Source: Synechococcales cyanobacterium GL140_1_metabat_312
GTDB lineage: Bacteria; Cyanobacteriota; Cyanobacteriia; Leptolyngbyales; Leptolyngbyaceae
NCBI GenBank assembly: GCA_025351345.1
Contig: JANXWB010000005.1
Span: 1 to 64,000 of the forward strand
Length of the DNA stretch: 64,000 bases
Direction of reading: 5' to 3'
Shown: positions 1-64,000 of the stretch, piece after piece
How the letters are laid out: each line of letters begins with the position of its first letter
Position numbering within the stretch: position 1 is the stretch's first letter
Notes under the pieces: generated by a model
What the model saw: only the letters and a program-made list of their open reading frames with translations
What the model was told of the DNA's origin: nothing
The model's database searches: none
Made by a program: the position numbers and the translations under genes

Positions 1-9
1 CGCTGAATA

Positions 10-350
10 ATGACCTTCCGACCTGAACTAATTGACGAGTTGTTGAAAGATTATAAAAATGTTGATGATTTGATGGGACAAGGTGAAATCTTCAAACAAT
101 TGAGTAAAGCCCTAATTGAGCGATGTCTGACCGCAGAATTAGATACGCATCTAGACGAGGAGAAAGCATCACCAGAATCAGACGGTCCTAAGAATCGGCA
201 TAACGGACACAGCAAAAAGACCATTAAAGGAGAGTTTGGTCAATCAGAGATTTAAATCCCACGAGACCGAAACGGCGCGTTTGAACCTCAGTTAATCGCC
301 AAAGGGCAAACACGGTTTAACGGGTTTGATGAGAAAATCATATCGCTGCA
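10..350 (+). pseudogene. IS256-family transposase, N-terminal remnant
   Basis: The first 81 codons read as the N-terminus of a mutator-type (IS256) DDE transposase (LIDELLKDYKNVDDLMGQ, then GPKNRHNGHSKKT). An in-frame TAA at 253-255 interrupts it, and the same frame continues on the far side with the next expected family block (IPRDRNGAFEPQL ... FDEKIISL) until about position 350, where similarity stops. About 110 codons of a roughly 400-codon protein remain and the DDE catalytic core is absent, so this is a dead fragment. Family assignment is from recognised sequence; the exact right boundary is an estimate. Confidence 0.85.
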
Positions 351-456
351 CCTCCCGGCTGGCCTGATTCAAAAGATTCGACTGGCAAGACTTAAGAACA
401 AGTCTTATGATTCTCCAATTAGGGATTTCTACAGGATACGTGGTGCGGTTAGATAT

Positions 457-1035
457 TTACTTCTCTACAGGAGAAGAACCTGTTGGACAAGTTGGTGTTT
501 CCGTCTCAGATTTAGGTGCAGAGATGCCTGTGGGTGGTTTTTCTGATGGGGTATCAGTACCGCAGACGATAGAAATTGTAATCTCATTATTAGCATTTCC
601 AACTGCAAATACTGAAACTGCAAAACTTTTCACATTATCTTGTTTAGCAGTCGCGGTCATGGTGACTGACTTCGGCTGAGCGTCAACGATTTTCAATAAA
701 TAATTATTGTCTTCCGCCTTGATTCCTATCCCAAGATCATCAATAGTGCCACTAAACTTATTTTTTTCAAGAAAGAATGCCTGTTGCCCTTTAGATAAAG
801 CACTCAAGTACACTTTCCCTGACGACTCGATGGCCTTTTTTCTCTCGCTCGGTTCATTGACATCTGTGGGTGAGCTAGTAGTAGTTACTGTGGGAGTTGG
901 AGTTGAGGTGGGCGTACTTGTCGGAGTTGTGGTGGCGGCAGTAGTTGGTTGATTTGTAGGTGTAGTGTTACATCCTGTGAGTAACGCGATCGCAGCAGTT
1001 AGAAACAGCCCAGACTTAGAGTAATTAGTAGGCAT
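457..1035 (-). CDS. Lipoprotein with a type IV pilin-like (GspG/H-like) head domain
   Basis: The predicted protein starts MPTNYSKSGLFL and has a lipobox (ALLTGC) near residue 22, so it is probably a lipid-anchored envelope protein. A Thr/Pro/Ser-rich linker of about 35 residues follows. The C-terminal 120 residues (YLSALSKGQQAFFLEKNKF, DDLGIGIK, then a late IVCG and a terminal Cys) match the head domain of cyanobacterial type IV pilin-like proteins. A normal pilin would have a prepilin peptidase site and a hydrophobic helix at residue 1; here both are replaced by lipobox and linker. An upstream ATG at 1086 would add 17 residues but puts the signal peptide internal, so 1035 is preferred. It lies between two insertion-sequence remnants. 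Function is inferred, not known. Confidence 0.72.
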   Translation of the reverse strand: MPTNYSKSGLFLTAAIALLTGCNTTPTNQPTTAATTTPTSTPTSTPTPTVTTTSSPTDVNEPSERKKAIESSGKVYLSALSKGQQAFFLEKNKFSGTIDDLGIGIKAEDNNYLLKIVDAQPKSVTMTATAKQDNVKSFAVSVFAVGNANNEITISIVCGTDTPSEKPPTGISAPKSETETPTCPTGSSPVEK

Positions 1036-1339
1036 ATTAGTAATATGTTTTAGATGTAAATCAGAAAGGTTATGTCTAATATACATTACTTATGTTGTAG
1101 AAGTTCATGGGGGTAATGAGAAATGATCATTTAAGCAATTATTTTAAGTGATTTGTACTTATTTTTAGGAATTGAGGTCATTTGAGGAGTCGGCACTGGA
1201 GTTGGGTTTAATTCTGGAGAATGAGCAGACTGAACTATCAAAATGATATTCTCGGCAATCGTAAACGCTTAGTGCCATGACAACCCGCTTGAGCGACTTG
1301 CATGATAATAAAGCTGTCCGCAAATTGCTCGGTTACAAG
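1036..1339. other. Intergenic stretch with one possible truncated reading frame
   Basis: No convincing gene. A short reading frame starts with ATG at 1277 (MTTRLSDLHDNKAVRKLLG) and runs directly into the left end of the IS5-type element at 1340, ending 8 codons inside it. It may be the front of a gene cut by that insertion, but it is too short to identify. Confidence 0.3.
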
Positions 1340-1783
1340 AGACATTATCGGAAATTAGGATAATCAATAAAATTTAGTATACTCAGGATATTGTTGAATC
1401 ATCTTTGACATCATGAAAATGAGCTACAGCGAATTAAAAGGAAAACCAAAAACGCTACAAAGCCTGACGGGTTTGAATCCACAGGAGTTTTCCATTTTAT
1501 TAGAAAGCTTTGAGTTAGCCTGGTTCGAGTCCCTGTCTACCCATGCGGATAATCCAAATCGCCGACGCGCCTATGGTGCGGGACGAAAGTCCGAGCTTAA
1601 ATTAATAGAAGACAAATTACTGTGTGTAATCGTCAAAAAAAGGAGAATAACTGCCTGAAATCAGCCTAATCTAGAGAGAATTGCGTAAAAAGGGCTGGCA
1701 ATAAAGCATAAAAGTGAGCAATGTAGTTTGGAAACTGATGATTTCTTCAATATAGTTACTACCCACTATTTCCTTCAATGTCT
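1340..1783 (+). mobile_element. IS5-type element, internally deleted (MITE-like derivative)
   Basis: The ends carry imperfect terminal inverted repeats: AGACATTATCGGAAAT at 1340 and, on the other strand from 1783, AGACATTGAAGGAAAT. Between them the first ~70 codons of a DDE_Tnp_4-like IS5-family transposase (from ATG 1413, MKMSYSELKGKPKTLQSL) join, out of frame, to the last ~14 codons of the same protein (NRQKKENNCLKSA, stop near 1670). The middle of the gene, including the catalytic residues, is missing. The same C-terminus and right end occur in reverse at 46330-46600. Such an element could only move with a transposase supplied from elsewhere. Confidence 0.75.
1413..1670 (+). pseudogene. 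IS5-family transposase, N-terminus fused out of frame to C-terminal tail
   Basis: From ATG 1413 the frame encodes the N-terminal helix-turn-helix part of an IS5-type transposase (LTGLNPQEFSILLESF) and stays open to 1658. From about codon 70 the DNA corresponds to the transposase C-terminus, but that tail (RQKKENNCLKSA) is in a different frame and ends at a TAA near 1668-1670. The catalytic DDE region is absent. The deletion junction lies around 1620-1630, after KLLCVI. Confidence 0.75.
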
Positions 1784-2387
1784 AATATTGAAATAGATAA
1801 GCATTGAACGATCGCACTGCCGAACCCAAGTCTGTTTCTGCCATCATGATATGTCGCTTGAAAATTGCTAAATCTAAATCCTGTAATTCCTCTAATTCAC
1901 TGCGATCGATGGATTCATAACCTTGTTCTCTGAGACGATAAAGCATCAAAGTTCCATCTTCCCAAAACCAAACTTCAGGAACGCCAATTGCCTTGTATCG
2001 ATCGAGTTTACGAATACCGCCACTACTGAATACAATTTCAATGGACAAATCCGGTATAGCTTTCTGGGAACCGATACAATAGGACTGATCGGGCTGGGCG
2101 GCGGCAATGCCTTCTCGTTCTTGATCCGCAGAGCCAATAGCAAAAAATAGAATTCCTTGGTGTGCTAAGAAGTTAGTCAATAACACTCCGATCGCATGGG
2201 AAAAGATTTCGTGAAAACGTCCCGGCATAACAATCTCGATCGTTCCATCAAAATAAAATAATCTCGCCCCAGAAGTCAGCGCACAGCCTTGTCGAATCAG
2301 TTTGAAATGGTCCCAGCCACCCTGAATGAGTACGCGATCGTCTTGAGTTGGTCTTTCGATAATCGGGAATGGGCGATTGGCGATCAT
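1782..2387 (-). CDS. Uma2-family (DUF820) putative restriction endonuclease
   Basis: This 201-residue protein has the PD-(D/E)XK-like core of the Uma2/DUF820 family, which is heavily expanded in cyanobacteria: an FDGTIEIVMPG strand near residue 50, AIPDLSIEIVFSSGG with the acidic metal ligands near 110-118, and the K...Y...GVPEVWFWE block near 125-140. Family members are presumed nucleases, but their substrates are unknown. The stop codon at 1782-1784 coincides with the right inverted repeat of the neighbouring IS5-type element, so the last few residues (FQY) may have been set by that insertion. It appears monocistronic. Confidence 0.85.
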   Translation of the reverse strand: MIANRPFPIIERPTQDDRVLIQGGWDHFKLIRQGCALTSGARLFYFDGTIEIVMPGRFHEIFSHAIGVLLTNFLAHQGILFFAIGSADQEREGIAAAQPDQSYCIGSQKAIPDLSIEIVFSSGGIRKLDRYKAIGVPEVWFWEDGTLMLYRLREQGYESIDRSELEELQDLDLAIFKRHIMMAETDLGSAVRSFNAYLFQY

Positions 2388-2508
2388 ATTACACCTTGTG
2401 AGATTTAAAAATTCCCAGGTTTATTTAAACTATTATTTCACTCAAGTTACTGTATGGAGTGATTTCACAAAACAATATCACGCATTGCAGAGTAATATCC
2501 GATCGGCC

Positions 2509-2832
2509 TCATTCCGCAAACATCTCAGCCAAAACCTTCAAAACGAATTCCTGTTCAGCTTGACTTATTCTCCCTAACTTCTTAATCAATCGAGTCTTAT
2601 CCACACAACGGATCTGATCCAAAATAATCTGGCCTACTTTATCCTCGAATGTACAAATTACACGACTCGGATAGTCTCCACCTTTGCTGGTCATAGGTGC
2701 AACAATCAATGTGCTTACACTTCTATTCATCTCGTTGGGCGATATGACTACGCAAGGACGTGTCTTTTGAATTTAGCGACCGATCGTAAGATTAAGCTGA
2801 ACTAAAAAAACATCAAAGCGTTTAACTACCAT
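2509..2832 (-). pseudogene. mazF: MazF/PemK-family toxin interrupted by a nonsense codon
   Basis: Reading from ATG 2832 gives MVVKRFDVFLVQLNLTIGR, then TAA at 2775-2773, and then the same frame continues as IQKTRPCVVISPNEMNRS and on to 2509. That is the layout of a ~107-residue MazF mRNA interferase with one mutated codon (codon 20). The start overlaps the 3' end of the antitoxin gene by 7 bases, as is typical of translationally coupled mazEF. A shorter product could begin at ATG 2730 (73 residues), but it would lack the N-terminal strands and the conserved RPCVVIS block. The toxin is therefore probably inactive unless the stop is read through. Confidence 0.85.
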
Positions 2833-3086
2833 TCCCATTCTGTCTCATCCCATTCCGTTGGAATATACTCATCTAGCATTACATCATCACCATTTGCCGC
2901 CATTCTCGCAAAAGCCTCATCCCATCCCGCTCTCGGATGGACCACCGATCGAATTATCAAATGATTACCTTCGAGATTAATCTCCACCTCACCTTCAAGC
3001 CCACTTTGTTCAAGTAAAAGCTTAGGAATCCGAATTCCTTGAGAATTTCCAATCTTGATAATCCGAGTCTTAATGGCTGTACTCAT
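2826..3086 (-). CDS. mazE: MazE-like AbrB-domain antitoxin
   Basis: The 86-residue protein begins with a swapped-hairpin AbrB domain (TRIIKIGNSQGIRIPKLLLEQ, residues 6-26; EGNHLIIRSV near 40-48), the DNA-binding half of MazE antitoxins. Its acidic C-terminal tail (MLDEYIPTEWDETEWEW) would be the disordered part that occupies the toxin. It overlaps the toxin gene downstream by 7 bases, giving a mazE-mazF order. The antitoxin reading frame is intact although the toxin has a stop codon, so it may persist as an autoregulator or as an anti-addiction remnant; that is inference. Confidence 0.88.
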   Translation of the reverse strand: MSTAIKTRIIKIGNSQGIRIPKLLLEQSGLEGEVEINLEGNHLIIRSVVHPRAGWDEAFARMAANGDDVMLDEYIPTEWDETEWEW

Positions 3087-3265
3087 GCAGGCAACCTTTC
3101 TATCAAAAGTAGATACATTGTAAGTACAAAACTTTCCCTAGTCAACGATCGCACCGTTGGGATCGATCGGCCAATCAGCAGTTCCAAATTCAACCTTCAG
3201 CCGATCGCCTACCCGCGAATAAGTTACGGGCTAAGGGCGATCGGGGTTAACCCGAATCCTATTTC

Positions 3266-3652
3266 TCATTTTCCAACCGTCATCTTAATCACGTTATAAA
3301 GCATTTCCCACTTCTCAGAGGTATCCGGCTGCGTCCCTCGATATTTGAGATTCGCGAGCATTTGAACATCATCAGGAGGTAAATTCAATCGGGTTGCACA
3401 GGCGAGAAGGCTTGCAGGGAGTCCATTTAATTCAGAAGTCCGATCGCCTCCGTCTACCTGAATCCCCAAAGCCCCACAGAGGCTCTGTCGAACTTTCCAC
3501 GACAAATTATTGGCCTCTCCGCGTTCAATTTGAGACAGATAGGTTCTTGAAATCTCCACTTGCTGAGCTAGGGTATCTTGGCTCAGTTTTTCTTGTTTAC
3601 GCCGATCGCGCACCTGCAACCCAAACCGGACCGCCGCATCTATTTCATCCAT
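3266..3652 (-). CDS. XRE-family transcriptional regulator
   Basis: A 128-residue protein with an N-terminal Cro/C1-type helix-turn-helix (LGLQVRDRRKQEKLSQDTLA, then VEISRTYLSQIERGEANNL, about residues 10-55) and a C-terminal part with no recognised domain. The longest reading frame starts at 3709, but ATG 3652 has a strong GGAGGATAAG ribosome site immediately upstream and begins at the expected place relative to the domain, so it was chosen. It is divergent from a three-gene operon of unknown genes. The shared intergenic region contains inverted and direct repeats around a strong promoter, so this protein is the likely repressor of that operon and of itself. Confidence 0.85.
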   Translation of the reverse strand: MDEIDAAVRFGLQVRDRRKQEKLSQDTLAQQVEISRTYLSQIERGEANNLSWKVRQSLCGALGIQVDGGDRTSELNGLPASLLACATRLNLPPDDVQMLANLKYRGTQPDTSEKWEMLYNVIKMTVGK

Positions 3653-3700
3653 CTTATCCTCCAATTCCTGAATACTACAGAGACTTATTTTGCAAATCAC

Positions 3701-3763
3701 AGTTGTCAAAGTTGTGGCAGACCACTATAATAGTTTACATGAGCTGACAACCACAGTTTACAT
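3701..3763 (+). promoter_or_regulatory. Divergent promoter/operator region
   Basis: On the plus strand TTGTCA (3703-3708), 17 bases, then a perfect TATAAT (3726-3731) form a strong sigma-70-type promoter for the operon beginning at 3893. The motif GTTGTCA at 3702-3708 is repeated inverted as TGACAAC at 3745-3751, and AGTTTACAT occurs twice directly (3732-3740 and 3755-3763), just downstream of the -10 box. Read on the minus strand the -35 bases give TTGACA, so the two directions may share this element. These repeats are candidate operators for the adjacent XRE protein. Confidence 0.6.
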
Positions 3764-3848
3764 CACTCTTTCACAATCGCAAGAAAATTTCAGGATGAAC
3801 CGTATGATTGCTCCCCATTCGATTCCGACTTTTCCGACCTTAGTAAGT

Positions 3849-3874
3849 CAGATTAGTAATTCAGATTAGTAATT
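3849..3874. repeat. Two-copy tandem repeat of 13 bp
   Basis: CAGATTAGTAATT occurs twice head to tail immediately upstream of the first gene of the three-gene operon. It lies in the predicted 5' untranslated leader; no function is evident. Confidence 0.7.
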
Positions 3875-3892
3875 CAGTTAGGAATGTGGCCT

Positions 3893-4231
3893 ATGAATCT
3901 CTCAATGAATCCAGAATTGAAGCTTAGAAAACCAATCGTAGGCCGTTTCTTTTCACTCCAAAATGGGCGAGTTGGGCAATACCTTTCCCCCAGAGTTTTG
4001 GTAGTGCGTCAGCCATTCCGATCGAATTCTAATGACCTCCACTGTTTTGGATTTGAGCAAGCCAAAGCTGCTGCACGGTTTGCAAAACATCTTGCCTATC
4101 GTGGTTATTCATACGAACTTTTGCTCAATGGCTGGACCCATCAACCCTACGAAATCCGAGTTTCAGTACCCCTCCAAAACGCCAAACTCTTAACCCAAAC
4201 CCTAGCCTTTTGGGATCGCCAACAACCATAG
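3893..4231 (+). CDS. Hypothetical protein, first gene of XRE-flanked operon
   Basis: I do not recognise this 112-residue protein. It is basic and soluble, without a signal peptide or membrane segment; the middle has a helical stretch (FEQAKAAARFAKHLAYRG, roughly residues 55-72) followed by a YEIRVSVP strand. ATG 3893 is preferred to ATG 3884 because AGGA lies at a usable distance only from the later start. It follows a strong promoter and operator-like repeats and is followed by two more small genes in the same direction (gaps of 34 and 48 bases), so the three probably form one transcript controlled by the divergent XRE regulator. Confidence 0.65.
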   Translation: MNLSMNPELKLRKPIVGRFFSLQNGRVGQYLSPRVLVVRQPFRSNSNDLHCFGFEQAKAAARFAKHLAYRGYSYELLLNGWTHQPYEIRVSVPLQNAKLLTQTLAFWDRQQP

Positions 4232-4265
4232 TTCAATTCTCAATTCCTACTCTGAGGCCAATCCA

Positions 4266-4610
4266 ATGATGAAGCACTTTGTCTTAAATCTAAATCCTAC
4301 GGCTCAATTTGAATGGGAGCGATGTGCATTACAACATCCTATTACTGCTGAACAACCCAACTTTGCGGATCTGATTGCCGATAGTGTCACCGAATCGATT
4401 CATGAAGGACGATCGCCCATGGCAGGTGATAGACCATCAGGTTCTTATTTAATTGCCGTTAAATTGGAGGTGACAATTCTTGAAAGCCATATCAGTGAAA
4501 GTATCCCTGATAGCTTTCCTAGTTCGATCGCAATTCCTTTTGTTGAGACAGAGCGGGTGAATGAATTGCGCTCTAGACGACCCACATTACAAGGCCTAAA
4601 AGTCTCCTAG
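4266..4610 (+). CDS. Hypothetical protein, second gene of XRE-flanked operon
   Basis: A 114-residue protein of unknown family. It opens MMKHFVLNLNPTAQFEWERC and has a mid-region SYLIAVKLEVTILES that looks like paired beta strands. There is no signal peptide, membrane helix or metal-binding motif. A GAGG ribosome site lies 9 bases upstream of the first of two consecutive ATGs. HIP1-type GATCG sites within it suggest it has resided in a cyanobacterial genome for some time. Its role can only be guessed from co-transcription with its two neighbours. Confidence 0.65.
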   Translation: MMKHFVLNLNPTAQFEWERCALQHPITAEQPNFADLIADSVTESIHEGRSPMAGDRPSGSYLIAVKLEVTILESHISESIPDSFPSSIAIPFVETERVNELRSRRPTLQGLKVS

Positions 4611-4658
4611 TTCCTCTCTGAGACAACTTTTAATTCATTTAATCATTGGAAAAGTATC

Positions 4659-5033
4659 ATGCGTTTATCCCTAATTCAATATCCAAGTGCGATCGCTCAA
4701 GCTGCTGAATCCCTGAGTGAAATTGACTTCCGTATGGGTGAAGCTCGTCAACATTTAGCGCGTCTAGAGGGCAATGCTGAGATGATAATTGCCTTTGAAG
4801 CTGTGCTTAAAAATGACAATCAACGCCGTGCTCGACGTTTTGAAGTTCTACAATCTAATCCTGAATATGACAAAGCACTCATTTATATCAATCGGCTGAC
4901 AGCAGATAAAGCCAATGCCACGGCACGATTAGAGCACCTTAGAAATGATTTTGCAGTTGCTAAACTAGAACTTCAAAATACTATTGCCCAACGCATTACA
5001 GGAATTGAATCCCGTGAATTAGTGGGTCTCTAA
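4659..5033 (+). CDS. Hypothetical coiled-coil protein, third gene of XRE-flanked operon
   Basis: A 124-residue, almost entirely helical protein. Residues 15-55 and 80-115 have heptad-like patterns rich in Ala, Leu, Glu and Arg (SLSEIDFRMGEARQHLARLE; NATARLEHLRNDFAVAKLEL), so an antiparallel coiled-coil hairpin is likely. It is not a recognised family; small coiled-coil proteins of this type occur in phage and plasmid early operons, which fits the XRE-regulated setting but does not prove it. A GGAAA ribosome site precedes the ATG. No terminator was clear in the 228-base gap downstream. Confidence 0.65.
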   Translation: MRLSLIQYPSAIAQAAESLSEIDFRMGEARQHLARLEGNAEMIIAFEAVLKNDNQRRARRFEVLQSNPEYDKALIYINRLTADKANATARLEHLRNDFAVAKLELQNTIAQRITGIESRELVGL

Positions 5034-5261
5034 CATAAATTTTGAAGTAATTTTTTCCTGTCTGCCATCTGAAGTTCAGGTGGCAGCTTCATCGAAATTT
5101 GAGTTGCAGATTCTTTATTTTCATTTGATATGGAATTACAGAAAATTCTCTCCTCATGCTGTTAGGTAATAGTTTGGCAACAAACAGATAGACCCATTCC
5201 AGGTCCTTAATCGTAGTTCCTTAATTGTAGTGTGCGTCAACTCAGGGATAAACGAGATGAC

Positions 5262-5786
5262 CTAAGTCTTGGGTAGTTTTAAACTCGGTTCAATCACATC
5301 ACGCCATTGAACAATGCCACCCGTTAAATTAGTTGCAGAAATTCCAGCTTGACGAAGCCGATCGATTGCTCGGTTGGATCTGGTTCCTGAATAACAATAG
5401 GTAATGATTTTTCTGGATTCTTTACTTTGTAATTCTTGAATTATTTTAAGTCCCGATCCATCTTCAATATCACGTAGATTAATATGAATTGCTCCCGGAA
5501 GATGACTCCGATCGAATTCTGGTGTATTCCTAACATCAATCAATAGAATTTCCCCACGCTGTTGGTCCAGAGTTTGTTTCAATTCAGAAGCGCTAATCTG
5601 AGGAGCTTGTGCCGCTAATAGGGCATTGCCTAGGATGGGTAGAGAGGTGAACGAGCGAGTGGGAACTCTGGAAGCGACTAAGGGTTTTAGTAAAGGCGGA
5701 TGAATAATGGCAACAGTGGTGAATGTTACAAGACTTGCTGTGATGGTCAAAAGGCCAATTACGATCGTCTTAATAGTGGATTTCAT
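5262..5786 (-). CDS. Rhodanese-like domain protein, membrane-anchored or exported
   Basis: Residues 1-30 form a hydrophobic N-terminal segment (IVIGLLTITASLVTFTTVAI) that acts as signal peptide or membrane anchor. The rest is one rhodanese domain: ILLIDVRNTPEFDRSHLPGA near residue 80 and an active-site loop TYCYSGTRSNRA near residue 130 whose first Cys would carry the persulfide. It probably acts in the periplasm, either as a sulfurtransferase or as a redox/phosphatase-like module; the substrate is unknown. It is monocistronic, with its back to the DUF2791 ATPase gene. Confidence 0.88.
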   Translation of the reverse strand: MKSTIKTIVIGLLTITASLVTFTTVAIIHPPLLKPLVASRVPTRSFTSLPILGNALLAAQAPQISASELKQTLDQQRGEILLIDVRNTPEFDRSHLPGAIHINLRDIEDGSGLKIIQELQSKESRKIITYCYSGTRSNRAIDRLRQAGISATNLTGGIVQWRDVIEPSLKLPKT

Positions 5787-5887
5787 GGGTTTGGCATGGG
5801 ATTATTAATTTAAATTCTATGATACTTTTTGGAGCTATGCTGCAATTGTGAAGCTAAGAACCTGATTGATTTTTTAAAATAAAAATA

Positions 5888-7258
5888 TTACAAGGTAAAT
5901 TCTGCGAACTCATCAGAAACCTTTTCGGATTTCTCCGATCGAGCTGTCACAGTCGGCTTTTGCTGAAGTACCGCATCAATGGACATAGTGGGATTCTGAT
6001 GCAATACATTCAATACACCCGTAAAGTCACGAACTAATTCCCCAGGTGTCAGTAATGAAGCCGCCCCCGCAGGGCCACCAATACGCGATCGCATGACTTG
6101 TAATACAGTTTCTAAATCTGCTAGTGCTAATGGAGATTCATATTCATAATGACATTGATGAATATTACTCAATCGCTCCATTAATCCCAACAAACTCTCA
6201 TCACTCAATGGCTCTAACCGCACCACCGGAGCGATCGTATCGGTTACACCCGAGATTGAAAGCAATCGATTTTGCTGGGTACGGCGCTGCCATGCGGGAT
6301 CACTAAATAATCCACGACGAGGATCTTCCAGAAATTGCGGTGTTCCCCCAATAAAAATTCCAAGACTACTCACTCGTCCTTGTAAGGTATCGTTGAACAT
6401 TGCCAAAAGTTTGTCATAGTTATTTTGACGCGAAATACTAGTCGTTATTTTAGTTAAATGGATTGCTTCATCGATAATAATCAATAATCCTTTGTAGCCA
6501 ATATCTGCAATAAATTTAGCAATTAATTTAATATAGTCATACCAAGTATCATCATCAATAATCACCCGAACTCCGATCGCTTGCCTCGACTCTGTTTTAG
6601 TCGAAAACTCTCCCCGTAACCAGCGTAATACCGATTCTTTGGTGCGATCGTCGTCCGATCGATAGGCATTCCAATAGGCAATAATCACATTCGCAAATTC
6701 AAACCCATTCACTAAATCTGCGATCGTTTGAATCACCGATCGAATCTTATCTTCAACTAACCCATCAAACCCTTCATCTTGCGGTTTTTTTCCACTTTCT
6801 TCGGCAACCTGCGATTGAATCCCTGCAATCCACCGTTCTAAAATAATCGACAATGCGCCACCATCGGGACGGCTTTTAGTAGCCAAATTATGCAACAGCT
6901 CCCGATAGGTTGCCCGTGCTTCACCATTTGATCCAGCCAATCGTCGTTCTGGCGTAATATCTGCGTCGGCCACTACAAATCCTTGGTCCATTGCCAGCGA
7001 TCGAATGGATTGTAGTAAAAAACTTTTCCCCGCGCCATAACGACCAATCACCAATCGAAACGCCGCTCCGCCGTCTGCAATATTGTTCAAATCTTGTTGC
7101 AAGGTCGCGAGTTCAGCATCACGGCCTACAGTCAAATGCTCCACACCCACACGCGGCACAACACCGGAGGCGAGAGAATTGAGGAGTGCTGTGGAAATAC
7201 GTTTGGGAAGCTTTGATTTTTTGGGTACGATCGCGATCAAGGGTAGGGATCCTCTCAA
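5888..7258 (-). CDS. DUF2791 (BrxC/BrxD-like) P-loop ATPase
   Basis: This 456-residue AAA-type ATPase begins with LTVGRDAELATLQQDL, has Walker A GRYGAGKS at about residues 72-79 and a Walker B GLLIIIDEA near 260, followed by a sensor-like IFIGGTPQFLEDPRRGLF. That order is characteristic of the DUF2791 family, whose members include the BREX phage-defence proteins BrxC and BrxD and ATPases paired with helicases or TerB-domain proteins. None of those partners (BrxL, PglZ, helicase, methyltransferase) is visible next to it; the flanks are a rhodanese and a transporter. The gene contains a full GCGATCGC site, so it looks long resident. It is either a stand-alone family member or a leftover of a larger system. 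Confidence 0.8.
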   Translation of the reverse strand: MRGSLPLIAIVPKKSKLPKRISTALLNSLASGVVPRVGVEHLTVGRDAELATLQQDLNNIADGGAAFRLVIGRYGAGKSFLLQSIRSLAMDQGFVVADADITPERRLAGSNGEARATYRELLHNLATKSRPDGGALSIILERWIAGIQSQVAEESGKKPQDEGFDGLVEDKIRSVIQTIADLVNGFEFANVIIAYWNAYRSDDDRTKESVLRWLRGEFSTKTESRQAIGVRVIIDDDTWYDYIKLIAKFIADIGYKGLLIIIDEAIHLTKITTSISRQNNYDKLLAMFNDTLQGRVSSLGIFIGGTPQFLEDPRRGLFSDPAWQRRTQQNRLLSISGVTDTIAPVVRLEPLSDESLLGLMERLSNIHQCHYEYESPLALADLETVLQVMRSRIGGPAGAASLLTPGELVRDFTGVLNVLHQNPTMSIDAVLQQKPTVTARSEKSEKVSDEFAEFTL

Positions 7259-7508
7259 AGAAGGGGTGGGCCGCTCAGGTTGTGCAGTTGGGGTGGTTTA
7301 GTCTAGCTCACTTTTCTATAAGTAGAAGGACTAACTTTAGAACTGGTAAATTATCAGTGAATCAAAAGTTCCATACCTGTGGAATTATCTGTGGAATTGT
7401 TGGCTTTAGGGGTTTGAGGGACCGTGATGTTTCTATGACACTATTTTACGGGATGGATCTGCGCTAAGTTTTAAGAGTGAATCTCTCGCTATAAAATCCC
7501 GTTAATTA

Positions 7509-8762
7509 ATGAGTCTTTCCACGATTATTCTTCTGGCCTTGGCGATCGGTGCTGGTTTCGGCGCGATGTTGCATGAGTGGTTTCCCCTATTGATCATTCC
7601 CCTGAATCATTATTTGTTAGCGCCCTTGGGGCAGGCTTTTTTGAGGTTGATTCAGTTTGTGGTGGTGCCGATCGTCTTTTCGGCCTTGATCATGGGGCTA
7701 ACCCGGATTCAAAATGCTGCCGAAATGGGACGATATACCGCTAAACTTCTGTTTAGTTATTTGGTGTCCAGTATCATTGCAGTCGCGGTGGGCTTAGCAA
7801 CGGCGATCGTCTTGCAACCCGGTGCAGGCTTAACGGGCCTTGCCCAAACTCAGGTTGAAATGACGGGGAAAGCTCCGGACCTGATTAATTGGCTAGTAGA
7901 ACTGATTCCCACCAATCCTCTAATGGCATTGAGTACGAGTAACTTGTTACAAACTATTATTTCTGGTGCATTGATTGGCCTTGGAATTCAACGATCGGGC
8001 GTGAAAGCTGAACCCTTTATTGCATTCATTGAAAGTGTCTATGTTATCAGTGAAAAAATTCTATTTTTAATTCTCTACCTTGCCCCTGTCGGTGTATTTG
8101 CCTTAATGGCTTCGGTGATTGCTGAACAAGGAGTAGGAATATTGCTTCGGCTACTGACTTATATGATTGGGGTGGTATTGGCGATCGGGTTAATGATTGG
8201 ATTTTATGGGTTGATTTTGCTGTTGCTCAAAGCCCAGCCGCTCAGGTTTTTCAAGAGTTTCTTTCCCAGTTTATCTCTTGCCTTTGGTACGGCGAGTTCT
8301 AATGCTGCGTTGCCTGTGTCGTTACAAAATGCTCAAGACTATGGTTTGTCTGGGACGATCGCAAGTTTTGCGATTCCTTTAGGCACTGCATTGAAGCGCG
8401 ATGGCATGGCCGTGGGTCAGGCATTTAATGCAATTTTCATTGCGCAACTCTATGAGGTTCCTCTGACTCCAAATCTGTTATTGGCGATCGCGCTCAGTAC
8501 AATTTTAGTATCGTTTAGTACGGCAGGTGTACCGGGGGCTGGCATTGTTATGATGACAACCATTTTTACAGCGGCGGGTTTGCCCCTAGAAGGAGTGGCG
8601 ATTTTGGCGGGGGTCGATCGGTTAATGGACAGCTTCCATACGGTTTTGAATGTTATCGGTAATGTGGCTAATGCGGTAGTACTGGAACGGTGGGAATCAG
8701 ACCATCAAGTTCCGAGTCTTGATATTGCCTCCTCCGGATCGGATGGTTCAGGGTTGAGATGA
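7509..8762 (+). CDS. Dicarboxylate/amino acid:cation symporter (SDF family)
   Basis: A 417-residue membrane protein with about eight transmembrane helices and the two re-entrant hairpins of the GltP/GltPh family. Hairpin 1 reads AFGTASSNAALPVSLQNA (near residues 255-275), and hairpin 2 reads SFSTAGVPGAGIVMMT (near 340). The usual NMDGT substrate/cation motif on TM7 is replaced by KRDGM (LGTALKRDGMAVGQAFNAIF), so substrate or ion coupling may differ from characterised glutamate or aspartate carriers. A strong hairpin terminator follows. The gene stands alone. Confidence 0.9.
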   Translation: MSLSTIILLALAIGAGFGAMLHEWFPLLIIPLNHYLLAPLGQAFLRLIQFVVVPIVFSALIMGLTRIQNAAEMGRYTAKLLFSYLVSSIIAVAVGLATAIVLQPGAGLTGLAQTQVEMTGKAPDLINWLVELIPTNPLMALSTSNLLQTIISGALIGLGIQRSGVKAEPFIAFIESVYVISEKILFLILYLAPVGVFALMASVIAEQGVGILLRLLTYMIGVVLAIGLMIGFYGLILLLLKAQPLRFFKSFFPSLSLAFGTASSNAALPVSLQNAQDYGLSGTIASFAIPLGTALKRDGMAVGQAFNAIFIAQLYEVPLTPNLLLAIALSTILVSFSTAGVPGAGIVMMTTIFTAAGLPLEGVAILAGVDRLMDSFHTVLNVIGNVANAVVLERWESDHQVPSLDIASSGSDGSGLR

Positions 8763-8819
8763 GAAGTTTGGTATAGATATAAGGTGTGTGAACTTAAATC
8801 TTATTTTTACCTCAATTAA

Positions 8820-8858
8820 AAATGCGTAGATCTGAAAAGAGATCTACGCATTTGCTTT
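8820..8858. terminator. Intrinsic terminator, probably bidirectional
   Basis: A 14-bp perfect stem (AATGCGTAGATCT paired with AGATCTACGCATT plus one A-T pair) encloses a 6-base loop. T-rich tracts follow on the plus strand (TTGCTTTT) and on the minus strand (TTTTAATT). It sits between the converging SDF transporter and glutathione transferase genes. Confidence 0.85.
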
Positions 8859-8916
8859 TCATTGGATGCAATCGTTCTAGTAACGATCGTCTCTAATCAA
8901 TCTTTTAATTAACGTT

Positions 8917-9708
8917 CTAGTCAATGTTGATAGAGGTTGGACGGCCTGAATCTCCACTTGGAATAATGGGGGCACCCGCTTTACGGAAATCGCTGTATAG
9001 CTTGTCGCGCCAGTTCCAGAACGTATCATAGAGTTCATTGTCCGCAATCCCTGGAACGCCTTGACCTTTAACGGCTTCCGGTATACTGAGGTAGGTGCCA
9101 GTTGGGAACTTAATGTACATGCTGAGCGCGGCCACTGTGAAATCAGCGAGCGTCGGCGCATCCCCCACTAGATAAGGTTGCTCTGACAAAATAGAACAGA
9201 GCCACGACAGATTTTGACGAATATTATCCTTGATTTTATCCGTAGACAGACCCACGGGCGCACCTAATCCACCCAGGAAATCAAACGAGGGTATGGCGCT
9301 GACTAAGTTTTTTAATAGGTCAGGGGTTGCCGTGGGAAGCAATGCCGATCGGAAACTCGGGTTTTGACTCATGCTGGTCAGTAAGCCTTTCCGAGAATTT
9401 ATCCCAAAAATCTCGTCGGCCCACTGCTCCATAATCATCACTTGCCCGCGCAACTTGCCGTCTGTTGGGATGATAGATTTATCACTATATTTGCGATCGA
9501 GGTATTCTGCGATCGCTGTGGAATCGGCTATGACCGTGCCATCATCCTTCAGCACTGGAACTTGTCGCTGGCCCGACATCTTAAAAATTTCGACTTGGCC
9601 AATGGCTGGAATCACTTCAACTTTTTTATACTCCAGACCCTTGTAGTCCAGAATAAATCGGACTTTCTCGGCGTAGCTGGACATTTCAAATTGGTATAGC
9701 TCAATCAT
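8917..9708 (-). CDS. Glutathione S-transferase family protein
   Basis: The 263-residue protein starts MIELYQFEMSSYAEKVRFIL, an N-terminal thioredoxin-fold domain with Ser-Ser where CxxC/catalytic Ser is expected. The cis-proline block is QRQVPVLKDDGTVIADS (about 50-66), and the all-helical C-terminal domain contains YLVGDAPTLADFTVAAL. An in-frame ATG at 9807 would add 33 residues with no family match, so 9708 is used. It probably conjugates or reduces with glutathione in the cytoplasm; the substrate is unknown. Confidence 0.88.
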   Translation of the reverse strand: MIELYQFEMSSYAEKVRFILDYKGLEYKKVEVIPAIGQVEIFKMSGQRQVPVLKDDGTVIADSTAIAEYLDRKYSDKSIIPTDGKLRGQVMIMEQWADEIFGINSRKGLLTSMSQNPSFRSALLPTATPDLLKNLVSAIPSFDFLGGLGAPVGLSTDKIKDNIRQNLSWLCSILSEQPYLVGDAPTLADFTVAALSMYIKFPTGTYLSIPEAVKGQGVPGIADNELYDTFWNWRDKLYSDFRKAGAPIIPSGDSGRPTSINID

Positions 9709-9838
9709 GGTTCGTTCGAGATGGCTGGGTCTCTGGGATCTTAACGTGAAATTACAGGGACAGAGGATACGTGATACCGAACTAAATATCAGATATCCCC
9801 GAATCATTTGGCCTAATGCTTCATTTTTTCATCGATTA

Positions 9839-10897
9839 CTAGCGTTTTTGCCGTGGCGCGAGATGATAGCTACGACGAAGATTTTCTAATTTTCGGCTTA
9901 ATGATTGAGTCATTTGAGGCTCGCCTGCTTGCGTTGCGGCCACAATTGCACTGCTGTAATATCGATCGGCTTCTGCGAGATCACCATCGCGTTCATAAAA
10001 CTCGCCGATCGCCTGCAACGCATTGACTCGGTTAGTGGGACTAGAGGCGGTGGTTGCTGCATTCAGCCTTGCGTCTAGCCAGCTTTTTGCTTCATTATTT
10101 GCTCCCAGACTTTTATAGGCGATCGCCAATCCTGCCATGGCTCGATCCTGGGTTGCGTAGTCGTCACCAGTCCGGGCCAAAATTAGAGCATTTAAATAGG
10201 ATGCCGCTGATTTTTGGAATTCACCCAACTTATAGTAGATGCTGCCTAAGGCATTTTTTGCGATCGCTTCGGCGGTTACATTCGACGTAAGCTGGTGGCG
10301 ATTGATGGCCTGGTTTAACCGGGTGATGGCTAAGGCATAGTCGCCTCGTGCGATCGCCGCTAGCCCGAGATTGGTCAACGATCGACCTTGGCCGGGAATA
10401 TCATTAATGTCTTGGGCAAGACGTAAGCTTTCAGCAAAACCTTTTTCCGATTCAGCAACATGGGCCGTTCTCAGTAACAGTTCACCGACTTGGTTGTAGC
10501 TGAGAATTAATTGTGGAAAATCTTGACGCGATCGGGCAAACCTTAACTGTTGACGGAGCGCATCTTCTAATTCAGTCGTGCGATTTTGACGTTGATACAC
10601 TTGACTGAGATAGCCATAGGCCCGCTGTTGACCTTCCAGATTATTCAGCAAGCGATACTTTTCAGCGGCAGATTTTAAACTCGTAATGGCTGCATTAAGA
10701 TTGCCGAGTTGCGTTTGTCTTATGCCTTCTTCTAAAAGCCGATCGCTTTTTTGCAGTTCAAACGGCAGTTCAATGCCAAAGGGTTGTTGATTGAGTTGAC
10801 GGGTAATTTCCGACGCAGACGCAAGCTTCACAGGTAGTCCAGAACTTAAAATCGACGAGAAAATTGCTCCAATGACAAACCAATGCGATCGTTTCAC
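9839..10897 (-). CDS. Exported TPR-repeat protein
   Basis: Starting from GTG 10897 (preceded by GGGAG at 8 bases) the protein is 352 residues, with signal peptide VKRSHWFVIGAIFSSILSSG. Six or so tetratricopeptide repeats fill the rest (for example GNLNAAITSLKSAAEKYRLL, GQGRSLTNLGLAAIARGDYA, AIAKNALGSIYYKLGEFQKS, ALQAIGEFYERDGDLAEADR). It should be a periplasmic or extracellular protein-protein interaction scaffold. An upstream ATG at 10936 would place a polar extension before the signal peptide and is less likely. Partner unknown. Confidence 0.85.
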   Translation of the reverse strand: MKRSHWFVIGAIFSSILSSGLPVKLASASEITRQLNQQPFGIELPFELQKSDRLLEEGIRQTQLGNLNAAITSLKSAAEKYRLLNNLEGQQRAYGYLSQVYQRQNRTTELEDALRQQLRFARSRQDFPQLILSYNQVGELLLRTAHVAESEKGFAESLRLAQDINDIPGQGRSLTNLGLAAIARGDYALAITRLNQAINRHQLTSNVTAEAIAKNALGSIYYKLGEFQKSAASYLNALILARTGDDYATQDRAMAGLAIAYKSLGANNEAKSWLDARLNAATTASSPTNRVNALQAIGEFYERDGDLAEADRYYSSAIVAATQAGEPQMTQSLSRKLENLRRSYHLAPRQKR

Positions 10898-11207
10898 GCA
10901 GACAACTCCCAATAGATTAGAATAAGAGATAAACACTAAACAAGAATTGAAGATGACGACTCAGGAACTTAGACGAGTACACCGTTATCAGCCTCTATTA
11001 CTGATTTAAACATCATGTGAACATTGAAATCAGGACATCCAGCTCGATGAATAATCATCGATTGCACAGCATTAAACACGTAATTTGTCTAATGCGATAC
11101 CAAATTCATAACTTTATGGATTCTAATTTTGTTATATCGCCGTTTACTTAAGGAATCCACCTAAAGGCATAGCTTTTAGATAATTCCCGAGAACGGGCCA
11201 GAAATTA
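10898..11207. other. Intergenic region without a recognised gene
   Basis: About 310 AT-rich bases separate the TPR gene from the sigma-like gene. I see no coding frame, stable hairpin or repeat; it presumably carries the promoter of the TPR gene. Confidence 0.6.
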
Positions 11208-11819
11208 TCAAGATTTTATAGAATTTAATAAATAAATCGATCGGATATCTTCAGGTAAGCGTGTTTCCAGGATGCGATAGCCTGTTTCCAGTTGGCGACG
11301 GACCTCAGCGGGCGGCATGACTTCGCCTTCAGCCTGAAGATAGGCCGAAATCCGGGTTTCACTCCAGTTAAACGTTTGAGCCATCACAATAATTAACCGT
11401 AAGGTCGGCGGCATCTCATCTAAGGCACGATCGAGATAACACCAAAAGGGGGGAGACGCAGACTGAAGATCGTAATGCACTTCTTCCACAGGAGGAATTT
11501 TGACGGTGTTGATACAGTCGGCAACCGTGGACAACAGCCATCCTTGAAATCCTCCGCTCAATTTTTTCACCTCTAGACCACTGAGTTCATTAAATATATG
11601 TCGCCATACTAAGGCGAAAAGGTAGTCGGTTTGAACGGGAGACTTGGCTGCATGTTGCACGACCCGGTATACCAGACCACTGTAGCGACAAAATAGTGTT
11701 ACAAAATACTGGCCCAAGTCGGGATATTGCTGAAACAGCGCGATCAGTTGTTGATCGTTTTGTTGGGAAAGCGATCGAATTAAGGGATGGTTGGCTTCAG
11801 CAAAGGTAGGAAGTGACAC
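11208..11819 (-). CDS. Sigma-70-like (ECF-type) protein
   Basis: A 203-residue protein with the size and helical layout of an ECF sigma factor. A region-2-like part covers residues 15-100 (LIALFQQYPDLGQYFVTLFC ... FQGWLLSTVADCIN), and a region-4-like part around 130-195 (YLDRALDEMPPTLRLIIVMA, FNWSETRISAYLQAEG ... VRRQLETGYRILETRLPEDI) has helix-turn-helix character. Similar proteins are annotated in many cyanobacteria as sigma-70 family. Region 2 is divergent, so it may be a sigma-like protein that does not bind core polymerase. No anti-sigma gene lies beside it. Confidence 0.6.
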   Translation of the reverse strand: MSLPTFAEANHPLIRSLSQQNDQQLIALFQQYPDLGQYFVTLFCRYSGLVYRVVQHAAKSPVQTDYLFALVWRHIFNELSGLEVKKLSGGFQGWLLSTVADCINTVKIPPVEEVHYDLQSASPPFWCYLDRALDEMPPTLRLIIVMAQTFNWSETRISAYLQAEGEVMPPAEVRRQLETGYRILETRLPEDIRSIYLLNSIKS

Positions 11820-12035
11820 TGATTCAGGTGGGGGCTAAAAAACACAGATTTTAATTCTAAACATCGATATGATAATTCGCGAGTTCAATTTAAAAACAGC
11901 TTTTTTCAGATCGCCCTGAGAATTCAGCTCAAAAACAGGAAATCCGAACTCGTCAAAAGCGTCAAAAGTGTCCTGATCCTGAAAAAATATTGGTAATATT
12001 GAAAAATAAGTCATCCATTCCCCAGGCAATTCAGC

Positions 12036-12605
12036 ATGACACTCCTATCCCCGATTGTTCCGATCGCTAGCCTTTGGGCCTCGCTTGGTGATGGTTTATT
12101 TTCGACTCAAGGGATCATGGTGATGCTGTTGGCGGCCTATGGCGGCGCGATGTGGATGTTTTTAACCAGTGCACCGAAGGTCCATACCGTAATGGTGTCG
12201 GACTTAGAGGCGGCCCGTCAGTTTTATGCGGGGGTGTTGCGGTTAAATGCAGCCGATATTCCATTGCATTATTACTATAATTATGAGCAATCCCTAGGCA
12301 CAGCGGGTATTAATCCGATGTATCTCTCAGGGGTTGCGGGCAGTACGACGGCCCGAGGTGCAGGGAATGATGGGCTGTGGTATCAACTCCGCAAAAATGT
12401 TCAGATTCACGTTATTTCTGGGGCGAGTATGGGCGAAAATTCTCGTCAACGCCACATTTGCTTCGATCGCGAATGCCTGGACCAAATTCTAATGCGTACC
12501 CAACGCCTCGATTTAAAGCATAAAATTTGCAGCGATCGGCCTCTGAACTTCCTAGTGAAAGATTTTGATGGGCAAATTTTTGAAGTATCCGAAGTTACTA
12601 ATTGA
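12036..12605 (+). CDS. VOC (glyoxalase-like) family protein with N-terminal membrane segment
   Basis: Residues 25-50 are hydrophobic (GIMVMLLAAYGGAMWMFLTS), suggesting a membrane anchor. The remainder is a single vicinal-oxygen-chelate domain: VHTVMVSDLEAARQFYAGVL at about 51-70 is the first beta-alpha-beta motif and NFLVKDFDGQIFEVSEV is the last strand pair. Members bind a metal and act as glyoxalases, dioxygenases or small-molecule binding proteins; the substrate is not evident. The layout is shared by conserved cyanobacterial proteins of this length. Confidence 0.8.
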   Translation: MTLLSPIVPIASLWASLGDGLFSTQGIMVMLLAAYGGAMWMFLTSAPKVHTVMVSDLEAARQFYAGVLRLNAADIPLHYYYNYEQSLGTAGINPMYLSGVAGSTTARGAGNDGLWYQLRKNVQIHVISGASMGENSRQRHICFDRECLDQILMRTQRLDLKHKICSDRPLNFLVKDFDGQIFEVSEVTN

Positions 12606-12660
12606 AGCTATTAACTAAAGATTCGCTAATGGTTGGGATAGATTATTTTCGATGACTTCA

Positions 12661-12689
12661 ATAAGAAAGCAGTCCCAAACGAGACTGCT
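12661..12689 (-). terminator. Intrinsic terminator for the serine hydrolase gene
   Basis: AGCAGTC and GACTGCT form a 7-bp stem with an 8-base loop. On the minus strand it is followed by TTTCTTAT. It lies between the converging VOC and serine hydrolase genes. Confidence 0.6.
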
Positions 12690-12769
12690 GGATTATGGAG
12701 ATTTGAGTCTAAAATACAACTTTTATTGTCTCAGTAAGATATTGAGTTATTTGTATTTTTTATTACTTT

Positions 12770-13708
12770 TTAACTGGAAATCGATCGCATTTCTGTATAA
12801 ATTTGCTTACAGATAAACGGCAAAAGCGTCTCATCTTGACTATTTCCCTTTCCTTCAGTGAAAACAGTTAATAGATAAGGAATGCTATCCGATGTTTCAA
12901 TGTAAGCCGTGTCATGACGGGCTTGGCTCATCCACCCCGCTTTGGACCAGAGGCTTGCGTGAATCGGTAAGCCGTCTCCGAGGAACCCTGTGACTTGATT
13001 CGCAGGATCAGCCTTGAGAACATCTGGGTCGATCGATCGGGCCAAGGTATCCATCATGGATTGCGATCGGGTGCCGGACACAGCCACTCCGCCTACGATT
13101 GAATGGAGCATTCGAGTCGTGGCATCGGTGGTGAGGCTATTGCGGTTGTTGAGCAGTTCGCCGTAAAAAGCCCGTTCTCGTCCGTAGGGTCCATCGCCCC
13201 AGGTTTTTTGGCAAACGTTGATGCTGTTGAACTCTTCCCATTGAAGCGATTGCAGGTAGCGGTTGACTAGGTTGCGCTGATGTTTCCAGGTCTCAAAGGG
13301 GCCGCCCGCAAGGTCTGGTCCGCTGGTGGTGCCCGTGAGTATATCTACAATCAATCCCGTGGCATCATTGCTGGAATCCACAATCATGTCATTCATCGCT
13401 CGATCGAGTTCGACGGTAGCAGGGATCATGTTTTGCTCTAGCCATTCGTGGGCCGCAACTAAATAAAATAGTTTGACAACGCTGGCCGGATAGATGCATT
13501 CGACCCCGCGATAGCTGAAACCCCGAGGACTTCGGCTCCAGAATTCGGTTGGATTGAGCGCGCCACCCGTATTTACAAAGGGCTGGTCGTAGACGATCCA
13601 GGTTAAGGCCAGTTGATTTTTGGCGAGTTTGGGATAGGCTTTCCAGATGGCATCTAGAATCCGATCGCCTTGGAGTTCGAGTTGAGCTTCTTTTTTGAAA
13701 AATGGCAT
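12770..13708 (-). CDS. Class A beta-lactamase-like serine hydrolase
   Basis: A 312-residue protein with the active-site motifs of the penicillin-binding/beta-lactamase fold. SxxK is YPASVVKLF (Ser about 76, Lys about 79), the SxN-like motif is in VDSSNDAT, and the KTG-like motif is SKAGW. There is no signal peptide, so unlike true beta-lactamases it may be cytoplasmic or secreted by another route. ATG 13708 (MPFFKKEA) is preferred to 13729, but either is possible. It is divergently transcribed from an NlpC/P60 peptidase 53 bases away, suggesting a joint role in cell-wall turnover. Confidence 0.85.
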   Translation of the reverse strand: MPFFKKEAQLELQGDRILDAIWKAYPKLAKNQLALTWIVYDQPFVNTGGALNPTEFWSRSPRGFSYRGVECIYPASVVKLFYLVAAHEWLEQNMIPATVELDRAMNDMIVDSSNDATGLIVDILTGTTSGPDLAGGPFETWKHQRNLVNRYLQSLQWEEFNSINVCQKTWGDGPYGRERAFYGELLNNRNSLTTDATTRMLHSIVGGVAVSGTRSQSMMDTLARSIDPDVLKADPANQVTGFLGDGLPIHASLWSKAGWMSQARHDTAYIETSDSIPYLLTVFTEGKGNSQDETLLPFICKQIYTEMRSISS

Positions 13709-13761
13709 GGTAAGGCTGGCTTTATACAACTGGCTCTATAGAATAACTGCAATATCAAGAG

Positions 13762-14493
13762 GTGCAATTCCAAGTGCAATATCGAATCTTAGACAATTTA
13801 AATCTCTACAGCTCACCCGAATTAAATTCATTGGTGACGCAGGCTGCGCCCGATCAGTGGTTGACCATTAATCCCCAAAACGATTGCAATCTAGAAATCG
13901 ATAGTAACCAACCCCCAACCGCTCCGTTACTTGTGAAATTAGTGGAGGACCAGTATTCGGGCTGGCTAGATCCGGCAGATTGGGGCAAATTGGTGGTGAG
14001 TGGGACGCGGTACTGTGCACCCGTGGTGACAGCGTTGGAGATTGAATCACGATTGTCGGATGCGATCGGGTTTGCTCGTGAGGGTATGACGGTAAATAAT
14101 CACTATCTTTGGGGTGGTACTGTCGCTCCTAACTATGACTGTTCGGGGTTGATGCAGGCGGCATTTCGATCGGTGGGGATTCAGTTGCCACGGGATGCCT
14201 ATCAACAAGAGTCTTTTTTAACGGCGATCGTAGGGGAGAATTTATTGCAGCTTTTAGACCAACTTCAACCCGGTAATCTAATCTTTTTTGGAACGTCTAT
14301 TAAGGCCACTCATGTGGGGCTTTATCTGGGTAATGGCCAGTATATTCACAGTTCTGGGATTCAGCATGGCCGCAATGGTATTGGCATCGATTCATTGGAT
14401 AGGACCAGCAGTGATCCGGTGAGTCGTCATTATTTATCTGAGTTGCGGGGGGCAGGGCGAGTGGTGAAAAGCTTTAGTCCTAAAGACTCCTAA
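13762..14493 (+). CDS. SH3-NlpC/P60 cell-wall peptidase
   Basis: The 243-residue protein has an N-terminal SH3b-like domain (about 1-80, ending GWLDPADW) and a C-terminal NlpC/P60 cysteine peptidase domain. Catalytic residues are Cys127 (YDCSGLMQAAF), His184 (ATHVGLYLGNGQYIH) and probably His196. Closely similar cyanobacterial enzymes are gamma-D-glutamyl-L-diamino acid endopeptidases that recycle peptidoglycan peptides. No signal peptide is present, consistent with a cytoplasmic recycling role. The gene is divergent from the beta-lactamase-like hydrolase. Confidence 0.92.
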   Translation: MQFQVQYRILDNLNLYSSPELNSLVTQAAPDQWLTINPQNDCNLEIDSNQPPTAPLLVKLVEDQYSGWLDPADWGKLVVSGTRYCAPVVTALEIESRLSDAIGFAREGMTVNNHYLWGGTVAPNYDCSGLMQAAFRSVGIQLPRDAYQQESFLTAIVGENLLQLLDQLQPGNLIFFGTSIKATHVGLYLGNGQYIHSSGIQHGRNGIGIDSLDRTSSDPVSRHYLSELRGAGRVVKSFSPKDS

Positions 14494-14506
14494 AATCCCA
14501 CACCCT

Positions 14507-15121
14507 TTAGCCTGCCCAGTTAACACCGCCATCTTCAGGGACAGACGGTAGGGATTTACGATCGTTGCGATGGGCATTGGTTGGGCTTGCCCCACTTATG
14601 GAATTTGGATCTAGAGAACCTGTATCCGCAGGAGAGGCGATAATTTCAAACTCAAAATTTCCGTCTAAACTTTGGGCACGAGCAACGATCGGTGGCGTTG
14701 TGGGATAGGGCTGTGCTGCGGGTTTCCTCGTTTGTGGTGTTGGGGCTAGAAGGGTAGAACGATCGGCGGTATCGTTCATAGGAGGCGACGGCATTTTTGA
14801 GTTATTTGAATTATGTGACGGGTGGGGTTGTAACTGCTGGGTTTCTTGTTGTGACTCGGCAAGATTCTGTGACCCGGCCAGACAGTGACTGTGAGTTGCG
14901 CGACGTTCGGGTTCAACCACCCGCGTCATGATGAATTCTATGGTTTCGGGCTTGACCCATCCCCGCGCCACCAGCACATCCCCAAAGCGCATATCAGTGT
15001 CGATCTGCTGATCATTCAGCACAACCGAAACTTGGGCGGGTGTGATCAATCCAGCTTCTATTAAGTAGCTTCCGAGACGAGTTCTAGAAGCGTTTGAATT
15101 CAAATCGGATGACTTATACAT
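14507..15121 (-). CDS. MshEN/GspE-N-like domain protein with Pro/Gln-rich tail
   Basis: The N-terminal ~75 residues (LGSYLIEAGLITPAQVSVVL, then MRFGDVLVARGWVKPETIEF) resemble the MshEN/GspE N-terminal fold, which in several secretion and pilus ATPases binds c-di-GMP. The remaining 130 residues are low-complexity and rich in Gln, Pro, Ser and Thr, with no enzymatic domain. The protein is therefore a possible ligand-binding adaptor rather than an ATPase. The 3' end converges on the NlpC gene with 13 bases between. Partner and ligand are unknown. Confidence 0.65.
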   Translation of the reverse strand: MYKSSDLNSNASRTRLGSYLIEAGLITPAQVSVVLNDQQIDTDMRFGDVLVARGWVKPETIEFIMTRVVEPERRATHSHCLAGSQNLAESQQETQQLQPHPSHNSNNSKMPSPPMNDTADRSTLLAPTPQTRKPAAQPYPTTPPIVARAQSLDGNFEFEIIASPADTGSLDPNSISGASPTNAHRNDRKSLPSVPEDGGVNWAG

Positions 15122-15477
15122 AAGATATCAATGAAATTAGGGACGCTTATTTTGATGGAACTCCATGGAGCGACTATCACTATTCTAGCAAATCTGAATC
15201 AGCGGTAATCCTGCTTTAGGACTACAAATGATGGGAGGGATATTCCAGTCGATCGGAAAAATTTCTTATTCTTATTTTATGTTGTGGAAATCCATCTTAA
15301 AAAGGGAGACAACTGCCTAAAAGGATGTCTAAAGTAGTGGTGTTGAAAATTAGTTGAGAATTATCACATCAAAGTTGAAAATAGCGGTTACTATGTGGAG
15401 CGGTCTTAGTTCCTGATGACATATTCAGTCTATTGAGTGGTTCCGTTGAGTTTTATCCAGACGAAAAGGCTAGAGCA

Positions 15478-16143
15478 ATGAGTGATACAACCTCTTTTCT
15501 AGGTGGCGTGGCATTAGCCGGATTGGCGGCATTAGTTGTGATGCGAGGTGGTGTGACGATCGGTTCTCCATCCATGCCATCGCAACAATCGTTCCAGCTT
15601 CCTCAATTATCTTTGGGGCAAGGGAATATAAGTCCGGTAACAGGGCAAATTATGCCTGCTACTCAAAGTCCTGTGGTTGCAGTTCCAGGCCGATCGCCCT
15701 ATGAAGATGCAAAATTGGATGTCAAGGTTGAGTCGTTGAAAGCCCAAATTGAGCAGATTCAATTGCAGGTTCGTAGTCAGCAGACGGTTGTGGATACAAT
15801 GACAGCTCAAGTCCGGACAGGCGCATTACTCCCGCAGCAGTCGGCGGCAGTGGTTCCTCAACCCGCCGTTCCTGTAACTAGCCCGTCCGAACAGGCCGCA
15901 ACATCAATAGTGTCGGGATTGCCGTGGGCGTTGGGCGGCATGATGTTAACCTTTGGGGGCGGTGTTGCGTTGGTGGGAATGTTTGTGTTGTTGTCTCGCC
16001 AAAATCGATCGGGTCGAACGATCGAATTCATTCACGATGACTATCCAGCCTATTTACCGACCGCCCAACCCGCAAGTCGTCGTCGAGTGCAGGTGATGCC
16101 CCCGCGTCGTGCAATTAAACGGGTCGAAGTTGAAGAGGATTAA
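15478..16143 (+). CDS. Hypothetical membrane protein
   Basis: From ATG 15478 the protein is 221 residues: an N-terminal hydrophobic helix (TSFLGGVALAGLAALVVMRG), a Gln/Pro/Ser-rich section, a short coiled coil (VESLKAQIEQIQLQVRSQQ) and a second hydrophobic helix (LPWALGGMMLTFGGGVALVG) before a basic tail. A TTG-initiated longer frame (15433) would only add 15 residues. Two membrane helices around an exported coiled-coil segment suggest a structural role; I do not recognise the family. Confidence 0.65.
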   Translation: MSDTTSFLGGVALAGLAALVVMRGGVTIGSPSMPSQQSFQLPQLSLGQGNISPVTGQIMPATQSPVVAVPGRSPYEDAKLDVKVESLKAQIEQIQLQVRSQQTVVDTMTAQVRTGALLPQQSAAVVPQPAVPVTSPSEQAATSIVSGLPWALGGMMLTFGGGVALVGMFVLLSRQNRSGRTIEFIHDDYPAYLPTAQPASRRRVQVMPPRRAIKRVEVEED

Positions 16144-16206
16144 GAGATCCGTTGATTTTGGTTTGAACTTACTTATCTAAGTTTTATTTCAGCGCTTTAG
16201 CTTACT

Positions 16207-17181
16207 ATGATGGGTGTGGTTTTGAGGACCGCGCTCATTTTTGTTGTTGGGTATTTTATGGGTCTGCAACACTCTGAACGATCGACTTTGGGATTGAATC
16301 GGTGGGGTGTGACCATACGATCGTTGACCCCCTATTTATTTTTATTACCTGCGTTGTTAATGTTGGGATTAACGGTATTTTATCCGGTGGTCCAAGCGTT
16401 TTATTTGAGCTTTACGGAATACGATTTGCTGAGTGCACCGGAATGGATTGGGCTGAAGAATTTTCGGATTTTGCTCCATGATGATTTGTTTTGGCGATCG
16501 TTTTACAACACGCTTTTGTATTTAGTCTGTGTTGTGCCATTACTCATGACATTGCCGTTGGGATTAGCAATTCTGGCCAATCAAAAACTACGGGGCATTC
16601 AATGGTTCCGTGTGATTTTCTATACGCCTGTTGTGGTATCCATGGTGGTGGCGGGGATTGCTTGGAAGTGGCTTTATGATAGTAATGGACTATTGAATCA
16701 GGCGCTGAATGCCTTGGGAATAGTTAGTGTTGGTTGGCGGACGGACGCTCGGGTGGCCTTGTTTTCGGTGATGGCAGTGACGGTTTGGAAGGGGCTTGGG
16801 TATTATATGGTGTTGTATTTGGCGGGGTTACAGGCGATTCCGGCAGATTTGTATGAGGCGGCGGCTATCGATGGCTCTGATGGTATTCGTAAACATTTTG
16901 ATATTACGATTCCGTTAATGCGGCCTTATTTGCTTTTGGTTGGAGTGATTAGTGCGATTTCGGCGACTAAGGTATTTGAAGAAATCTATGTGATTACAGG
17001 CGGTGGACCGAATAATGCGTCAAGTACTATTGTTTATTATGTATATAATCAAGCCTTTCAGCAATTGAAGATTAGTTATGGCTGCACGATTGGATTGGTA
17101 ATGTTCTTATTGATTTTAGTATTGTCTATCATCCGGCTGGGAGTGCAACGCGTTACGGGAGATAAAATATCTTCAATTTAA
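16207..17181 (+). CDS. Sugar ABC transporter permease (MalF/UgpA type)
   Basis: A 324-residue inner-membrane permease with six or seven transmembrane helices. Its EAA loop, which docks the ATPase, reads EAAAIDGSDGIRKHFDITIP (near residue 220). The LFLLPALLMLGLTVFYP opening and the YLSFTEYDL segment are typical of the carbohydrate-uptake CUT1 subfamily. No solute-binding protein, second permease or ATPase gene is adjacent, so its partners must be encoded elsewhere, as is common in cyanobacteria. Substrate unknown. Confidence 0.9.
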   Translation: MMGVVLRTALIFVVGYFMGLQHSERSTLGLNRWGVTIRSLTPYLFLLPALLMLGLTVFYPVVQAFYLSFTEYDLLSAPEWIGLKNFRILLHDDLFWRSFYNTLLYLVCVVPLLMTLPLGLAILANQKLRGIQWFRVIFYTPVVVSMVVAGIAWKWLYDSNGLLNQALNALGIVSVGWRTDARVALFSVMAVTVWKGLGYYMVLYLAGLQAIPADLYEAAAIDGSDGIRKHFDITIPLMRPYLLLVGVISAISATKVFEEIYVITGGGPNNASSTIVYYVYNQAFQQLKISYGCTIGLVMFLLILVLSIIRLGVQRVTGDKISSI

Positions 17182-17209
17182 TAACGCTGCAATCTAATAA
17201 CAAGAAGTT

Positions 17210-17246
17210 GCACCGAAGAATTCATTAAATTTAAATTCCTCGGTGC
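17210..17246. terminator. Hairpin between convergent genes
   Basis: GCACCGA and TCGGTGC, extended by GAATT/AATTC across one mismatch, form a stem of about 12 pairs between the ABC permease and pmbA. No strong T-run follows on either strand, so termination is plausible but not certain. Confidence 0.45.
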
Positions 17247-17263
17247 CGTCGTAGCCTATGATG

Positions 17264-18601
17264 CTAGCCGCCTGTAACCGATAATCCTTCGACCCAAACA
17301 TAGGGGGCAACGCCGGATCCGGTGAAATGGGTTTCGGGTTCAACGAAGATGATGGCTTTCAAGACTTCCCGAATATCACCCGCGATCGTGGCCGAATCAA
17401 TACTAGTCCGCACGCCTTTATTGACCAACCAACCATCAAACGGTAACGAGAACGAGCCTTGCAGCGACTGGACTCCAGCATGAAGCGCCGAGAGTTCATC
17501 GACCAAAATCACATTTTCCGCCGTTTCTAAACTATAGATCTCTGTGGCTGGTTCGCCTGCAAATAAATGCAAGAAATTACGACTCACCCCGACTTTTGCC
17601 CCCATGCTGGCATTCCCCGTTGGTGTCGTATTCATTCGTTTTGCTGTTCCTGCGCTGTGAATGAAACTCGTCAAAACGCCATTGGTAATTAATGGGATGC
17701 AACGAGTGGGAGTACCTTCACCATCAAAGGTTTCAGCGCCGATATTTTCAGGATGTAAGGCATCGTCAGAGAGTGAAAGCAATGGAGATGCGATCGTTTC
17801 CCCTAGGGATTCAGCTGTCGAGAGACTTTGATTATCTAATATGCTTTGGGCATTGAACAAATTAGAGAATGCGCCAACTAAACCGAGAATTGCTTCGGGG
17901 GAAAATACAACCCGATATTTACCCGTTTGAATTTTCTCGTAATCCAAATGACTAATAGTTTTGTCCGCCGCTTCTTTGACGCAAGCCTTGATATCCAATT
18001 CGTCTACGCCATAGCCAACTCGGAATGCGCCTGCACTGCGAGGCTTTCTGTTTTCCTGTTCAGTTTTGGTATACAAATAAACCGATGCCACTGCATGGGA
18101 TTCATGACGAGTTGCACCATTGCTATTGATGTAAAAGCGTTCCAATGCTCGTTCAGCTAAACCATTATAAGGAATGGCGGTGATGGCGGCATGGGACTCT
18201 AGCAATGCTTTTTCAGCACTAACGAGAGTACTTAGTAATTTCTCGACGGTAGAGGTTGTAGGGGCAGAAGCTTTGTGATCCTCGATCGTAGCCATTGCTT
18301 CAGGGCTAAAGTCGGGCACATTTTCAGTTGCTCCAAAGGCACTGGCTTCAAAAGCAGTTTTTAAGGCGAGTTCTAGTCCTACTGGATCAACATCTGTTGT
18401 TGAAGTTACACCCACTGTTCCCCCATTCCAGACTCGGACTGTTACGCCCGATCGTTGTGAGGCTTTCATTTGTTGGGGTTCACCAGAATCAACTTGAACG
18501 CTGGTTTCATCAACGGTTGAGCCATAAATATCAAATTTTTGAATGCCCAATTTGGCCGCAGCATTCTTGGCATCTTGAGCGATCGTTTGAATTTTAGACA
18601 T
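17264..18601 (-). CDS. pmbA: TldE/PmbA-family metalloprotease subunit
   Basis: A 445-residue member of the TldD/PmbA (peptidase U62) family, the subunit without the HExxxH motif. It shows the family blocks VQVDSGEPQQMKASQRSGVT near residue 35 and PTGNASMGAKVGVSRNFLHL late in the protein. TldD and TldE form a heterodimer that degrades small unfolded peptides and matures some peptide products such as microcins. It lies 55 bases downstream of tldD on the same strand, so the two are probably co-transcribed. ATG 18601 (MSKIQTIAQ) aligns with the family start; the frame is open to 18685. Confidence 0.92.
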   Translation of the reverse strand: MSKIQTIAQDAKNAAAKLGIQKFDIYGSTVDETSVQVDSGEPQQMKASQRSGVTVRVWNGGTVGVTSTTDVDPVGLELALKTAFEASAFGATENVPDFSPEAMATIEDHKASAPTTSTVEKLLSTLVSAEKALLESHAAITAIPYNGLAERALERFYINSNGATRHESHAVASVYLYTKTEQENRKPRSAGAFRVGYGVDELDIKACVKEAADKTISHLDYEKIQTGKYRVVFSPEAILGLVGAFSNLFNAQSILDNQSLSTAESLGETIASPLLSLSDDALHPENIGAETFDGEGTPTRCIPLITNGVLTSFIHSAGTAKRMNTTPTGNASMGAKVGVSRNFLHLFAGEPATEIYSLETAENVILVDELSALHAGVQSLQGSFSLPFDGWLVNKGVRTSIDSATIAGDIREVLKAIIFVEPETHFTGSGVAPYVWVEGLSVTGG

Positions 18602-18656
18602 GGTAGTGGTTTGAAAAACTATGAATTTGGAACACTTACACGGATCATCAAAGCAA

Positions 18657-20129
18657 CTAGCGACCGCCCACCGTAATAGAATCAACTTTCAAATGGGGCT
18701 GTCCAACGGTCACATAAACAGAACCACTCACTGAACCACAGAAGCCCGCTGCCAAGCCCAAATCTTGGGACGACATGGAGATCTTTTGCATCACATCTAC
18801 CGCCTCACCAATTAATGTTGCGCCTTTCAAAGGTTTAGTCAATTTACCATTCTCAATCAAATAGGCTTCATCGACTGCGAAATTAAACTCGCCCGTTGCA
18901 CCGACGCTGCCGCCGCCCATTTTCTTGCAATAAATGCCCTTATCAATAGATGCAAACAACTCATCAGTTGTGAATTTGCCCGGTGCAATGTAGGTATTCC
19001 TCATTCGGCTGGCGGCTGCATGAGTGTAGCCTTGACGACGACCGCTTCCGGTGCGGGGATGGCCCGTTCGCATTGAACCTGCCCGATCGCTGATGAAGTT
19101 CTTTAGAATGCCATTTTCAATTAACAATGTGCGTTGTGCGGGCATTCCTTCGTCATCCATATCAATGGTTCCAAAGGCATCTTTAGTTAATCCTTCATCC
19201 CACGCTGTTAGATTTTCATGGGCAATCTTTTGACCTTTCTTATCCATGAATGGTGTTGTTTTACGTTCAATTTGAGTGGTTTCTAACAAATGTCCGCACG
19301 CCTCATGGAAAATCACGCCGCCGAATTGGTTGGCCATGACGATCGGATAGTCGCCCGATTCCACATAGTCCGCATAGAGCATTTTGCCCGCCGATTCAGA
19401 CACTTCTTCCGCATCAAATGCATAGTCCCAAGTCCGCAGGAATGCCGGATCACTGGTGCTGCCAACGCGCTTGTTGATATTCGATCGGTTGCTCCCTTCT
19501 TCACAAAGCAGACTGTATCCAACGGATTGCGTCAATCGAATATCACGGGCAAATGTTCCATCACTCGCCGCCACCATCATTTCTTGCCAATCCCGAAAAT
19601 AGGCAGCTTTGCGCGATCGGACATGGGCTGCTTTTTTTAGTAAGGTGTCATTTGCCGCAAGCAATACATCACTCATTTCCTGCATCGAACTACTATTATC
19701 AAGCCATGATGCTTTGCTGCGTTTGGTGGCGTAATCGCGCAGAATTTCTAAATTAATTTCCGGGACAAACGACATGGCAGACGGAAACGTTAAGCCCATA
19801 ATACCGAGTGCTTTTTCTAATGCTGCTTTCAACCCATTAAATGACAGATCATTTGTTGAGACATAGCAATCTGCTTTGCCCAGAAACACCCGCACTCCCG
19901 CCCCAGTGGACAGCTTCGGCGCAATGCTACTAATAACGTCGTCTTCCGCCATGCAACTAATGTAGTTGACCCGCTCTAAGAAAAACTCAATAAAATCGGC
20001 CCCCGCTGCACGACCTAAGCCCAAAAGTGTAGAAAGTGGCGCTTCCCAACTCTCATCAAAACATCGCGGAGTGGCGCTGTAGGTCAGGTTGGGGATTTCG
20101 CGGGTAATCAAAAGAGGAGTTGCTAGCAT
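18657..20129 (-). CDS. tldD: TldD metalloprotease
   Basis: The 490-residue catalytic subunit of the TldD/TldE protease. The zinc-binding motif is visible as [10 protein letters not shown] (HExxxH) near residue 278; [20 protein letters not shown] and the C-terminal [17 protein letters not shown] are further family blocks. It is followed directly by pmbA and precedes it in transcription. Cytoplasmic. A cyanobacterial TldD/E pair can take part in maturation of ribosomal peptides, but no precursor gene is visible nearby. Confidence 0.94.
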
Positions 20130-20310
20130 GGAGTGCGCGTTGGGGTTGTGATGTGGTTGCGGTCGTAAGTTTTTGCTTGTAAGCCATCGTATTGTAACAA
20201 AAGGTCAAGCCTTGTGAGTACGGTTCCGCCTAAGGACGATCGGCGGTTATCTCACCCATGTTTTAAGTTAAATCTCGATTGATAAAGACAAAGATCAGCT
20301 GAAGCTTCCC

Positions 20311-20622
20311 CTAATCCAAGGGGATTTCTAATTGTTCACCTGATTCAACCCCATCAGGCTCAGTTTCAGATTCCAAAGCCTGATCTGGCGTTAGGGTGTT
20401 TTCCAGCACAAATCTTCGGGCCAATCGATCGTATACCCCCGCCCCAATGTACATGGGATATTTGTACATTCGACTGTAACTCCAAATCAGTTGGCCTTTT
20501 TCTAGAATCCGCACTTCATTGAAAAGACTCTTGCACTTAGGCACCAGACTATTGGCTTGGTCGAGGGCATCGGTCCAGCGATCGTAATCCTGCGAAAATC
20601 CTTTTGTCATGACTCGAAACAT
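20311..20622 (-). CDS. Conserved hypothetical protein
   Basis: A 103-residue soluble protein (MFRVMTKGFSQDYDRWTDAL ... VRILEKGQLIWSYSRMYKYP) with an acidic tail. The pattern resembles small conserved cyanobacterial proteins, but I cannot name a family. The alternation of EVRILEKGQLIWSY suggests a beta sheet; there is no signal peptide or membrane segment. It lies upstream of tldD on the same strand with a 181-base gap. Confidence 0.6.
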   Translation of the reverse strand: MFRVMTKGFSQDYDRWTDALDQANSLVPKCKSLFNEVRILEKGQLIWSYSRMYKYPMYIGAGVYDRLARRFVLENTLTPDQALESETEPDGVESGEQLEIPLD

Positions 20623-20781
20623 CGCTCACTCTCCTTTGCCTACATTCACTTATCGTCTAGTTTAAACTCCGTCTTTGTCTCTCAGCACCAATTATTTTGA
20701 CCAAAAATCTAGAAATCTGTTTTCGGGAAGCTTCACAAACGGTAATATAAAAGACGTTATCAGATTTATTTTGGGTGTTAC

Positions 20782-21828
20782 GTGCAAACTGTATCTTCTA
20801 GTTTGTCGCAATCGCGTGATCTGCCGTTCTCATTGGCAGATGTCCGTAAAGCGATTCCTGACATATGTTTTCAGCCTTCAACGGCTCGCTCTTTAGCCTA
20901 TTGTGCTTGGGATTTTGGGGTGGTTGCTGCTCTTTATGCGATCGCTGCGACGATCGATCAGTGGTGGTTTTACCCGATTTTTTGGCTTGCACAGGGCACG
21001 ATGTTCTGGGCACTGTTTGTAGTTGGCCATGACTGCGGCCACGGTTCGTTCTCGAAGTACAAGTGGCTCAATAACTTAATTGGTCATCTTACGCATACTG
21101 TGATTTTAGTGCCCTTCCACGGCTGGCGCATTAGTCACCGGACGCACCACTCAAATACGGGGCATGTGGACAATGATGAAAGCTGGCATCCGATTACTGA
21201 GTCGGAGTATGAGAATATGAATTTTTTCGTGCGTCTTGTGCGCTTTTATGCGCCATTGATCGCCTATCCCGTTTATCTGTTCCAGGGGAAGCGAGGGTCT
21301 CATTTTATCCCGAACGAAGGACTATTCAAACGCTCTGAGTATACAGATTGTCTGACTAGTACGACTTGCATCGTTGGATTTTTGGGATTTTTGGGTTGGT
21401 TGACTTATTCTTATGGGTTTGAGTTCTTCTTTAAGTTCTACTTCATGCCCTATTTGGGGTTTGTGGTGTGGCTGGATTTGGTGACCTATTTGCATCATAC
21501 CGAGCAGGATATTCCTTGGTATCGCGGTAAGGATTGGTATTTCTTGAAGGGCGCGTTGTCTACGATCGATCGGGACTACGGCTTTATCAATTGGATTCAC
21601 CATGACATCGGAACTCATGTGGCTCACCATGTGTTTTCCAATATGCCTCACTATCGTTTGAAGATGGCTACGGACGCGATTAAGCCGCTGTTAGGTGATT
21701 ACTATCGCAAGTCTGATGTGAATGTTATTTCAGCCTTTTTTACCTCGTCTAGTACTTGCTACACGGCTCCCGATGAAGGCTCACCTGTATATTATGGCTT
21801 GCCTAAACAGAAAGAACAACTGAGCTAG
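20782..21828 (+). CDS. desB: Omega-3 acyl-lipid fatty acid desaturase
   Basis: A 348-residue membrane-bound di-iron desaturase. The three histidine boxes are HDCGH (83-87), HRTHH (119-123) and HVAHH (near 286). The flanking sequences VVGHDCGHGSFSKYKWLNN and GWRISHRTHHSNTGHVDNDE fit cyanobacterial DesB (omega-3, delta-15) better than DesA (delta-12). It introduces the omega-3 double bond into glycerolipid acyl chains using ferredoxin and is usually cold-induced. Translation begins at GTG 20782. A rho-independent terminator follows 17 bases after the stop. Confidence 0.92.
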   Translation: MQTVSSSLSQSRDLPFSLADVRKAIPDICFQPSTARSLAYCAWDFGVVAALYAIAATIDQWWFYPIFWLAQGTMFWALFVVGHDCGHGSFSKYKWLNNLIGHLTHTVILVPFHGWRISHRTHHSNTGHVDNDESWHPITESEYENMNFFVRLVRFYAPLIAYPVYLFQGKRGSHFIPNEGLFKRSEYTDCLTSTTCIVGFLGFLGWLTYSYGFEFFFKFYFMPYLGFVVWLDLVTYLHHTEQDIPWYRGKDWYFLKGALSTIDRDYGFINWIHHDIGTHVAHHVFSNMPHYRLKMATDAIKPLLGDYYRKSDVNVISAFFTSSSTCYTAPDEGSPVYYGLPKQKEQLS

Positions 21829-21844
21829 ATTGATAATTTAATTC

Positions 21845-21876
21845 ATCCCGTTTCTTTAATTAGAGACGGGATTTTT
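21845..21876 (+). terminator. Intrinsic terminator after desB
   Basis: CCCGTTTCT pairs with AGAGACGGG (nine pairs, one G-U) around a TTAAT loop, followed by ATTTTTAAT on the plus strand. It ends the desB transcript just before the GNAT gene. Confidence 0.85.
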
Positions 21877-21889
21877 AATCGGAGTTGAT

Positions 21890-22390
21890 ATGGTTGAATC
21901 TAGATTGTTTGAATACAATGAATTGGTGGTGCGATCGTGGCAATGGGGCGATCGGGTTTCGGCGGCGGCAGTGATTGAAACTGTGTTGGCAGAATATGGG
22001 TTGGGTTGGGAACCAGAAGGGGCTGATGCCGATGTTTTGAATGTCGAAGAATGCTATCGGGACGGAGAATTTTGGGTGGTTGAGTTGAAGGGTGGGGTCG
22101 TGGGGACGGCGGCCTATTATCCGATCGATCGGGCTGAGAATGCTGCGGAGATTCGCAAGATGTATTTACTTCCGATCGCCCGAGGCAAAGGGTTGGGACG
22201 TTTTTTGTTGAATGCTTTGGAAGCTGTGATGATTCAAAAAGGGTTTGCAGAAATTTGGATTGAGACGGCAAGTGTGTTGCGGGAGGCAGTTATTTTGTAT
22301 GAACGATCGGGCTATGAAGCGGCAACGGGTGTGGAAACTGAACGGTGCGATCGGGTTTATGTAAAGAAATTATCGGTATTGTGCACTTAG
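21890..22390 (+). CDS. GNAT-family N-acetyltransferase
   Basis: A 166-residue protein with the GNAT fold: strand EFWVVELKGGVVGTAAYYPI (about 65-85), the acetyl-CoA pyrophosphate loop IARGKGLGRFLLNALE (motif A, about 100-116) and the ERSGY motif B region near 145. It acetylates an unknown amine, cytoplasmic. Its TAG stop lies inside the left arm of an inverted-repeat element (22387-22475). Confidence 0.9.
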   Translation: MVESRLFEYNELVVRSWQWGDRVSAAAVIETVLAEYGLGWEPEGADADVLNVEECYRDGEFWVVELKGGVVGTAAYYPIDRAENAAEIRKMYLLPIARGKGLGRFLLNALEAVMIQKGFAEIWIETASVLREAVILYERSGYEAATGVETERCDRVYVKKLSVLCT

Positions 22391-22475
22391 GCCATTCGTA
22401 AGAATAAGCCTACCGGAGGCCCCCAACCCCTAATTCTGGGGGCTTCTGTTATATTCATTATGAGGAATGGCCTAA
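22387..22475. repeat. 89-bp nested inverted-repeat element (MITE-like or terminator)
   Basis: The ends are exact 11-base inverted repeats, TTAGGCCATTC and GAATGGCCTAA, with partial pairing continuing for 8 more bases (about 15 of 19). Inside is a second hairpin with GCCCCC (22419-22424) and GGGGGC (22438-22443), followed by TTCTGTTAT, which could end the GNAT transcript. The outer arms resemble the termini of a small non-autonomous element that has overwritten the stop codon of the GNAT gene. No other copy was found in this window. Confidence 0.55.
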
Positions 22476-22793
22476 CTCTTCAATTAATGATTCTGGCGAT
22501 CGATGGCCTGGATAAGCTGTTCTTTGCGGGTCATAGCTCAGGTTGAGAACTGTTGTGCTGATGGTTAATTTATAGTGGATTGATCGGTTCTCCCTACGAT
22601 CGCATTGTTTGGTATGGGGAGAGGGCGATTTAGTTGAGGATCAAAATAACTTATAATAGTTGTTTTGATTGAGATTTTGAGTCGATTTCGCAATATTTTA
22701 GTTTATCCAAAGATTCAAGTTTAGCGAGGGAAATTAATATTTATTAAATCTCAACCCAAGTCGAATAAGTAAAAATATTTTTAATTATTTTAC
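22476..22793. other. Intergenic region downstream of the defence module
   Basis: About 318 bases between the inverted-repeat element and the 3' end of the HNH gene. I see no gene, only an AT-rich right half (TTTTTAATTATTTTAC near 22780) that may serve as a T-rich exit for the minus-strand operon. Confidence 0.5.
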
Positions 22794-23636
22794 TTATTCC
22801 TTGAATCCTCCAGAGCAGTACCAAATATTACTAGCAAGTGCTTTATACATAGCTGTTTGCCAAGAATTTAAATATGCTGATTCACGACTTTTCGCCTGTT
22901 CACTGAGATGATCACTGACCCCTTTATAGCCCGTTCTAGATAAAAGATCAGAAAGATATCCTTGAATATTGATAATTTCTGTTGCGGCATGTGATGTGTA
23001 AAGACCTGAAAGCTTGAAGATTTTGAAATAATTTTTAACACGATTAAACTTCACAATATCCCAACTATCAGGTGATTGTACAAAAAATTTAAGAGCAGGT
23101 GGAGATCCCTCACAAACTTCCGCATAAAGCCATAAATCAGTTTCAATATCATCAAAATATGGATGAATCGTCTCTTGTTCTGCGCAGGCTGGAATTGAAT
23201 TCATCTTTATCTTGTTACAATCTGAGCAAGCAGGAATTAAATTAGTTGGAACAACAGCGAGTTCTGGATATTCAGACTTAGGTAGATGATGATCTAGTGT
23301 TGTTACTATGCGCTGTCCACACAAAGGACAGCGACCATGTACAGGTAGATTTAACAACTTCTCATAGATTGATCGACCTGGGGCGTCTTTCTTGACCATT
23401 CTATTGGTATATATGTCTAACAACTCTTGCTTTGTAACTATCTTGTCAAGATCAATTCTTGGCTTAATTGTATGAACCATATTTTTTGAAGCCGCTGTCT
23501 CAAATTCATTAGCAGCATTCACTATGGTTGTCTCAATTGAAGTTAGACGAGACTTTAATTCAATATCTTTAACACGACTAATACAGGTAAGAAATACTAA
23601 TCCAGGATCATCAAGAGGCTTTTCTAATTTTCGCAT
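22794..23636 (-). CDS. HNH endonuclease, PtuB-like effector of a Septu-type defence module
   Basis: A 280-residue protein with a central HNH/ββα-metal domain: zinc ligands Cys103/Cys106 (RCPLCGQR) and Cys137/Cys140 (ACSDCNK), and the catalytic DHH at 115-117 followed by LPKSEYPELAVVPTNLIP. The N- and C-terminal helical regions are unrecognised. It is the second gene of an operon, 11 bases after an ABC-type ATPase gene, the arrangement of Septu (PtuA + PtuB), where the HNH protein is the nuclease that acts when phage infection releases ATPase control. No GCGATCGC octamer lies in either gene, unlike their neighbours, which suggests acquisition by transfer. No reverse transcriptase is nearby, so it is not a retron-linked PtuAB. 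Confidence 0.8.
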   Translation of the reverse strand: MRKLEKPLDDPGLVFLTCISRVKDIELKSRLTSIETTIVNAANEFETAASKNMVHTIKPRIDLDKIVTKQELLDIYTNRMVKKDAPGRSIYEKLLNLPVHGRCPLCGQRIVTTLDHHLPKSEYPELAVVPTNLIPACSDCNKIKMNSIPACAEQETIHPYFDDIETDLWLYAEVCEGSPPALKFFVQSPDSWDIVKFNRVKNYFKIFKLSGLYTSHAATEIINIQGYLSDLLSRTGYKGVSDHLSEQAKSRESAYLNSWQTAMYKALASNIWYCSGGFKE

Positions 23637-23647
23637 AGTGCATAGTA

Positions 23648-25012
23648 TTATATATTTTCTTCAGAATCACGCTCTATGATCAATCCACGCAAAATAGCAC
23701 GCGCTTCAGCCCCAAGCTGATTATCAAATCTATTGCATGTAGATATAAAATCTTCTCCTCGTTCCACAGCAGCCTGAAGTAACCTATGGAACCCAGAGTA
23801 GGTTACTTCTAATCCAAATATCTCACGGGTTAAGACACCAGCATTTTCACCAAAAGTTTCTATCTCAGGTCTTTCAACTATAGCTTCAGAACCAGTACGA
23901 CGTAACTTCCATGCACAACTTTTAGGCACTTCCTGTAGAACGACGGGTGAGTGAGTTGCTATGATTGCAACTCCATTTCGATATATTAAAAGATCAGAAA
24001 GTGCTCGGATAAAAGCTGAAAGAAGTGGTGGATGAAGATGGGCTTCTGGTTCGTCAAGCAAGACTAATGTTCGTTCTTCGACAGTTTCCACTAACCGTGT
24101 CATTGTTAAAAGAACAATTTTGTGTCCAGAACTAAGTTTCTTAAAAAGTTTAAGCGCTTTATCTTCAGATAACTCATTTCTAATGTCATCAACTAGGGAT
24201 GATACCTCTGTCTCTTTAAAAACTGGATCTGCCTCCAGCATTTCCAGAGATCTTCTCCAACGAAGCACTCTATCAGTTCGTTTACAAGTACGTATGCTTT
24301 TAACAAAATCCACCGCTAAGCCATCAGGAGTATTCGGTACAGGATTATTATTTGCTTCTTCACCACCATTTTTTGCAGCCTTTAATCCTATATAAGAGTA
24401 CCGAATACCAATTGATTCATCCAGTTTTTCACTTGGCGGGTCAAAATCGTCGAACGCACTGAAAGTAACAGAAACTAAATTTGCAAAAATCCCAGCATTA
24501 TCAATCATTTCTTGTGAAGTAAACATCCCAACTTCATTTGAAGATGTCATCTTTCCTATTAAAGAACGTGTTATGTATTGGAGAATACGAGTTTTGCCAA
24601 CACCATTTCTACCAATTAAAACATGGATATTAGTGGGAGGGTTGGATTCTGGCTCAACCTCAAAGTCGAGAACAATCGAAGACTCATTTTCACGGTGAAT
24701 TGGAGCTTGGTAGGAAAAGGAATAACGAGAGAGTCGAGATCCACCCTCTACTAAGCGTCGAAATTGTCCGCGTACTGAAACTGGATCAACATTTCTTAAC
24801 AGCGATATCTTAGTGACTCGTTCATTGAGACATTTATCGAATAGTGAAATATCTGCTACGACATCTCTCAAGCCAACTAGTAGTTTATCTTTTATCGAGG
24901 AACTGAGTCCTTTGACTGTCTCATAGTAACTGTCTGCTTGCCCGAGGGAAAAGAAATTATTATCCAATGCCTCAAATTCATTAGGAATTTTAGGAGTACG
25001 TTGTTTAGTCAT
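23648..25012 (-). CDS. ABC/SMC-like ATPase, PtuA-like sensor of a Septu-type defence module
   Basis: This 454-residue ATPase of the AAA_15/AAA_21 group has Walker A GRNGVGKT (134-141), an ABC-type signature LSSGHK (293-298), Walker B LVLLDEPEAHLHPP (317-329) and H-loop ATHSP (352-356). The 130-residue N-terminal extension (NFFSLGQADSYYETVKGLSS) and the C-terminal helical part are not catalytic and probably mediate assembly with the nuclease. Together with the downstream HNH gene it forms a candidate Septu system; alternatives are other ATPase-nuclease pairs such as OLD/PARIS types, but the HNH partner argues for Septu. Transcribed first in the operon. Confidence 0.8.
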   Translation of the reverse strand: MTKQRTPKIPNEFEALDNNFFSLGQADSYYETVKGLSSSIKDKLLVGLRDVVADISLFDKCLNERVTKISLLRNVDPVSVRGQFRRLVEGGSRLSRYSFSYQAPIHRENESSIVLDFEVEPESNPPTNIHVLIGRNGVGKTRILQYITRSLIGKMTSSNEVGMFTSQEMIDNAGIFANLVSVTFSAFDDFDPPSEKLDESIGIRYSYIGLKAAKNGGEEANNNPVPNTPDGLAVDFVKSIRTCKRTDRVLRWRRSLEMLEADPVFKETEVSSLVDDIRNELSEDKALKLFKKLSSGHKIVLLTMTRLVETVEERTLVLLDEPEAHLHPPLLSAFIRALSDLLIYRNGVAIIATHSPVVLQEVPKSCAWKLRRTGSEAIVERPEIETFGENAGVLTREIFGLEVTYSGFHRLLQAAVERGEDFISTCNRFDNQLGAEARAILRGLIIERDSEENI

Positions 25013-25079
25013 ATTAAACTGACCTATTTTGACACTCCCGATTTACGATCGATTGTTTAAAATGTCAGGACTGAAATGA

Positions 25080-25706
25080 CTACCAAATTCTACTCATACT
25101 CAATATAAACTCGGGCATCACTTCACTACAATCAATCCTATCCGGTGATTCAAGGATTTCGACTTCTTGGGTCGGTCGATAAATCTCAACTTGTTTATTT
25201 TTCGGATTGATCAACAATCCCAACTTCACCCCTAACCGCTGATATTCCTGCATCTTCTCCTGCAAGGGTTTCAAATTATCTGTAGCCGATCGAAGTTCAA
25301 TTACAAAATCAGGAACAACAGGGATAAACCCAACAATCGAAATCCCTTCAAGCCGAGACTTCTCAATCCAAGACACGTCGGGAGATATCTTTCCGCCACC
25401 GATCGCCGTGAAGTCATATCCACTAGAGGAGTCAAATCCTTGACCTAAACTCTTCTGGCGGTTCCAATACCAAACTTGTCCCGCCAAATCTAAATTTCGT
25501 TTACCACTTTCACCACCTGTTGGAGGCATAATAATCAATTCCCCATTCGCTCTTAATTCAAGGCGTAAATCTGGATTATCAATACAGAGTCGATCGAATT
25601 GCTCTGATGTCACTATCAATCTTGTATGACTCACATTTAATAGCAAAGGCAATGAATCGATCGTCGGCATCTCAACAGGTAAAGTCAGCGTACTTGTGGC
25701 TGTCAT
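25080..25706 (-). CDS. Uma2-family (DUF820) putative restriction endonuclease
   Basis: A second, diverged Uma2 protein of 208 residues. The core reads SPDVSWIEKSRL near residue 105, then VPDFVIELRSATDNL with the acidic ligands near 125, and MQEYQRLGVKLGLLINPKNK near 150. It ends with the family's YRPTQEVEIL strand. It lies 67 bases upstream of the PtuA-like gene on the same strand but is probably a separate unit: cyanobacterial genomes carry dozens of scattered Uma2 genes with no established target. Confidence 0.88.
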   Translation of the reverse strand: MTATSTLTLPVEMPTIDSLPLLLNVSHTRLIVTSEQFDRLCIDNPDLRLELRANGELIIMPPTGGESGKRNLDLAGQVWYWNRQKSLGQGFDSSSGYDFTAIGGGKISPDVSWIEKSRLEGISIVGFIPVVPDFVIELRSATDNLKPLQEKMQEYQRLGVKLGLLINPKNKQVEIYRPTQEVEILESPDRIDCSEVMPEFILSMSRIW

Positions 25707-25975
25707 AAACTCCTCATCTGTTAAATTTAGTATTTTATAATATTATCATGCCAAATCTCAACCTCAAATTAGCAAAACATGTCATCATAAGAGAGTATGA
25801 AATTGATAATAATAATTTGGTGGTGAGCGATCGCAATGGTATTAATAACGACAAAATTTAGAATATTTGGCGATGCTTTCCCCAGATCTGCCTGAGAGAT
25901 GTTTTTACTAAATTATAAAAATGTTATTTCCCGTCCAAAGTGAGGAAAAGTAAGGCAACCTATCGTAAATGCCCC

Positions 25976-27148
25976 ATGAAAATTCTCCATATCATTCCCT
26001 CCGTTTCTCTGGTCTATGGTGGTCCCAGCCAGATGGTTGTCGGCTTATGCGGTGCCCTTGCGACTCTCGGCCATACCGTGACGATCGTCACCACCAATAG
26101 CAATGGCGATCGGGGCGAAGCGGCCTTAGATGTACCATTGGGTATTCCAATCCAGCAAGAGGGTTACGAAATTCTATACTTTGACTGTGCACCTTTTAAA
26201 CGTTATAAATTTTCGCTTCAACTCTTTCAATGGCTATGGCATCATGCCAAGGACTACGACATTGCCCACATCCACGCGCTGTTTTCTCCCGTCAGCTCCA
26301 TTGCTGCCACGATCGCCCGCACCAAAAAACTCCCCTACGTCCTACGCCCCCTTGGAACCCTTGACCCGGCTGACTTAGCCAAAAAATATCTGGCAAAACA
26401 AATCTACGCCCAACTTCTAGAAAAATCTAATCTCGCGGGAGCCGGAGCCGTACACTTCACCAGCGACCAAGAGGCCAAAATATCAGAGCGATTTGGCACC
26501 ACCACCACTGACTGGGTTATTCCCTTAGGCGTACAGCTTCCCGAACCCAGCCAATCTCCCGAATCCCTACGATCGCAGTACAACATTCCTCCCGATCGGA
26601 CGATCGTCCTTTACATGTCGCGCATTGAACCTAAAAAAGGATTTGATTTACTGATTCCATCGCTTGCAAAACTGGTTCAAGACACTGATTTTCACTTCAT
26701 TTTAGCGGGCGCAAATCCTCAAGATCCTGACTATGTTCAGCAAATTCAAACCCAAGTTGAAACTGCGATCGGTAGCGATCGATTAACCTGTACCGGATTT
26801 GTATCTGGCTCATTAAAACGTGATCTACTAGCACTAGCGGATCTATTTGTACTCCCGTCCTATTATGAAAATTTTGGTATTGCCGTCGCTGAAGCAATGA
26901 GTGCTTGCGTTCCCGTTGTTATTTCTGATCAAGTTCACATTCATTCAGACATTACAAACTCTGATTCGGGTTGGGTTTGTCAATGTACCGTTGAAAGCCT
27001 AACCAAAAGCTTGAAAACTGCATTAAACAGTGATAAAAATATTCGCCAAACCAAAGGTCAAAACGCTGCCCATTTTGCGAATACAAACTATAGCTGGCCC
27101 GCGATCGCACCTGAAGTAATTATTAAATACAAAACATTAGTTGACTGA
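25976..27148 (+). CDS. Glycosyltransferase family 4
   Basis: A 390-residue GT-B glycosyltransferase. The N-terminal acceptor domain opens MKILHIIPSVSLVYGGPSQM with the glycine-rich loop; the donor domain has VLYMSRIEPKKGFDLLIPSL (near 210) and the E-x7-E motif YENFGIAVAEAM near 300. It likely transfers a sugar from a nucleotide donor to a polysaccharide or lipid acceptor at the membrane surface. ATG 25976 matches the family start; a longer frame from 25940 adds 12 basic residues only. It stands alone, not in a polysaccharide cluster. Confidence 0.9.
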   Translation: MKILHIIPSVSLVYGGPSQMVVGLCGALATLGHTVTIVTTNSNGDRGEAALDVPLGIPIQQEGYEILYFDCAPFKRYKFSLQLFQWLWHHAKDYDIAHIHALFSPVSSIAATIARTKKLPYVLRPLGTLDPADLAKKYLAKQIYAQLLEKSNLAGAGAVHFTSDQEAKISERFGTTTTDWVIPLGVQLPEPSQSPESLRSQYNIPPDRTIVLYMSRIEPKKGFDLLIPSLAKLVQDTDFHFILAGANPQDPDYVQQIQTQVETAIGSDRLTCTGFVSGSLKRDLLALADLFVLPSYYENFGIAVAEAMSACVPVVISDQVHIHSDITNSDSGWVCQCTVESLTKSLKTALNSDKNIRQTKGQNAAHFANTNYSWPAIAPEVIIKYKTLVD

Positions 27149-27189
27149 TTGCGCTAAAATATCAAAAATTTGAAATTTGTACGATCGCT

Positions 27190-27606
27190 ATGCCAAGTCT
27201 CCCCAATTATCGCCCCAAACAACTGTCTCTCGGGCCATTAGAGCGGGAAATATTAAACATTGTTTGGGATCTTAATATCGTCGCGGTCAAGGACGTTCAT
27301 CAGCGCATCCTTTCCGATCCCAACCGTGAACTTGCCTACACCAGCGTGACCACGGTCCTTAAACGCCTAACTGAAAAAGGTTGGCTGGCCTGTGAATCTC
27401 AAGGAAAAATTCACCATTGGCAAGCCCGCATCACCCGAGAACAGGCTAATGCACTAAATGCGTACAACCAACTCAATCAATTTCTTAACATCAGCAATCC
27501 CGATTTGGTCGCAGCCTTTGCCGACAACCTCGACCAAACTAGTCTAGACAAACTTGATGCGATTGCCCAACGCCTTAAAGATCTTCGCGCTGCCCGAGGA
27601 GAATAA
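27190..27606 (+). CDS. BlaI/MecI-family transcriptional repressor
   Basis: A 138-residue winged-helix protein of the penicillinase-repressor family: LGPLEREILNIVWDLN (helix 1), LAYTSVTTVLKRLTEKGWL (recognition helix) and a C-terminal dimerisation part. In the classical system it is inactivated by a BlaR1 protease. Here the next gene, 3 bases downstream, encodes an M56 protease, so the pair is a sensor/repressor unit. Its target genes are not visible; the operon itself is a likely target. Confidence 0.92.
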   Translation: MPSLPNYRPKQLSLGPLEREILNIVWDLNIVAVKDVHQRILSDPNRELAYTSVTTVLKRLTEKGWLACESQGKIHHWQARITREQANALNAYNQLNQFLNISNPDLVAAFADNLDQTSLDKLDAIAQRLKDLRAARGE

Positions 27607-27609
27607 ATC

Positions 27610-28455
27610 ATGCACGGTTCCTTGCTCATTCTAGTCCTCACCAGCGCCATCCTCCTCCGAGTGGTGTGGCGATCGCAGCCCACTTCAAGCTGGAACCAAC
27701 GATGGATTGGGACGATGTTTACCTTTGCATTGCCACCATCATTATTGATTACTAGCGCGATCGCCTTGCTCTGCATGGGACCGCAGGGTATGGGAATTAG
27801 CACCTTTGAAGGTTGGGCAACCTATGGAACGGGCATTGTTTTTCTGATTGCTGCTGTCGCTATTGCCTATATCCAAGCGACCCAAGCCACCCAAGAAATC
27901 AAACAACTTCGCCAATATCCCTCCATCAACCTCGCCCAAACGGATGCGCGTTTATTACCAATCGCATTACCGTTCATTGCACAAGTTGGATTCTGGAACC
28001 CTGAAATCATCGTCAGTCAAGGCATTTTAGAGTCATTAACTCCTGAACAATTTGATGCGGTCCTAGCCCACGAACAAGCCCATGCGACCTACCACGATAC
28101 CTTCTGGTTTTTTAGTTTTGGCTGTTTGCGACGGTTAACATTTTGGCTTCCTAATAGCGAAAACCTCTGGCAAGAATTACTTCTTTTGCGAGAACTGCGG
28201 GCCGATCGAATCGCTGCCCAAACTACTGATCCATTAGTCCTAGCTGAAGCGTTGCTTACTTTAGTCCGATCGCCCATGGTTCAATCGGATTGGAGTGCAA
28301 CATTACATCCACAGAACCTAGACGATCGTTTTTCTGAACGAATTGATGCCATTTTAGGGGCAACTCCCCTCGCCCCAATTCCCGGCTGGAAAATGAGCGC
28401 AATAGTCGTGGCGGGACTCTTACCGTTATTGATTATTCCGTTTCACTATAGCTAA
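27610..28455 (+). CDS. M56-family membrane metallopeptidase (BlaR1-like)
   Basis: A 281-residue membrane protein with about four transmembrane helices and a zinc-peptidase site: HEQAH (AHEQAHATYHDTFWFF, near 155) and the downstream glutamate in LRELRADRIAA (near 195). The C-terminal penicillin-binding sensor of BlaR1 is missing, as in most cyanobacterial members, so the inducing signal is unknown. It presumably cleaves the BlaI-type repressor encoded just upstream, with which it is co-transcribed. Confidence 0.88.
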   Translation: MHGSLLILVLTSAILLRVVWRSQPTSSWNQRWIGTMFTFALPPSLLITSAIALLCMGPQGMGISTFEGWATYGTGIVFLIAAVAIAYIQATQATQEIKQLRQYPSINLAQTDARLLPIALPFIAQVGFWNPEIIVSQGILESLTPEQFDAVLAHEQAHATYHDTFWFFSFGCLRRLTFWLPNSENLWQELLLLRELRADRIAAQTTDPLVLAEALLTLVRSPMVQSDWSATLHPQNLDDRFSERIDAILGATPLAPIPGWKMSAIVVAGLLPLLIIPFHYS

Positions 28456-28469
28456 TACTCAGTCATTGA

Positions 28470-29465
28470 CTAAGCTTCAATGTAGGTTGGATACGCTATC
28501 CGTGAAACCGTATCCATCGCTTCTTGAAGAACTTCGCTTCCAGTGCCAATTACACTTCCTTTTTCTGACAAAACACGTTTCCACGATCGGTTATTCTGTT
28601 GGCCCTTAAACAATTGATGCATGTGGCGCGTAATAGAATGCAGTTTGTTCCCATTTGCGGCGTGTCGATCGGCGTATTCAAACATCGCTTCCACCACTTC
28701 ATGACGGGATTTCACCGGACTATTGTCGCCATAAAACAATCTATCGGCCTCTGAAAACAAATAAGGATCATCATAAGCAGCACGGCCAATCATTACTGCA
28801 TTCACCCGATCAAGTTGTTTGAGAGATTGTTCTAAGGTAAGAAATCCGCCATTAATTTCAATGAATAGCGTTGGAAAATCTTGTTTTAATTGATAAACAT
28901 CTTCGTAGCGCAAGGGCGGAACTTCGCGATTTTCCTTGGGGCTAAGTCCTTGGAGCCAAGCTTTACGGGCATGAACATTAAACCGATCGCACCCTGCCGC
29001 CGCTACAGTACTGACAAATTTTGTCAAATCCTCATAGGCATCTTGATCATCTACGCCAATGCGATGTTTGACGGATACAGGAATTTGGGTCGCGTTTTTC
29101 ATAGCATTAATGCAATCTGCTACCCGATCGGGGTCAAACATCAAACAAGCCCCAAAATTACCGCTTTGTACACGACTACTGGGACAGCCAACATTTAGAT
29201 TGATTTCGTCATAACCAAAGTCTTCCGCGAGTTTGGCACAGTGGGCTAAATCAACGGGTTCGTCGCCGCCGACTTGAAGGACGATCGGTTTTTCGAGTTC
29301 AGAAAATCCAAGTAATCGATCAAGATCACCATGTTTGATTGCTTGGCTTGTGACCATTTCGGTATAAAGCAAGGTATGGCGCGTGATTTGGCGCATGAAA
29401 TAGCGATAGTGACGATCGGTGCGATCCATCATTGGCGCAATGCTGAGCGGATAGTTCGGTAACAT
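28470..29465 (-). CDS. dusA: tRNA-dihydrouridine(20/20a) synthase DusA
   Basis: A 331-residue FMN enzyme that reduces uridine to dihydrouridine at positions 20/20a of tRNA D-loops. It has the N-terminal PMMDRTDRHYRYFMRQITRH block specific to DusA, the catalytic Cys in NLNVGCPSSRVQSGNFGACL near residue 94-104, and the FMN-phosphate loop VMIGRAAYDDPYLF near 225. The C-terminal helical tRNA-binding domain contains ITRHMHQLFKGQQNNRSWKR. Its 3' end converges on the M56 gene with a 14-base gap. Confidence 0.95.
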   Translation of the reverse strand: MLPNYPLSIAPMMDRTDRHYRYFMRQITRHTLLYTEMVTSQAIKHGDLDRLLGFSELEKPIVLQVGGDEPVDLAHCAKLAEDFGYDEINLNVGCPSSRVQSGNFGACLMFDPDRVADCINAMKNATQIPVSVKHRIGVDDQDAYEDLTKFVSTVAAAGCDRFNVHARKAWLQGLSPKENREVPPLRYEDVYQLKQDFPTLFIEINGGFLTLEQSLKQLDRVNAVMIGRAAYDDPYLFSEADRLFYGDNSPVKSRHEVVEAMFEYADRHAANGNKLHSITRHMHQLFKGQQNNRSWKRVLSEKGSVIGTGSEVLQEAMDTVSRIAYPTYIEA

Positions 29466-29553
29466 GGTGAAAATTGAGAATTGGCTGTTTCTCCCATTAT
29501 ATTAATTAATCTGCGGAGCTACTCATGGACCTGACATTAATTGACCTAACCAA

Positions 29554-30651
29554 TCAATAATCCAAATTTTTCGGTTTATGATTCTCCGGCTTCTTTGACA
29601 AATACTTCTCTAAAAATGGTGCAATTTCCGCAAACACCTCATCCGTATACTCCTCATGCAAATTTAACGATCCCGGTGTCCTCACCACTTGAACCCCCGA
29701 AAAATGCGCCACGACCTCATCTTCACCCCTTGACTTCGGCGGCATTTGCTCTCCAATTACCATCAATACCGGAACCTGAATCGACTGAAAATAACTCAAC
29801 CAACCCTCACTCGACTTCACCGGATCAAGCGCCCCCGTCACAAACGCCGCCGATGCCAATCGTTTGCCTTTCCCCTTTGTCACATGCCATTTCGATCGGA
29901 TCTTCTCAGTTGTAATATTTGCAGCATTTGCATACACATGACGCTTCATCATGAACTTCAAAAAGAACTTTGTCGTATTCAAAGCATATAAAAACTGACC
30001 CAAGATCGGCGATCGGATCAATTCATGAATTACATTATAAAACTTCCGTTTTGTATCCCCCATCATACTCGGCAACGGCCCACGCCAAGTCGGAGCAAAC
30101 AGCACCACCCAAGACCAAGGCTTCGGATCATCCATCACCAAATCCATCACATAACCCGCCGAATGACCCGCTGCCATCACCACGATCGGTGCACTAAAGG
30201 TTTCCTCTACAAACGATCGCAACAACATCCGAAACATCTTTGGTTCATACTTCACATTGGGCCGATCGCTCTCCCCAAAGCCCACCCAATCCAGAGAATA
30301 AACTTGATATTTGGCGGAGAGTTTTTCAGCCAAGGGACACATTTCTTCTCTAGTCGAAATCGTACTCAAGGCAGGCAACAATAGAATCGGTAATCCTGTC
30401 CCCACCACTTCATACGTAATAGAAACAGGATTCTGATTCCACCGCCAATCATATATCCGCACATCACGCGTTGGTTCAGATAAAATTGCGTCTTGAATCT
30501 CTATATTTTGCGTCTCTTCCAAACCGGAAATATCCAAGTCAGGCAGGCATCCAGATAGTTCAGTAGAGGATTCAGCGATCGTTCCCGCCTGTGGTTCGAT
30601 CATATCATCGACCTTTAACGCCTTATCCATAGTCGATGCCCCAAAACTCAA
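29554..30651 (-). CDS. Alpha/beta hydrolase
   Basis: A 365-residue protein with an alpha/beta-hydrolase domain after a ~65-residue acidic extension. The oxyanion/start strand is LPILLLPALSTISTREEMCP; the nucleophile elbow is AAGHSAGYVMDLV (Ser near residue 165); the acid is probably in TGALDPVKSSEG, and the His in LNLHEEY near 340. Similar cyanobacterial enzymes are annotated as esterases or thioesterases with unknown substrates. ATG at 30627 (MDKALKV) is an alternative start. It is upstream of dusA on the same strand but separated by 88 bases. Confidence 0.82.
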   Translation of the reverse strand: MSFGASTMDKALKVDDMIEPQAGTIAESSTELSGCLPDLDISGLEETQNIEIQDAILSEPTRDVRIYDWRWNQNPVSITYEVVGTGLPILLLPALSTISTREEMCPLAEKLSAKYQVYSLDWVGFGESDRPNVKYEPKMFRMLLRSFVEETFSAPIVVMAAGHSAGYVMDLVMDDPKPWSWVVLFAPTWRGPLPSMMGDTKRKFYNVIHELIRSPILGQFLYALNTTKFFLKFMMKRHVYANAANITTEKIRSKWHVTKGKGKRLASAAFVTGALDPVKSSEGWLSYFQSIQVPVLMVIGEQMPPKSRGEDEVVAHFSGVQVVRTPGSLNLHEEYTDEVFAEIAPFLEKYLSKKPENHKPKNLDY

Positions 30652-30762
30652 AAATCACCTGTTTGATAGTAGTTTATCAGAGCCACCGCTAAACGAGTTT
30701 CTTAGTCCTAGAGGGGCTTTCTCTACTACCGCGCAATTCATTCGCACAGTCCGCCAAAGTTT

Positions 30763-31188
30763 TTATCCCTGCAATCCGATCGCCTTCTGCTGCATCAACT
30801 TAAAAATATTATAGAAACCATTGGCTCGTGATGGAGTCAAACTCACATCCAGGCCCGTATCCTTAATAAAATCCGGCTTCAACTCAACAATCTCATTCGG
30901 AGTCAGCCCACCGAGTCCTTCCAGCAAAAGACCCACCAACCCCTTCACCAATTGGGCATCAGAATCCCCAGAAAACAGAACTTTACCGTCGTCTAGTTTT
31001 GCTGTAATAAAGACCTGAGAAACGCACCCCATCACTTTGTTCTCGTCAATTTTGTCCTCATCAGGCATCGCGGCTACTTTCTTGGCGTAAAAAATTAACT
31101 GCTCATATTTACGCTTGGGGTCAGTCACTCGTGCAAAACGCTGGACGATTTTTTCAAGCGCGGCTGGAATCGGAGTCGGAACTGTCAT
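30763..31188 (-). CDS. sufE: SufE-family sulfur transfer protein
   Basis: A 141-residue protein of the SufE family, which accepts persulfide sulfur from the cysteine desulfurase SufS for Fe-S cluster assembly. The accepting Cys is residue 55 in KVMGCVSQVFI; downstream FSGDSDAQLVKGLVGLLLEG (about 72-91) and GLDVSLTPSRANGFYNIF are conserved. Cytoplasmic. The rest of the suf genes are elsewhere, as usual in cyanobacteria. It appears monocistronic. Confidence 0.95.
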   Translation of the reverse strand: MTVPTPIPAALEKIVQRFARVTDPKRKYEQLIFYAKKVAAMPDEDKIDENKVMGCVSQVFITAKLDDGKVLFSGDSDAQLVKGLVGLLLEGLGGLTPNEIVELKPDFIKDTGLDVSLTPSRANGFYNIFKLMQQKAIGLQG

Positions 31189-31313
31189 GAAACCTGATGG
31201 GAATTCAACTTCCTTATGATAACCGGATTTTAAACATAAGCTAGATTACAAGTAGCCAATCCTAGCGTGAGCGCCGATCGTTCCTCCGATTGATTTAAGC
31301 ACTCAGCAATCCT

Positions 31314-32024
31314 TCAAATGGCAGTCCCAAACGCTTTCCAAGTAGAGGGCGACGGAGCCAAAAATTCATAACTTGTTCCTGTCGTCTGATCGGGTTTCGC
31401 CGTCAATACAATATCAAACGAGATTGAAACCCGATCGTCGTCTGTTTCATTCGCCGCCACCGCATGACGTTGTTTTGCGGGAAACAGGAGCAACCGCCCC
31501 TCTGTTGGAGCATAGGCCGCTTGATCTTGATTTAAACCATTCCATTCCGTAAATAATTCCGTATTCTCTAATCCCAAGCCTGCACACACCTCATTCAATC
31601 GCGCATCATTCAGAAATACCAAACATCCCGCCGCATCCGAACCTGAATAGGGAACCGAAATGTAATACACCGCACTCACATGGGCCGTTAGATGAGAATG
31701 GGGTCCAATTTCCTCACCATACCGAGAAATCACAGGCCAAGCCCGTTGAATATAAAGCGCTACATCCTTCAACTCCAACCCCAACTCCTGCAAATACAGC
31801 CGAGTATGGATCTCTACCTGTGTCACCAACCAGCCAAATCGCCGATCGTCCTGAACTGATGCAACCCCATGAATATCTCCCGTCCAAGCCCGACCTTCAA
31901 AGTTGCGTTTTTCATCATCACCCGACTCTAAATCCCGCACGGCCTCCAGCATCACCATTTTATTCAATGCAGCATCCGGTAAATCGACCTGATAAATCGC
32001 CAACGGGAAGTGAGTCTGGATCGG
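31314..32024 (-). CDS. 2OG-Fe(II) oxygenase family protein
   Basis: A 236-residue protein of the putative 2-oxoglutarate-Fe(II) dioxygenase group. The metal-binding stretch is HSHLTAHVSAVYYISVPYSG (His near 130); the distal His and 2OG-binding Arg lie in LLLFPAKQRHAVAANETDDD and VSISFDIVL. Substrate unknown. ATG 32024 (MPIQTHFPLAIYQVDLPD) fits the family's usual N-terminus; the frame also permits ATG 32063 with 13 extra residues. It is divergent from the nitroreductase gene. Confidence 0.82.
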   Translation of the reverse strand, partial: PIQTHFPLAIYQVDLPDAALNKMVMLEAVRDLESGDDEKRNFEGRAWTGDIHGVASVQDDRRFGWLVTQVEIHTRLYLQELGLELKDVALYIQRAWPVISRYGEEIGPHSHLTAHVSAVYYISVPYSGSDAAGCLVFLNDARLNEVCAGLGLENTELFTEWNGLNQDQAAYAPTEGRLLLFPAKQRHAVAANETDDDRVSISFDIVLTAKPDQTTGTSYEFLAPSPSTWKAFGTAI

Positions 32025-32226
32025 CATATTGTTCGATAATCCATCAATATAATGATAATGCAAGTGTTCTCGCCTAGTTAGTCCTATAGGTTAATCCCAT
32101 AGGCACTTCGGTAGTCTAGGTCTCTGCCCTAGGGGATTGCAAGAATATTCTAAAGATCCGCGTAAAGGTACAGTTCAACCCGAAAGATCAGTGTTAAGCT
32201 TCCCAAAAGTATCCTATTGCCCATTG

Positions 32227-32922
32227 ATGTCTACTGAGTTCATGACCCAACCCGAGTTTCCCACTTCATCCGAGAGGCATGTCTCAGATGTCCTGACTGC
32301 AATCCTGCAACGACGATCGATTAAATCCTTCAAAACTCAGGATATTGAACCTGACGTGTTGCGTAGTCTTTTAGAACTAACGGTTGCGGCTCCCAGTAGC
32401 TACAACCTCCAAGATTGGCGGATTGTGATTATTCAGGATGAGGCTCAAAAAGCTGAATTGGCTAAGTCTGCCTACAATCAGCAGCAAGTCTTACAAGCTC
32501 CCGTGACGTTTGTGTTCGCCGCCGATCCTAATGCCTGGAAAGGTGATCTTACGCCTATCTATCAGGAGGGAATTCAACGGGGCGCATGGACTCCAGAAAC
32601 AGTTGAACATTTTAAGATGGCGATTCCAAAGTTTCAACTGAGTTTGGGCGATCGTACCCGTGAATATGCCCTAAAAAATGCCATGATTGCCGCGACCCAT
32701 TTAGTATTGGCCGCAGAGGGATTAGGACTTTCGACGTGCTTTATGAATGGTTGGGTAGAAGACGATGTGAAACGCGTGATTGGCGCTGAGTATGAACCAG
32801 ATCTTGCGATCGCAGTCATTGTTCCAGTGGGTTACGAAGCCGAGTCCCGTGGAAATCCCGGACGTTTACCGTTTGCCTATAATGTTTGTGTCGATCGCTT
32901 GGGTAATCCATACAAAGGCTAG
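32227..32922 (+). CDS. Nitroreductase-family flavoprotein
   Basis: A 231-residue FMN-dependent oxidoreductase: RRSIKSFKTQDIEP near residue 25 (FMN phosphate contact), APSSYNLQDWRIVIIQDEAQ near 48, and the C-terminal GLGLSTCFMNGWVEDDVKRV block. It reduces quinones or nitroaromatics with NAD(P)H in the cytoplasm; physiological substrate not known. ATG 32227 (MSTEFMTQPE) is favoured; the open frame from 32137 adds 30 residues unrelated to the family. Confidence 0.9.
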   Translation: MSTEFMTQPEFPTSSERHVSDVLTAILQRRSIKSFKTQDIEPDVLRSLLELTVAAPSSYNLQDWRIVIIQDEAQKAELAKSAYNQQQVLQAPVTFVFAADPNAWKGDLTPIYQEGIQRGAWTPETVEHFKMAIPKFQLSLGDRTREYALKNAMIAATHLVLAAEGLGLSTCFMNGWVEDDVKRVIGAEYEPDLAIAVIVPVGYEAESRGNPGRLPFAYNVCVDRLGNPYKG

Positions 32923-33038
32923 AGTGTATTCGTATTTAGAATTATCCCTAGCCAACACACGTCTTCAGCATCCAACCCGCTTCAGCATCGAATCAACTCA
33001 ATGAGGACAGTCTTACACAAACACTTCTTACACACTTC

Positions 33039-33950
33039 TTACACGAACATTAATGGCTTGCCATCTTCCAGAATCCGGGCAGGCTTGGCTAGATTAGCGC
33101 GTAATTCTTTTGGCATACAGAACATCACCGAATGGGCAATTTCATCGTACATCCGTAGCTTATCCGTCAAGCCTCGCTCCATAATCCGCTTGCTCACAAT
33201 ATCTGCCGAAAGCTGTAGCGGATCCACGCCCTTGGTCGCCAACAGAAATCCCCACGTCACAAGGAACGATGGAATGAAAGTAATGTAACTCCGCACCACC
33301 GGGAATGCTGTTCGGAGAGTTTCGCGAATCACAGCATGTTCTTCCCAATAGCTAAGGGTTAAACGACAAGCCTGAACGGCCATCACGCCTTCTTTGGTCA
33401 GCCGATCGGAGCAGAGCTTATGAAACTCGCGAGTATATAGCCCAATCGCCGGACCTTCTGGAATCCCATCAGTAATATCAAAAATAATTACATCGAACTG
33501 TTCTTGAGTATTTTCTAGATAAGCCCGACCATCTTCGTGACGCAACTCTACTCGGGGATCATTAAAGGCTCCTTGATGCCAAGAGGTCAGATGCAGCTTA
33601 CAGAATTCTACAAGTTCGCCGTCTAAATCCACCATCACCGCTCGCTCAACCATCGGATGCTTCAGCACTTCTCGTAATGTCGCGCCTTCTCCGCCGCCTA
33701 AAATTAAGACAGACTTGGGATGAGGGTGAGAAATCATCGCCGGATGAACTAACGCCTCGTGATAGACATATTCATCGGTCTCAGCGGACTGAACGGCACC
33801 ATCTAGAACCAACACACCCCCATAGGTTTCAGTTTCGACATACTGTAATTCTTGAAACTGAGTCTGTTGAGCCAAGATTTTTCCACTGCGTTTAAACATG
33901 TGGATTTCATCCGGACTGCATTGGTCCACTAACCATGAGGTAAATTCCAT
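33039..33950 (-). CDS. speE: Polyamine aminopropyltransferase (spermidine synthase)
   Basis: A 303-residue enzyme that transfers aminopropyl groups from decarboxylated S-adenosylmethionine to a polyamine. Motifs: ETYGGVLVLDGAVQSAETDE (about 41-60), the nucleotide-binding VLILGGGEGATLREV (82-95), AVMVDLDGELVEFCK (104-118) and IIFDITDGIPEGPAIGLYTR with the catalytic Asp. The last motif differs from the classical DSSDP, as in thermospermine/spermidine synthases of plant-like type, so the product may be spermidine or another triamine. It lies 273 bases downstream of speD, the enzyme that makes its aminopropyl donor, with a terminator-like hairpin between. Confidence 0.92.
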   Translation of the reverse strand: MEFTSWLVDQCSPDEIHMFKRSGKILAQQTQFQELQYVETETYGGVLVLDGAVQSAETDEYVYHEALVHPAMISHPHPKSVLILGGGEGATLREVLKHPMVERAVMVDLDGELVEFCKLHLTSWHQGAFNDPRVELRHEDGRAYLENTQEQFDVIIFDITDGIPEGPAIGLYTREFHKLCSDRLTKEGVMAVQACRLTLSYWEEHAVIRETLRTAFPVVRSYITFIPSFLVTWGFLLATKGVDPLQLSADIVSKRIMERGLTDKLRMYDEIAHSVMFCMPKELRANLAKPARILEDGKPLMFV

Positions 33951-34071
33951 AGCCCTCTCTACTGTGCCTACTGTGCCTACGGGTGATAACGATAGCGTGA
34001 TTCATCCTCATTAAAGAATGAAAAACAAATAAATCACAGCCCAATAACTAATGGTCAATCCAAATAAATAA

Positions 34072-34118
34072 TGGGAGACGTAGTTTGGACTAGGTGTGCC
34101 AAGAACTACATCTCCCAC
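34072..34118 (-). terminator. Terminator between speD and speE
   Basis: TGGGAGACGTAGTT and AACTACATCTCCCA can pair (one G-U) around a 19-base loop; on the minus strand the stem is followed by TTATTTATTT. It would attenuate or end speD transcription before speE, giving the two genes separate control. A smaller perfect stem (GACTAGT/ACTAGTC) lies just upstream at 34139-34157. Confidence 0.6.
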
Positions 34119-34223
34119 TTGATGTGCGTCTATTTTTTGACTAGTCTCGCACTAGTCGATCGTGCCTGCCCGCGTTCTCTAATAGATTTGGGTCTTTCCC
34201 TTCAAGGCACAATCAACAAGTTC

Positions 34224-34640
34224 CTACCTTGCCATTGCGACCTCGCCTCTCGCCGTAAGGTTGTAGGCGGATGGTACAGTTAGCTGGGTCGGGTCGCATC
34301 GCTCATGCATCTGCTTTGTCACCCAACGAGGTTTCCAACGCTCTTGGAGAATGTCACCAAATGGTTCGACAAAGATTGTGTCGCCACAGGTGAAAATGTC
34401 CAGAAAACACGCCTGTTGTTCAGGATACGTGTGGATACTGGCGTGGGATTCGGAGAGTAGAAGCACCACGGACACACCCATTGGCGTGAATTGATGCTCC
34501 ATTTGGGAGAGGATTGTGGCACCGATCGCGTTTACCGCGTCTACCAAATCCTGACGAATCATCTCCATATCATTCATATCAGCTTCGCAGCCGGAGAAAT
34601 TTAGTAGGAGATGTCTACCATAAAAGTCGTACTGTTCCAT
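34224..34640 (-). CDS. speD: S-adenosylmethionine decarboxylase proenzyme
   Basis: A 138-residue class 1B (bacterial) AdoMet decarboxylase. The self-cleavage site is SESHASIHTYPE: cleavage between Glu64 and Ser65 converts the Ser to the pyruvoyl cofactor; His69 and Cys85 (FTCGD) are the processing and proton-donor residues. It supplies the aminopropyl donor to SpeE. ATG 34640 (MEQYDFYGRH) aligns with the family; the frame continues to 34703 without a match. It forms a local polyamine group with speE downstream and the FAD amine oxidase upstream, all on the minus strand. Confidence 0.95.
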   Translation of the reverse strand: MEQYDFYGRHLLLNFSGCEADMNDMEMIRQDLVDAVNAIGATILSQMEHQFTPMGVSVVLLLSESHASIHTYPEQQACFLDIFTCGDTIFVEPFGDILQERWKPRWVTKQMHERCDPTQLTVPSAYNLTARGEVAMAR

Positions 34641-34828
34641 AGAACGAGCCTTTTGCTGGTACCCAGCAGATCGAAACGACAAAGAATTCAATTTAAGAGT
34701 CACACCCGCTTGGTAATCAATAGGGTTTTTTGACGCACAGATTATTATTATACGATGGATTCCAGGAATTGTTGTAGAAAGTCTAAAAAATCTTTAGAAA
34801 GTCTTCAGAGATTTCTCTGTCAATCTAT

Positions 34829-36436
34829 TCATAGAATTCGTCTAGCCACCTCAATGCCCGATCGGGCCGCTCCTTCCAGGAATCCCTGCCATTCATAAAA
34901 AGAATGCGTATGCTCTCCTGCAAAAAACAAGTTGTCAACAGCAAGGCCCTCTAGACCTGTAAATTGCGTGAATTGGCCGGGACGATAGCAAAGATATGCA
35001 CCTTGGGCAAAGGGATTGGTGTCCCACTGCTCAATATGCCCCAAGAGTTGCCCGGATCTATCACGGCGAGCTTGTTGATTTGCACCGGGATAGATTCGAT
35101 CGAAGTCGTGAAGAAATTCCTGGGCTTGGGCTTGAAAGTTGTCCGGTCTTAAGGACAGTCCCAGGCTACCGCTTGCGAGATTAACAATCGTGCTTTGTTG
35201 GGGTGTCGCATTGCTGGGATTGGCTTCCCATGTGACCTGATGGTGCGGCAGGTCGGAATGGGCAAGACCCGTGCTGTTGTGATCTTGCCAAGGTCTGCCT
35301 TTGAAACTGATCATCATTTTGGCTTGGTTGCCGTTGTCGAGTTTTTCGATCGCATTTTTTTTCCAATCGGGTAGGCCAAGATTTTCATGGAGTTCAACGG
35401 ACCTCAAGGCTGGAAATGGCAGCGTCAGTACCACAGCATCAAATGTTTGAACAACTGTTTTCCCATCGACATCAAAAGTCAGTGCGATCGCCCCTGCACT
35501 CGTTTTACGGATGGCAATTAGACGGTGATTGAGATGAATGGGAGCGGTGAGCCGTTGGGTAAGATGACGAATGAGTTGTTCGTTGCCCCCGCGAATGTGA
35601 TAGCGCTCGTCACTGAAGATTTCAAGCGGATTTTCGAGACTGGGATCCAGATTCATCAACAGAAAGTGAAGGCAGGTTTGATCTTCAATGGAAAATCCAA
35701 ATTCGCCTTGATAGCTGGCGTTGATGTAGGCGCGGGCCAAGTCTCCGGCTTGATGTTTGTCGAGATATTCAGCTAAATTAATCCGATCGAGAGCCTGATC
35801 AAATTCCGTATGGCATTGGGCGGTTGGCTCAGGCGAAACGGTGGAAATGTCGTGCTGCATGGATTTGAGTAATTCTAGATAGTCCTCAACAATTTCTGCT
35901 TCCGAATAATGGGTTCCTTTGAAGTAAAAACTGGAATCTCCCGGTTCACTACAGAGATCTTCGAGTTCCAGCCCAAATTCACGGGCATAGTTAATCAAGG
36001 TGTGATGTTGACTATCAATCAACTCGCCGCCGCGCTCTACAATTTGCCCTGGAAACCGATCGCTATTGCCAAATTCACCCCCCATGGACCAGCATCGGCC
36101 CCCAATTCGATCGATCGCTTCAAAAATAGGGGCTTGAATGCCGTGTTTTCGTAGCTCGTCGCTACAAGCTAGCCCTGCGAATCCGCCGCCGACGATGCCA
36201 ATAGAAAGACTGCTGGTTGGGAAATCGACAGATGGATCGAGACTGGACTGACTGGTAAATTGACCAATAATTTGATCAGTTGAAAAACTTGAGGGACGTG
36301 CGATCGATTCACTCATCTGTTGAGAATGATGAAGGCTTTGCTCCAGAGTCAAATGATGGCGATGAGCTGAATGGGCTAGATGATGAACGCGTCGTAAATT
36401 TCGCCCAAGGTGAGTTTTAAATCCGGAACGACTCAT
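34829..36436 (-). CDS. FAD-dependent amine oxidase
   Basis: A 535-residue flavoprotein of the monoamine/polyamine oxidase family. After a ~75-residue His/Arg-rich extension (HLAHSAHRHHLTLEQSLHHS) comes the dinucleotide fold LSIGIVGGGFAGLACSDELR, then the FEAIDRIGGRCWSM block, substrate-domain helices, and the C-terminal FAD motif NLFFAGEHTHSFYEWQGFLE. It oxidises an amine to an aldehyde or imine with H2O2 release. Adjacency to speD and speE makes a polyamine oxidase role plausible, although L-amino acid oxidase or carotenoid-type activity cannot be excluded. ATG 36316 is an alternative start that removes the extension. Confidence 0.85.
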   Translation of the reverse strand: MSRSGFKTHLGRNLRRVHHLAHSAHRHHLTLEQSLHHSQQMSESIARPSSFSTDQIIGQFTSQSSLDPSVDFPTSSLSIGIVGGGFAGLACSDELRKHGIQAPIFEAIDRIGGRCWSMGGEFGNSDRFPGQIVERGGELIDSQHHTLINYAREFGLELEDLCSEPGDSSFYFKGTHYSEAEIVEDYLELLKSMQHDISTVSPEPTAQCHTEFDQALDRINLAEYLDKHQAGDLARAYINASYQGEFGFSIEDQTCLHFLLMNLDPSLENPLEIFSDERYHIRGGNEQLIRHLTQRLTAPIHLNHRLIAIRKTSAGAIALTFDVDGKTVVQTFDAVVLTLPFPALRSVELHENLGLPDWKKNAIEKLDNGNQAKMMISFKGRPWQDHNSTGLAHSDLPHHQVTWEANPSNATPQQSTIVNLASGSLGLSLRPDNFQAQAQEFLHDFDRIYPGANQQARRDRSGQLLGHIEQWDTNPFAQGAYLCYRPGQFTQFTGLEGLAVDNLFFAGEHTHSFYEWQGFLEGAARSGIEVARRIL

Positions 36437-36784
36437 TGTGAATTAAGTGAAGGTAGAACGATCGGGCAATGGATGCGACCGATCGGCGAGCCAACTTAAT
36501 CTACCAAACCTTAAAACATCAATGCTCAAACTGCTTAGAATTAAGGGCTAGAAATCTAAAGGTTTAGAGACCTTAAGCTCCAGTAGTGCCCCAGATTTTT
36601 TTGATCGATCATCTCAGACTGACGATCGCTCGATCACTGGAGAATAAATTTGTCTGATGCACCAGTTTTCGCAGCCTTAAGCCCGATTTCAATCCCTAAT
36701 AGGGAATCCAATCAATTGCGATGTGAGTGGTATAGGCATTATCTATCTAGTGACATACAAAGTAAATGAATGGATTTAGGCTTT
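36437..36784. other. Intergenic region before the IS630 remnant
   Basis: About 350 bases with no coding frame or clear structure. It should hold the promoter for the amine oxidase gene; the right edge merges into the insertion-sequence remnant. Confidence 0.5.
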
Positions 36785-37071
36785 TTATAGTAATGTCTCC
36801 CAATCTTGCTGGGTGCAATAACAACAATGCGTAAACCATCCTAATAAATCCTTTTGAGTTACTTTTGCGAAAGCTTCTTCTAAGGCTTTGAGCAAATCAG
36901 GATAGGTTCTTGCTGCCCTTGTCCGAACAATACTTTTAATTTTGGACCAACCGTTCTCAATGGGTGAAAAATCCGGAGAATAGGGGGCAGATAGATCAAT
37001 GTCACTCCGGGGGCAGTAATCAAGGCTTCGAGTTCATCACTTTTATGAATCGAGCAATTATCCATTACCAC
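36785..37071 (-). pseudogene. IS630-family transposase C-terminal remnant with frameshift
   Basis: Reading from 37071, MDNCSIHKSDELEALITAPG and TLIYLPP are the middle of an IS630/Tc1 DDE domain. The frame then shifts by one base in a run of five Cs; the other frame continues perfectly as YSPDFSPIENGWSKIKSIV and on to WETLL with stop at 36785-36787. The N-terminal half, including the first catalytic Asp, is missing, so the element is dead. At its broken edge (37072-37097) is a sequence like the right end of the IS5-type element at 1757-1783, showing nested insertion. Confidence 0.85.
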
Positions 37072-37210
37072 TACCTACTATTTCCTTTAATGTCTATTTA
37101 ATAAATAGTGAGTTTCACGCCCATTAACGATCGATTTTTTTCAGCCGTTCCCAACGTTAAAATGAATCAAACTATGATCTGCACAAGAATTTGCAACTTG
37201 ATGGGTAATA

Positions 37211-38338
37211 CTAGCGTTGCTCGATCGGCATTAGATTCAGCAATATCTGTCGATATAATGCCAATCCTGCGGTATTCAGATGGACCCCATCCGTCGTTAA
37301 TTCTGATTTGAGAACTTGTCCTGAAAACAAGGGTTGAAGTACGTCTGTCCGAACGGCGATGTTTTGCTGCTTAGCGACCTGCAACAACGATCGATTGACC
37401 TGCTCTACCCGATCGATCGGTCCGGCCAATTCAGGTTTTTGGCTGGCTGCTAATGTGGAATAAAACGCTGGAAGGAAAATGATTTGTTTAGCCTGAAGTT
37501 GCTTCGTTAAGGCAATAACTTCCGTTAGGTTTTGCTGAAATCGATCGTCTTTGGGAGTATACCAAGCATCATTTGTCCCGATCGCAATCACGACGGTTTG
37601 GCAAACGACATGAGCTGTTACTAGTTGCTGAAGTTGCGGGATTAATGAAACTGAACTCATTCCACCAATGGCAAAGTTCCTTGATGATTTTCCTAGCGGC
37701 GCCTCAATTTCCTCAGAAATCGAATCTCCAAATAAACAAGCTGGATTGGTTTGCTTCTGGCTCATGTTCACCTGATAATCCACGAAAGTTTGCCACCACG
37801 CCCGATCGTTCAGATTGTCGATCGGTGGTTGAGGGCTTTCGCGATCAAAAACTTTCAGAGCTTGAGGAATGTCAATGATCAAATTGGGGAGTGGATAAGC
37901 TTTCAGAAATCCAATGGCACTGAGTCCTTCGGGTTGTGTTCCTAAAATTGCTGCCGCCCGCAAAGCATGGAGTCCGATCGTTTCCCCATTATCCAGCGCA
38001 CCGCCAACATCAGATAAAAATTGAACTCCTGATGGACGATTCAGAATTCGATCTAACGTAACCCGATCGGTGTGAAGTGATTTCTGAAGTAATTGGCGAA
38101 AGGAGACTTTATTTTCTGGGCCTAAAAACTGAAGAACATCCTTTAATACCGGGGAAACTGTCTGAGTGTTGGCATAGTCTTGCAAATCATTTACAGGAAT
38201 GGAAGCTTCCAAGAGTCCATAGCGCAGGGTAACAACTTCAGCCGATCGGCAGGGCAAAGCAGTGAGAAGACCCACCATCAAAGAGAGAAGGCAAGATTGC
38301 CCTAGGCTCAAACAAAACGGGAGTCGTAAAGTCAACAT
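37211..38338 (-). CDS. DUF1400-SGNH hydrolase fusion, exported
   Basis: A 375-residue secreted protein. After a signal peptide (SLMVGLLTALPCRSA) comes a DUF1400-type helical domain (about 35-165: RYGLLEASIPVNDLQDYANT ... LHALRAAAILGTQPEGLSAI), normally found in cyanobacterial alpha/beta hydrolases. The second half is a GDSL/SGNH hydrolase: CLFGDSISEEIE (nucleophile Ser), IAIGTNDAW (oxyanion Asn) and DGVHLNTAGLALY (catalytic Asp-His). An esterase or deacylase acting in the periplasm is likely. Its last ~20 codons and 3' flank are echoed in a remnant at 60161-60230. Confidence 0.85.
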   Translation of the reverse strand: MLTLRLPFCLSLGQSCLLSLMVGLLTALPCRSAEVVTLRYGLLEASIPVNDLQDYANTQTVSPVLKDVLQFLGPENKVSFRQLLQKSLHTDRVTLDRILNRPSGVQFLSDVGGALDNGETIGLHALRAAAILGTQPEGLSAIGFLKAYPLPNLIIDIPQALKVFDRESPQPPIDNLNDRAWWQTFVDYQVNMSQKQTNPACLFGDSISEEIEAPLGKSSRNFAIGGMSSVSLIPQLQQLVTAHVVCQTVVIAIGTNDAWYTPKDDRFQQNLTEVIALTKQLQAKQIIFLPAFYSTLAASQKPELAGPIDRVEQVNRSLLQVAKQQNIAVRTDVLQPLFSGQVLKSELTTDGVHLNTAGLALYRQILLNLMPIEQR

Positions 38339-38471
38339 TGGATTCCGATTACTGATTGAGTAGTCAATGAGCAGGACATCGCTCTGAAAATCATAGCGGA
38401 ATAGCGCGCGATTATAGAGGCTGATTTTGGCAAAGATTAATCGTCAATGCGTAAGTCCTAAGAGTTATCTT

Positions 38472-38509
38472 TTGAGTAACTCCAACTCAATCCTTGAGTT
38501 CCAACTCCA
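38472..38509 (+). promoter_or_regulatory. Putative operator of the efflux operon
   Basis: TTGAGT-N7-ACTCAA is a perfect inverted repeat (38472-38490), followed 4 bases later by a half-related TTGAGTTCCAACTCCA (38494-38509). The location, 58 bases before the HlyD-type gene, suits a repressor site such as those of TetR-type regulators that control YbhGFSR pumps. No regulator gene is adjacent. Confidence 0.45.
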
Positions 38510-38566
38510 GTAGAATTATCCTAAAGTTCAGATGGCAATACTTGCTCGATTGGGAGAGGACTGACG

Positions 38567-39931
38567 ATGACTCTATCTAAGGTAAATGAATCCGAGGTTC
38601 CTGCTTCAGGAAAACGGCGAAAATTCAATCCCAAACTATTGATTCCGATCGCCTTGATCGCGGTTGGATTCATCGCTTGGCGCTGGTTTTTGCCCCAGGA
38701 ATCGGGTGATATTTTAAAAATCAGTGGACGGGTTGAAGCGGACGAAACGGATATTGGCGCAAAGACTGGGGGACGGATTGTTTCGATCGCAGTCCATGAA
38801 GGCGATCGGGTCAAAGTTGGGCAGATTGTGGCCGAAGTGTCTGACGAGGAAATTCCGCAACAGTTACAGGGGGCCATAGCTCAGGTCGCTTCAGCGCAGC
38901 AGGACGTATTACAGGCGCAGGCAGATGTTCAGGTTGCAGACAGTCGAATTCAGGAAGCGGAAGCCAATTTGAAACAGTCTCGGGGCGATACGCGGGGACG
39001 GGTGGCGCAGGCGGAATCCAATGTCGCAGTCGCAAAAGGCAAACTTGCACAAGCCAAAGCAGAAGTTGCTCAAGCCGATGCCCAAGTGAATCAAGCCCAA
39101 GCCCAGGTTAGTCAAGCCCAAGCCCAGAAGCGTCAAGCCCAAGCGACTTTGAATCTGGCCGCCAAAACTCGCGATCGTTACACCGCTCTCCTCTCCCAAG
39201 GTGCCATCAATCAACAACAATTCGATCAAGCACAATCCAATGTCGAAGCCGCGCAAGCCGTTGTCGATACCGCGCAAGCCAGCATTGAGAATGCAATCGC
39301 CAGCATCACCACTGCCCAAGCCTTAGGGGATGCAAAAAAATCTGCCGTTAGTGCGGCCCAAGATCAAGTCGCTGCGAACCAAGGAGGGGTGACCCAAACT
39401 CAAGCCACAGAGCTGAATCCAGAAATTCGTAGTAGCCAACTTGATGCCTTAATTCAACAAAAACAACAGGCGATCGCTCGTCTTTCCGCTGCACAATCGA
39501 AAGTGAAAAACGCCCAAGCTGCACAATCGCAAATTCAAAAGCGGATTGATTCATTGAAAATTAAAAGCCCAATCGATGGCATCGTTCAAGCCCGACCGAT
39601 CGAACCGGGTGCCGTGGTTGCCACCGGAAAAACGCTGTTGACGCTGATCAATCCCAAAGCGATTTATCTACGCGGCTATATTCCCGAAGGTGAAATTGGC
39701 AAGATTTACACGGGAATGATGGCGAAGGTTTTTCTTGATTCAAACCCAAAAACACCACTGACCGCAACGATCGCCTCGATTGATTCCAACGCCTCGTTTA
39801 CACCGGAGAACATTTATTTTAAGAACGACCGGGTGCGCCAAGTGTTTGGAGTGAGATTGGCGATTGAGCAGACGGATAAGATTTTAGCGAAACCGGGAAT
39901 GCCTGCCGATGCGGAGATTTCCTTGAAATGA
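38567..39931 (+). CDS. HlyD/YbhG-type periplasmic adaptor (membrane fusion protein)
   Basis: A 454-residue adaptor linking an inner-membrane ABC exporter to the outer membrane. One N-terminal membrane helix (KLLIPIALIAVGFIAWRWFL), a lipoyl half-motif GRIVSIAVHEGDRVKVGQIV (about 70-90), a long alpha-hairpin (about 105-310) rich in Gln and Ala (AEVAQADAQVNQAQAQVSQA), then lipoyl and beta-barrel domains (SPIDGIVQARPIEPGAVVAT). The hairpin is longer than in many homologues. Its TGA stop overlaps the ATG of the ATPase gene (ATGA), so they are translationally coupled. First gene of the YbhGFSR-like operon. Confidence 0.9.
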   Translation: MTLSKVNESEVPASGKRRKFNPKLLIPIALIAVGFIAWRWFLPQESGDILKISGRVEADETDIGAKTGGRIVSIAVHEGDRVKVGQIVAEVSDEEIPQQLQGAIAQVASAQQDVLQAQADVQVADSRIQEAEANLKQSRGDTRGRVAQAESNVAVAKGKLAQAKAEVAQADAQVNQAQAQVSQAQAQKRQAQATLNLAAKTRDRYTALLSQGAINQQQFDQAQSNVEAAQAVVDTAQASIENAIASITTAQALGDAKKSAVSAAQDQVAANQGGVTQTQATELNPEIRSSQLDALIQQKQQAIARLSAAQSKVKNAQAAQSQIQKRIDSLKIKSPIDGIVQARPIEPGAVVATGKTLLTLINPKAIYLRGYIPEGEIGKIYTGMMAKVFLDSNPKTPLTATIASIDSNASFTPENIYFKNDRVRQVFGVRLAIEQTDKILAKPGMPADAEISLK

Positions 39932-41886
39932 ACTCACCAGAAATAAACTCACCTGCCCCTGTCATCCAAGTTGTTGGACTCACGAAAAATTACGGTAACT
40001 TCACCGCCGTCCATGGAATTGATTTTGAAGTCTATCCGGGTGAAATCTTTGGCTTAATTGGTCCCGATGGTGCGGGAAAAACAACAACGTTTCATATTCT
40101 GGGAGGTGTGATGGAAGCCAGTGGGGGTGCGATCGATATCCTTGGAAAACCGCCCCGTAATGCCCGTCTCAGCCTGGGCTATCTGACTCAACAGTTCTCG
40201 CTGTACCTCGATCTCAGCATCGACGAAAACTTGACTTACAGTGCTGGATTGCATCAAGTTCCAGAATTAGAATTCAATCAACGTAGAAGCAAATATTTGC
40301 AGTTAATGGGCTTGAATAGCATTGGCGATCGCCTTGCAGGTCAACTCTCCGGAGGAATGAAACAAAAGCTCGCCCTCTGTTGTGCATTGGTTTCCCAACC
40401 CCAAATTCTATTGCTCGATGAACCGACCACTGGAGTTGATCCCGTTTCTCGGCGGGAGTTTTGGGATGTACTCGCGGCATTGGCGGATGAGGGGATGACG
40501 ATCGTGGTCGCGACGCCTTATCTTGATGAAGCCGAACGCTGTAATCGGATTGCGCTGATGTATGAAGGAAAAATTTCAGAAATCGGAACGCTAAAACAAT
40601 TGCGATCGAACTTAGGATTACAACGATTGGAACTCCGAACAAAAGAACTTGTAGAAACTGAAAAGATATTACTCGCAGCAGCGCAGGATAAAACCTCTGG
40701 GATTGCTGATGTGCAAACGTTTGGCGATCGGATTGATGTCCTAGTACGAGATGCAACCAGGGATTCAGTCAAGGTTCGCGAGATTTTAAACAAACAACAC
40801 CTCACCATTACGAGCCTAGAAACGTCCGACGTGACGCTGGAAAATGTCTTCGTGACCCGATTGCGTCAACAGGGATCGGAACCTGCGTTTATTGAATTCC
40901 CTCGATTGAAACCAGGACGATCGGCGAGTGTTGGCGCGTCAGATGTGGCGATCGGCGCCCGGAATCTTCGCAAAGTATTTGGCAGTTTCCAAGCGGTGAA
41001 GAATGTTGATCTAGAAATTCGCTACGGTGAAATCTACGGACTCCTCGGCGCAAACGGTGCTGGCAAAACGACTACCATAAAAATTCTGTGTGGCTTACTA
41101 GAAGCTAGTAGTGGCGAAATGTTGCTAGGAGGACGATCGCAAAATCTGCGTGATGCTAGTATTCGTCAACGCATTGGCTACATGAGTCAAAAGTTTACGC
41201 TTTATGATGATCTTAGTGTTGTAGAAAATCTTGAATTCTATTGCGGAGTCTACGGCGTTCCTCAAAAAATACGGCGCACCAAAATTGATTGGGTACTGGA
41301 AACCTGTGGACTCACTGGACAGGAAAAAATGCTCACCGGAAAACTTCCGGGCGGCTGGAAACAACGCGTTGCCTTCGGAGCCTCCGTCATGCACGAACCT
41401 GAAATTCTGTTTCTCGACGAGCCGACGTCTGGCGTTGACCCCTTAGCCCGAAGACAGTTCTGGCGGTTAATTAATGATTTTGCTCGTCAAGGAACAGCCG
41501 TTTTGGTTACCACTCACTATCTCGAAGAAGCTGAACAATGCAATCGCATGGGCTTCATGGTCGCTGGAGAAGTCGTACTGCAAGGCTCACCCAGCGAAGT
41601 CAAAGCGTCTCAACCGGGGCAACTGATCGAACTCAAAGTCGATCGCACCCAGCAAGCCTCCAATTTACTTAAGCATCACCTTGAAGTGTGGCGAGTTTCT
41701 ATTTTTGGCGATCGCCTTCACGTTGTGCTAGATGACCCAGATCACGATCTTCCTAGCGTTGTCGATATTCTTGCTCAATCCAAGATTCAAACCTATTCTA
41801 CTCGCCCCATTCCATTTTCCTTAGAAGATGTTTTCATTAGCGTTGTCCAACGGACCGAATCCGGAACCTCGCATTCTGCAACCTAA
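39928..41886 (+). CDS. Double-NBD ABC transporter ATPase (YbhF type)
   Basis: A 652-residue protein with two complete nucleotide-binding domains. NBD1: Walker A GPDGAGKTTT (about 47-56), signature LSGGMKQKL, Walker B ILLLDEPTTGVDP. NBD2: Walker A GANGAGKTTT (about 380), degenerate signature LPGGWKQRV, Walker B ILFLDEPTSGVDP. This tandem form energises paired ABC-2 permeases such as YbhS/YbhR, which export drugs or other hydrophobic compounds. The altered second signature suggests the two sites are not equivalent. It couples with the adaptor gene upstream and the first permease 12 bases downstream. Confidence 0.93.
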   Translation: MNSPEINSPAPVIQVVGLTKNYGNFTAVHGIDFEVYPGEIFGLIGPDGAGKTTTFHILGGVMEASGGAIDILGKPPRNARLSLGYLTQQFSLYLDLSIDENLTYSAGLHQVPELEFNQRRSKYLQLMGLNSIGDRLAGQLSGGMKQKLALCCALVSQPQILLLDEPTTGVDPVSRREFWDVLAALADEGMTIVVATPYLDEAERCNRIALMYEGKISEIGTLKQLRSNLGLQRLELRTKELVETEKILLAAAQDKTSGIADVQTFGDRIDVLVRDATRDSVKVREILNKQHLTITSLETSDVTLENVFVTRLRQQGSEPAFIEFPRLKPGRSASVGASDVAIGARNLRKVFGSFQAVKNVDLEIRYGEIYGLLGANGAGKTTTIKILCGLLEASSGEMLLGGRSQNLRDASIRQRIGYMSQKFTLYDDLSVVENLEFYCGVYGVPQKIRRTKIDWVLETCGLTGQEKMLTGKLPGGWKQRVAFGASVMHEPEILFLDEPTSGVDPLARRQFWRLINDFARQGTAVLVTTHYLEEAEQCNRMGFMVAGEVVLQGSPSEVKASQPGQLIELKVDRTQQASNLLKHHLEVWRVSIFGDRLHVVLDDPDHDLPSVVDILAQSKIQTYSTRPIPFSLEDVFISVVQRTESGTSHSAT

Positions 41887-41898
41887 AATAATCCCCTC

Positions 41899-43005
41899 AT
41901 GAAACGCATTCTCTCCCAGTGCATCAAAGAACTTGCCCAATTCCGCCGCGATCGCTTGACCTTGGCCCTAGCCTTCATCCTGCCCTTTGCAACCCTGCTC
42001 ATCTTCGGGTTTGCCATCCGATTGGAAGCAAAAGATATTCCGCTGATTGTGCAGGATTTCGATCGAACCAACCTCAGCAATCGCTACATCGAAACCCTCT
42101 ACGCCACCAATCAATTTAAACCCGTCGCCTGGGATATTAATGCCTCACCGCAAATCGCCCTCGATCGTAGCCTTGCTAAAGCAGTTGTTATCATTCCCCC
42201 AAATTTCAGTCAGCATATTAATGGCGAAAAACAAACAGAAGTTCAAGTTCTGGTCGATGGCACCGACGCTAACAATGCAAGGGTAATTAAAAACGGCCTG
42301 AAAGCTACAACCAATGCGTTTATGCGATCGCAATCCCTCCTGCCGAAAACCAACCCGATCGCTACTCTTACCCGTCTCTGGTTCAATCCTGGACGCAAGG
42401 AATCGCTTTCGATTGTTCCTGGAACCTTTGCCGTAGTACTGTGGATTTTTCCATCCTTGTTAGCCGCGATCGCGATGGTGCGGGAGAAGGAAAAGGGCAC
42501 GATTTTGCAGGTGTATGCATCAAGTTTGAGCGCTGAGGAATTGATTTTAGGCAAAGCGGCGGCCTATTGGGTGGTGGCGATCGGGATGGCGCTACTGGTC
42601 ATGGGTGGTGGGGCCGTGATATTTGGGTTGAGTTTTGCAGGCGATCCGACTCCATTTTTGTTGGGAACTATAATTTATCTGTGGACGAGTACGATGTTTG
42701 GCATGATGATCGGCTCTCGTGTTAGTAATCAAAATGCGGCGGTCCAAGCGGTATCACTTGTCGGATTTCTCACATCATTTCTGCTATCCGGATTCATTTA
42801 TCCCTTGAGCAATATTCCATTTCCACTTTCGCTTATTCCCAATGTTGTTCCCGCTCGCTATTTTATTGAAATTACCCGTGATGCCTTCGTGCGAGGCGTT
42901 GGCTGGTCCAGTGTTTGGCTTAGCGTCGTGATGATTTTCCTACTCAGTATGGTGTTCTTTAACGTCGCTCGAAAAGCCTTAGGAAGAATGCAATTGAGTG
43001 AGTAA
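41899..43005 (+). CDS. ABC-2 permease (YbhS type)
   Basis: A 368-residue ABC-2 exporter permease: N-terminal helix (LTLALAFILPFATLLIFGFA), a periplasmic domain of about 150 residues (IPLIVQDFDRTNLSNRYIET), then five C-terminal membrane helices with MVREKEKGTILQVYASSLSA on the cytoplasmic coupling loop and the ABC-2 motif FLTSFLLSGFIYPLSNIPFP. It should pair with the second permease encoded at 45138. In related operons the two permease genes are adjacent; here two defence-like genes intervene. Confidence 0.93.
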   Translation: MKRILSQCIKELAQFRRDRLTLALAFILPFATLLIFGFAIRLEAKDIPLIVQDFDRTNLSNRYIETLYATNQFKPVAWDINASPQIALDRSLAKAVVIIPPNFSQHINGEKQTEVQVLVDGTDANNARVIKNGLKATTNAFMRSQSLLPKTNPIATLTRLWFNPGRKESLSIVPGTFAVVLWIFPSLLAAIAMVREKEKGTILQVYASSLSAEELILGKAAAYWVVAIGMALLVMGGGAVIFGLSFAGDPTPFLLGTIIYLWTSTMFGMMIGSRVSNQNAAVQAVSLVGFLTSFLLSGFIYPLSNIPFPLSLIPNVVPARYFIEITRDAFVRGVGWSSVWLSVVMIFLLSMVFFNVARKALGRMQLSE

Positions 43006-43112
43006 GTCAGTAAAATTATGATTTGGGAGATTTAACCTCTAAAATCATGATTCTGAACACAGGAATAGATTATGATACAGGCTACAAAATCCTTAGCACC
43101 ATAGCAGGGACA

Positions 43113-44504
43113 ATGCTGATTCAATTCACCATTCAGAATTTTATATCTTTCAAAGATGAGACGACCTTCACTATGTTGGGGGTTGAAGGAGACCAGCAAC
43201 ATTTGGATCATCTGGCTCAGGATAGCGCAGGGAAAGGACGTTCTGTTTTGCCTGTAGCCGCCATCTATGGAGCAAATGCCGCAGGGAAATCGAATCTGAT
43301 CAAGGCACTAGAGTTCGCCCAGAGAATCGTAGTCAAAGGAACTCGAAGTAATACACTTATACCTATCTCACCGTTTAAATTATCCTCTCAGGAGAATCGA
43401 TCGAGTAAGTTCGAGTTTATTTTTACCTATCAGGGTTCACAATATTCCTATGGCTTTGAGCTAAATAAAGAGCAAATCCTCCAAGAATGGCTTTATGGTA
43501 TTCCGATCGGGAAGAAACGAGAGATTCTGTATTTTGAACGCATGACATCATCCCAGAAAGAGACAACCGTTGAATTTGGCTCTATTCTGAAAGGGAGAAG
43601 TGAGAAGCGTCAAAAATTTTTAGAATTTCTTACAGAAGGAACTCGTCCAAACCAACTGTTTTTGACGGAGGCAGTCGATCGAAATGTTCAGGAGCTAATG
43701 CCTATTCTTGAATGGTTTAAATTTGTACTGACGATTATTCCTGCCGATGCTAATTACAAAGGATTGGTGTTAGACATCCTGAGTGATGAGTCTTTCACAG
43801 AGTTTTTGAGCGAGTTCCTCAAATTCTCGGGAACAGGCATTGATTCAATTTCAACCGAAAAAATTGAATTTGATCCCGATCGTCATCTTCCAGGAGTTCC
43901 AAAGTCATTAAGAGAAGATTTTATTCAGGAAATCTCTGAGACTAAAAAGAATTCAGTGACAATGATTGAAGATGTCGTCAGAGGAGGACAGACGCTACTG
44001 TACAAAAATGATGATAATCAAATGACGTTATTTCAGCTCAAAACACAACATCGTGATTTAGTCGGAAACGTGATTGATTTTTCAATTGAAGAAGAATCAG
44101 AGGGTACTCAACGTTTAATTCATTTAATTCCAGCGCTGTTTGCCTTGAAACAAGACTCCGAAAAAGTAATTTTCTTAGATGAACTCGATCGACGACTTCA
44201 TCCACTCCTTTCTCGGGTTTTCTTAAAAAAAGCGATCGACTGTCGAAATCCCAAAAATCAATTAATCTTCACAACGCATGATACTCATTTATTAGATTTA
44301 GATCTTCTTCGGCGCGATGAAATCTGGTTTGTCGAAAAAGATGAACATGGATCTTCAACATGTTACTCTCTGGCTGAGTTCAAAATTAGACCGGATCTCA
44401 AGATTGAAAAAGGATATTTAAATGGACGGTTTGGTTCGATTCCATTCTTTGGAAATCCACAAAACTTAGGATGGATTGATTCTGAAACACCTTTATCAGT
44501 TTGA
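43113..44504 (+). CDS. RloA-like AAA ATPase (AbiL/RloAB defence pair)
   Basis: A 463-residue ATPase of the AAA_15/AAA_21 group: MLIQFTIQNFISFKDETTFT at the start, Walker A GANAAGKS (53-60), an EEESEGTQRLIHLIPALF signature helix near 350 and Walker B VIFLDELDRRLHPLLSRVF near 375, then H-loop FTTHDTHLL. This is the RloA layout, and an RloB gene follows after 12 bases. Such pairs are counted with abortive-infection systems (AbiL) in which the ATPase restrains or activates the partner. ATG 43113 is preferred to 43023, whose extra 30 residues precede the family start. The gene sits inside an ABC efflux operon on the same strand. Confidence 0.8.
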   Translation: MLIQFTIQNFISFKDETTFTMLGVEGDQQHLDHLAQDSAGKGRSVLPVAAIYGANAAGKSNLIKALEFAQRIVVKGTRSNTLIPISPFKLSSQENRSSKFEFIFTYQGSQYSYGFELNKEQILQEWLYGIPIGKKREILYFERMTSSQKETTVEFGSILKGRSEKRQKFLEFLTEGTRPNQLFLTEAVDRNVQELMPILEWFKFVLTIIPADANYKGLVLDILSDESFTEFLSEFLKFSGTGIDSISTEKIEFDPDRHLPGVPKSLREDFIQEISETKKNSVTMIEDVVRGGQTLLYKNDDNQMTLFQLKTQHRDLVGNVIDFSIEEESEGTQRLIHLIPALFALKQDSEKVIFLDELDRRLHPLLSRVFLKKAIDCRNPKNQLIFTTHDTHLLDLDLLRRDEIWFVEKDEHGSSTCYSLAEFKIRPDLKIEKGYLNGRFGSIPFFGNPQNLGWIDSETPLSV

Positions 44505-44516
44505 TTTTATAAAGCT

Positions 44517-45116
44517 ATGGGAAGAATTAATCGGACAAAATTACTCGATCGTCAGCATGATAGAAGAAATGCCAAGCTCTTTATCATCGCAACAGAAGGT
44601 CGGCACACGGAAAGTCAATACTTTCATACTTTCCATAGTACAAAGATTAAGGTAGAAGTTTTGTCCACAGGAGAAGATTGTAGATCTGCGCCCCAATATG
44701 TTCTCGATCGCCTCAACGAATTCAAGGAAAGGTATGATTTAGGCGCAGAAGATGAGCTTTGGCTAGTTACTGATGTCGATCGTTGGGGCAGAGATAATCT
44801 GAGTTCAGTCTGTCGAGAAGCGAAGCAAAAAGATTATGGTTTAGCCATCAGTAATCCTTGTTTTGAAGTTTGGCTATGCTTGCATTTACAAGATTTAGAT
44901 CCAAACGATAAAACTTCTCAACAATTCAAATCTCGACTCCGTGAAATTTTAGGAAGCTATAACGCAAGTAACTTAGATTTAGAGAAATTTAAACATAAAA
45001 TCAACGAGGCCATGGCGCGATCGAAAAGCTTACATCAAGAATCTCAGCAGCATTGGCCAAATCAAATCGGAACCCATGTCCATCAATTAGTTGAGAGTAT
45101 TCTGAATAATTTATAA
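44517..45116 (+). CDS. RloB-family effector (AbiL/RloAB defence pair)
   Basis: A 199-residue protein of the RloB family. Conserved positions: the ATEGRHTESQYF block (Glu27, Thr31, Glu32), the acidic pair in LVTDVDRWG (Asp86, Asp88) and SNPCFEVWLCLHL (112-124). The early Glu and later D-x-D recall a TOPRIM-like metal site, which would make it a nuclease, but this is inference. It follows the RloA-like ATPase by 12 bases and precedes the second efflux permease by 21 bases. It would be the toxic or nucleic-acid-acting half of the pair. Confidence 0.82.
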   Translation: MGRINRTKLLDRQHDRRNAKLFIIATEGRHTESQYFHTFHSTKIKVEVLSTGEDCRSAPQYVLDRLNEFKERYDLGAEDELWLVTDVDRWGRDNLSSVCREAKQKDYGLAISNPCFEVWLCLHLQDLDPNDKTSQQFKSRLREILGSYNASNLDLEKFKHKINEAMARSKSLHQESQQHWPNQIGTHVHQLVESILNNL

Positions 45117-45137
45117 ATCTGTAATTTCCCCATCTCC

Positions 45138-46262
45138 ATGAACCTTCTCCAAACATTTCTCAATAGCCGTTTCTGGGCACTCGTCCGCAAAGAAATTAAC
45201 CAAATCCTACGCAACAAACAGCTCATTGTCCTGCTCACCTTTCCGCCGACCATTCAACTGCTCCTCTACGGCTTTGCGCTCAATCCCGATGTTCATTATC
45301 TCAAACTTGGCATCGTCGATTATGCCCAAACCGCCGAAAGTCGCGGACTCATCTCCTCCCTCACTGAAAACAACACCTTCACCGCCCAGCAATATCCAAA
45401 AAGTGAAAAAGAACTCGCCTCCCAAGTCGAACTCGGCAAACTCACCGCAGGCATTGTCATTCCACCGGAATTTAGTCGTGATTTGAGTAACGGGAAAACA
45501 ACCAACGTTCAAGTCCTAATCGACGGTGTAGATGCCAATACTGCCGGAATCGCCAGTGGTTACATTGCCCAAATCATTCAACAATACACCCTCCAGAAGT
45601 TCAATCCCGGCTTCAAACTGCCGATCGCCACCCAAGTTTCATTCCTGTACAACCCCGGACTGATCAGCAGTTGGTTCTTTGTTCCTGGTGTGATGGGATT
45701 GGTTCTGACGCTAATTGGGACGATCGTGTCTTCAGTGACCGTCATCCGTGAAAAAGATACAGGAACACTGGAGCAATTGCTGATGACCCCTGCGGCAGAA
45801 TGGGAAATACTAGGTTCTAAAATCATCCCGTTATTTATTCTATTAATGGGTGACGTATTGCTAGCATTAATGCTGGGAATTGTGATTTTTCATCTACCAT
45901 TTCGGGGCAGTTTTCCGCTCTTCATCGGCCTATCCGGATTGTATCTGATTGTCGGAATCAGTGTTGGCACACTCCTCGCAACCCTTTGTCAATCGCAGCA
46001 GCAAGTGGTACTCACAACCTTTTTCACCACCCTTCCCATGGTCCAACTTTCCGGAGCAATCGCACCGATCGAAACCATGCCAACCTTTTTCCAGTCCCTT
46101 TCTTGGTTCAATCCGCTCAGGCATTATATTGCGATCGTTCGAGGTATCATCCTCAAAGGCGTTGGACTAGAATCATTGTGGATGAATGCACTTATGCTGG
46201 CATTGTTTGCTTTTGTGCTATTGGCCGTGAGTATCGATCGTTTTCGTAAACAGTTGAGTTAA
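45138..46262 (+). CDS. ABC-2 permease (YbhR type)
   Basis: The second ABC-2 permease of the pump, 374 residues: N-terminal helix (QLIVLLTFPPTIQLLLYGFA), large periplasmic domain with LKLGIVDYAQTAESRGLISS, and C-terminal membrane domain with VIREKDTGTLEQLLMTPAAE and LPMVQLSGAIAPIETMPTFF. It completes the YbhGFSR-like exporter with the genes at 38567-43005 despite being separated from them by the RloAB pair. Codons and HIP1 sites resemble those of the other pump genes. A short hairpin (AGTCG/CGACT) follows the stop. Confidence 0.93.
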   Translation: MNLLQTFLNSRFWALVRKEINQILRNKQLIVLLTFPPTIQLLLYGFALNPDVHYLKLGIVDYAQTAESRGLISSLTENNTFTAQQYPKSEKELASQVELGKLTAGIVIPPEFSRDLSNGKTTNVQVLIDGVDANTAGIASGYIAQIIQQYTLQKFNPGFKLPIATQVSFLYNPGLISSWFFVPGVMGLVLTLIGTIVSSVTVIREKDTGTLEQLLMTPAAEWEILGSKIIPLFILLMGDVLLALMLGIVIFHLPFRGSFPLFIGLSGLYLIVGISVGTLLATLCQSQQQVVLTTFFTTLPMVQLSGAIAPIETMPTFFQSLSWFNPLRHYIAIVRGIILKGVGLESLWMNALMLALFAFVLLAVSIDRFRKQLS

Positions 46263-46329
46263 AAGATAGTCGTGGTCCTAGCGACTGTAAAGATTTTACA
46301 AATAATTGACTCCACTTACATTAGACGCT

Positions 46330-46600
46330 AAAGGAAATAGTGAGTTGTAATTATATTGAAGAAATCACTGGTCTACAAACTACATTTCTTACTTTTATTC
46401 TTTGTCATCATTCCTCTCTATTCCGCTTCCTCTCTAGATTAAGCTGATTTCAGGCAGTTATTATCCTTTTTTTGACGATTAGATACACGGAGATTATGCA
46501 GGCCACAAGCTGTCTCCATAATCTCATCCGCATAATGATATAAATGATTCCGGAATTTATGAACCACAATCTTACATCGCTTAATTCCGCTGATATAGCA
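46330..46600 (-). mobile_element. IS5-type element, right-end remnant
   Basis: On the minus strand the DNA encodes the C-terminus of a DDE_Tnp_4-like IS5 transposase (GIKRCKIVVHKFRNHLYHYA, then ETACGLHNLRVSNRQKKDN, stop at 46439-46441), followed by a right end that matches the element at 1340-1783 over about 150 bases and ends in AGACGCTAAAGGAAAT, its inverted repeat. The left two thirds are gone and the broken edge meets another insertion sequence. It lies directly behind the efflux operon. Confidence 0.8.
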
Positions 46601-46684
46601 TTACGAGGCCATGTTAAGACTAGAATTAGGATAGAACCCATTCGATATTTTAGTGTAGGGTAAAAAAATGTAATAAACACTCCT

Positions 46685-47549
46685 ATGGTCTATTCCAGCA
46701 GTCCAACCGATAAAGAATGGGAACTCCTTGAGCCACTTCTGTCGGAAGTGTTGCCCCCTAAAAAGCAAACAAGACCTCCGGCTTGGAGCAAACGAGAACT
46801 TCTAGATGGAGTTTTATACCAGCTGAAAAATGGCTGTAACTGGCAAGACTTACCCAAAAACTTACCGCCCTATTAAACCGTCTATTGGCACTACAAACAA
46901 TGGCGAGCAGCTGGCTCGATTGAAAAACTCATGACGCTTCTTCATGAGGACGTTCGCGAACAGGTTAAAAAAAAGAAAATGGACCACTTTAATGATCGTT
47001 GACTCGCAAGCTGTCAAAAATAGTTGTAATGCGAGTATTGAATCGAAAGGCTTTTGTCGATACAAGGCAACCAATGGGATTAAAAGGCACCTAGCGGTTG
47101 ATACGCTTGGGTTTCCATTCTTTACTCATTGCACTCCAGCAGATCTATCTGATGACGTTGGACTGCTAGAAATGGTTGGGAATAATATTGAATATTTCAA
47201 ATCAAAGCCTATCAATATTCCAAAGATTACAACGTTGTTAGACCGTGGATACCCTATTGATTCTTTGGTAAAAGGACTACAGAAAGTGTATCCTCAAATC
47301 ATGAAAAAAATCAGATTTCAGCTATCGAAGAAGCCATCAAAACAGGAGAAAAAAGAACAGGGAAAGTCAGGATTTATCCCAGTAATTGCCCGTTAGGTGG
47401 TTGAACGGTCGAATGCATGGATGGAACGCTGTAAGATATTAGTGAAGAACCATGAAAGAACATTAGGAAATGCGACGACAAAAATGAATCTCTGTTTTGT
47501 TAGGCTAATGATAAAGCGGCTTTTAGTCTCTCATCTAGATGTCAAATAG
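46685..47549 (+). pseudogene. IS5-family transposase with three inactivating mutations
   Basis: An almost complete IS5-family (IS427/IS1031-like) transposase: MVYSSSPTDKEWELLEPLLS at the start, GCNWQDLPKNLPPY, TLMIVDSQAVKNSCNAS with the first catalytic Asp, ITTLLDRGYPIDSLVKGL, and ERSNAWMERCKILVKNHERT near the end. It is broken by an in-frame TAA at about 46874-46876, a one-base shift in an A-rich run near 46970-46980 and a TAG replacing the Trp codon of RWVVERSN near 47395. It is a different element from the one at 46330-46600. Confidence 0.85.
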
Positions 47550-47587
47550 CTTCTATACTAAAAACATTCTGTTTATTACTCAGCACC

Positions 47588-47680
47588 ATGGATTTTAGTG
47601 TTCTCTCCCCGGATTTCAAAAAACAGGTTGAACAACAGCTCAGTCGTTTACAAAAAGAACGGGTAGTCCTAAGTAAGTAA
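47588..47680 (+). pseudogene. Short reading frame cut by IS1
   Basis: ATG 47588 opens MDFSVLSPDFKKQVEQQL and then SRLQKER before running into the IS1 end at 47662; the frame ends six codons inside the IS. It may be the front of a helical protein gene interrupted by IS1. Sequence to the right of IS1 does not visibly continue it, so a deletion must also have occurred. Identity unknown. Confidence 0.35.
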
Positions 47681-48438
47681 GGATAAGTTGTAGTAGTGAA
47701 TGAAGTACCAGATTGCACCGACGTGATTCTCCACTTTTTTGGAAAATGATAGGGTCTTGCGAACCAGTCTTGAAACCCGTTGCCGTAGGGTGCAGTTAAA
47801 CCGTTCAATGTAGCTAGTTTTGCCACTTTCTTTGCCGACACTTTGATGCCGCTTGCTGGGAAAAACCTGATCATAAGCGGACCAGAAATCGGTATAGGAG
47901 ACGGCACACTGTCGATACAGAGCGGACACATCCCACAATCCTTGTGCGCCCTCACGGCTACGAGCACCAACGTACAGTCCAACAATTTCTCATGTTGCCA
48001 CATCTAAGGCCAGCCAAATCCACTGCTTATTCCCTTTATTGCCCACAAAGGACCACATCTCGTCACACTGAATCGTCACACGCCCTTTTTTTTACCGACA
48101 TCTCGACCTGTTGAGGTACTGCCTTATATTTGGCATTGACATAGCTTTGTAGCCAAGGCTCTGAAACACCGACGACTCATGCGATTCCAGCTAAAGGAAT
48201 CTTCTCCAATAACAATTTGTCGATGAAGGTTTTAGTCTCCTGAGCAATGGGTTTATTCTGCGGGTCTGCGACAAACTGTCGGCCACATTCGCGGCGCTTA
48301 AAGTTCTGCTTGCCGTTGTGAATTTTGCCATTTTTGACGGTATGAGTTGAGTTACAAGCAGGGCAGGTAAGTTGAGGAATCGACATCTTTCAATTAGGGT
48401 AACTTCATCTTTCCTATCCTTATATCTTTAGGACTACC
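47662..48438 (-). mobile_element. IS1-family insertion sequence, inactive
   Basis: A 777-bp element bounded by inverted repeats (GGTAGTCCTAA at 47662-47672 and its complement at 48428-48438). It encodes InsA at 48386-48177 (zinc-finger-like TCPACNSTHTVKNG; FKRRECGRQF) and InsB (VNAKYKAVPQQVEMSVKKK, FWSAYDQVFPSKRHQSVGKE, SYIERFNCTLRQRVSRLVRK). An eight-A run marks the usual IS1 frameshift site. Two TGA codons where CGA is expected (GIA-stop-VVGVSEP and LDVAT-stop-EIVG) inactivate it. No target duplication is evident, so the flanks have changed since insertion. Confidence 0.88.
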
Positions 48439-48548
48439 GATTTTTCTAAACTGCATCGCCTTAGTAGATTCTCATTAATCAATTAGGATTGCTATAATTA
48501 GTGTTAACAGCTGTGGTGGAAATATAGAATGCTTCGGTTAGAAAAAGT

Positions 48549-50690
48549 TTATTTAGGTTTAATTAGCGGAATTTCAATCCTAAATTCAGTTCCCTTACCT
48601 AACTCTGAAAAACATTGCAAAGTTCCTTTATGCTTCTCGACAATAATCTGATAGCTAATCGCTAAGCCTAAGCCTGTACCTTGACCGACGGGCTTGGTTG
48701 TGAAAAAAGGATCGAATAATCGCTTCTGGATATCTGGGGTGATGCCCATACCATTATCTGTGATCGCAATGACTACCCGATCGCCCACTAATTCTGTCTT
48801 AATCCGAATCGTCGGATTTATAGCAGTTTTTGGCAAAGCATCAATTGCGTTGCTCAAAATATTTATAAATACCTGATTAAGTTGTCCCGCAAAGCATTCC
48901 ACTAAAGGTAATTCATCATATTCTTTAATAATCTCTACGTTGAGATCACCTGTTTTCCCTTTCAATTTGTATTGCAAAATCAAAATTGTGTTCTCTAAAC
49001 CCTCATGAATATCCACAGGTTTGTGTTCAGCTTCATCTAGACGCGAAAAATTGCGTAAGGAATGCACAATTTTGGTAATTCTATCTGTTCCTACTTGCAT
49101 TGATTTCAAGAGTTTAGGCAAATCGATCAAAATAAATTCTAGATCGATTTCTTGAGACTTTTGATCAATCTCCAGATGAGATTGTGAATGATGATGTCGG
49201 TATAAATTTAAGAGGTCAATGATGTTAGTAATGTATTCCAAAGCATGGTTAACATTGCCGTGAATGAAACTAACTGGATTATTGATTTCATGGGCAATGC
49301 CAGCCACTAGCTGTCCCAGACTTGACATCTTCTCAGTTTGAATCAATTGCGCTTGGGTTTGCTGTAACTTCCGCAATGTATTTTTGAGATTTAAAGTTTT
49401 TTCCTTAAGGCTTGCCTCCGATTTATGCAGAGCTGATTCTGCTAATTTACGATTAGTAATATCACTGTGAGAACCTGCCATTTGGTAGGGAGTACCATGG
49501 ACATCACGCAATAATATTCCCCGTGACAAAATCCAGAGATAAGAACCATCTTTATGGCGAAGACGATACTCTTTAGTATATTCAGAAATATTTCCCTGCA
49601 AATAATTATAGATATTTACTTTTACTTGGTCTAGGTCATCGGGATGAACGCGCTGTTCCCATTCCTGACAATGGTTAGTGATTTCATGCTCTGCATAGCC
49701 CAGCATTTGCTTCCAACGAGTCGAGAAGAACATCTCATTGGTTTCAATGTTCCAATCCCATAGACCATCGTCAGATCCTTTAATTGCCAAGTCGAAATTA
49801 ATATGATTTTTTCCAGCATAGGCTCCTAAATTTAGTTCTTTTTGGCATTCATGGACTGGACCATAATTGAGTGGAACTGTCCAACCCTGTGAAAGAGCCG
49901 CCAGAGCCGCATTAGGATCAAGTAGCGATATTTGTAGTAAAGCGATCGCGATTCGTTCTACCAGATTTTGTTCAACTTGACGGCTCGCAGCAAAAGCCCA
50001 TTCTGGATAGAGCCTTGTACTCAGAGCAAAGGGAAACTCTCTGACATATTGGGTTTGTTGATTGATAATCTCAAACTCCTCTAAGTTGATTTTACCTTCG
50101 GCGGCCATCCGTTCTAGGACATCCGTCCGAATTGTGGCAGCATCAACTAATCCATCTCTCACGGCATAAACCACAGCATCATGAGTTCCCATAAACTGAA
50201 GCGAGAGAAAGTCACGATAGGGATTTATCCCTGCGGCTTTGATTTCACGCCAAGCAGCCTGCCATGCCCCTAACGAATGTTCATTGGTTCCTGCAAATTT
50301 TTTGCCGACTAGATCCCGTAAGTTTTGGATATCGTGGCGATCGCTTCTCCGCAAAATCACCCCACCAAATAGGGTGTAGGCTTTATCCATCCTCAGATTT
50401 TTTAGGGTGGCTAGTCGATTGAATTGATATAGTGTCTCCAGCTCGACATACACACTAGAGTCAGTCACTACAAAATCAAGTTTGTTTATAGCAGCTTCAA
50501 TATAAATTTGTTCAAAGCTTAAAGGCGTAACTTTAAAAGTATATTCAGGCAACTGATTATTTAAGTATTGAGCAGTTGGCTCCCACATTTGCAACGCCTG
50601 ACTTATCCCCCGGTAGGCTAAAACTCCAATTTGCAAAACTTTTGTCTTCAATGAAATTTGGACTTGCTTCTGGGTTAGGAGTTGGCTCAT
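48549..50690 (-). CDS. Sensor histidine kinase with PhnD-like binding domain and PAS
   Basis: A 713-residue kinase. Residues 15-270 are a PhnD/SsuA-type periplasmic-binding fold (VLQIGVLAYRGISQALQMWE, FAGTNEHSLGAWQAAWREIK) of the kind that binds phosphonates or phosphite. A PAS domain with PAC motif follows (DDGLWDWNIETNEMFFSTRW near 305; YRLRHKDGSYLWILSRG near 370), then a coiled coil, the H-box LVAGIAHEINNPVSFIHGN (near 465) and a HATPase with DNGMGITPDIQKRLFDPFF. No signal peptide or membrane helix is present, so the binding domain is probably cytoplasmic and senses an internal ligand. No response regulator is adjacent. Confidence 0.9.
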   Translation of the reverse strand: MSQLLTQKQVQISLKTKVLQIGVLAYRGISQALQMWEPTAQYLNNQLPEYTFKVTPLSFEQIYIEAAINKLDFVVTDSSVYVELETLYQFNRLATLKNLRMDKAYTLFGGVILRRSDRHDIQNLRDLVGKKFAGTNEHSLGAWQAAWREIKAAGINPYRDFLSLQFMGTHDAVVYAVRDGLVDAATIRTDVLERMAAEGKINLEEFEIINQQTQYVREFPFALSTRLYPEWAFAASRQVEQNLVERIAIALLQISLLDPNAALAALSQGWTVPLNYGPVHECQKELNLGAYAGKNHINFDLAIKGSDDGLWDWNIETNEMFFSTRWKQMLGYAEHEITNHCQEWEQRVHPDDLDQVKVNIYNYLQGNISEYTKEYRLRHKDGSYLWILSRGILLRDVHGTPYQMAGSHSDITNRKLAESALHKSEASLKEKTLNLKNTLRKLQQTQAQLIQTEKMSSLGQLVAGIAHEINNPVSFIHGNVNHALEYITNIIDLLNLYRHHHSQSHLEIDQKSQEIDLEFILIDLPKLLKSMQVGTDRITKIVHSLRNFSRLDEAEHKPVDIHEGLENTILILQYKLKGKTGDLNVEIIKEYDELPLVECFAGQLNQVFINILSNAIDALPKTAINPTIRIKTELVGDRVVIAITDNGMGITPDIQKRLFDPFFTTKPVGQGTGLGLAISYQIIVEKHKGTLQCFSELGKGTEFRIEIPLIKPK

Positions 50691-51515
50691 TATTAATTGC
50701 GGTATTTGGGTAGGGATTCAGTATCTTACATAATACAATTACTTTCCATTGAGAATAAATAAAAATCAGAGTGTTTTATTAGAGCATTTTAGGAACATCA
50801 AGAGTCCCTTAGAGATTGTTCCTACATGAGTTACTGAATTTGTGACAACTGTGGTGGAGCGAAATAAAAATGGTGATACACCTAAACGCGATCGCCTTCA
50901 CGAGAATGGACTACTCAAAACAGCAACTCCTAACCTGTATGAAGATTAGGGGTTGCCTTGGCATGAAGTACTTAGAGCGAGCTATGAACTTGCCAGAATT
51001 GATAGTGCGATCGCCCATATATATTTCTATTGTCTAGACTTAAGAATTCCCCTTATATTTGGTTCTCCTATATATTTGCTTCTATTGAGCAGAAGGAAAA
51101 TTTCTATACTAAAACAATCAACAATAATTAGTTTGGTGCAATCCTCTCAATCCTCTAGCGGCAGAACGAGGTAAGTTATCGATCGTAGCGACATAGCAAT
51201 TCATCTTGCCAGAATGTTGTGGTTTGAAACCGATCGTCTTCAAGTTAATGATCCTATAGCATCTTAGCTTCAGACCTATAAAACAGCAGGTCAACAAAAG
51301 ATTCTTCTCTACCACGATCAATCGATATTAGCGGTCGATCAATTCCACACCACGGTCCAATAGAAAGTCTCGGGTGTGAATCACCAAAGCAAATTCCAAA
51401 ACCTGTTCTTGCGTATTGTCGGCCAGAGTCAAAAATTCTAGATTATGGGGATCACAAGTTGCTGCGCTAGATCAGACTAGATTGCGGGGAGTTTAGCGAG
51501 CTAAAGATAAATTTA
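50691..51515. other. Long non-coding or decayed region upstream of parAB
   Basis: About 825 bases with no intact gene. Two hairpins stand out: TAGGAACA/TGTTCCTA around 50789-50824, and an 11-pair stem GCAACTCCTAA/TTAGGGGTTGC at 50922-50956. On the minus strand, from about 51475 to 51330, the frame CDPHNLEFLTLADNTQEQVL then EFALVIHTRDFLLDRGVELI reads like protein and ends at TAA; it resumes as YRLIVVEKN. This may be a decayed gene of unknown family. Confidence 0.4.
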
Positions 51516-51547
51516 AGGCTTGTGTAGTAACGTTAGTACACAAGCCT
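51516..51547. promoter_or_regulatory. Candidate parS/operator palindrome 1
   Basis: A 32-bp palindrome with one mismatched pair: AGGCTTGTGTAGTAAC, then the reverse complement with a single change. It shares the core TGTGTAGTAACGTTA with a second palindrome 142 bases downstream. Located upstream of parA, it is a candidate ParB binding site (centromere) or autoregulatory operator. Confidence 0.65.
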
Positions 51548-51662
51548 AGGATAAAAATTTTAATATTTTTTGCACTCTCGAATTTCTATAAAATATTTAT
51601 CAATTAACTCTCGTGTGGGACTCTTTAGGCAATCGACTCCAAGCTGTATTTAAGCTTCAACT

Positions 51663-51684
51663 TGTGTAGTAACGTTACTACACA
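51663..51684. promoter_or_regulatory. Candidate parS/operator palindrome 2
   Basis: A perfect 22-bp palindrome whose left half is TGTGTAGTAAC. It lies 37 bases before the parA start codon and repeats the core of the upstream palindrome, including the CTTG preceding it. Binding here by ParB or ParA would repress the operon. Confidence 0.65.
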
Positions 51685-51720
51685 TTCGATTATGAGATTT
51701 TCTCTACAAATTTTAGAAGA

Positions 51721-52584
51721 ATGACAAAAACAGGACGCTCTCAAATTCGGTTGATGATTGCCAGTAATGCAGGTGGATCTGGTAAGACAACAACAGCAGT
51801 TCATTTAGCCTATGGTCTTGGAAAAGCAGGCTATCGAGTCACATTGATTGAACTTGACCATAATGGATCTCTCAGCACTTTTACAGGACTTCCACCGACA
51901 CCGGACGCTGAAGATACGCTGCTCAAGGTTTGGAAATCCGACTTTAAGGGACAGTACCCTCTTCAGTCGATCTGGGCTGATCATGTTGAAGGTGTGGATG
52001 CCATTCAAGGTGGGAAGCCCTTGCAAACCATGATTCGAGAGATTCCCAGTCGAGGTCGAGGCTTCTATATCCTGCAAGATCGTTTATTAGAGGACTATCC
52101 TCTCGATTCAGATGTCATTATTTTTGATACTCCAGCTACATTGGAGCCGATCGGAGTGATGGCTCTAGTTGCAAGCACTCATGTTCTGTGTCCTATTAAG
52201 CCCGAGCAGAAAGATGCTGAAATGCTCTTTGGGTTATTGGAATGGTATTACTCAACAATCAGTGAATTTAAGCTGCGTCCTAAGCCAGAGATTATCGGAT
52301 TTGTGCCCCCTAGAGTTGATCCAAAAAAGGCAACACATCGAAAAATTTTAGGGATTGATGAAAAAGGAATTCCCTTAGACGGAATAGATGTGAGTGATAC
52401 TCTCCCTGCGTTAATTCAAGAAGCCGGGATTCATTGCTTTCCGATCGTTAGAGATTCTAATTATTATCTGACGGCCACCACTGCTCGGCTTCCTCTTCCG
52501 TTATTTCGTCCAAGTGCATCAGGTGCTCAGGATTATGACCCGATTGTTGAAGCTGTTATTAATTTAATTAAAGGTGAATTCTAA
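51721..52584 (+). CDS. parA: ParA-like partition ATPase with altered Walker A
   Basis: A 287-residue MinD/ParA-type ATPase. The P-loop reads NAGGSGKTTTAVHLA (residues 16-30); the signature lysine that normally precedes GG (KGGxGKT) is replaced by Ala, and the second motif reads LIELDHNGSLS instead of DxDPQG. Walker B-like VIIFDTPATLEP is present near 138. These changes could alter dimerisation-dependent ATP hydrolysis. ATG 51721 follows a weak AGAAGA site. The TAA stop overlaps the ATG of parB, so the two are coupled. It is a plasmid-type partition system found here among chromosomal genes. Confidence 0.85.
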   Translation: MTKTGRSQIRLMIASNAGGSGKTTTAVHLAYGLGKAGYRVTLIELDHNGSLSTFTGLPPTPDAEDTLLKVWKSDFKGQYPLQSIWADHVEGVDAIQGGKPLQTMIREIPSRGRGFYILQDRLLEDYPLDSDVIIFDTPATLEPIGVMALVASTHVLCPIKPEQKDAEMLFGLLEWYYSTISEFKLRPKPEIIGFVPPRVDPKKATHRKILGIDEKGIPLDGIDVSDTLPALIQEAGIHCFPIVRDSNYYLTATTARLPLPLFRPSASGAQDYDPIVEAVINLIKGEF

Positions 52585-53759
52585 TGGTTAAGACAGGTAC
52601 TACAGGACTGAGAGATCGTCTAGCCGGAGTGCAAGTTTCTCAAGAAGTGCATAATCTCAAAGAAGAAATCGTGATTTTGCAGGCTGAGCTAAGAGCGTTG
52701 CGATCGGGAGAGCTTTCTTCTGATGAGGAAACCCGCCTTAATGAAGAAGTACAGCAACTAACGACTGAATTAGGTAATCTTAGTGGTAAGCATAAGGTCA
52801 GTCTCAACACAGTAGATCTGGATATCAATCAACCGCGAGAAACAATTACAGACAGTATGATTACTGAGCGGGCGAATAGTTTGCGACGGCATGGACAGTT
52901 AACACCCATCATCGTTATTCCACAGATGGATGGTCGATACCTGTTATTTGAAGGAGAACTACGCACTAGAGCTGCCCGATCGCTTGGATGGACGGAACTG
53001 GACGCTGTTTTTCTCGCGATCGAGGACTTACCATCTCCGGAAGAGACCTTTCGGGGTCAAGTGGTTACCAGTATCCATTCCCAACGTTTACATGATTTAG
53101 ATATCGCCAAAGCGCTGATTCGTCTAGCGATCAGTGAATATCCAAATATGAAAGGGCAAGAAAGTATTATTCCCAACTTTCTGAATACTCCTATTCGCCG
53201 GATGCAGCGCGATAATGCTCTCTCTCAATTAGCTGATATTCGGATTGCCGATGCTGAAACACAAAAACGATGGGTGGAAGATATTGGATTTAAGGCGATG
53301 GAAGAGCGTCAAATTTTTGAACTTATTTTAGGATTACAGCTTAATCCAGTTACAGTGAATACTAATATTTTTCCACTGTTAAAACTGACGGATGATTTGA
53401 AAGAAGCGATTCAGACCCTGGGATTGGAATCTAGTAAGTCGAGAGAACTTAATCGTCTTAACCCTAATAATTTAAAACTGGATGAGCTAAAAGCTACAAA
53501 GATTCGTAAAAAGCTGACTCAGCAGGTTATTGAGCAGCATCTATCGTTGACTGAAGTCAAGGCTAAGGTGAATCAATTGATTCAACAGCATAATCCAAAA
53601 CAAAAGAGTCAGAAGGCTACAGTTTCCGAACAACTTATTGAGGTGCTCAAAGGGACCGATTGTTCTTTAGATAGTGCTGATGATTTAACACAACTTTTGG
53701 CTGTTCTTAATTCAAAAGTCTTAGAGATTGAAAACTTGATTAATACGGTTCAGCTTTAA
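52584..53759 (+). CDS. parB: ParB-like partition protein
   Basis: A 391-residue ParB/Spo0J-type protein: a coiled coil at 15-65, a ParB/Srx NTPase domain (VDLDINQPRETITDSMITER about 82-101, then GQLTPIIVIPQMDGRYLLFE and GELRTRAARSLGWTELDAVF), and a central helix-turn-helix section (FRGQVVTSIHSQRLHDLDIA ... LIRLAISEYPNM) before a helical C-terminal part. It should bind the palindromes upstream of parA and act with ParA in segregation or in regulating an integrated element. Its ATG overlaps the parA stop. Confidence 0.88.
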   Translation: MVKTGTTGLRDRLAGVQVSQEVHNLKEEIVILQAELRALRSGELSSDEETRLNEEVQQLTTELGNLSGKHKVSLNTVDLDINQPRETITDSMITERANSLRRHGQLTPIIVIPQMDGRYLLFEGELRTRAARSLGWTELDAVFLAIEDLPSPEETFRGQVVTSIHSQRLHDLDIAKALIRLAISEYPNMKGQESIIPNFLNTPIRRMQRDNALSQLADIRIADAETQKRWVEDIGFKAMEERQIFELILGLQLNPVTVNTNIFPLLKLTDDLKEAIQTLGLESSKSRELNRLNPNNLKLDELKATKIRKKLTQQVIEQHLSLTEVKAKVNQLIQQHNPKQKSQKATVSEQLIEVLKGTDCSLDSADDLTQLLAVLNSKVLEIENLINTVQL

Positions 53760-54012
53760 TAGTAAAGGGTTGGTTTAGAAATAATTGCTGAGTTGACGGG
53801 CCTAACGATCGGCCTACTTCAGATTCATTAAGTTCTAAGCTTTTCGTTCTAATCTATTCGACTATTGTCTATCCTAATCTAGATAAGACTTGCCTACTTC
53901 ATGATCTCATTTGTGTCAATTAACCTCGGCGATCGAGATGATGAGAATCAGATATTCTGGTGATTTATAATCATATCTCTATAAAATCGCCAATTCAGTT
54001 GTAAGCATAAAA

Positions 54013-54675
54013 ATGACTTCGTTAATCTACCAATTTCTGATCATTGAAGATCACCCTGAAGTTAGCCAAAATAACTGTGAATTCTTACGGATTATGGAAC
54101 CTGAGTGTGAATGCATCATAGTCGATACGCCTGAAAAAGGGATCGAGCAACTCAGACAGAATATTCCAAATTTGGTCGTGGCTGATCTACAGTTTGGGAC
54201 ATTAACAGGGGAGGCATCGGCTCAACCAGGATTAACTTTACTGAAGCAGATTTTTGAATATTATCCTGCTGTAAATGTTCTCGTATATACCAGTGAACCC
54301 ACTTATTTACGGCAAGTCCTGAAGCAAATTTTTGAACATCAGGGTGGTTTTGTTGTGGTTAATAAGATGGAACGACGCAACGCTTTTCTAGAAGGCAGTC
54401 GTAGTGCCTTAGAGGGGCAATGTCGGATTCCCCGAAATATCATGAATGAAATGCCATTAAATGATAAAGATATGCTAGTTCTAGATTTATTATGCAATCA
54501 ATCGCTGACGGACCAAGCGATCGCCGATCGGATGCATATCTCCCTCAAAACAGCTCAAAATTATGTCCAGAGTCTTAAGGTTAAACTGAATGTAGATCAA
54601 CTAGAAGGTCAGCAAGTCAATACTCGTATTGCTGTTTGTATGATTGCGATGCAGCGTCGATTAATTGGACAGTGA
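54013..54675 (+). CDS. LuxR/NarL-type response regulator
   Basis: A 220-residue response regulator. The receiver domain has acidic ELD-type ligands at FLIIEDHPEVSQ, the phosphoacceptor Asp in LVVADLQFGTLT (near 59) and the conserved Lys in VVVNKMERRNAF (near 117). The C-terminal LuxR helix-turn-helix reads VLDLLCNQSLTDQAIADRMH and ISLKTAQNYVQSLKVKLNV. The gene converges with a CHASE2 histidine kinase gene 4 bases away, which is its likely partner. Confidence 0.9.
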   Translation: MTSLIYQFLIIEDHPEVSQNNCEFLRIMEPECECIIVDTPEKGIEQLRQNIPNLVVADLQFGTLTGEASAQPGLTLLKQIFEYYPAVNVLVYTSEPTYLRQVLKQIFEHQGGFVVVNKMERRNAFLEGSRSALEGQCRIPRNIMNEMPLNDKDMLVLDLLCNQSLTDQAIADRMHISLKTAQNYVQSLKVKLNVDQLEGQQVNTRIAVCMIAMQRRLIGQ

Positions 54676-54679
54676 AGCA

Positions 54680-56662
54680 TCAAAAAGTTACGATCTCCCA
54701 TTCCAACGTAACCCGCATTCCACCAGATTCTAATGGAATACGCTCCCAGATTCCCTTAGGTAGTTCTGAGGCAATTGTCGCCATTATTTTAGTTCCATAC
54801 CCACCTTGTCCACGTTTTTTATCCTGGTCAGCCGTTGTAGATACTGTGCCGTTATTCTCAATGATTAATCGACAGGCTGTTCCTTCTTGAGATAGATAAA
54901 TTGAAACTTCAGTCGCTGTTCCATTGGGCGGTTGGGCGTGACGAATAACATTTGCGATCGCTTCTCGAAAGAATCGAAAAATATCTTCTCTTGCATCAAT
55001 CCAAGCACTATCTGATTTGGATTCTCGTAGCGGTTGTAAGTGCTGATTCACTTTTAAAGTTAGATCTCCAGAATGGCTTAGTTGTTGTATCCACTGCTGT
55101 ATTCCGATCGCTAACCCAAATTGTAATTCTGGAGTCACTTCTAGTTTTCCGGCGATCGTGCGAGTATTGCTCAATTGATTCCGTAAAGCTAATCCGATCG
55201 TTTCTAATTGATCTAAAAGCGGACCAAGATAAAGAGAAGGCTGGGTGATTTTCAGTAATTCGATTTTATCCATGACTAATTTAAGTTCTTGTAAGGGTCC
55301 ATCATGAATATCCGTTGCAACCCGATGGAGGAGCTTACGCGCTTGTAGTAAAGCGGCCTGACGTTCTGCTAATTTTTGGCGTTGTTGGGTAGACTCTCGA
55401 ATTATTGAATAAGTCCCCATCCCAATTCCCGTCCCCATCCATCCAACGATCGGGATTCCTAGTGGCAGAATTAATCCTTGTTCCAATAATACAAAATTCA
55501 GACCGCTATAGCTGCCGATCAGAGCTAAGAGCACCCAAAAATCGCCAAGAATTACAAATGTGCTTTTAGCTTTCTGGCAACGGCGTCTCACATATAATTG
55601 CATGAACAGGAGTCCTAGTATCGTAATCCAGTAATTAGAGTCCTTTACAGCTATTTTTAGAAAGGAGTGTGTCATCAAACTGGCTATCAAATTGGCTTCC
55701 ACTTCCGCGATCGACATTTCTCCGTAGGGCGTATACTCAGTATGAATCTCAGGTATCTTACTTTCAAGTAAGTCTACAATGACTAATTTGTTATGTAATT
55801 GCTGAAGTGATGATTTGTCAAATAGTCCTTGACATTCTTCAGGTTGAGGTTGAGAGGTACATTTAAATTGAAAATCAATGCTAGGAAATGTGTCTGTTGG
55901 TCCCCAAAAATTAATCTGAAATGGTGTCTGCATTCGTAGATTTTCTAGACTTTGTAAACCCGATCGATTGTCGGAGGCAGTATAGAACTTTTCCAATGCT
56001 AAGACAGCAACTGATTTTACTCTATGACTTCGGTCGGTATGAGAATCATCTTCATAGCTAAATCGACCCCAGAGATCGGCCCGTCTTGCTAGATTATTTA
56101 ATCGATGGGGATTGGGCGGACGGCGAAAATAACTGACGATTTGTTCCGGGGGGATCGCGTATTGTTGGGTATTATCATTAACGGGGAGCAAGTTATGATA
56201 GATGTTTAATGTCGATTTTCCTAATGCCATCTTATTAGGTCTTGACACTAAGACAATCTGATTAGCATACTTTCCAATTAATGCTTTTAAGGGACGCTTT
56301 AAACGATTGTCAGTATTTACATCCACATATTGCTTCATCTGTTCAGGTAGATTTAAAACAACAATTTTTGCATCATTTTCAATCAAATCTTTGACTAAAT
56401 TGGCATAAAAGAGATTGAGTTGCTGCAAATTCTGTAAATCATAATTTTTTATATCTGATGTATTAATTTTTAAGGTCAGAATCTCATGGGGTGGTGTTCC
56501 GAGATTATGCAGTCTAATTAAACTATCCTGCGTATCAAGTTCCCATTGTCGGACGATTGGTAAATTTAGCATCACGACGCAATATATCCCGCCCCAAATG
56601 ATCGTTAAGACAAGACTCACTAATTTTCGCTTAATTGTGAGTCGTAGGTTACGTCTTTTCAT
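54680..56662 (-). CDS. CHASE2-domain sensor histidine kinase (NarX/DegS type)
   Basis: A 660-residue membrane kinase. One N-terminal helix (LVSLVLTIIWGGIYCVVMLN) precedes a ~300-residue extracellular CHASE2 domain (RQWELDTQDSLIRLHNLGTP), then three membrane helices (WITILGLLFMQLYVRR; FVILGDFWVLLALIGSYSGL; LILPLGIPIVGWMGTGIGMG), the HisKA_3 phosphoacceptor box RVATDIHDGPLQELKLVMD and an HATPase with EAIANVIRHAQPPNGTATEV and KRGQGGYGTKIMATIASEL. The ligand is unknown. Convergent with the LuxR-type regulator at 54013, its presumed partner. Confidence 0.9.
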   Translation of the reverse strand: MKRRNLRLTIKRKLVSLVLTIIWGGIYCVVMLNLPIVRQWELDTQDSLIRLHNLGTPPHEILTLKINTSDIKNYDLQNLQQLNLFYANLVKDLIENDAKIVVLNLPEQMKQYVDVNTDNRLKRPLKALIGKYANQIVLVSRPNKMALGKSTLNIYHNLLPVNDNTQQYAIPPEQIVSYFRRPPNPHRLNNLARRADLWGRFSYEDDSHTDRSHRVKSVAVLALEKFYTASDNRSGLQSLENLRMQTPFQINFWGPTDTFPSIDFQFKCTSQPQPEECQGLFDKSSLQQLHNKLVIVDLLESKIPEIHTEYTPYGEMSIAEVEANLIASLMTHSFLKIAVKDSNYWITILGLLFMQLYVRRRCQKAKSTFVILGDFWVLLALIGSYSGLNFVLLEQGLILPLGIPIVGWMGTGIGMGTYSIIRESTQQRQKLAERQAALLQARKLLHRVATDIHDGPLQELKLVMDKIELLKITQPSLYLGPLLDQLETIGLALRNQLSNTRTIAGKLEVTPELQFGLAIGIQQWIQQLSHSGDLTLKVNQHLQPLRESKSDSAWIDAREDIFRFFREAIANVIRHAQPPNGTATEVSIYLSQEGTACRLIIENNGTVSTTADQDKKRGQGGYGTKIMATIASELPKGIWERIPLESGGMRVTLEWEIVTF

Positions 56663-56819
56663 GTTGGCTATAGGAATACCGAGTCAACTATATCTTGATT
56701 TTGCAATGAATCGACTTACGTAAACCCGCAAGTTTATTTGCGTAGATGCCTCTAGATGTAAATCCGGTAGGTCAGGCAGAATAGAAATGTCCAACTCAAT
56801 CCATGTCTAGAGAACAAGT

Positions 56820-57299
56820 ATGAAAAATAACCTAACTTATAAATTAGGTGCGATCGGTCTTTTAGCAATCGTACTGACAACGGCGATCGGTCAGGGTCGT
56901 GCTAATGCCCAGAAACCTGGGGAACATCCTCACTATCTCCGTGCCCGCAGTGATCTTCGTAAGGCGGAACAACTTTTGCAATTGCCCGATGAACGGAATG
57001 TAAAACAGGAAGAAATCATTGCAATGCGGCAGGTTCAATTGGCAATTGCTAAAATTGATAAGGCTGCTGTATTCGATCGAAAGGATGTAGATGACCATCC
57101 CAAAATTGATACGTCTCTACACCACCTCCAGAAGTTCAAAGCCATTGAAAGTCTATTACAAAGTGCAAAACGAGATATCTCACTTGAAGAAGACAATGCG
57201 GCTGCAAGACCTTTGAAACATCAAGCTAATGTTTGTATTGATAAAGCAGAAAAACATGTAGATCTTGCCATCAAGCGTGATCACTCGGATGATAAATGA
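56820..57299 (+). CDS. Exported helical protein of unknown function
   Basis: A 159-residue protein with a signal peptide (LGAIGLLAIVLTTAIGQGRA, cleavage after ANA). The mature part is helical and begins HPHYLRARSDLRKAEQLLQL; a second repeat-like segment FKAIESLLQSAKRDISLEED follows about 90 residues later. Similar exported proteins occur in proteobacteria as two-helix periplasmic proteins of unknown function. Charge pattern suggests a soluble helical bundle. A strong terminator follows the stop. Confidence 0.75.
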   Translation: MKNNLTYKLGAIGLLAIVLTTAIGQGRANAQKPGEHPHYLRARSDLRKAEQLLQLPDERNVKQEEIIAMRQVQLAIAKIDKAAVFDRKDVDDHPKIDTSLHHLQKFKAIESLLQSAKRDISLEEDNAAARPLKHQANVCIDKAEKHVDLAIKRDHSDDK

Positions 57300-57343
57300 A
57301 ACCTATGATATTAATTTAAACTCAGGTAAATTTAGTTGAATCT

Positions 57344-57377
57344 AAGTGCAATTTGTTAAGCGAATTGCACTTCTTTT
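57344..57377 (+). terminator. Intrinsic terminator
   Basis: AAGTGCAATT and AATTGCACTT form a perfect 10-bp stem with a 9-base loop, followed by CTTTTA. It ends the transcript of the exported helical protein. Confidence 0.85.
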
Positions 57378-57420
57378 ACGATCGACTATGGTCCACTTAT
57401 ACTGTTTCTGAGCATACGAG

Positions 57421-58902
57421 ATGATGAATAAGAAACTCACTATTATAGCTTGTCTGTTCATTCTGGGACTGGGGAGCATCAGTCCGGCTTATGCCCTGTC
57501 CGTACCCGATTCTAAGGTCGTCCATTTGATTAATCGTCTGAGCTTTGGACCCACACCAGGAGATCTGGAAACCGTCAAACAATTAGGGACTGAAGCCTAT
57601 ATTCAACAACAGCTTCATCCTGAATCTATTCCTGAACCTCAAGCGTTAACAACAAAGCTCTCCCAGTTGGAGATGCTTAACTTAACTCCTTTGCAATTGT
57701 TTGAACAAATAAGTTTTCCAAAACTCTCAAAAGGAGAAAAACTCACACCAGACCAGCAGAAAGAACGCCGAAAAAAAGAAAATCAGGTTTTAGAACAGGC
57801 AACTGAAGCTCGCTTATTACAGGCGATCGCTAGTCCTCGTCAATTACAAGAGGTCATGGTCGATTTTTGGTATAACCACTTCAATGTATTCTCTCGCAAG
57901 GGCATTGATCGAATTTTAGTCGGAGCCTATGAGCAAGATGCCATTCGTCCCCATGTGTTCGATCGTTTCCGAGATTTACTTAGTGCAACGGTTCGTCATC
58001 CTGCAATGCTGCACTATCTCGATAATGTTCAAAACACTGCATCTAATGCTAATGGGAATGCTAAACGTAAGCAGGGTTTAAATGAAAATTATGCCAGAGA
58101 ACTAATGGAACTGCATACGCTAGGCGTGAATGGCGGCTATACGCAGCAGGACGTTATTGCACTCGCAAAAATATTCACAGGATGGACGTTCCGACGATCG
58201 GCTCAAGCTAGTGTCGATCCCAATGGCTTCTACTTTGATTCAAAACGTCATGATTTTAGTGACAAAGTATTTTTAGGAAAGACCATTAAAGGGAGTGGTC
58301 TGAATGAAGGTGAACAAGCACTTGATATCCTAGCCAAAAGTCCAGCTACCGCTCATCATATTAGTTATCAATTAGCACAATATTTTGTTACTGACCAGCC
58401 ACCCACTGCCTTAGTCGATCGACTTTCCAAAACGTTTTTAGCTACCGATGGCAATATTCGAGAAGTGCTAGCTTTGCTCTTTCACAGTCCAGAATTTCTG
58501 GATAAGAACAACTACAATGCGAAGTTTAAAACGCCCTATCAATACGCAATCTCATCCGTCCGAGCGATCGGAATCGATGTCAAAAATCCTCGTCCCATTA
58601 TCAGATTATTGCAGCAATTGGATATGCCACTCTATGGTTGTCTGACTCCTGATGGTTATAAAAATACTGAGGACGCTTGGTTAAATCCTGATGCAATGAC
58701 TCGCCGCATTAGCTTTGTAACTTCCCTGGCGAATGGCCGTGTACCATTGACACCCGTATCAGGAACGTCTATTGATCCGGAACAACTTTCCGCTACTCTA
58801 GGCAATCTATTTTCAACTCAAACCCAGCAAATAATCGCCACCAGCCCTAAAAAACTGCGATCGGCGCTTATTCTGGGTAGTCCAGAGTTCATGCATCGCT
58901 AG
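57421..58902 (+). CDS. DUF1800 protein, exported
   Basis: A 493-residue secreted protein (signal peptide IIACLFILGLGSISPAYA) of the DUF1800 family: VVHLINRLSFGPTPGDLETV near residue 35, VDFWYNHFNVFSRKGIDRIL near 145, NYARELMELHTLGVNGGYTQ near 225. Family members are large helical exported proteins of unknown activity and nearly always sit next to a DUF1501 gene, as here (38 bases downstream). The pair is proposed to act on extracellular or periplasmic polymers, but function is undetermined. Confidence 0.93.
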   Translation: MMNKKLTIIACLFILGLGSISPAYALSVPDSKVVHLINRLSFGPTPGDLETVKQLGTEAYIQQQLHPESIPEPQALTTKLSQLEMLNLTPLQLFEQISFPKLSKGEKLTPDQQKERRKKENQVLEQATEARLLQAIASPRQLQEVMVDFWYNHFNVFSRKGIDRILVGAYEQDAIRPHVFDRFRDLLSATVRHPAMLHYLDNVQNTASNANGNAKRKQGLNENYARELMELHTLGVNGGYTQQDVIALAKIFTGWTFRRSAQASVDPNGFYFDSKRHDFSDKVFLGKTIKGSGLNEGEQALDILAKSPATAHHISYQLAQYFVTDQPPTALVDRLSKTFLATDGNIREVLALLFHSPEFLDKNNYNAKFKTPYQYAISSVRAIGIDVKNPRPIIRLLQQLDMPLYGCLTPDGYKNTEDAWLNPDAMTRRISFVTSLANGRVPLTPVSGTSIDPEQLSATLGNLFSTQTQQIIATSPKKLRSALILGSPEFMHR

Positions 58903-58940
58903 ACAAAACAAACAACCTGAAATCCTCTTTACTTCTTCCT

Positions 58941-60158
58941 ATGAAAAGACGACAATTTCTACAAGCTGGACTCTTCTGTGCTTCAACTCTTATTACGATT
59001 GGAACTCATGGCGGGTTAGCCCTATCTAGTGCCCTCACAAATCCCAAACGATTGATTGTGATCTTTTTGCGGGGTGCCGTCGATGGGCTAAATGTGATTG
59101 TTCCGTATCAAGATCAGGACTACTATAGTGCGCGTCCGACGATCGCTGTTCCTCAACCTGGAAAAGAAGGCGGTGCGATCGACCTAGATGGATATTTTGG
59201 GTTACATCCTGCCCTTGCATCTATCTTTCCGCTCTGGCAGCAGGGTAATTTAGCCTTTATTCATAGTGCTGGCTCGCCTGATCCGACCCGATCGCACTTT
59301 GATGCCCAAGATAATATGGAGCGCGGCACACCGGGAGACCCTAAAACTTCTGATGGCTGGATGAATCGCTTACTCGTCAGTCTCTCTGACCATAATCCTA
59401 TTCAAGCTCTGAATTTAGGTGCGAGTACCCCTCGGATTTTGTCGGGCCGGATGACAGTTGCCTCTCTGGCGTTAGGTAAAAATGCTGCCAATCCTATTGC
59501 TCTTGATAATGCCAAGGTGGGCAGTGCCTTCGATCGGCTCTATGCTAAAAAAGATCATTTAGGACAGGCTTATCAAGAAGGACGACTCGCGCGCAAGGCA
59601 TTGCTGGAAGATTTGGATGCTGAAAATAAGATGGCCAACAACGGCGCACCCCTGCCGAATGGCTTTCCTAAAGATGCCCAACGACTTGCCCAAATTATGA
59701 ACAAAGATCCTCGCGTAGCCTTAGCCTTCATAGGATTGGGTGGATGGGATACCCATGTCAACCAAGAGCAACAATTGGCCAGGAATTTAGCGCAATTGGG
59801 AAAAGGATTAGCAGCGTTAAAAACAACCTTGGGTTCAACCTATGCAGATACAACAATTTTGGTCATGTCTGAGTTTGGTCGAACGGTTCATGAAAACGGG
59901 AATGGAGGAACTGACCATGGACATGGCAATGTTATGTGGTTACTGGGTGGTGGCGTGAAGGGCGGGAAAGTGTATGGAGAATGGCGTGGATTAGCGAAAG
60001 AGCAACTTTATGAGGCTCGTGACTTGGCGATTACAACCGATTTTCGAGATGTGATCGCCCCAATATTGGAACAACATCTACAATTACCTACGGCCAAGCT
60101 CAATCAAATTTTTCCAAATTATAAGCCTATGCAAAGGAATTTGAATCTTTATGGGTAA
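58941..60158 (+). CDS. DUF1501 protein, Tat-exported
   Basis: A 405-residue protein with a twin-arginine signal (MKRRQFLQAGLFCASTLITI) and a DUF1501 alkaline-phosphatase-like fold: RLIVIFLRGAVDGLNVIVPY near residue 37, AGSPDPTRSHFDAQDNMERG near 113, GLGGWDTHVNQEQQLARNLA near 270 and VMSEFGRTVHENGNGGTDHG near 315. The Asp and His residues in these blocks are in the positions of metal ligands, so it may be a metal-dependent hydrolase. Partner of the DUF1800 protein upstream. Confidence 0.92.
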   Translation: MKRRQFLQAGLFCASTLITIGTHGGLALSSALTNPKRLIVIFLRGAVDGLNVIVPYQDQDYYSARPTIAVPQPGKEGGAIDLDGYFGLHPALASIFPLWQQGNLAFIHSAGSPDPTRSHFDAQDNMERGTPGDPKTSDGWMNRLLVSLSDHNPIQALNLGASTPRILSGRMTVASLALGKNAANPIALDNAKVGSAFDRLYAKKDHLGQAYQEGRLARKALLEDLDAENKMANNGAPLPNGFPKDAQRLAQIMNKDPRVALAFIGLGGWDTHVNQEQQLARNLAQLGKGLAALKTTLGSTYADTTILVMSEFGRTVHENGNGGTDHGHGNVMWLLGGGVKGGKVYGEWRGLAKEQLYEARDLAITTDFRDVIAPILEQHLQLPTAKLNQIFPNYKPMQRNLNLYG

Positions 60159-60160
60159 TG

Positions 60161-60230
60161 CTAGCGTCCTATGGATAGGAAAGACATCAGTTTAAACAAT
60201 GCTTGTCCATATAATGCCAATCCTATATTC
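60161..60230 (-). pseudogene. C-terminal remnant of a DUF1400-SGNH-like gene
   Basis: On the minus strand the last codons GLALYGQALFKLMSFLSIGR then TAG (60163-60161) align with the C-terminus of the SGNH hydrolase at 37211 (GLALYRQILLNLMPIEQR, stop). The conservation extends into the 3' flank (GCTAGYATTACCC). Upstream of GLALY the frame degenerates. It appears to be the tail of a lost paralogue, just behind the DUF1501 gene. Confidence 0.45.
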
Positions 60231-60470
60231 AACCTTTTGTAGTTGAGCACTTGCTGGCACTCATGGGCATTCTCGCGATCCGGTACTAATTTAGCAACTA
60301 TCTCGGTGAGAATGATTAATCCAACCTCGCGATCGCAGCTTTTGCTGTCTTTTGCTGTTGATTAGGCAGATCAAACCGAACTCAATTATTAATTACTGGC
60401 TGCTACTGTAAAATCGGGACAAATTGCCGTAAGTTAGATTCACTTCGCTAATCGGTAATAAGAATAAGCA

Positions 60471-62162
60471 GTGAACATCACTAAACAACTTCAGCGTAAA
60501 TTCAAATTTCATCTATTGCAAGGAATCTTACCCTGGAATAACTCGACTCTGGGCAACGATATCGTGGCTGGCATCGTCCTTGCGGCACTAGGTATTCCCG
60601 AAGTGATGGGATATACCAAGATCTCTGGCACGCCGATCGCAACTGGACTATATACCCTGCTCGTTCCAGCGATCGCCTTTGCTATCCTTGGATCATCTCG
60701 TCATCTCGTCGTTGCTGCCGACTCTGCAACAGCCGCAATTATCGCCGCTGGGCTGTCTGGTTTGGCTCAACCTGGGAGTCCGCATTACTTAGCTTTAGCG
60801 GAGTCTGTGGCCATTATTGCGGCGGGGCTGTTACTATTGGCGCGGTTATTTGGACTCGGTTTCTTAGCTGACTTTCTCTCGCGGACGGTTTTAATTGGTT
60901 TCTTAACTGGAGTCGGGATTCAAGTCGCGATCGGACAACTAAGTGAATTACTGGGTTTACCGGGCGGTGGGAAGGGAGTAATCCAGCAAATTATCCATAT
61001 CTGCCAACAGCTACCGCAGACCCACGCATTAACATTAGGGATTTCGATCGCCGTCTTAGCGACCATCTTACTGTTCGAGAAGTTTATCCCAAAATTTCCG
61101 GGAGCATTACTAGCGGTCATTGGGGCGATTTTGGCGAGTTGGTGGTTTAACTTTACTAGTTTAGGCGTAGCTGTTGTCGGCTCTGTACCCAGCGGACTGC
61201 CTGCGTTTGGACTCCCCGCAGTTGCCCTCACCGATCTTTCCGATATCTCTAGCATTGCTCTTTCTTGCTGTATCGTGATCATCGCTCAAAGTGCGGCAAC
61301 ATCCCGTGCTTACGCGTTTAAATATAAAGAGGGATTCGATGAAAATACCGATTTAATCGGACTAGCGGCGGCAAATTTGATGGCTGGGTTAAGCGGGACG
61401 TTTGTGGTCAATGGTAGTCCAACGAAAACCGCGATCGTTGATACGGCTGGAGGACGCAGCCAAGTTTCCCAATTGACAACCGTAGGCATAGTGTTAATTG
61501 TCATCCTATTTCTAACTGCACCGATCGGGTATTTACCTAATGCGGCTCTGGCGGCGATCGTTTTTTCGATCGGGCTGAAATTAATTGATATTCAAGGGAT
61601 ACTTGATGTCTTAAAAACCCACCGAGAAGAATTTTATCTAACGGCGATCGCGGCGGCTACCGTAATATTTATCGGGGTAAAAGAAGGCATTATTACGGCT
61701 GTGATGTTGTCATTAACTTTGCACGTTTATCATAGCTATAGACCTAATTCTTCTGTCTTAATCCCCGGTGAAAATAGATATTGGCAGCTCGTTTCGCCTC
61801 GGCCTGGTACTATTTCGGAACCTGGGCTGATTATTTACCGCTTTAGTCGTGATTTGTTTTATGCAAATACAACTTACTTTTCCGAGCAAGTCCAAAGTTT
61901 AGTGTATGGTGCCCCCTCTCCAATAAGGTGGTTTATTTTAGAAGCGAGAGCAATTACGGAAATCGATTATTCCGCATCTCAGGCAATTCGCGAGGTCGTT
62001 AAAGAATTATCAACGCGGCATGTGGTTTTTGTCGTGTCTGGTTTGGCTCCTGATGTCAGAGCTACTTTCGATTGCGATGGATTGACGGATTTGATTGGTA
62101 GCGATCGATTCTTCAGTCATTTAGAGGAAGCATTAGAAGTGTTCAATCGAGGGAGTATTTAA
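60471..62162 (+). CDS. SulP-family inorganic anion transporter
   Basis: A 563-residue SulP (SLC26) transporter: about twelve membrane helices in the first 425 residues, beginning GNDIVAGIVLAALGIPEVMG and the substrate-site helix IATGLYTLLVPAIAFAILGS, then a cytoplasmic STAS domain (about 455-555: PIRWFILEARAITEIDYSAS). Cyanobacterial members carry bicarbonate (BicA) or sulfate; this sequence does not settle which. Translation starts at GTG 60471. No obvious operon partner. Confidence 0.88.
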   Translation: MNITKQLQRKFKFHLLQGILPWNNSTLGNDIVAGIVLAALGIPEVMGYTKISGTPIATGLYTLLVPAIAFAILGSSRHLVVAADSATAAIIAAGLSGLAQPGSPHYLALAESVAIIAAGLLLLARLFGLGFLADFLSRTVLIGFLTGVGIQVAIGQLSELLGLPGGGKGVIQQIIHICQQLPQTHALTLGISIAVLATILLFEKFIPKFPGALLAVIGAILASWWFNFTSLGVAVVGSVPSGLPAFGLPAVALTDLSDISSIALSCCIVIIAQSAATSRAYAFKYKEGFDENTDLIGLAAANLMAGLSGTFVVNGSPTKTAIVDTAGGRSQVSQLTTVGIVLIVILFLTAPIGYLPNAALAAIVFSIGLKLIDIQGILDVLKTHREEFYLTAIAAATVIFIGVKEGIITAVMLSLTLHVYHSYRPNSSVLIPGENRYWQLVSPRPGTISEPGLIIYRFSRDLFYANTTYFSEQVQSLVYGAPSPIRWFILEARAITEIDYSASQAIREVVKELSTRHVVFVVSGLAPDVRATFDCDGLTDLIGSDRFFSHLEEALEVFNRGSI

Positions 62163-62374
62163 ATCTTGCTAGCTTATAAAATATCGATCTTACTGGGATT
62201 TGCGATCGTCACTTCGAGTACAGTAAGGGATTCAGTTATCTGACGATCTTTACTGGGCAGAGTTTGGCAGCCAACCTAAGGTATTTACTTAATTTCATGT
62301 CCATTTCATCTTCGATATGTGATGGTTAGAAGTATGAATATTACATCCTATATCGTTCTACTCAGGAGTCTCTC

Positions 62375-63064
62375 ATGCGATCGCATTTAACAAAGTCTCA
62401 TTTTGCAGTAATATTTGGGGCGATGGCGCTTACCACTGGCCTCATTTCATCCTGTTCTACGATCGCTGGAAAGAATCCTGCTGAATCGATGAGTAGTATG
62501 GAACCAAAAATGGAGATGAACCATGATGCTATGAGCACAGGTGAGATGAACCCTCAGATGAATCTTGGTCCAGCCGATGAGAACTATGATCTTCGCTTCA
62601 TTGACGGCATGATTCCGCATCATGAAGGTGCCGTTGTTATGGCTAAAGACGCCCTGACAAAATCAAAACGTCCTGAGATGTTAGAACTAGCAAAAGGCAT
62701 TATCAAAGCACAACAATCTGAAATTGCCATGATGAAAACTTGGCGAAAGGATTGGTATCCTAAAGCAAGCTCAACTCCAATGACTTGGCATACTAAGATG
62801 AATCATATGGTAGAAATACCTTCGGAACAAATGAAAGCGATGCGGATGAATATGGATTTAGGGACATCGGATAATCAATTTGATTTGCGATTTATTAATG
62901 CCATGATTCCACATCATGAAGGCGCTTTAGGAATGGCTAAGGATGCGATCGGTAAGTCAAAACGTCCTGAAATCCAAAAAGAAGCCCGAGATATTCTAAG
63001 TTCTCAAGCCACAGAAATCAAACAAATGAAACAATGGCCTAAGGACTGGTATGACATGAAATAA
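62375..63064 (+). CDS. DUF305 lipoprotein
   Basis: A 229-residue lipoprotein (lipobox GLISSC near residue 27) with two DUF305 ferritin-like helical repeats: YDLRFIDGMIPHHEGAVVMA near 68-88 and FDLRFINAMIPHHEGALGMA near 168-188. Each repeat has the His-His pair and Met residues thought to bind metals; similar proteins are linked to copper handling. A Met-rich linker (MEMNHDAMSTGEMNPQMN) adds possible soft-metal ligands. Probably periplasmic metal binding; stands alone. Confidence 0.88.
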   Translation: MRSHLTKSHFAVIFGAMALTTGLISSCSTIAGKNPAESMSSMEPKMEMNHDAMSTGEMNPQMNLGPADENYDLRFIDGMIPHHEGAVVMAKDALTKSKRPEMLELAKGIIKAQQSEIAMMKTWRKDWYPKASSTPMTWHTKMNHMVEIPSEQMKAMRMNMDLGTSDNQFDLRFINAMIPHHEGALGMAKDAIGKSKRPEIQKEARDILSSQATEIKQMKQWPKDWYDMK

Positions 63065-63106
63065 ATGCTAAAAAACTGGAGTCCGAGCAGCACAGTTGCT
63101 TATTCT

Positions 63107-63646
63107 CTAGAGCATCGCTTGAGAACAAAAAAATGGTTGAGGCGAGTGTTTAAAATCCATAATTCCTAATACAGTATGGTCATCCACTTTCCTAAAGGAA
63201 TCATTAATGGGCAAGTAATCATAGATCATCGTCGCACTGACTTTTCCACGATATTCCATCATTCGCAGCCTAGCTTGACTCTTTTCTGTTTCTAGAAGAG
63301 AAGGGGTCAACTTTAACAAAGGTTTCATAAAATCATTCTTGATTATCGGAAACTTTAAAGCCAAATTCATTGCCCTATAAATCGGCGCAACTTTGATAAT
63401 TTTACCCTGATTATCTAAGAACAGGAGAGGGTGCACATTCTCAGAATTTATGAATTCTTTGCCATACCAATTAGATGCTTCTAATAAGCCATCCATAGGG
63501 TGAGATGTATGAAGTCCAAAGCCCTGCCAGCGACCAAACATAAAGTCTAAATTTACTGCTTCTAAAGCGTCAAATAGCTGTAAAGCTTTTTCGGTTGTTG
63601 TTTCACCAGTTTCAAGAATCGACTGGCAGGATACTAGGGTTTCCAT
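63107..63646 (-). CDS. GXWXG/DUF4334 protein
   Basis: A 179-residue protein. The N-terminal GXWXG domain includes FMFGRWQGFGLHTSHPMDG near residue 40-58, followed by DUF4334 with MMEYRGKVSATMIYDYLPIN and HTVLGIMDFKHSPQPFFC near the C-terminus. The family is uncharacterised, probably binding a small molecule. ATG 63646 is preceded by AGGA at 8 bases; a longer frame from 63745 would add 33 residues unlike the family. Confidence 0.8.
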   Translation of the reverse strand: METLVSCQSILETGETTTEKALQLFDALEAVNLDFMFGRWQGFGLHTSHPMDGLLEASNWYGKEFINSENVHPLLFLDNQGKIIKVAPIYRAMNLALKFPIIKNDFMKPLLKLTPSLLETEKSQARLRMMEYRGKVSATMIYDYLPINDSFRKVDDHTVLGIMDFKHSPQPFFCSQAML

Positions 63647-63735
63647 TTTTTTAATTCCTATAAAAGTTTGGTTTGAGTCACATAAAAGTCTCAGTGAGTG
63701 ATTAAAAACAACGGCACAAAACCGTTCATATTTGG

Positions 63736-63999
63736 TTGAGATCATTAGTCTTGCAGCAACTTGACTTATCCCACTTCAATGCTTTTTATAGTCATCTTAT
63801 CGAGCGATCGCCTAATACGCCTGTAGTTTTAGGTCACAAGATGGGATGCAAAGACGAAAATGTAAAGCTGATTACTCTTGCAGGACTAGCTTCTGAACTA
63901 GCGGATATGCAAACGGTGATTATTGTTGGCTCTAGTAACACTAAGATTTTAGAATTAGATGATCGCTTGCAAGTTTATACGCCACGTAAACATGATTAG
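63736..63999 (+). pseudogene. Truncated CobJ-like (precorrin-3B C17-methyltransferase) C-terminus
   Basis: An open frame (no stop from 63706; first usable start TTG 63736) encodes about 87 residues resembling the end of CobJ/CbiH: NTPVVLGHKMGCKDENVKLI, then ADMQTVIIVGSSNTKILELD and VYTPRK before TAG. The first ~160 residues of the methyltransferase, with the SAM-binding GxGxG motif, are absent, since DUF4334 lies immediately upstream on the other strand. It is probably a remnant of a cobalamin-pathway gene; expression is unlikely without a start. Confidence 0.5.
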
Positions 64000-64000
64000 A

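Follow-up and report, generated by a model that had tools for sequence, protein, structure and literature searches.

A parAB gene pair of the plasmid type lies among chromosomal-type genes in the draft genome of Synechococcales cyanobacterium GL140_1_metabat_312. Two palindromes precede it, and its ParA lacks the signature lysine of the ParA proteins. How did the pair come to be there, what are the palindromes for, and is such a ParA a working ATPase? We address these questions in a window of 64,000 nucleotides (GenBank assembly GCA_025351345.1, contig JANXWB010000005.1, positions 1 to 64,000 of the forward strand), to which the coordinates below refer unless another contig is named, and in homologous loci from elsewhere.

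A par module shared with a sister species

The locus comprises the following features:

51159..51492, minus strand: remnant of a broken YhcG-type (DUF1016) PDDEXK nuclease gene, adjoining palindrome 1; the corresponding place in the sister species G001 holds a full-length frame, divergent from parA
51495..53761, plus strand: conserved par module (sites, parA and parB), 95% identical in DNA to G001, where the neighbours differ
51516..51547, no strand: palindrome 1, putative ParB site parS-1; 32 bp, two 16-nt arms, 94% complementary, one mismatched pair
51663..51684, no strand: palindrome 2, putative ParB site parS-2; 22 bp, perfect
51721..52584, plus strand: parA, a 287-aa ParA/AAA_31 ATPase (Pfam AAA_31, E 2.5e-18) of the group without signature lysine
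51763..51792, plus strand: ParA Walker A, SNAGGSGKTT; A17 (51769-51771) in the place of the signature lysine, catalytic K22 at 51784-51786
52210..52212, plus strand: ParA K164 codon, the invariant lysine proposed to substitute for the signature lysine; its counterpart in 6non_A (McdA homologue) is residue 171
52584..53759, plus strand: parB, a 391-aa ParB (ParB_N, E 4.6e-12)
52794..53027, plus strand: ParB_N domain, residues 71-148; GELR is kept, and the ENxxR box shortly after reads TSIHS
53304..53453 (approximate), plus strand: HTH-like region of ParB, from a profile alignment with the DNA-binding part of a solved ParB

The initial annotation had read the pair as plasmid-type parAB, and this holds: an AAA_31 ParA, which also matches CbiA, is followed by a ParB_N ParB, as a Walker-type ParA ATPase is by parB in type I ParABS, and the nearest plasmid matches are cyanobacterial par loci.

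The DNA shared with G001, a species of the same genus, measures 2.27 kb, beginning shortly ahead of palindrome 1 and ending at the stop of parB; ParA is 97% and ParB 95% identical to the proteins on G001 contig C366. Compared with our genome, the rest of that contig has only the nuclease remnant and short matches to positions 2664-3022 of C366 (E 1e-8 or better). The dN/dS ratio (NG86) is 0.12 for parA and 0.14 for parB, values that come from this single sequence pair and may reflect selection during residence on a plasmid.

Ahead of its ParB_N domain, ParB has a leucine-rich stretch that looks coiled-coil-like by eye. Canonical CTP-hydrolysing ParB proteins carry two boxes, GERR and ENxxR, and the solved ParB aligned to ours shows ENLQR at the second. 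With GELR and TSIHS at these places, our protein falls outside the canonical ParB CTPases; across 93 homologous loci, the E and N of the ENxxR columns occur in 4/93 and 14/93. As the ParB has no ENxxR box, canonical CTP-dependent sliding cannot be assumed for it. A frame of at least 200 codons lies directly 3' of parA in 95 of 97 loci, its identity as ParB being established for part of them. A search for ParB in phage records returned one partial match only.

The palindromes are putative ParB sites

The two palindromes had been described as sharing a core, with given sizes and a spacing of 142 bases; coordinates and sequence prove correct in every respect. Common to both is TGTGTAGTAACGTTA, and the copies of the shared 24-mer start 142 bases apart. 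Palindrome 1 is centred 189 bases and palindrome 2 47 bases 5' of the parA ATG, the latter position being one that probably suits an additional role as operator of parAB. The perfect 22-mer is the longest perfect palindrome of the 64-kb window, and the sole other one of at least 16 bp is 16 bp long. A search for the core elsewhere in the genome, as the annotation had proposed, found the 22-mer with at most 3 mismatches at two places in the 3.85-Mb draft, both beside parA: palindromes 1 and 2 themselves. In G001, the 22-bp core is perfect at the place of palindrome 1. Both species combine a perfect core with a second one bearing a single mismatched pair, and the perfect core is at a different site in each.

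We then compared homologous loci. ParA was found by motif in 97 of 103 (missed in L063, L079, L095, L116, L118 and L030); after duplicate rows and those lacking a following frame were taken out, 93 non-identical loci remained, our own included. Within 500 bp before parA, at least one palindrome occurs in 39/93 loci against 2.0% of dinucleotide shuffles (20 per locus), at least two in 14/93 against 0%, and an AACGTT-centred palindrome in 22/93 against 0.05%. No palindrome was found in this stretch in 54/93 loci under the first rule. Under a second scoring rule, used with no shuffle comparison, 60/93 loci have one or more palindromes 5' of parA, between the two genes or shortly 3' of parB, and 33/93 have none. 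The sites are therefore not universal across the wider family. By the second rule, the density per kb is 1.75 in the 500 bp before parA, 0.18 further upstream, 0.05 in parA, 0.11 in parB, 0.36 3' of parB and 1.2 in the parA-parB gap (one site).

The arms of the palindromes vary by lineage but stay symmetric. For the AACGTT group, we counted complementary flank pairs in 17 loci and found 119 of 136, compared with a mean of 61.8 after the right halves were shuffled among loci. Pre-selection inflates this count: the 17 are what remained, once near-copies were removed, of 24 loci chosen for close relationship or for known sites, and each locus is represented by the site that scored best for complementarity. 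Palindrome type also tracks the ParB tree: the AACGTT type takes 4 changes against a shuffled mean of 13.8, with 0 of 500 as low, a clustering that near-copies also favour.

Because palindromes recur 5' of related parA genes and their type follows the ParB tree, we treat ours as putative parS, that is, probably as sites of ParB. The resemblance to a centromere or operator first noted for them is in line with both findings, and cis-acting repeated or palindromic sites near parAB, as in type I ParABS, are present. In the simplest reading of these sequences, ParB would bind the palindromes, and sites and ParB would diverge together.

Could the palindromes instead be operators and nothing else, at which ParB or another regulator represses parAB while no DNA is partitioned? 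Such a partition-derived regulator would explain well why one of our sites is centred 47 bases before the parA start and why many homologues have a palindrome 20-60 bases 5' of parA. It explains less well that some loci have 2-4 sites, reaching several hundred bases upstream, and that the ATPase residues K22, D46, D136 and K164 are unvarying in 93/93 loci. Sites also occur 3' of parB (in L049) and between parA and parB (in L035), positions that suit a centromere better than an operator alone, with the proviso that a few palindromes 3' of parB could be terminators. Altogether, we consider the operator-only reading rather unlikely. A promoter and terminator scan of the module gave fewer matches than shuffled sequence.

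The module probably lies in the chromosome

The pair had been said to lie among chromosomal genes. Indeed, its contig (C57, 71,313 bp) also carries tldD/E-like genes, dusA, speE and hpsP, all normally chromosomal. C57 is most likely chromosome, and since it bears these genes the module is probably chromosomal too. At 88-95% identity, much of 28.0-41.3 kb matches G001, spread over several of its contigs, and so does much of 56.3-62.1 kb. Between them, at 41.3-56.3 kb, what matches G001 among the scored candidates (40 of 83 and 40 of 80) is the module, the nuclease remnant and some short or multi-copy stretches, so absence from G001 is not fully established. G+C is 0.37-0.41 in 13 of 15 one-kb steps at 43-58 kb and 0.47-0.50 at 38-43 kb; other parts of the window are equally low, and the low G+C around the module is not special. 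The low G+C of 43-58 kb and the sparse G001 matches fit an accessory region, without proving one.

Genes for plasmid replication, which the annotation had suggested seeking nearby, were not recognised beside the module, nor were relaxase or RecD-like helicase genes (Pfam; genes of at least 130 aa at 43-62 kb).

A different account would make the contig plasmid or chromid DNA, or a chimera, with no chromosomal integration at all. In its favour, matches in near-complete assemblies fall on contigs of plasmid size, and, as far as the scored candidates go (40 of 83 and 40 of 80), the G001 matches at 41.3-56.3 kb amount to the module itself, the nuclease remnant and repeats that are short or multi-copy. 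Our genome is a draft of 100 contigs and 3.85 Mb, in which a contig may be chimeric. The tldD/E, dusA and speE genes speak against this account, as do the parts on both sides (28.0-41.3 and 56.3-62.1 kb) that match G001 contigs at 88-95%, and a homologue (L088) that sits in a 7.69-Mb contig of another genome. We judge it unlikely.

Several other features of the window were recorded. Upstream of the par module, at 43023-45116, an AAA_21 ATPase gene and a neighbouring RloB-like gene match the AbiLi/AbiLii models of PADLOC and form a candidate abortive-infection pair; 46632-47558 is a stretch with a DDE transposase frame and many matches over G001 contigs. On the 3' side of parB, 54013-56662 holds a gene for a LuxR-type response regulator and a convergent one for a CHASE2 histidine kinase, the only scored G001 match there being about 160 bp near the start of the kinase. 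Further off, a gene pair at 22794-25012 scores strongly as the PADLOC candidate system PDC-M01 (A and B), the protein of 23648-25012 also matching PtuA, and a BrxC/BrxD-type ATPase gene lies at 5888-7258, with SngB as its best PADLOC match.

In near-complete assemblies, homologues lie on contigs of plasmid size

Of 3444 matching records in a plasmid collection, the 40 listed as best all come from cyanobacteria, with ParA identities of 42-57% in the first 20. The downstream gene is annotated as ParB in 11 of 12 plasmid loci; in the twelfth, L008, it is a hypothetical gene with a sub-threshold ParB_N match (E 2.8e-5). At the DNA level, the module gave two partial matches to plasmids, of 68% and 72% identity, within parA.

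At E 1e-20 or better, 27 of 97 relatives (our own genome included) have a ParA homologue; at E 1e-30, so do 74 of 388 genomes in the class, the match in G235 not being among the loci compared. In the 14 matched assemblies of about 10 contigs or fewer, 19 of 19 matches fall on contigs of at most 1.21 Mb, and none of the 21 single-contig genomes among the 97 relatives has a ParA match. The L088 homologue, on its 7.69-Mb contig, means that chromosomal copies of this ParA family do occur. Searched with the single ParA protein, viral contigs gave no match and genome contigs gave one, JAPLHZ010000181.1 (a Lake Pavin MAG), which we take as the sister species; the ParA alignment found 6 distant relatives on viral contigs.

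Is the module by now the chromosome's own partition system? Three observations could be read in this way. First, at a rated completeness of 99.99%, the genome has no ParB_N match at E 0.01 or better other than our parB. Second, the canonical chromosomal parS is absent: the 16-bp site of Soj/Spo0J, with the motif TGTTTCACGTGAAACA, is a different sequence from our palindromes and has 0 matches in our genome at up to 2 mismatches. Third, dN/dS is low in both genes. A chromosomal role is opposed by the mere two sites genome-wide, both beside parA, and by contig C52, where a second ParA-like gene with signature lysine is followed by a weak ParB_N gene (E 0.013, under the curated cut-off), which means that our module may not be the only system. 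Nor is the module kept at genus level, as G002 (69% complete) has no ParA match and G003 a 37% match only; and relatives without a ParB_N match at E 1e-5 are not rare (10 of 41 searched, three of the ten being less than 90% complete and four single-contig). Co-option by the chromosome appears quite unlikely on this evidence. As for the C52 locus itself (L045, 895-3092), its ParA-like protein has an HsdR_N-like N-terminus ahead of the sub-threshold ParB_N gene, and the two are possibly a second, divergent ParA-ParB pair.

The annotation had left the choice open between an integrated plasmid, chromosomal co-option and a partition-derived regulator. Integration of a plasmid module fits best; with no replication gene recognised, the choice is only partly settled. 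We hold it likely that this is a plasmid-type ParABS module, probably in the chromosome and most likely left there by the integration of a plasmid or part of one.

An invariant lysine at position 164 of ParA

As described in an excerpt of PMC5393062, the signature lysine of ParA proteins contacts the ATP of the partner subunit across the dimer. Our ParA had been called non-canonical for having AGGSGKTTT and, in place of DxDPQ, ELDHN. Both are there: A17 stands where the lysine would be, in a Walker A that reads SNAGGSGKTTT in full, and the later motif is ELDHN. Taken as a deviation from its own kind, the claim fails. None of the 97 loci, ours included, has the signature lysine (A in 82, S in 8, T in 6, V in 1), and five of the six loci that the motif missed (all but L063) likewise lack it and have K at the column of K164. 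The annotation had conceded that an alignment with the lysine normally missing in the subfamily would weaken its case, and this is the alignment obtained, with K164 in 93/93. ELDHN is a minor variant, its aspartate present in 93/93 loci and its histidine in 4/93.

The invariant lysines of the family are two: K22 of Walker A and K164. That ParA is a degenerate pseudo-ATPase, robbed of its signature lysine as the locus decays, is very hard to credit: the residue is indeed gone from our protein, but it is gone from all 97 loci, K22 and K164 are invariant in 93/93, the reading frames are intact and parA has a dN/dS of 0.12, on which counts we rejected plain degeneration.

What might K164 do? Five solved ParA/Soj-type chains with the signature lysine (4pfs, 5if9, 8ray, 1wcv and 6iub) have Y, F or L at its column. 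In 6non, an McdA homologue without signature lysine, the column holds K, at chain residue 171; assuming a 20-residue tag, we take this residue to be McdA K151. That residue reportedly contacts ATP across the dimer, doing the job of the signature lysine, and McdA is said to belong to an unstudied subset of ParA proteins.

The two lysines exclude each other. Among the 30 best-scoring (not randomly drawn) AAA_31 proteins from relatives, 14 combine K at the 164 column with the absence of the signature lysine and 15 show the reverse, L158 being too short a frame to be read at that column. Over 68 ParA-like proteins (28 taken from the 48 of alignment A1, 29 of these 30 with L158 left out, and 11 others), 50 have K164 only, 18 the signature lysine only, 0 both and 0 neither. 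The best tree has 3 exchanges between the two states. Well-supported branches force only 1, and an independent-pairs test found one pair only on supported branches; repeated independent exchange is therefore not established. K164 probably replaces the signature lysine.

Two further sets of proteins share the trait. On viral contigs, the ParA-like proteins of L122, L123, L124 and L125 have AGGVGKT or VGGSGKS instead of a motif with the signature lysine, and K at the 164 column. A second, separate cyanobacterial ParA group (NQ[AS]GGVGK; L136, L137, L139, L143, L144 and L163) is of the same kind, and each of its six members has a ParB_N match 3' on the same strand, within about 600 bases.

Comparison with known systems

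The closest counterparts are type I ParABS loci of cyanobacterial plasmids, such as Fischerella NIES-4106 plasmid2, Nostoc pANSO36A and Leptolyngbya boryana pLBX: the gene order is the same, ParA is 48-57% identical in these three, a large ParB lies directly 3' and several have palindromes before parA. They differ in that several are flanked by genes for a RecD-like helicase, a sigma factor or parM, whereas our module is without these and on a chromosomal-type contig. Set against the definition of type I ParABS, our ParA has A17 instead of the signature lysine of the deviant Walker A (KGGxGKT); unlike type Ia ParA, it has no N-terminal HTH extension, only 14 residues preceding SNAGG.

Our protein, without the signature lysine and with K at the McdA position, is what the carboxysome-positioning McdAB systems would have as their ATPase, and the homologue 6non has its lysine at the same column. 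In the McdAB system, by contrast, the partner is a small McdB unrelated to ParB; ours has ParB_N and a ParB-type HTH region, along with DNA sites. L152 and L154 are McdA-like by motif only and fall outside our ParA family in the tree. According to excerpts of PMC6328274 and PMC8262871, type 1 McdA is a ParA-family ATPase without the signature lysine and is counted in the family despite this; an excerpt of PMC3098194 describes StbB of plasmid R388 as ParA-like, with the motif SGXXGK and, as here, no signature lysine. The loss as such is already published, for McdA and StbB. Searching the openly licensed literature, we found this plasmid ParA family described nowhere, nor its palindromes or invariant lysine; excerpts of PMC9178275, PMC12704722, PMC12506020 and PMC12204374 are cited as further literature.

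Chromosomal Soj/Spo0J resembles our pair in the short ParA without N-terminal HTH and in the ParB_N and HTH architecture. It differs in having the signature lysine, and the five solved homologues have Y, F or L where ours has K164.

Proposed mechanism and present role

We propose that ParB dimers would bind the two palindromes as parS and mark the DNA as cargo. From the palindrome beside the parA start, ParB would probably also repress parAB, giving autoregulation. ParA would bind ATP, dimerise and coat the nucleoid, and its release by ParB would let the cargo move, as in the usual ratchet. The lysine that reaches the partner's ATP across the dimer would be K164, at the McdA lysine position, and not one of the Walker A loop.

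On the chromosome, a module of this sort could be what selection has kept of an integrated plasmid; it could also interfere with related plasmids that enter the cell, or could have taken on a chromosomal role. The selected leftover is the most economical of the three; the evidence does not choose among them.

More tentatively, and with somewhat less than even confidence, we suggest that a broad class of ParA proteins, from cyanobacterial plasmids and with relatives in some viral contigs, has shifted its trans-acting lysine out of the Walker A loop to a place beyond switch II, with strict exclusion between the two lysines. In the family examined here, the ParB partners would in addition be without ENxxR and use lineage-specific palindromes of about 20-22 bp, often AACGTT-centred; one such module would have settled in the chromosome of our organism, still under selection. 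If this lysine-swapped family of plasmid partition systems is real, the McdA exception becomes a rule that a single pair of mutants can check. The variable palindromes with their matching ParB variants would be a natural set for following how partition specificity evolves, and the palindromes are candidate parS sites for stabilising cyanobacterial vectors.
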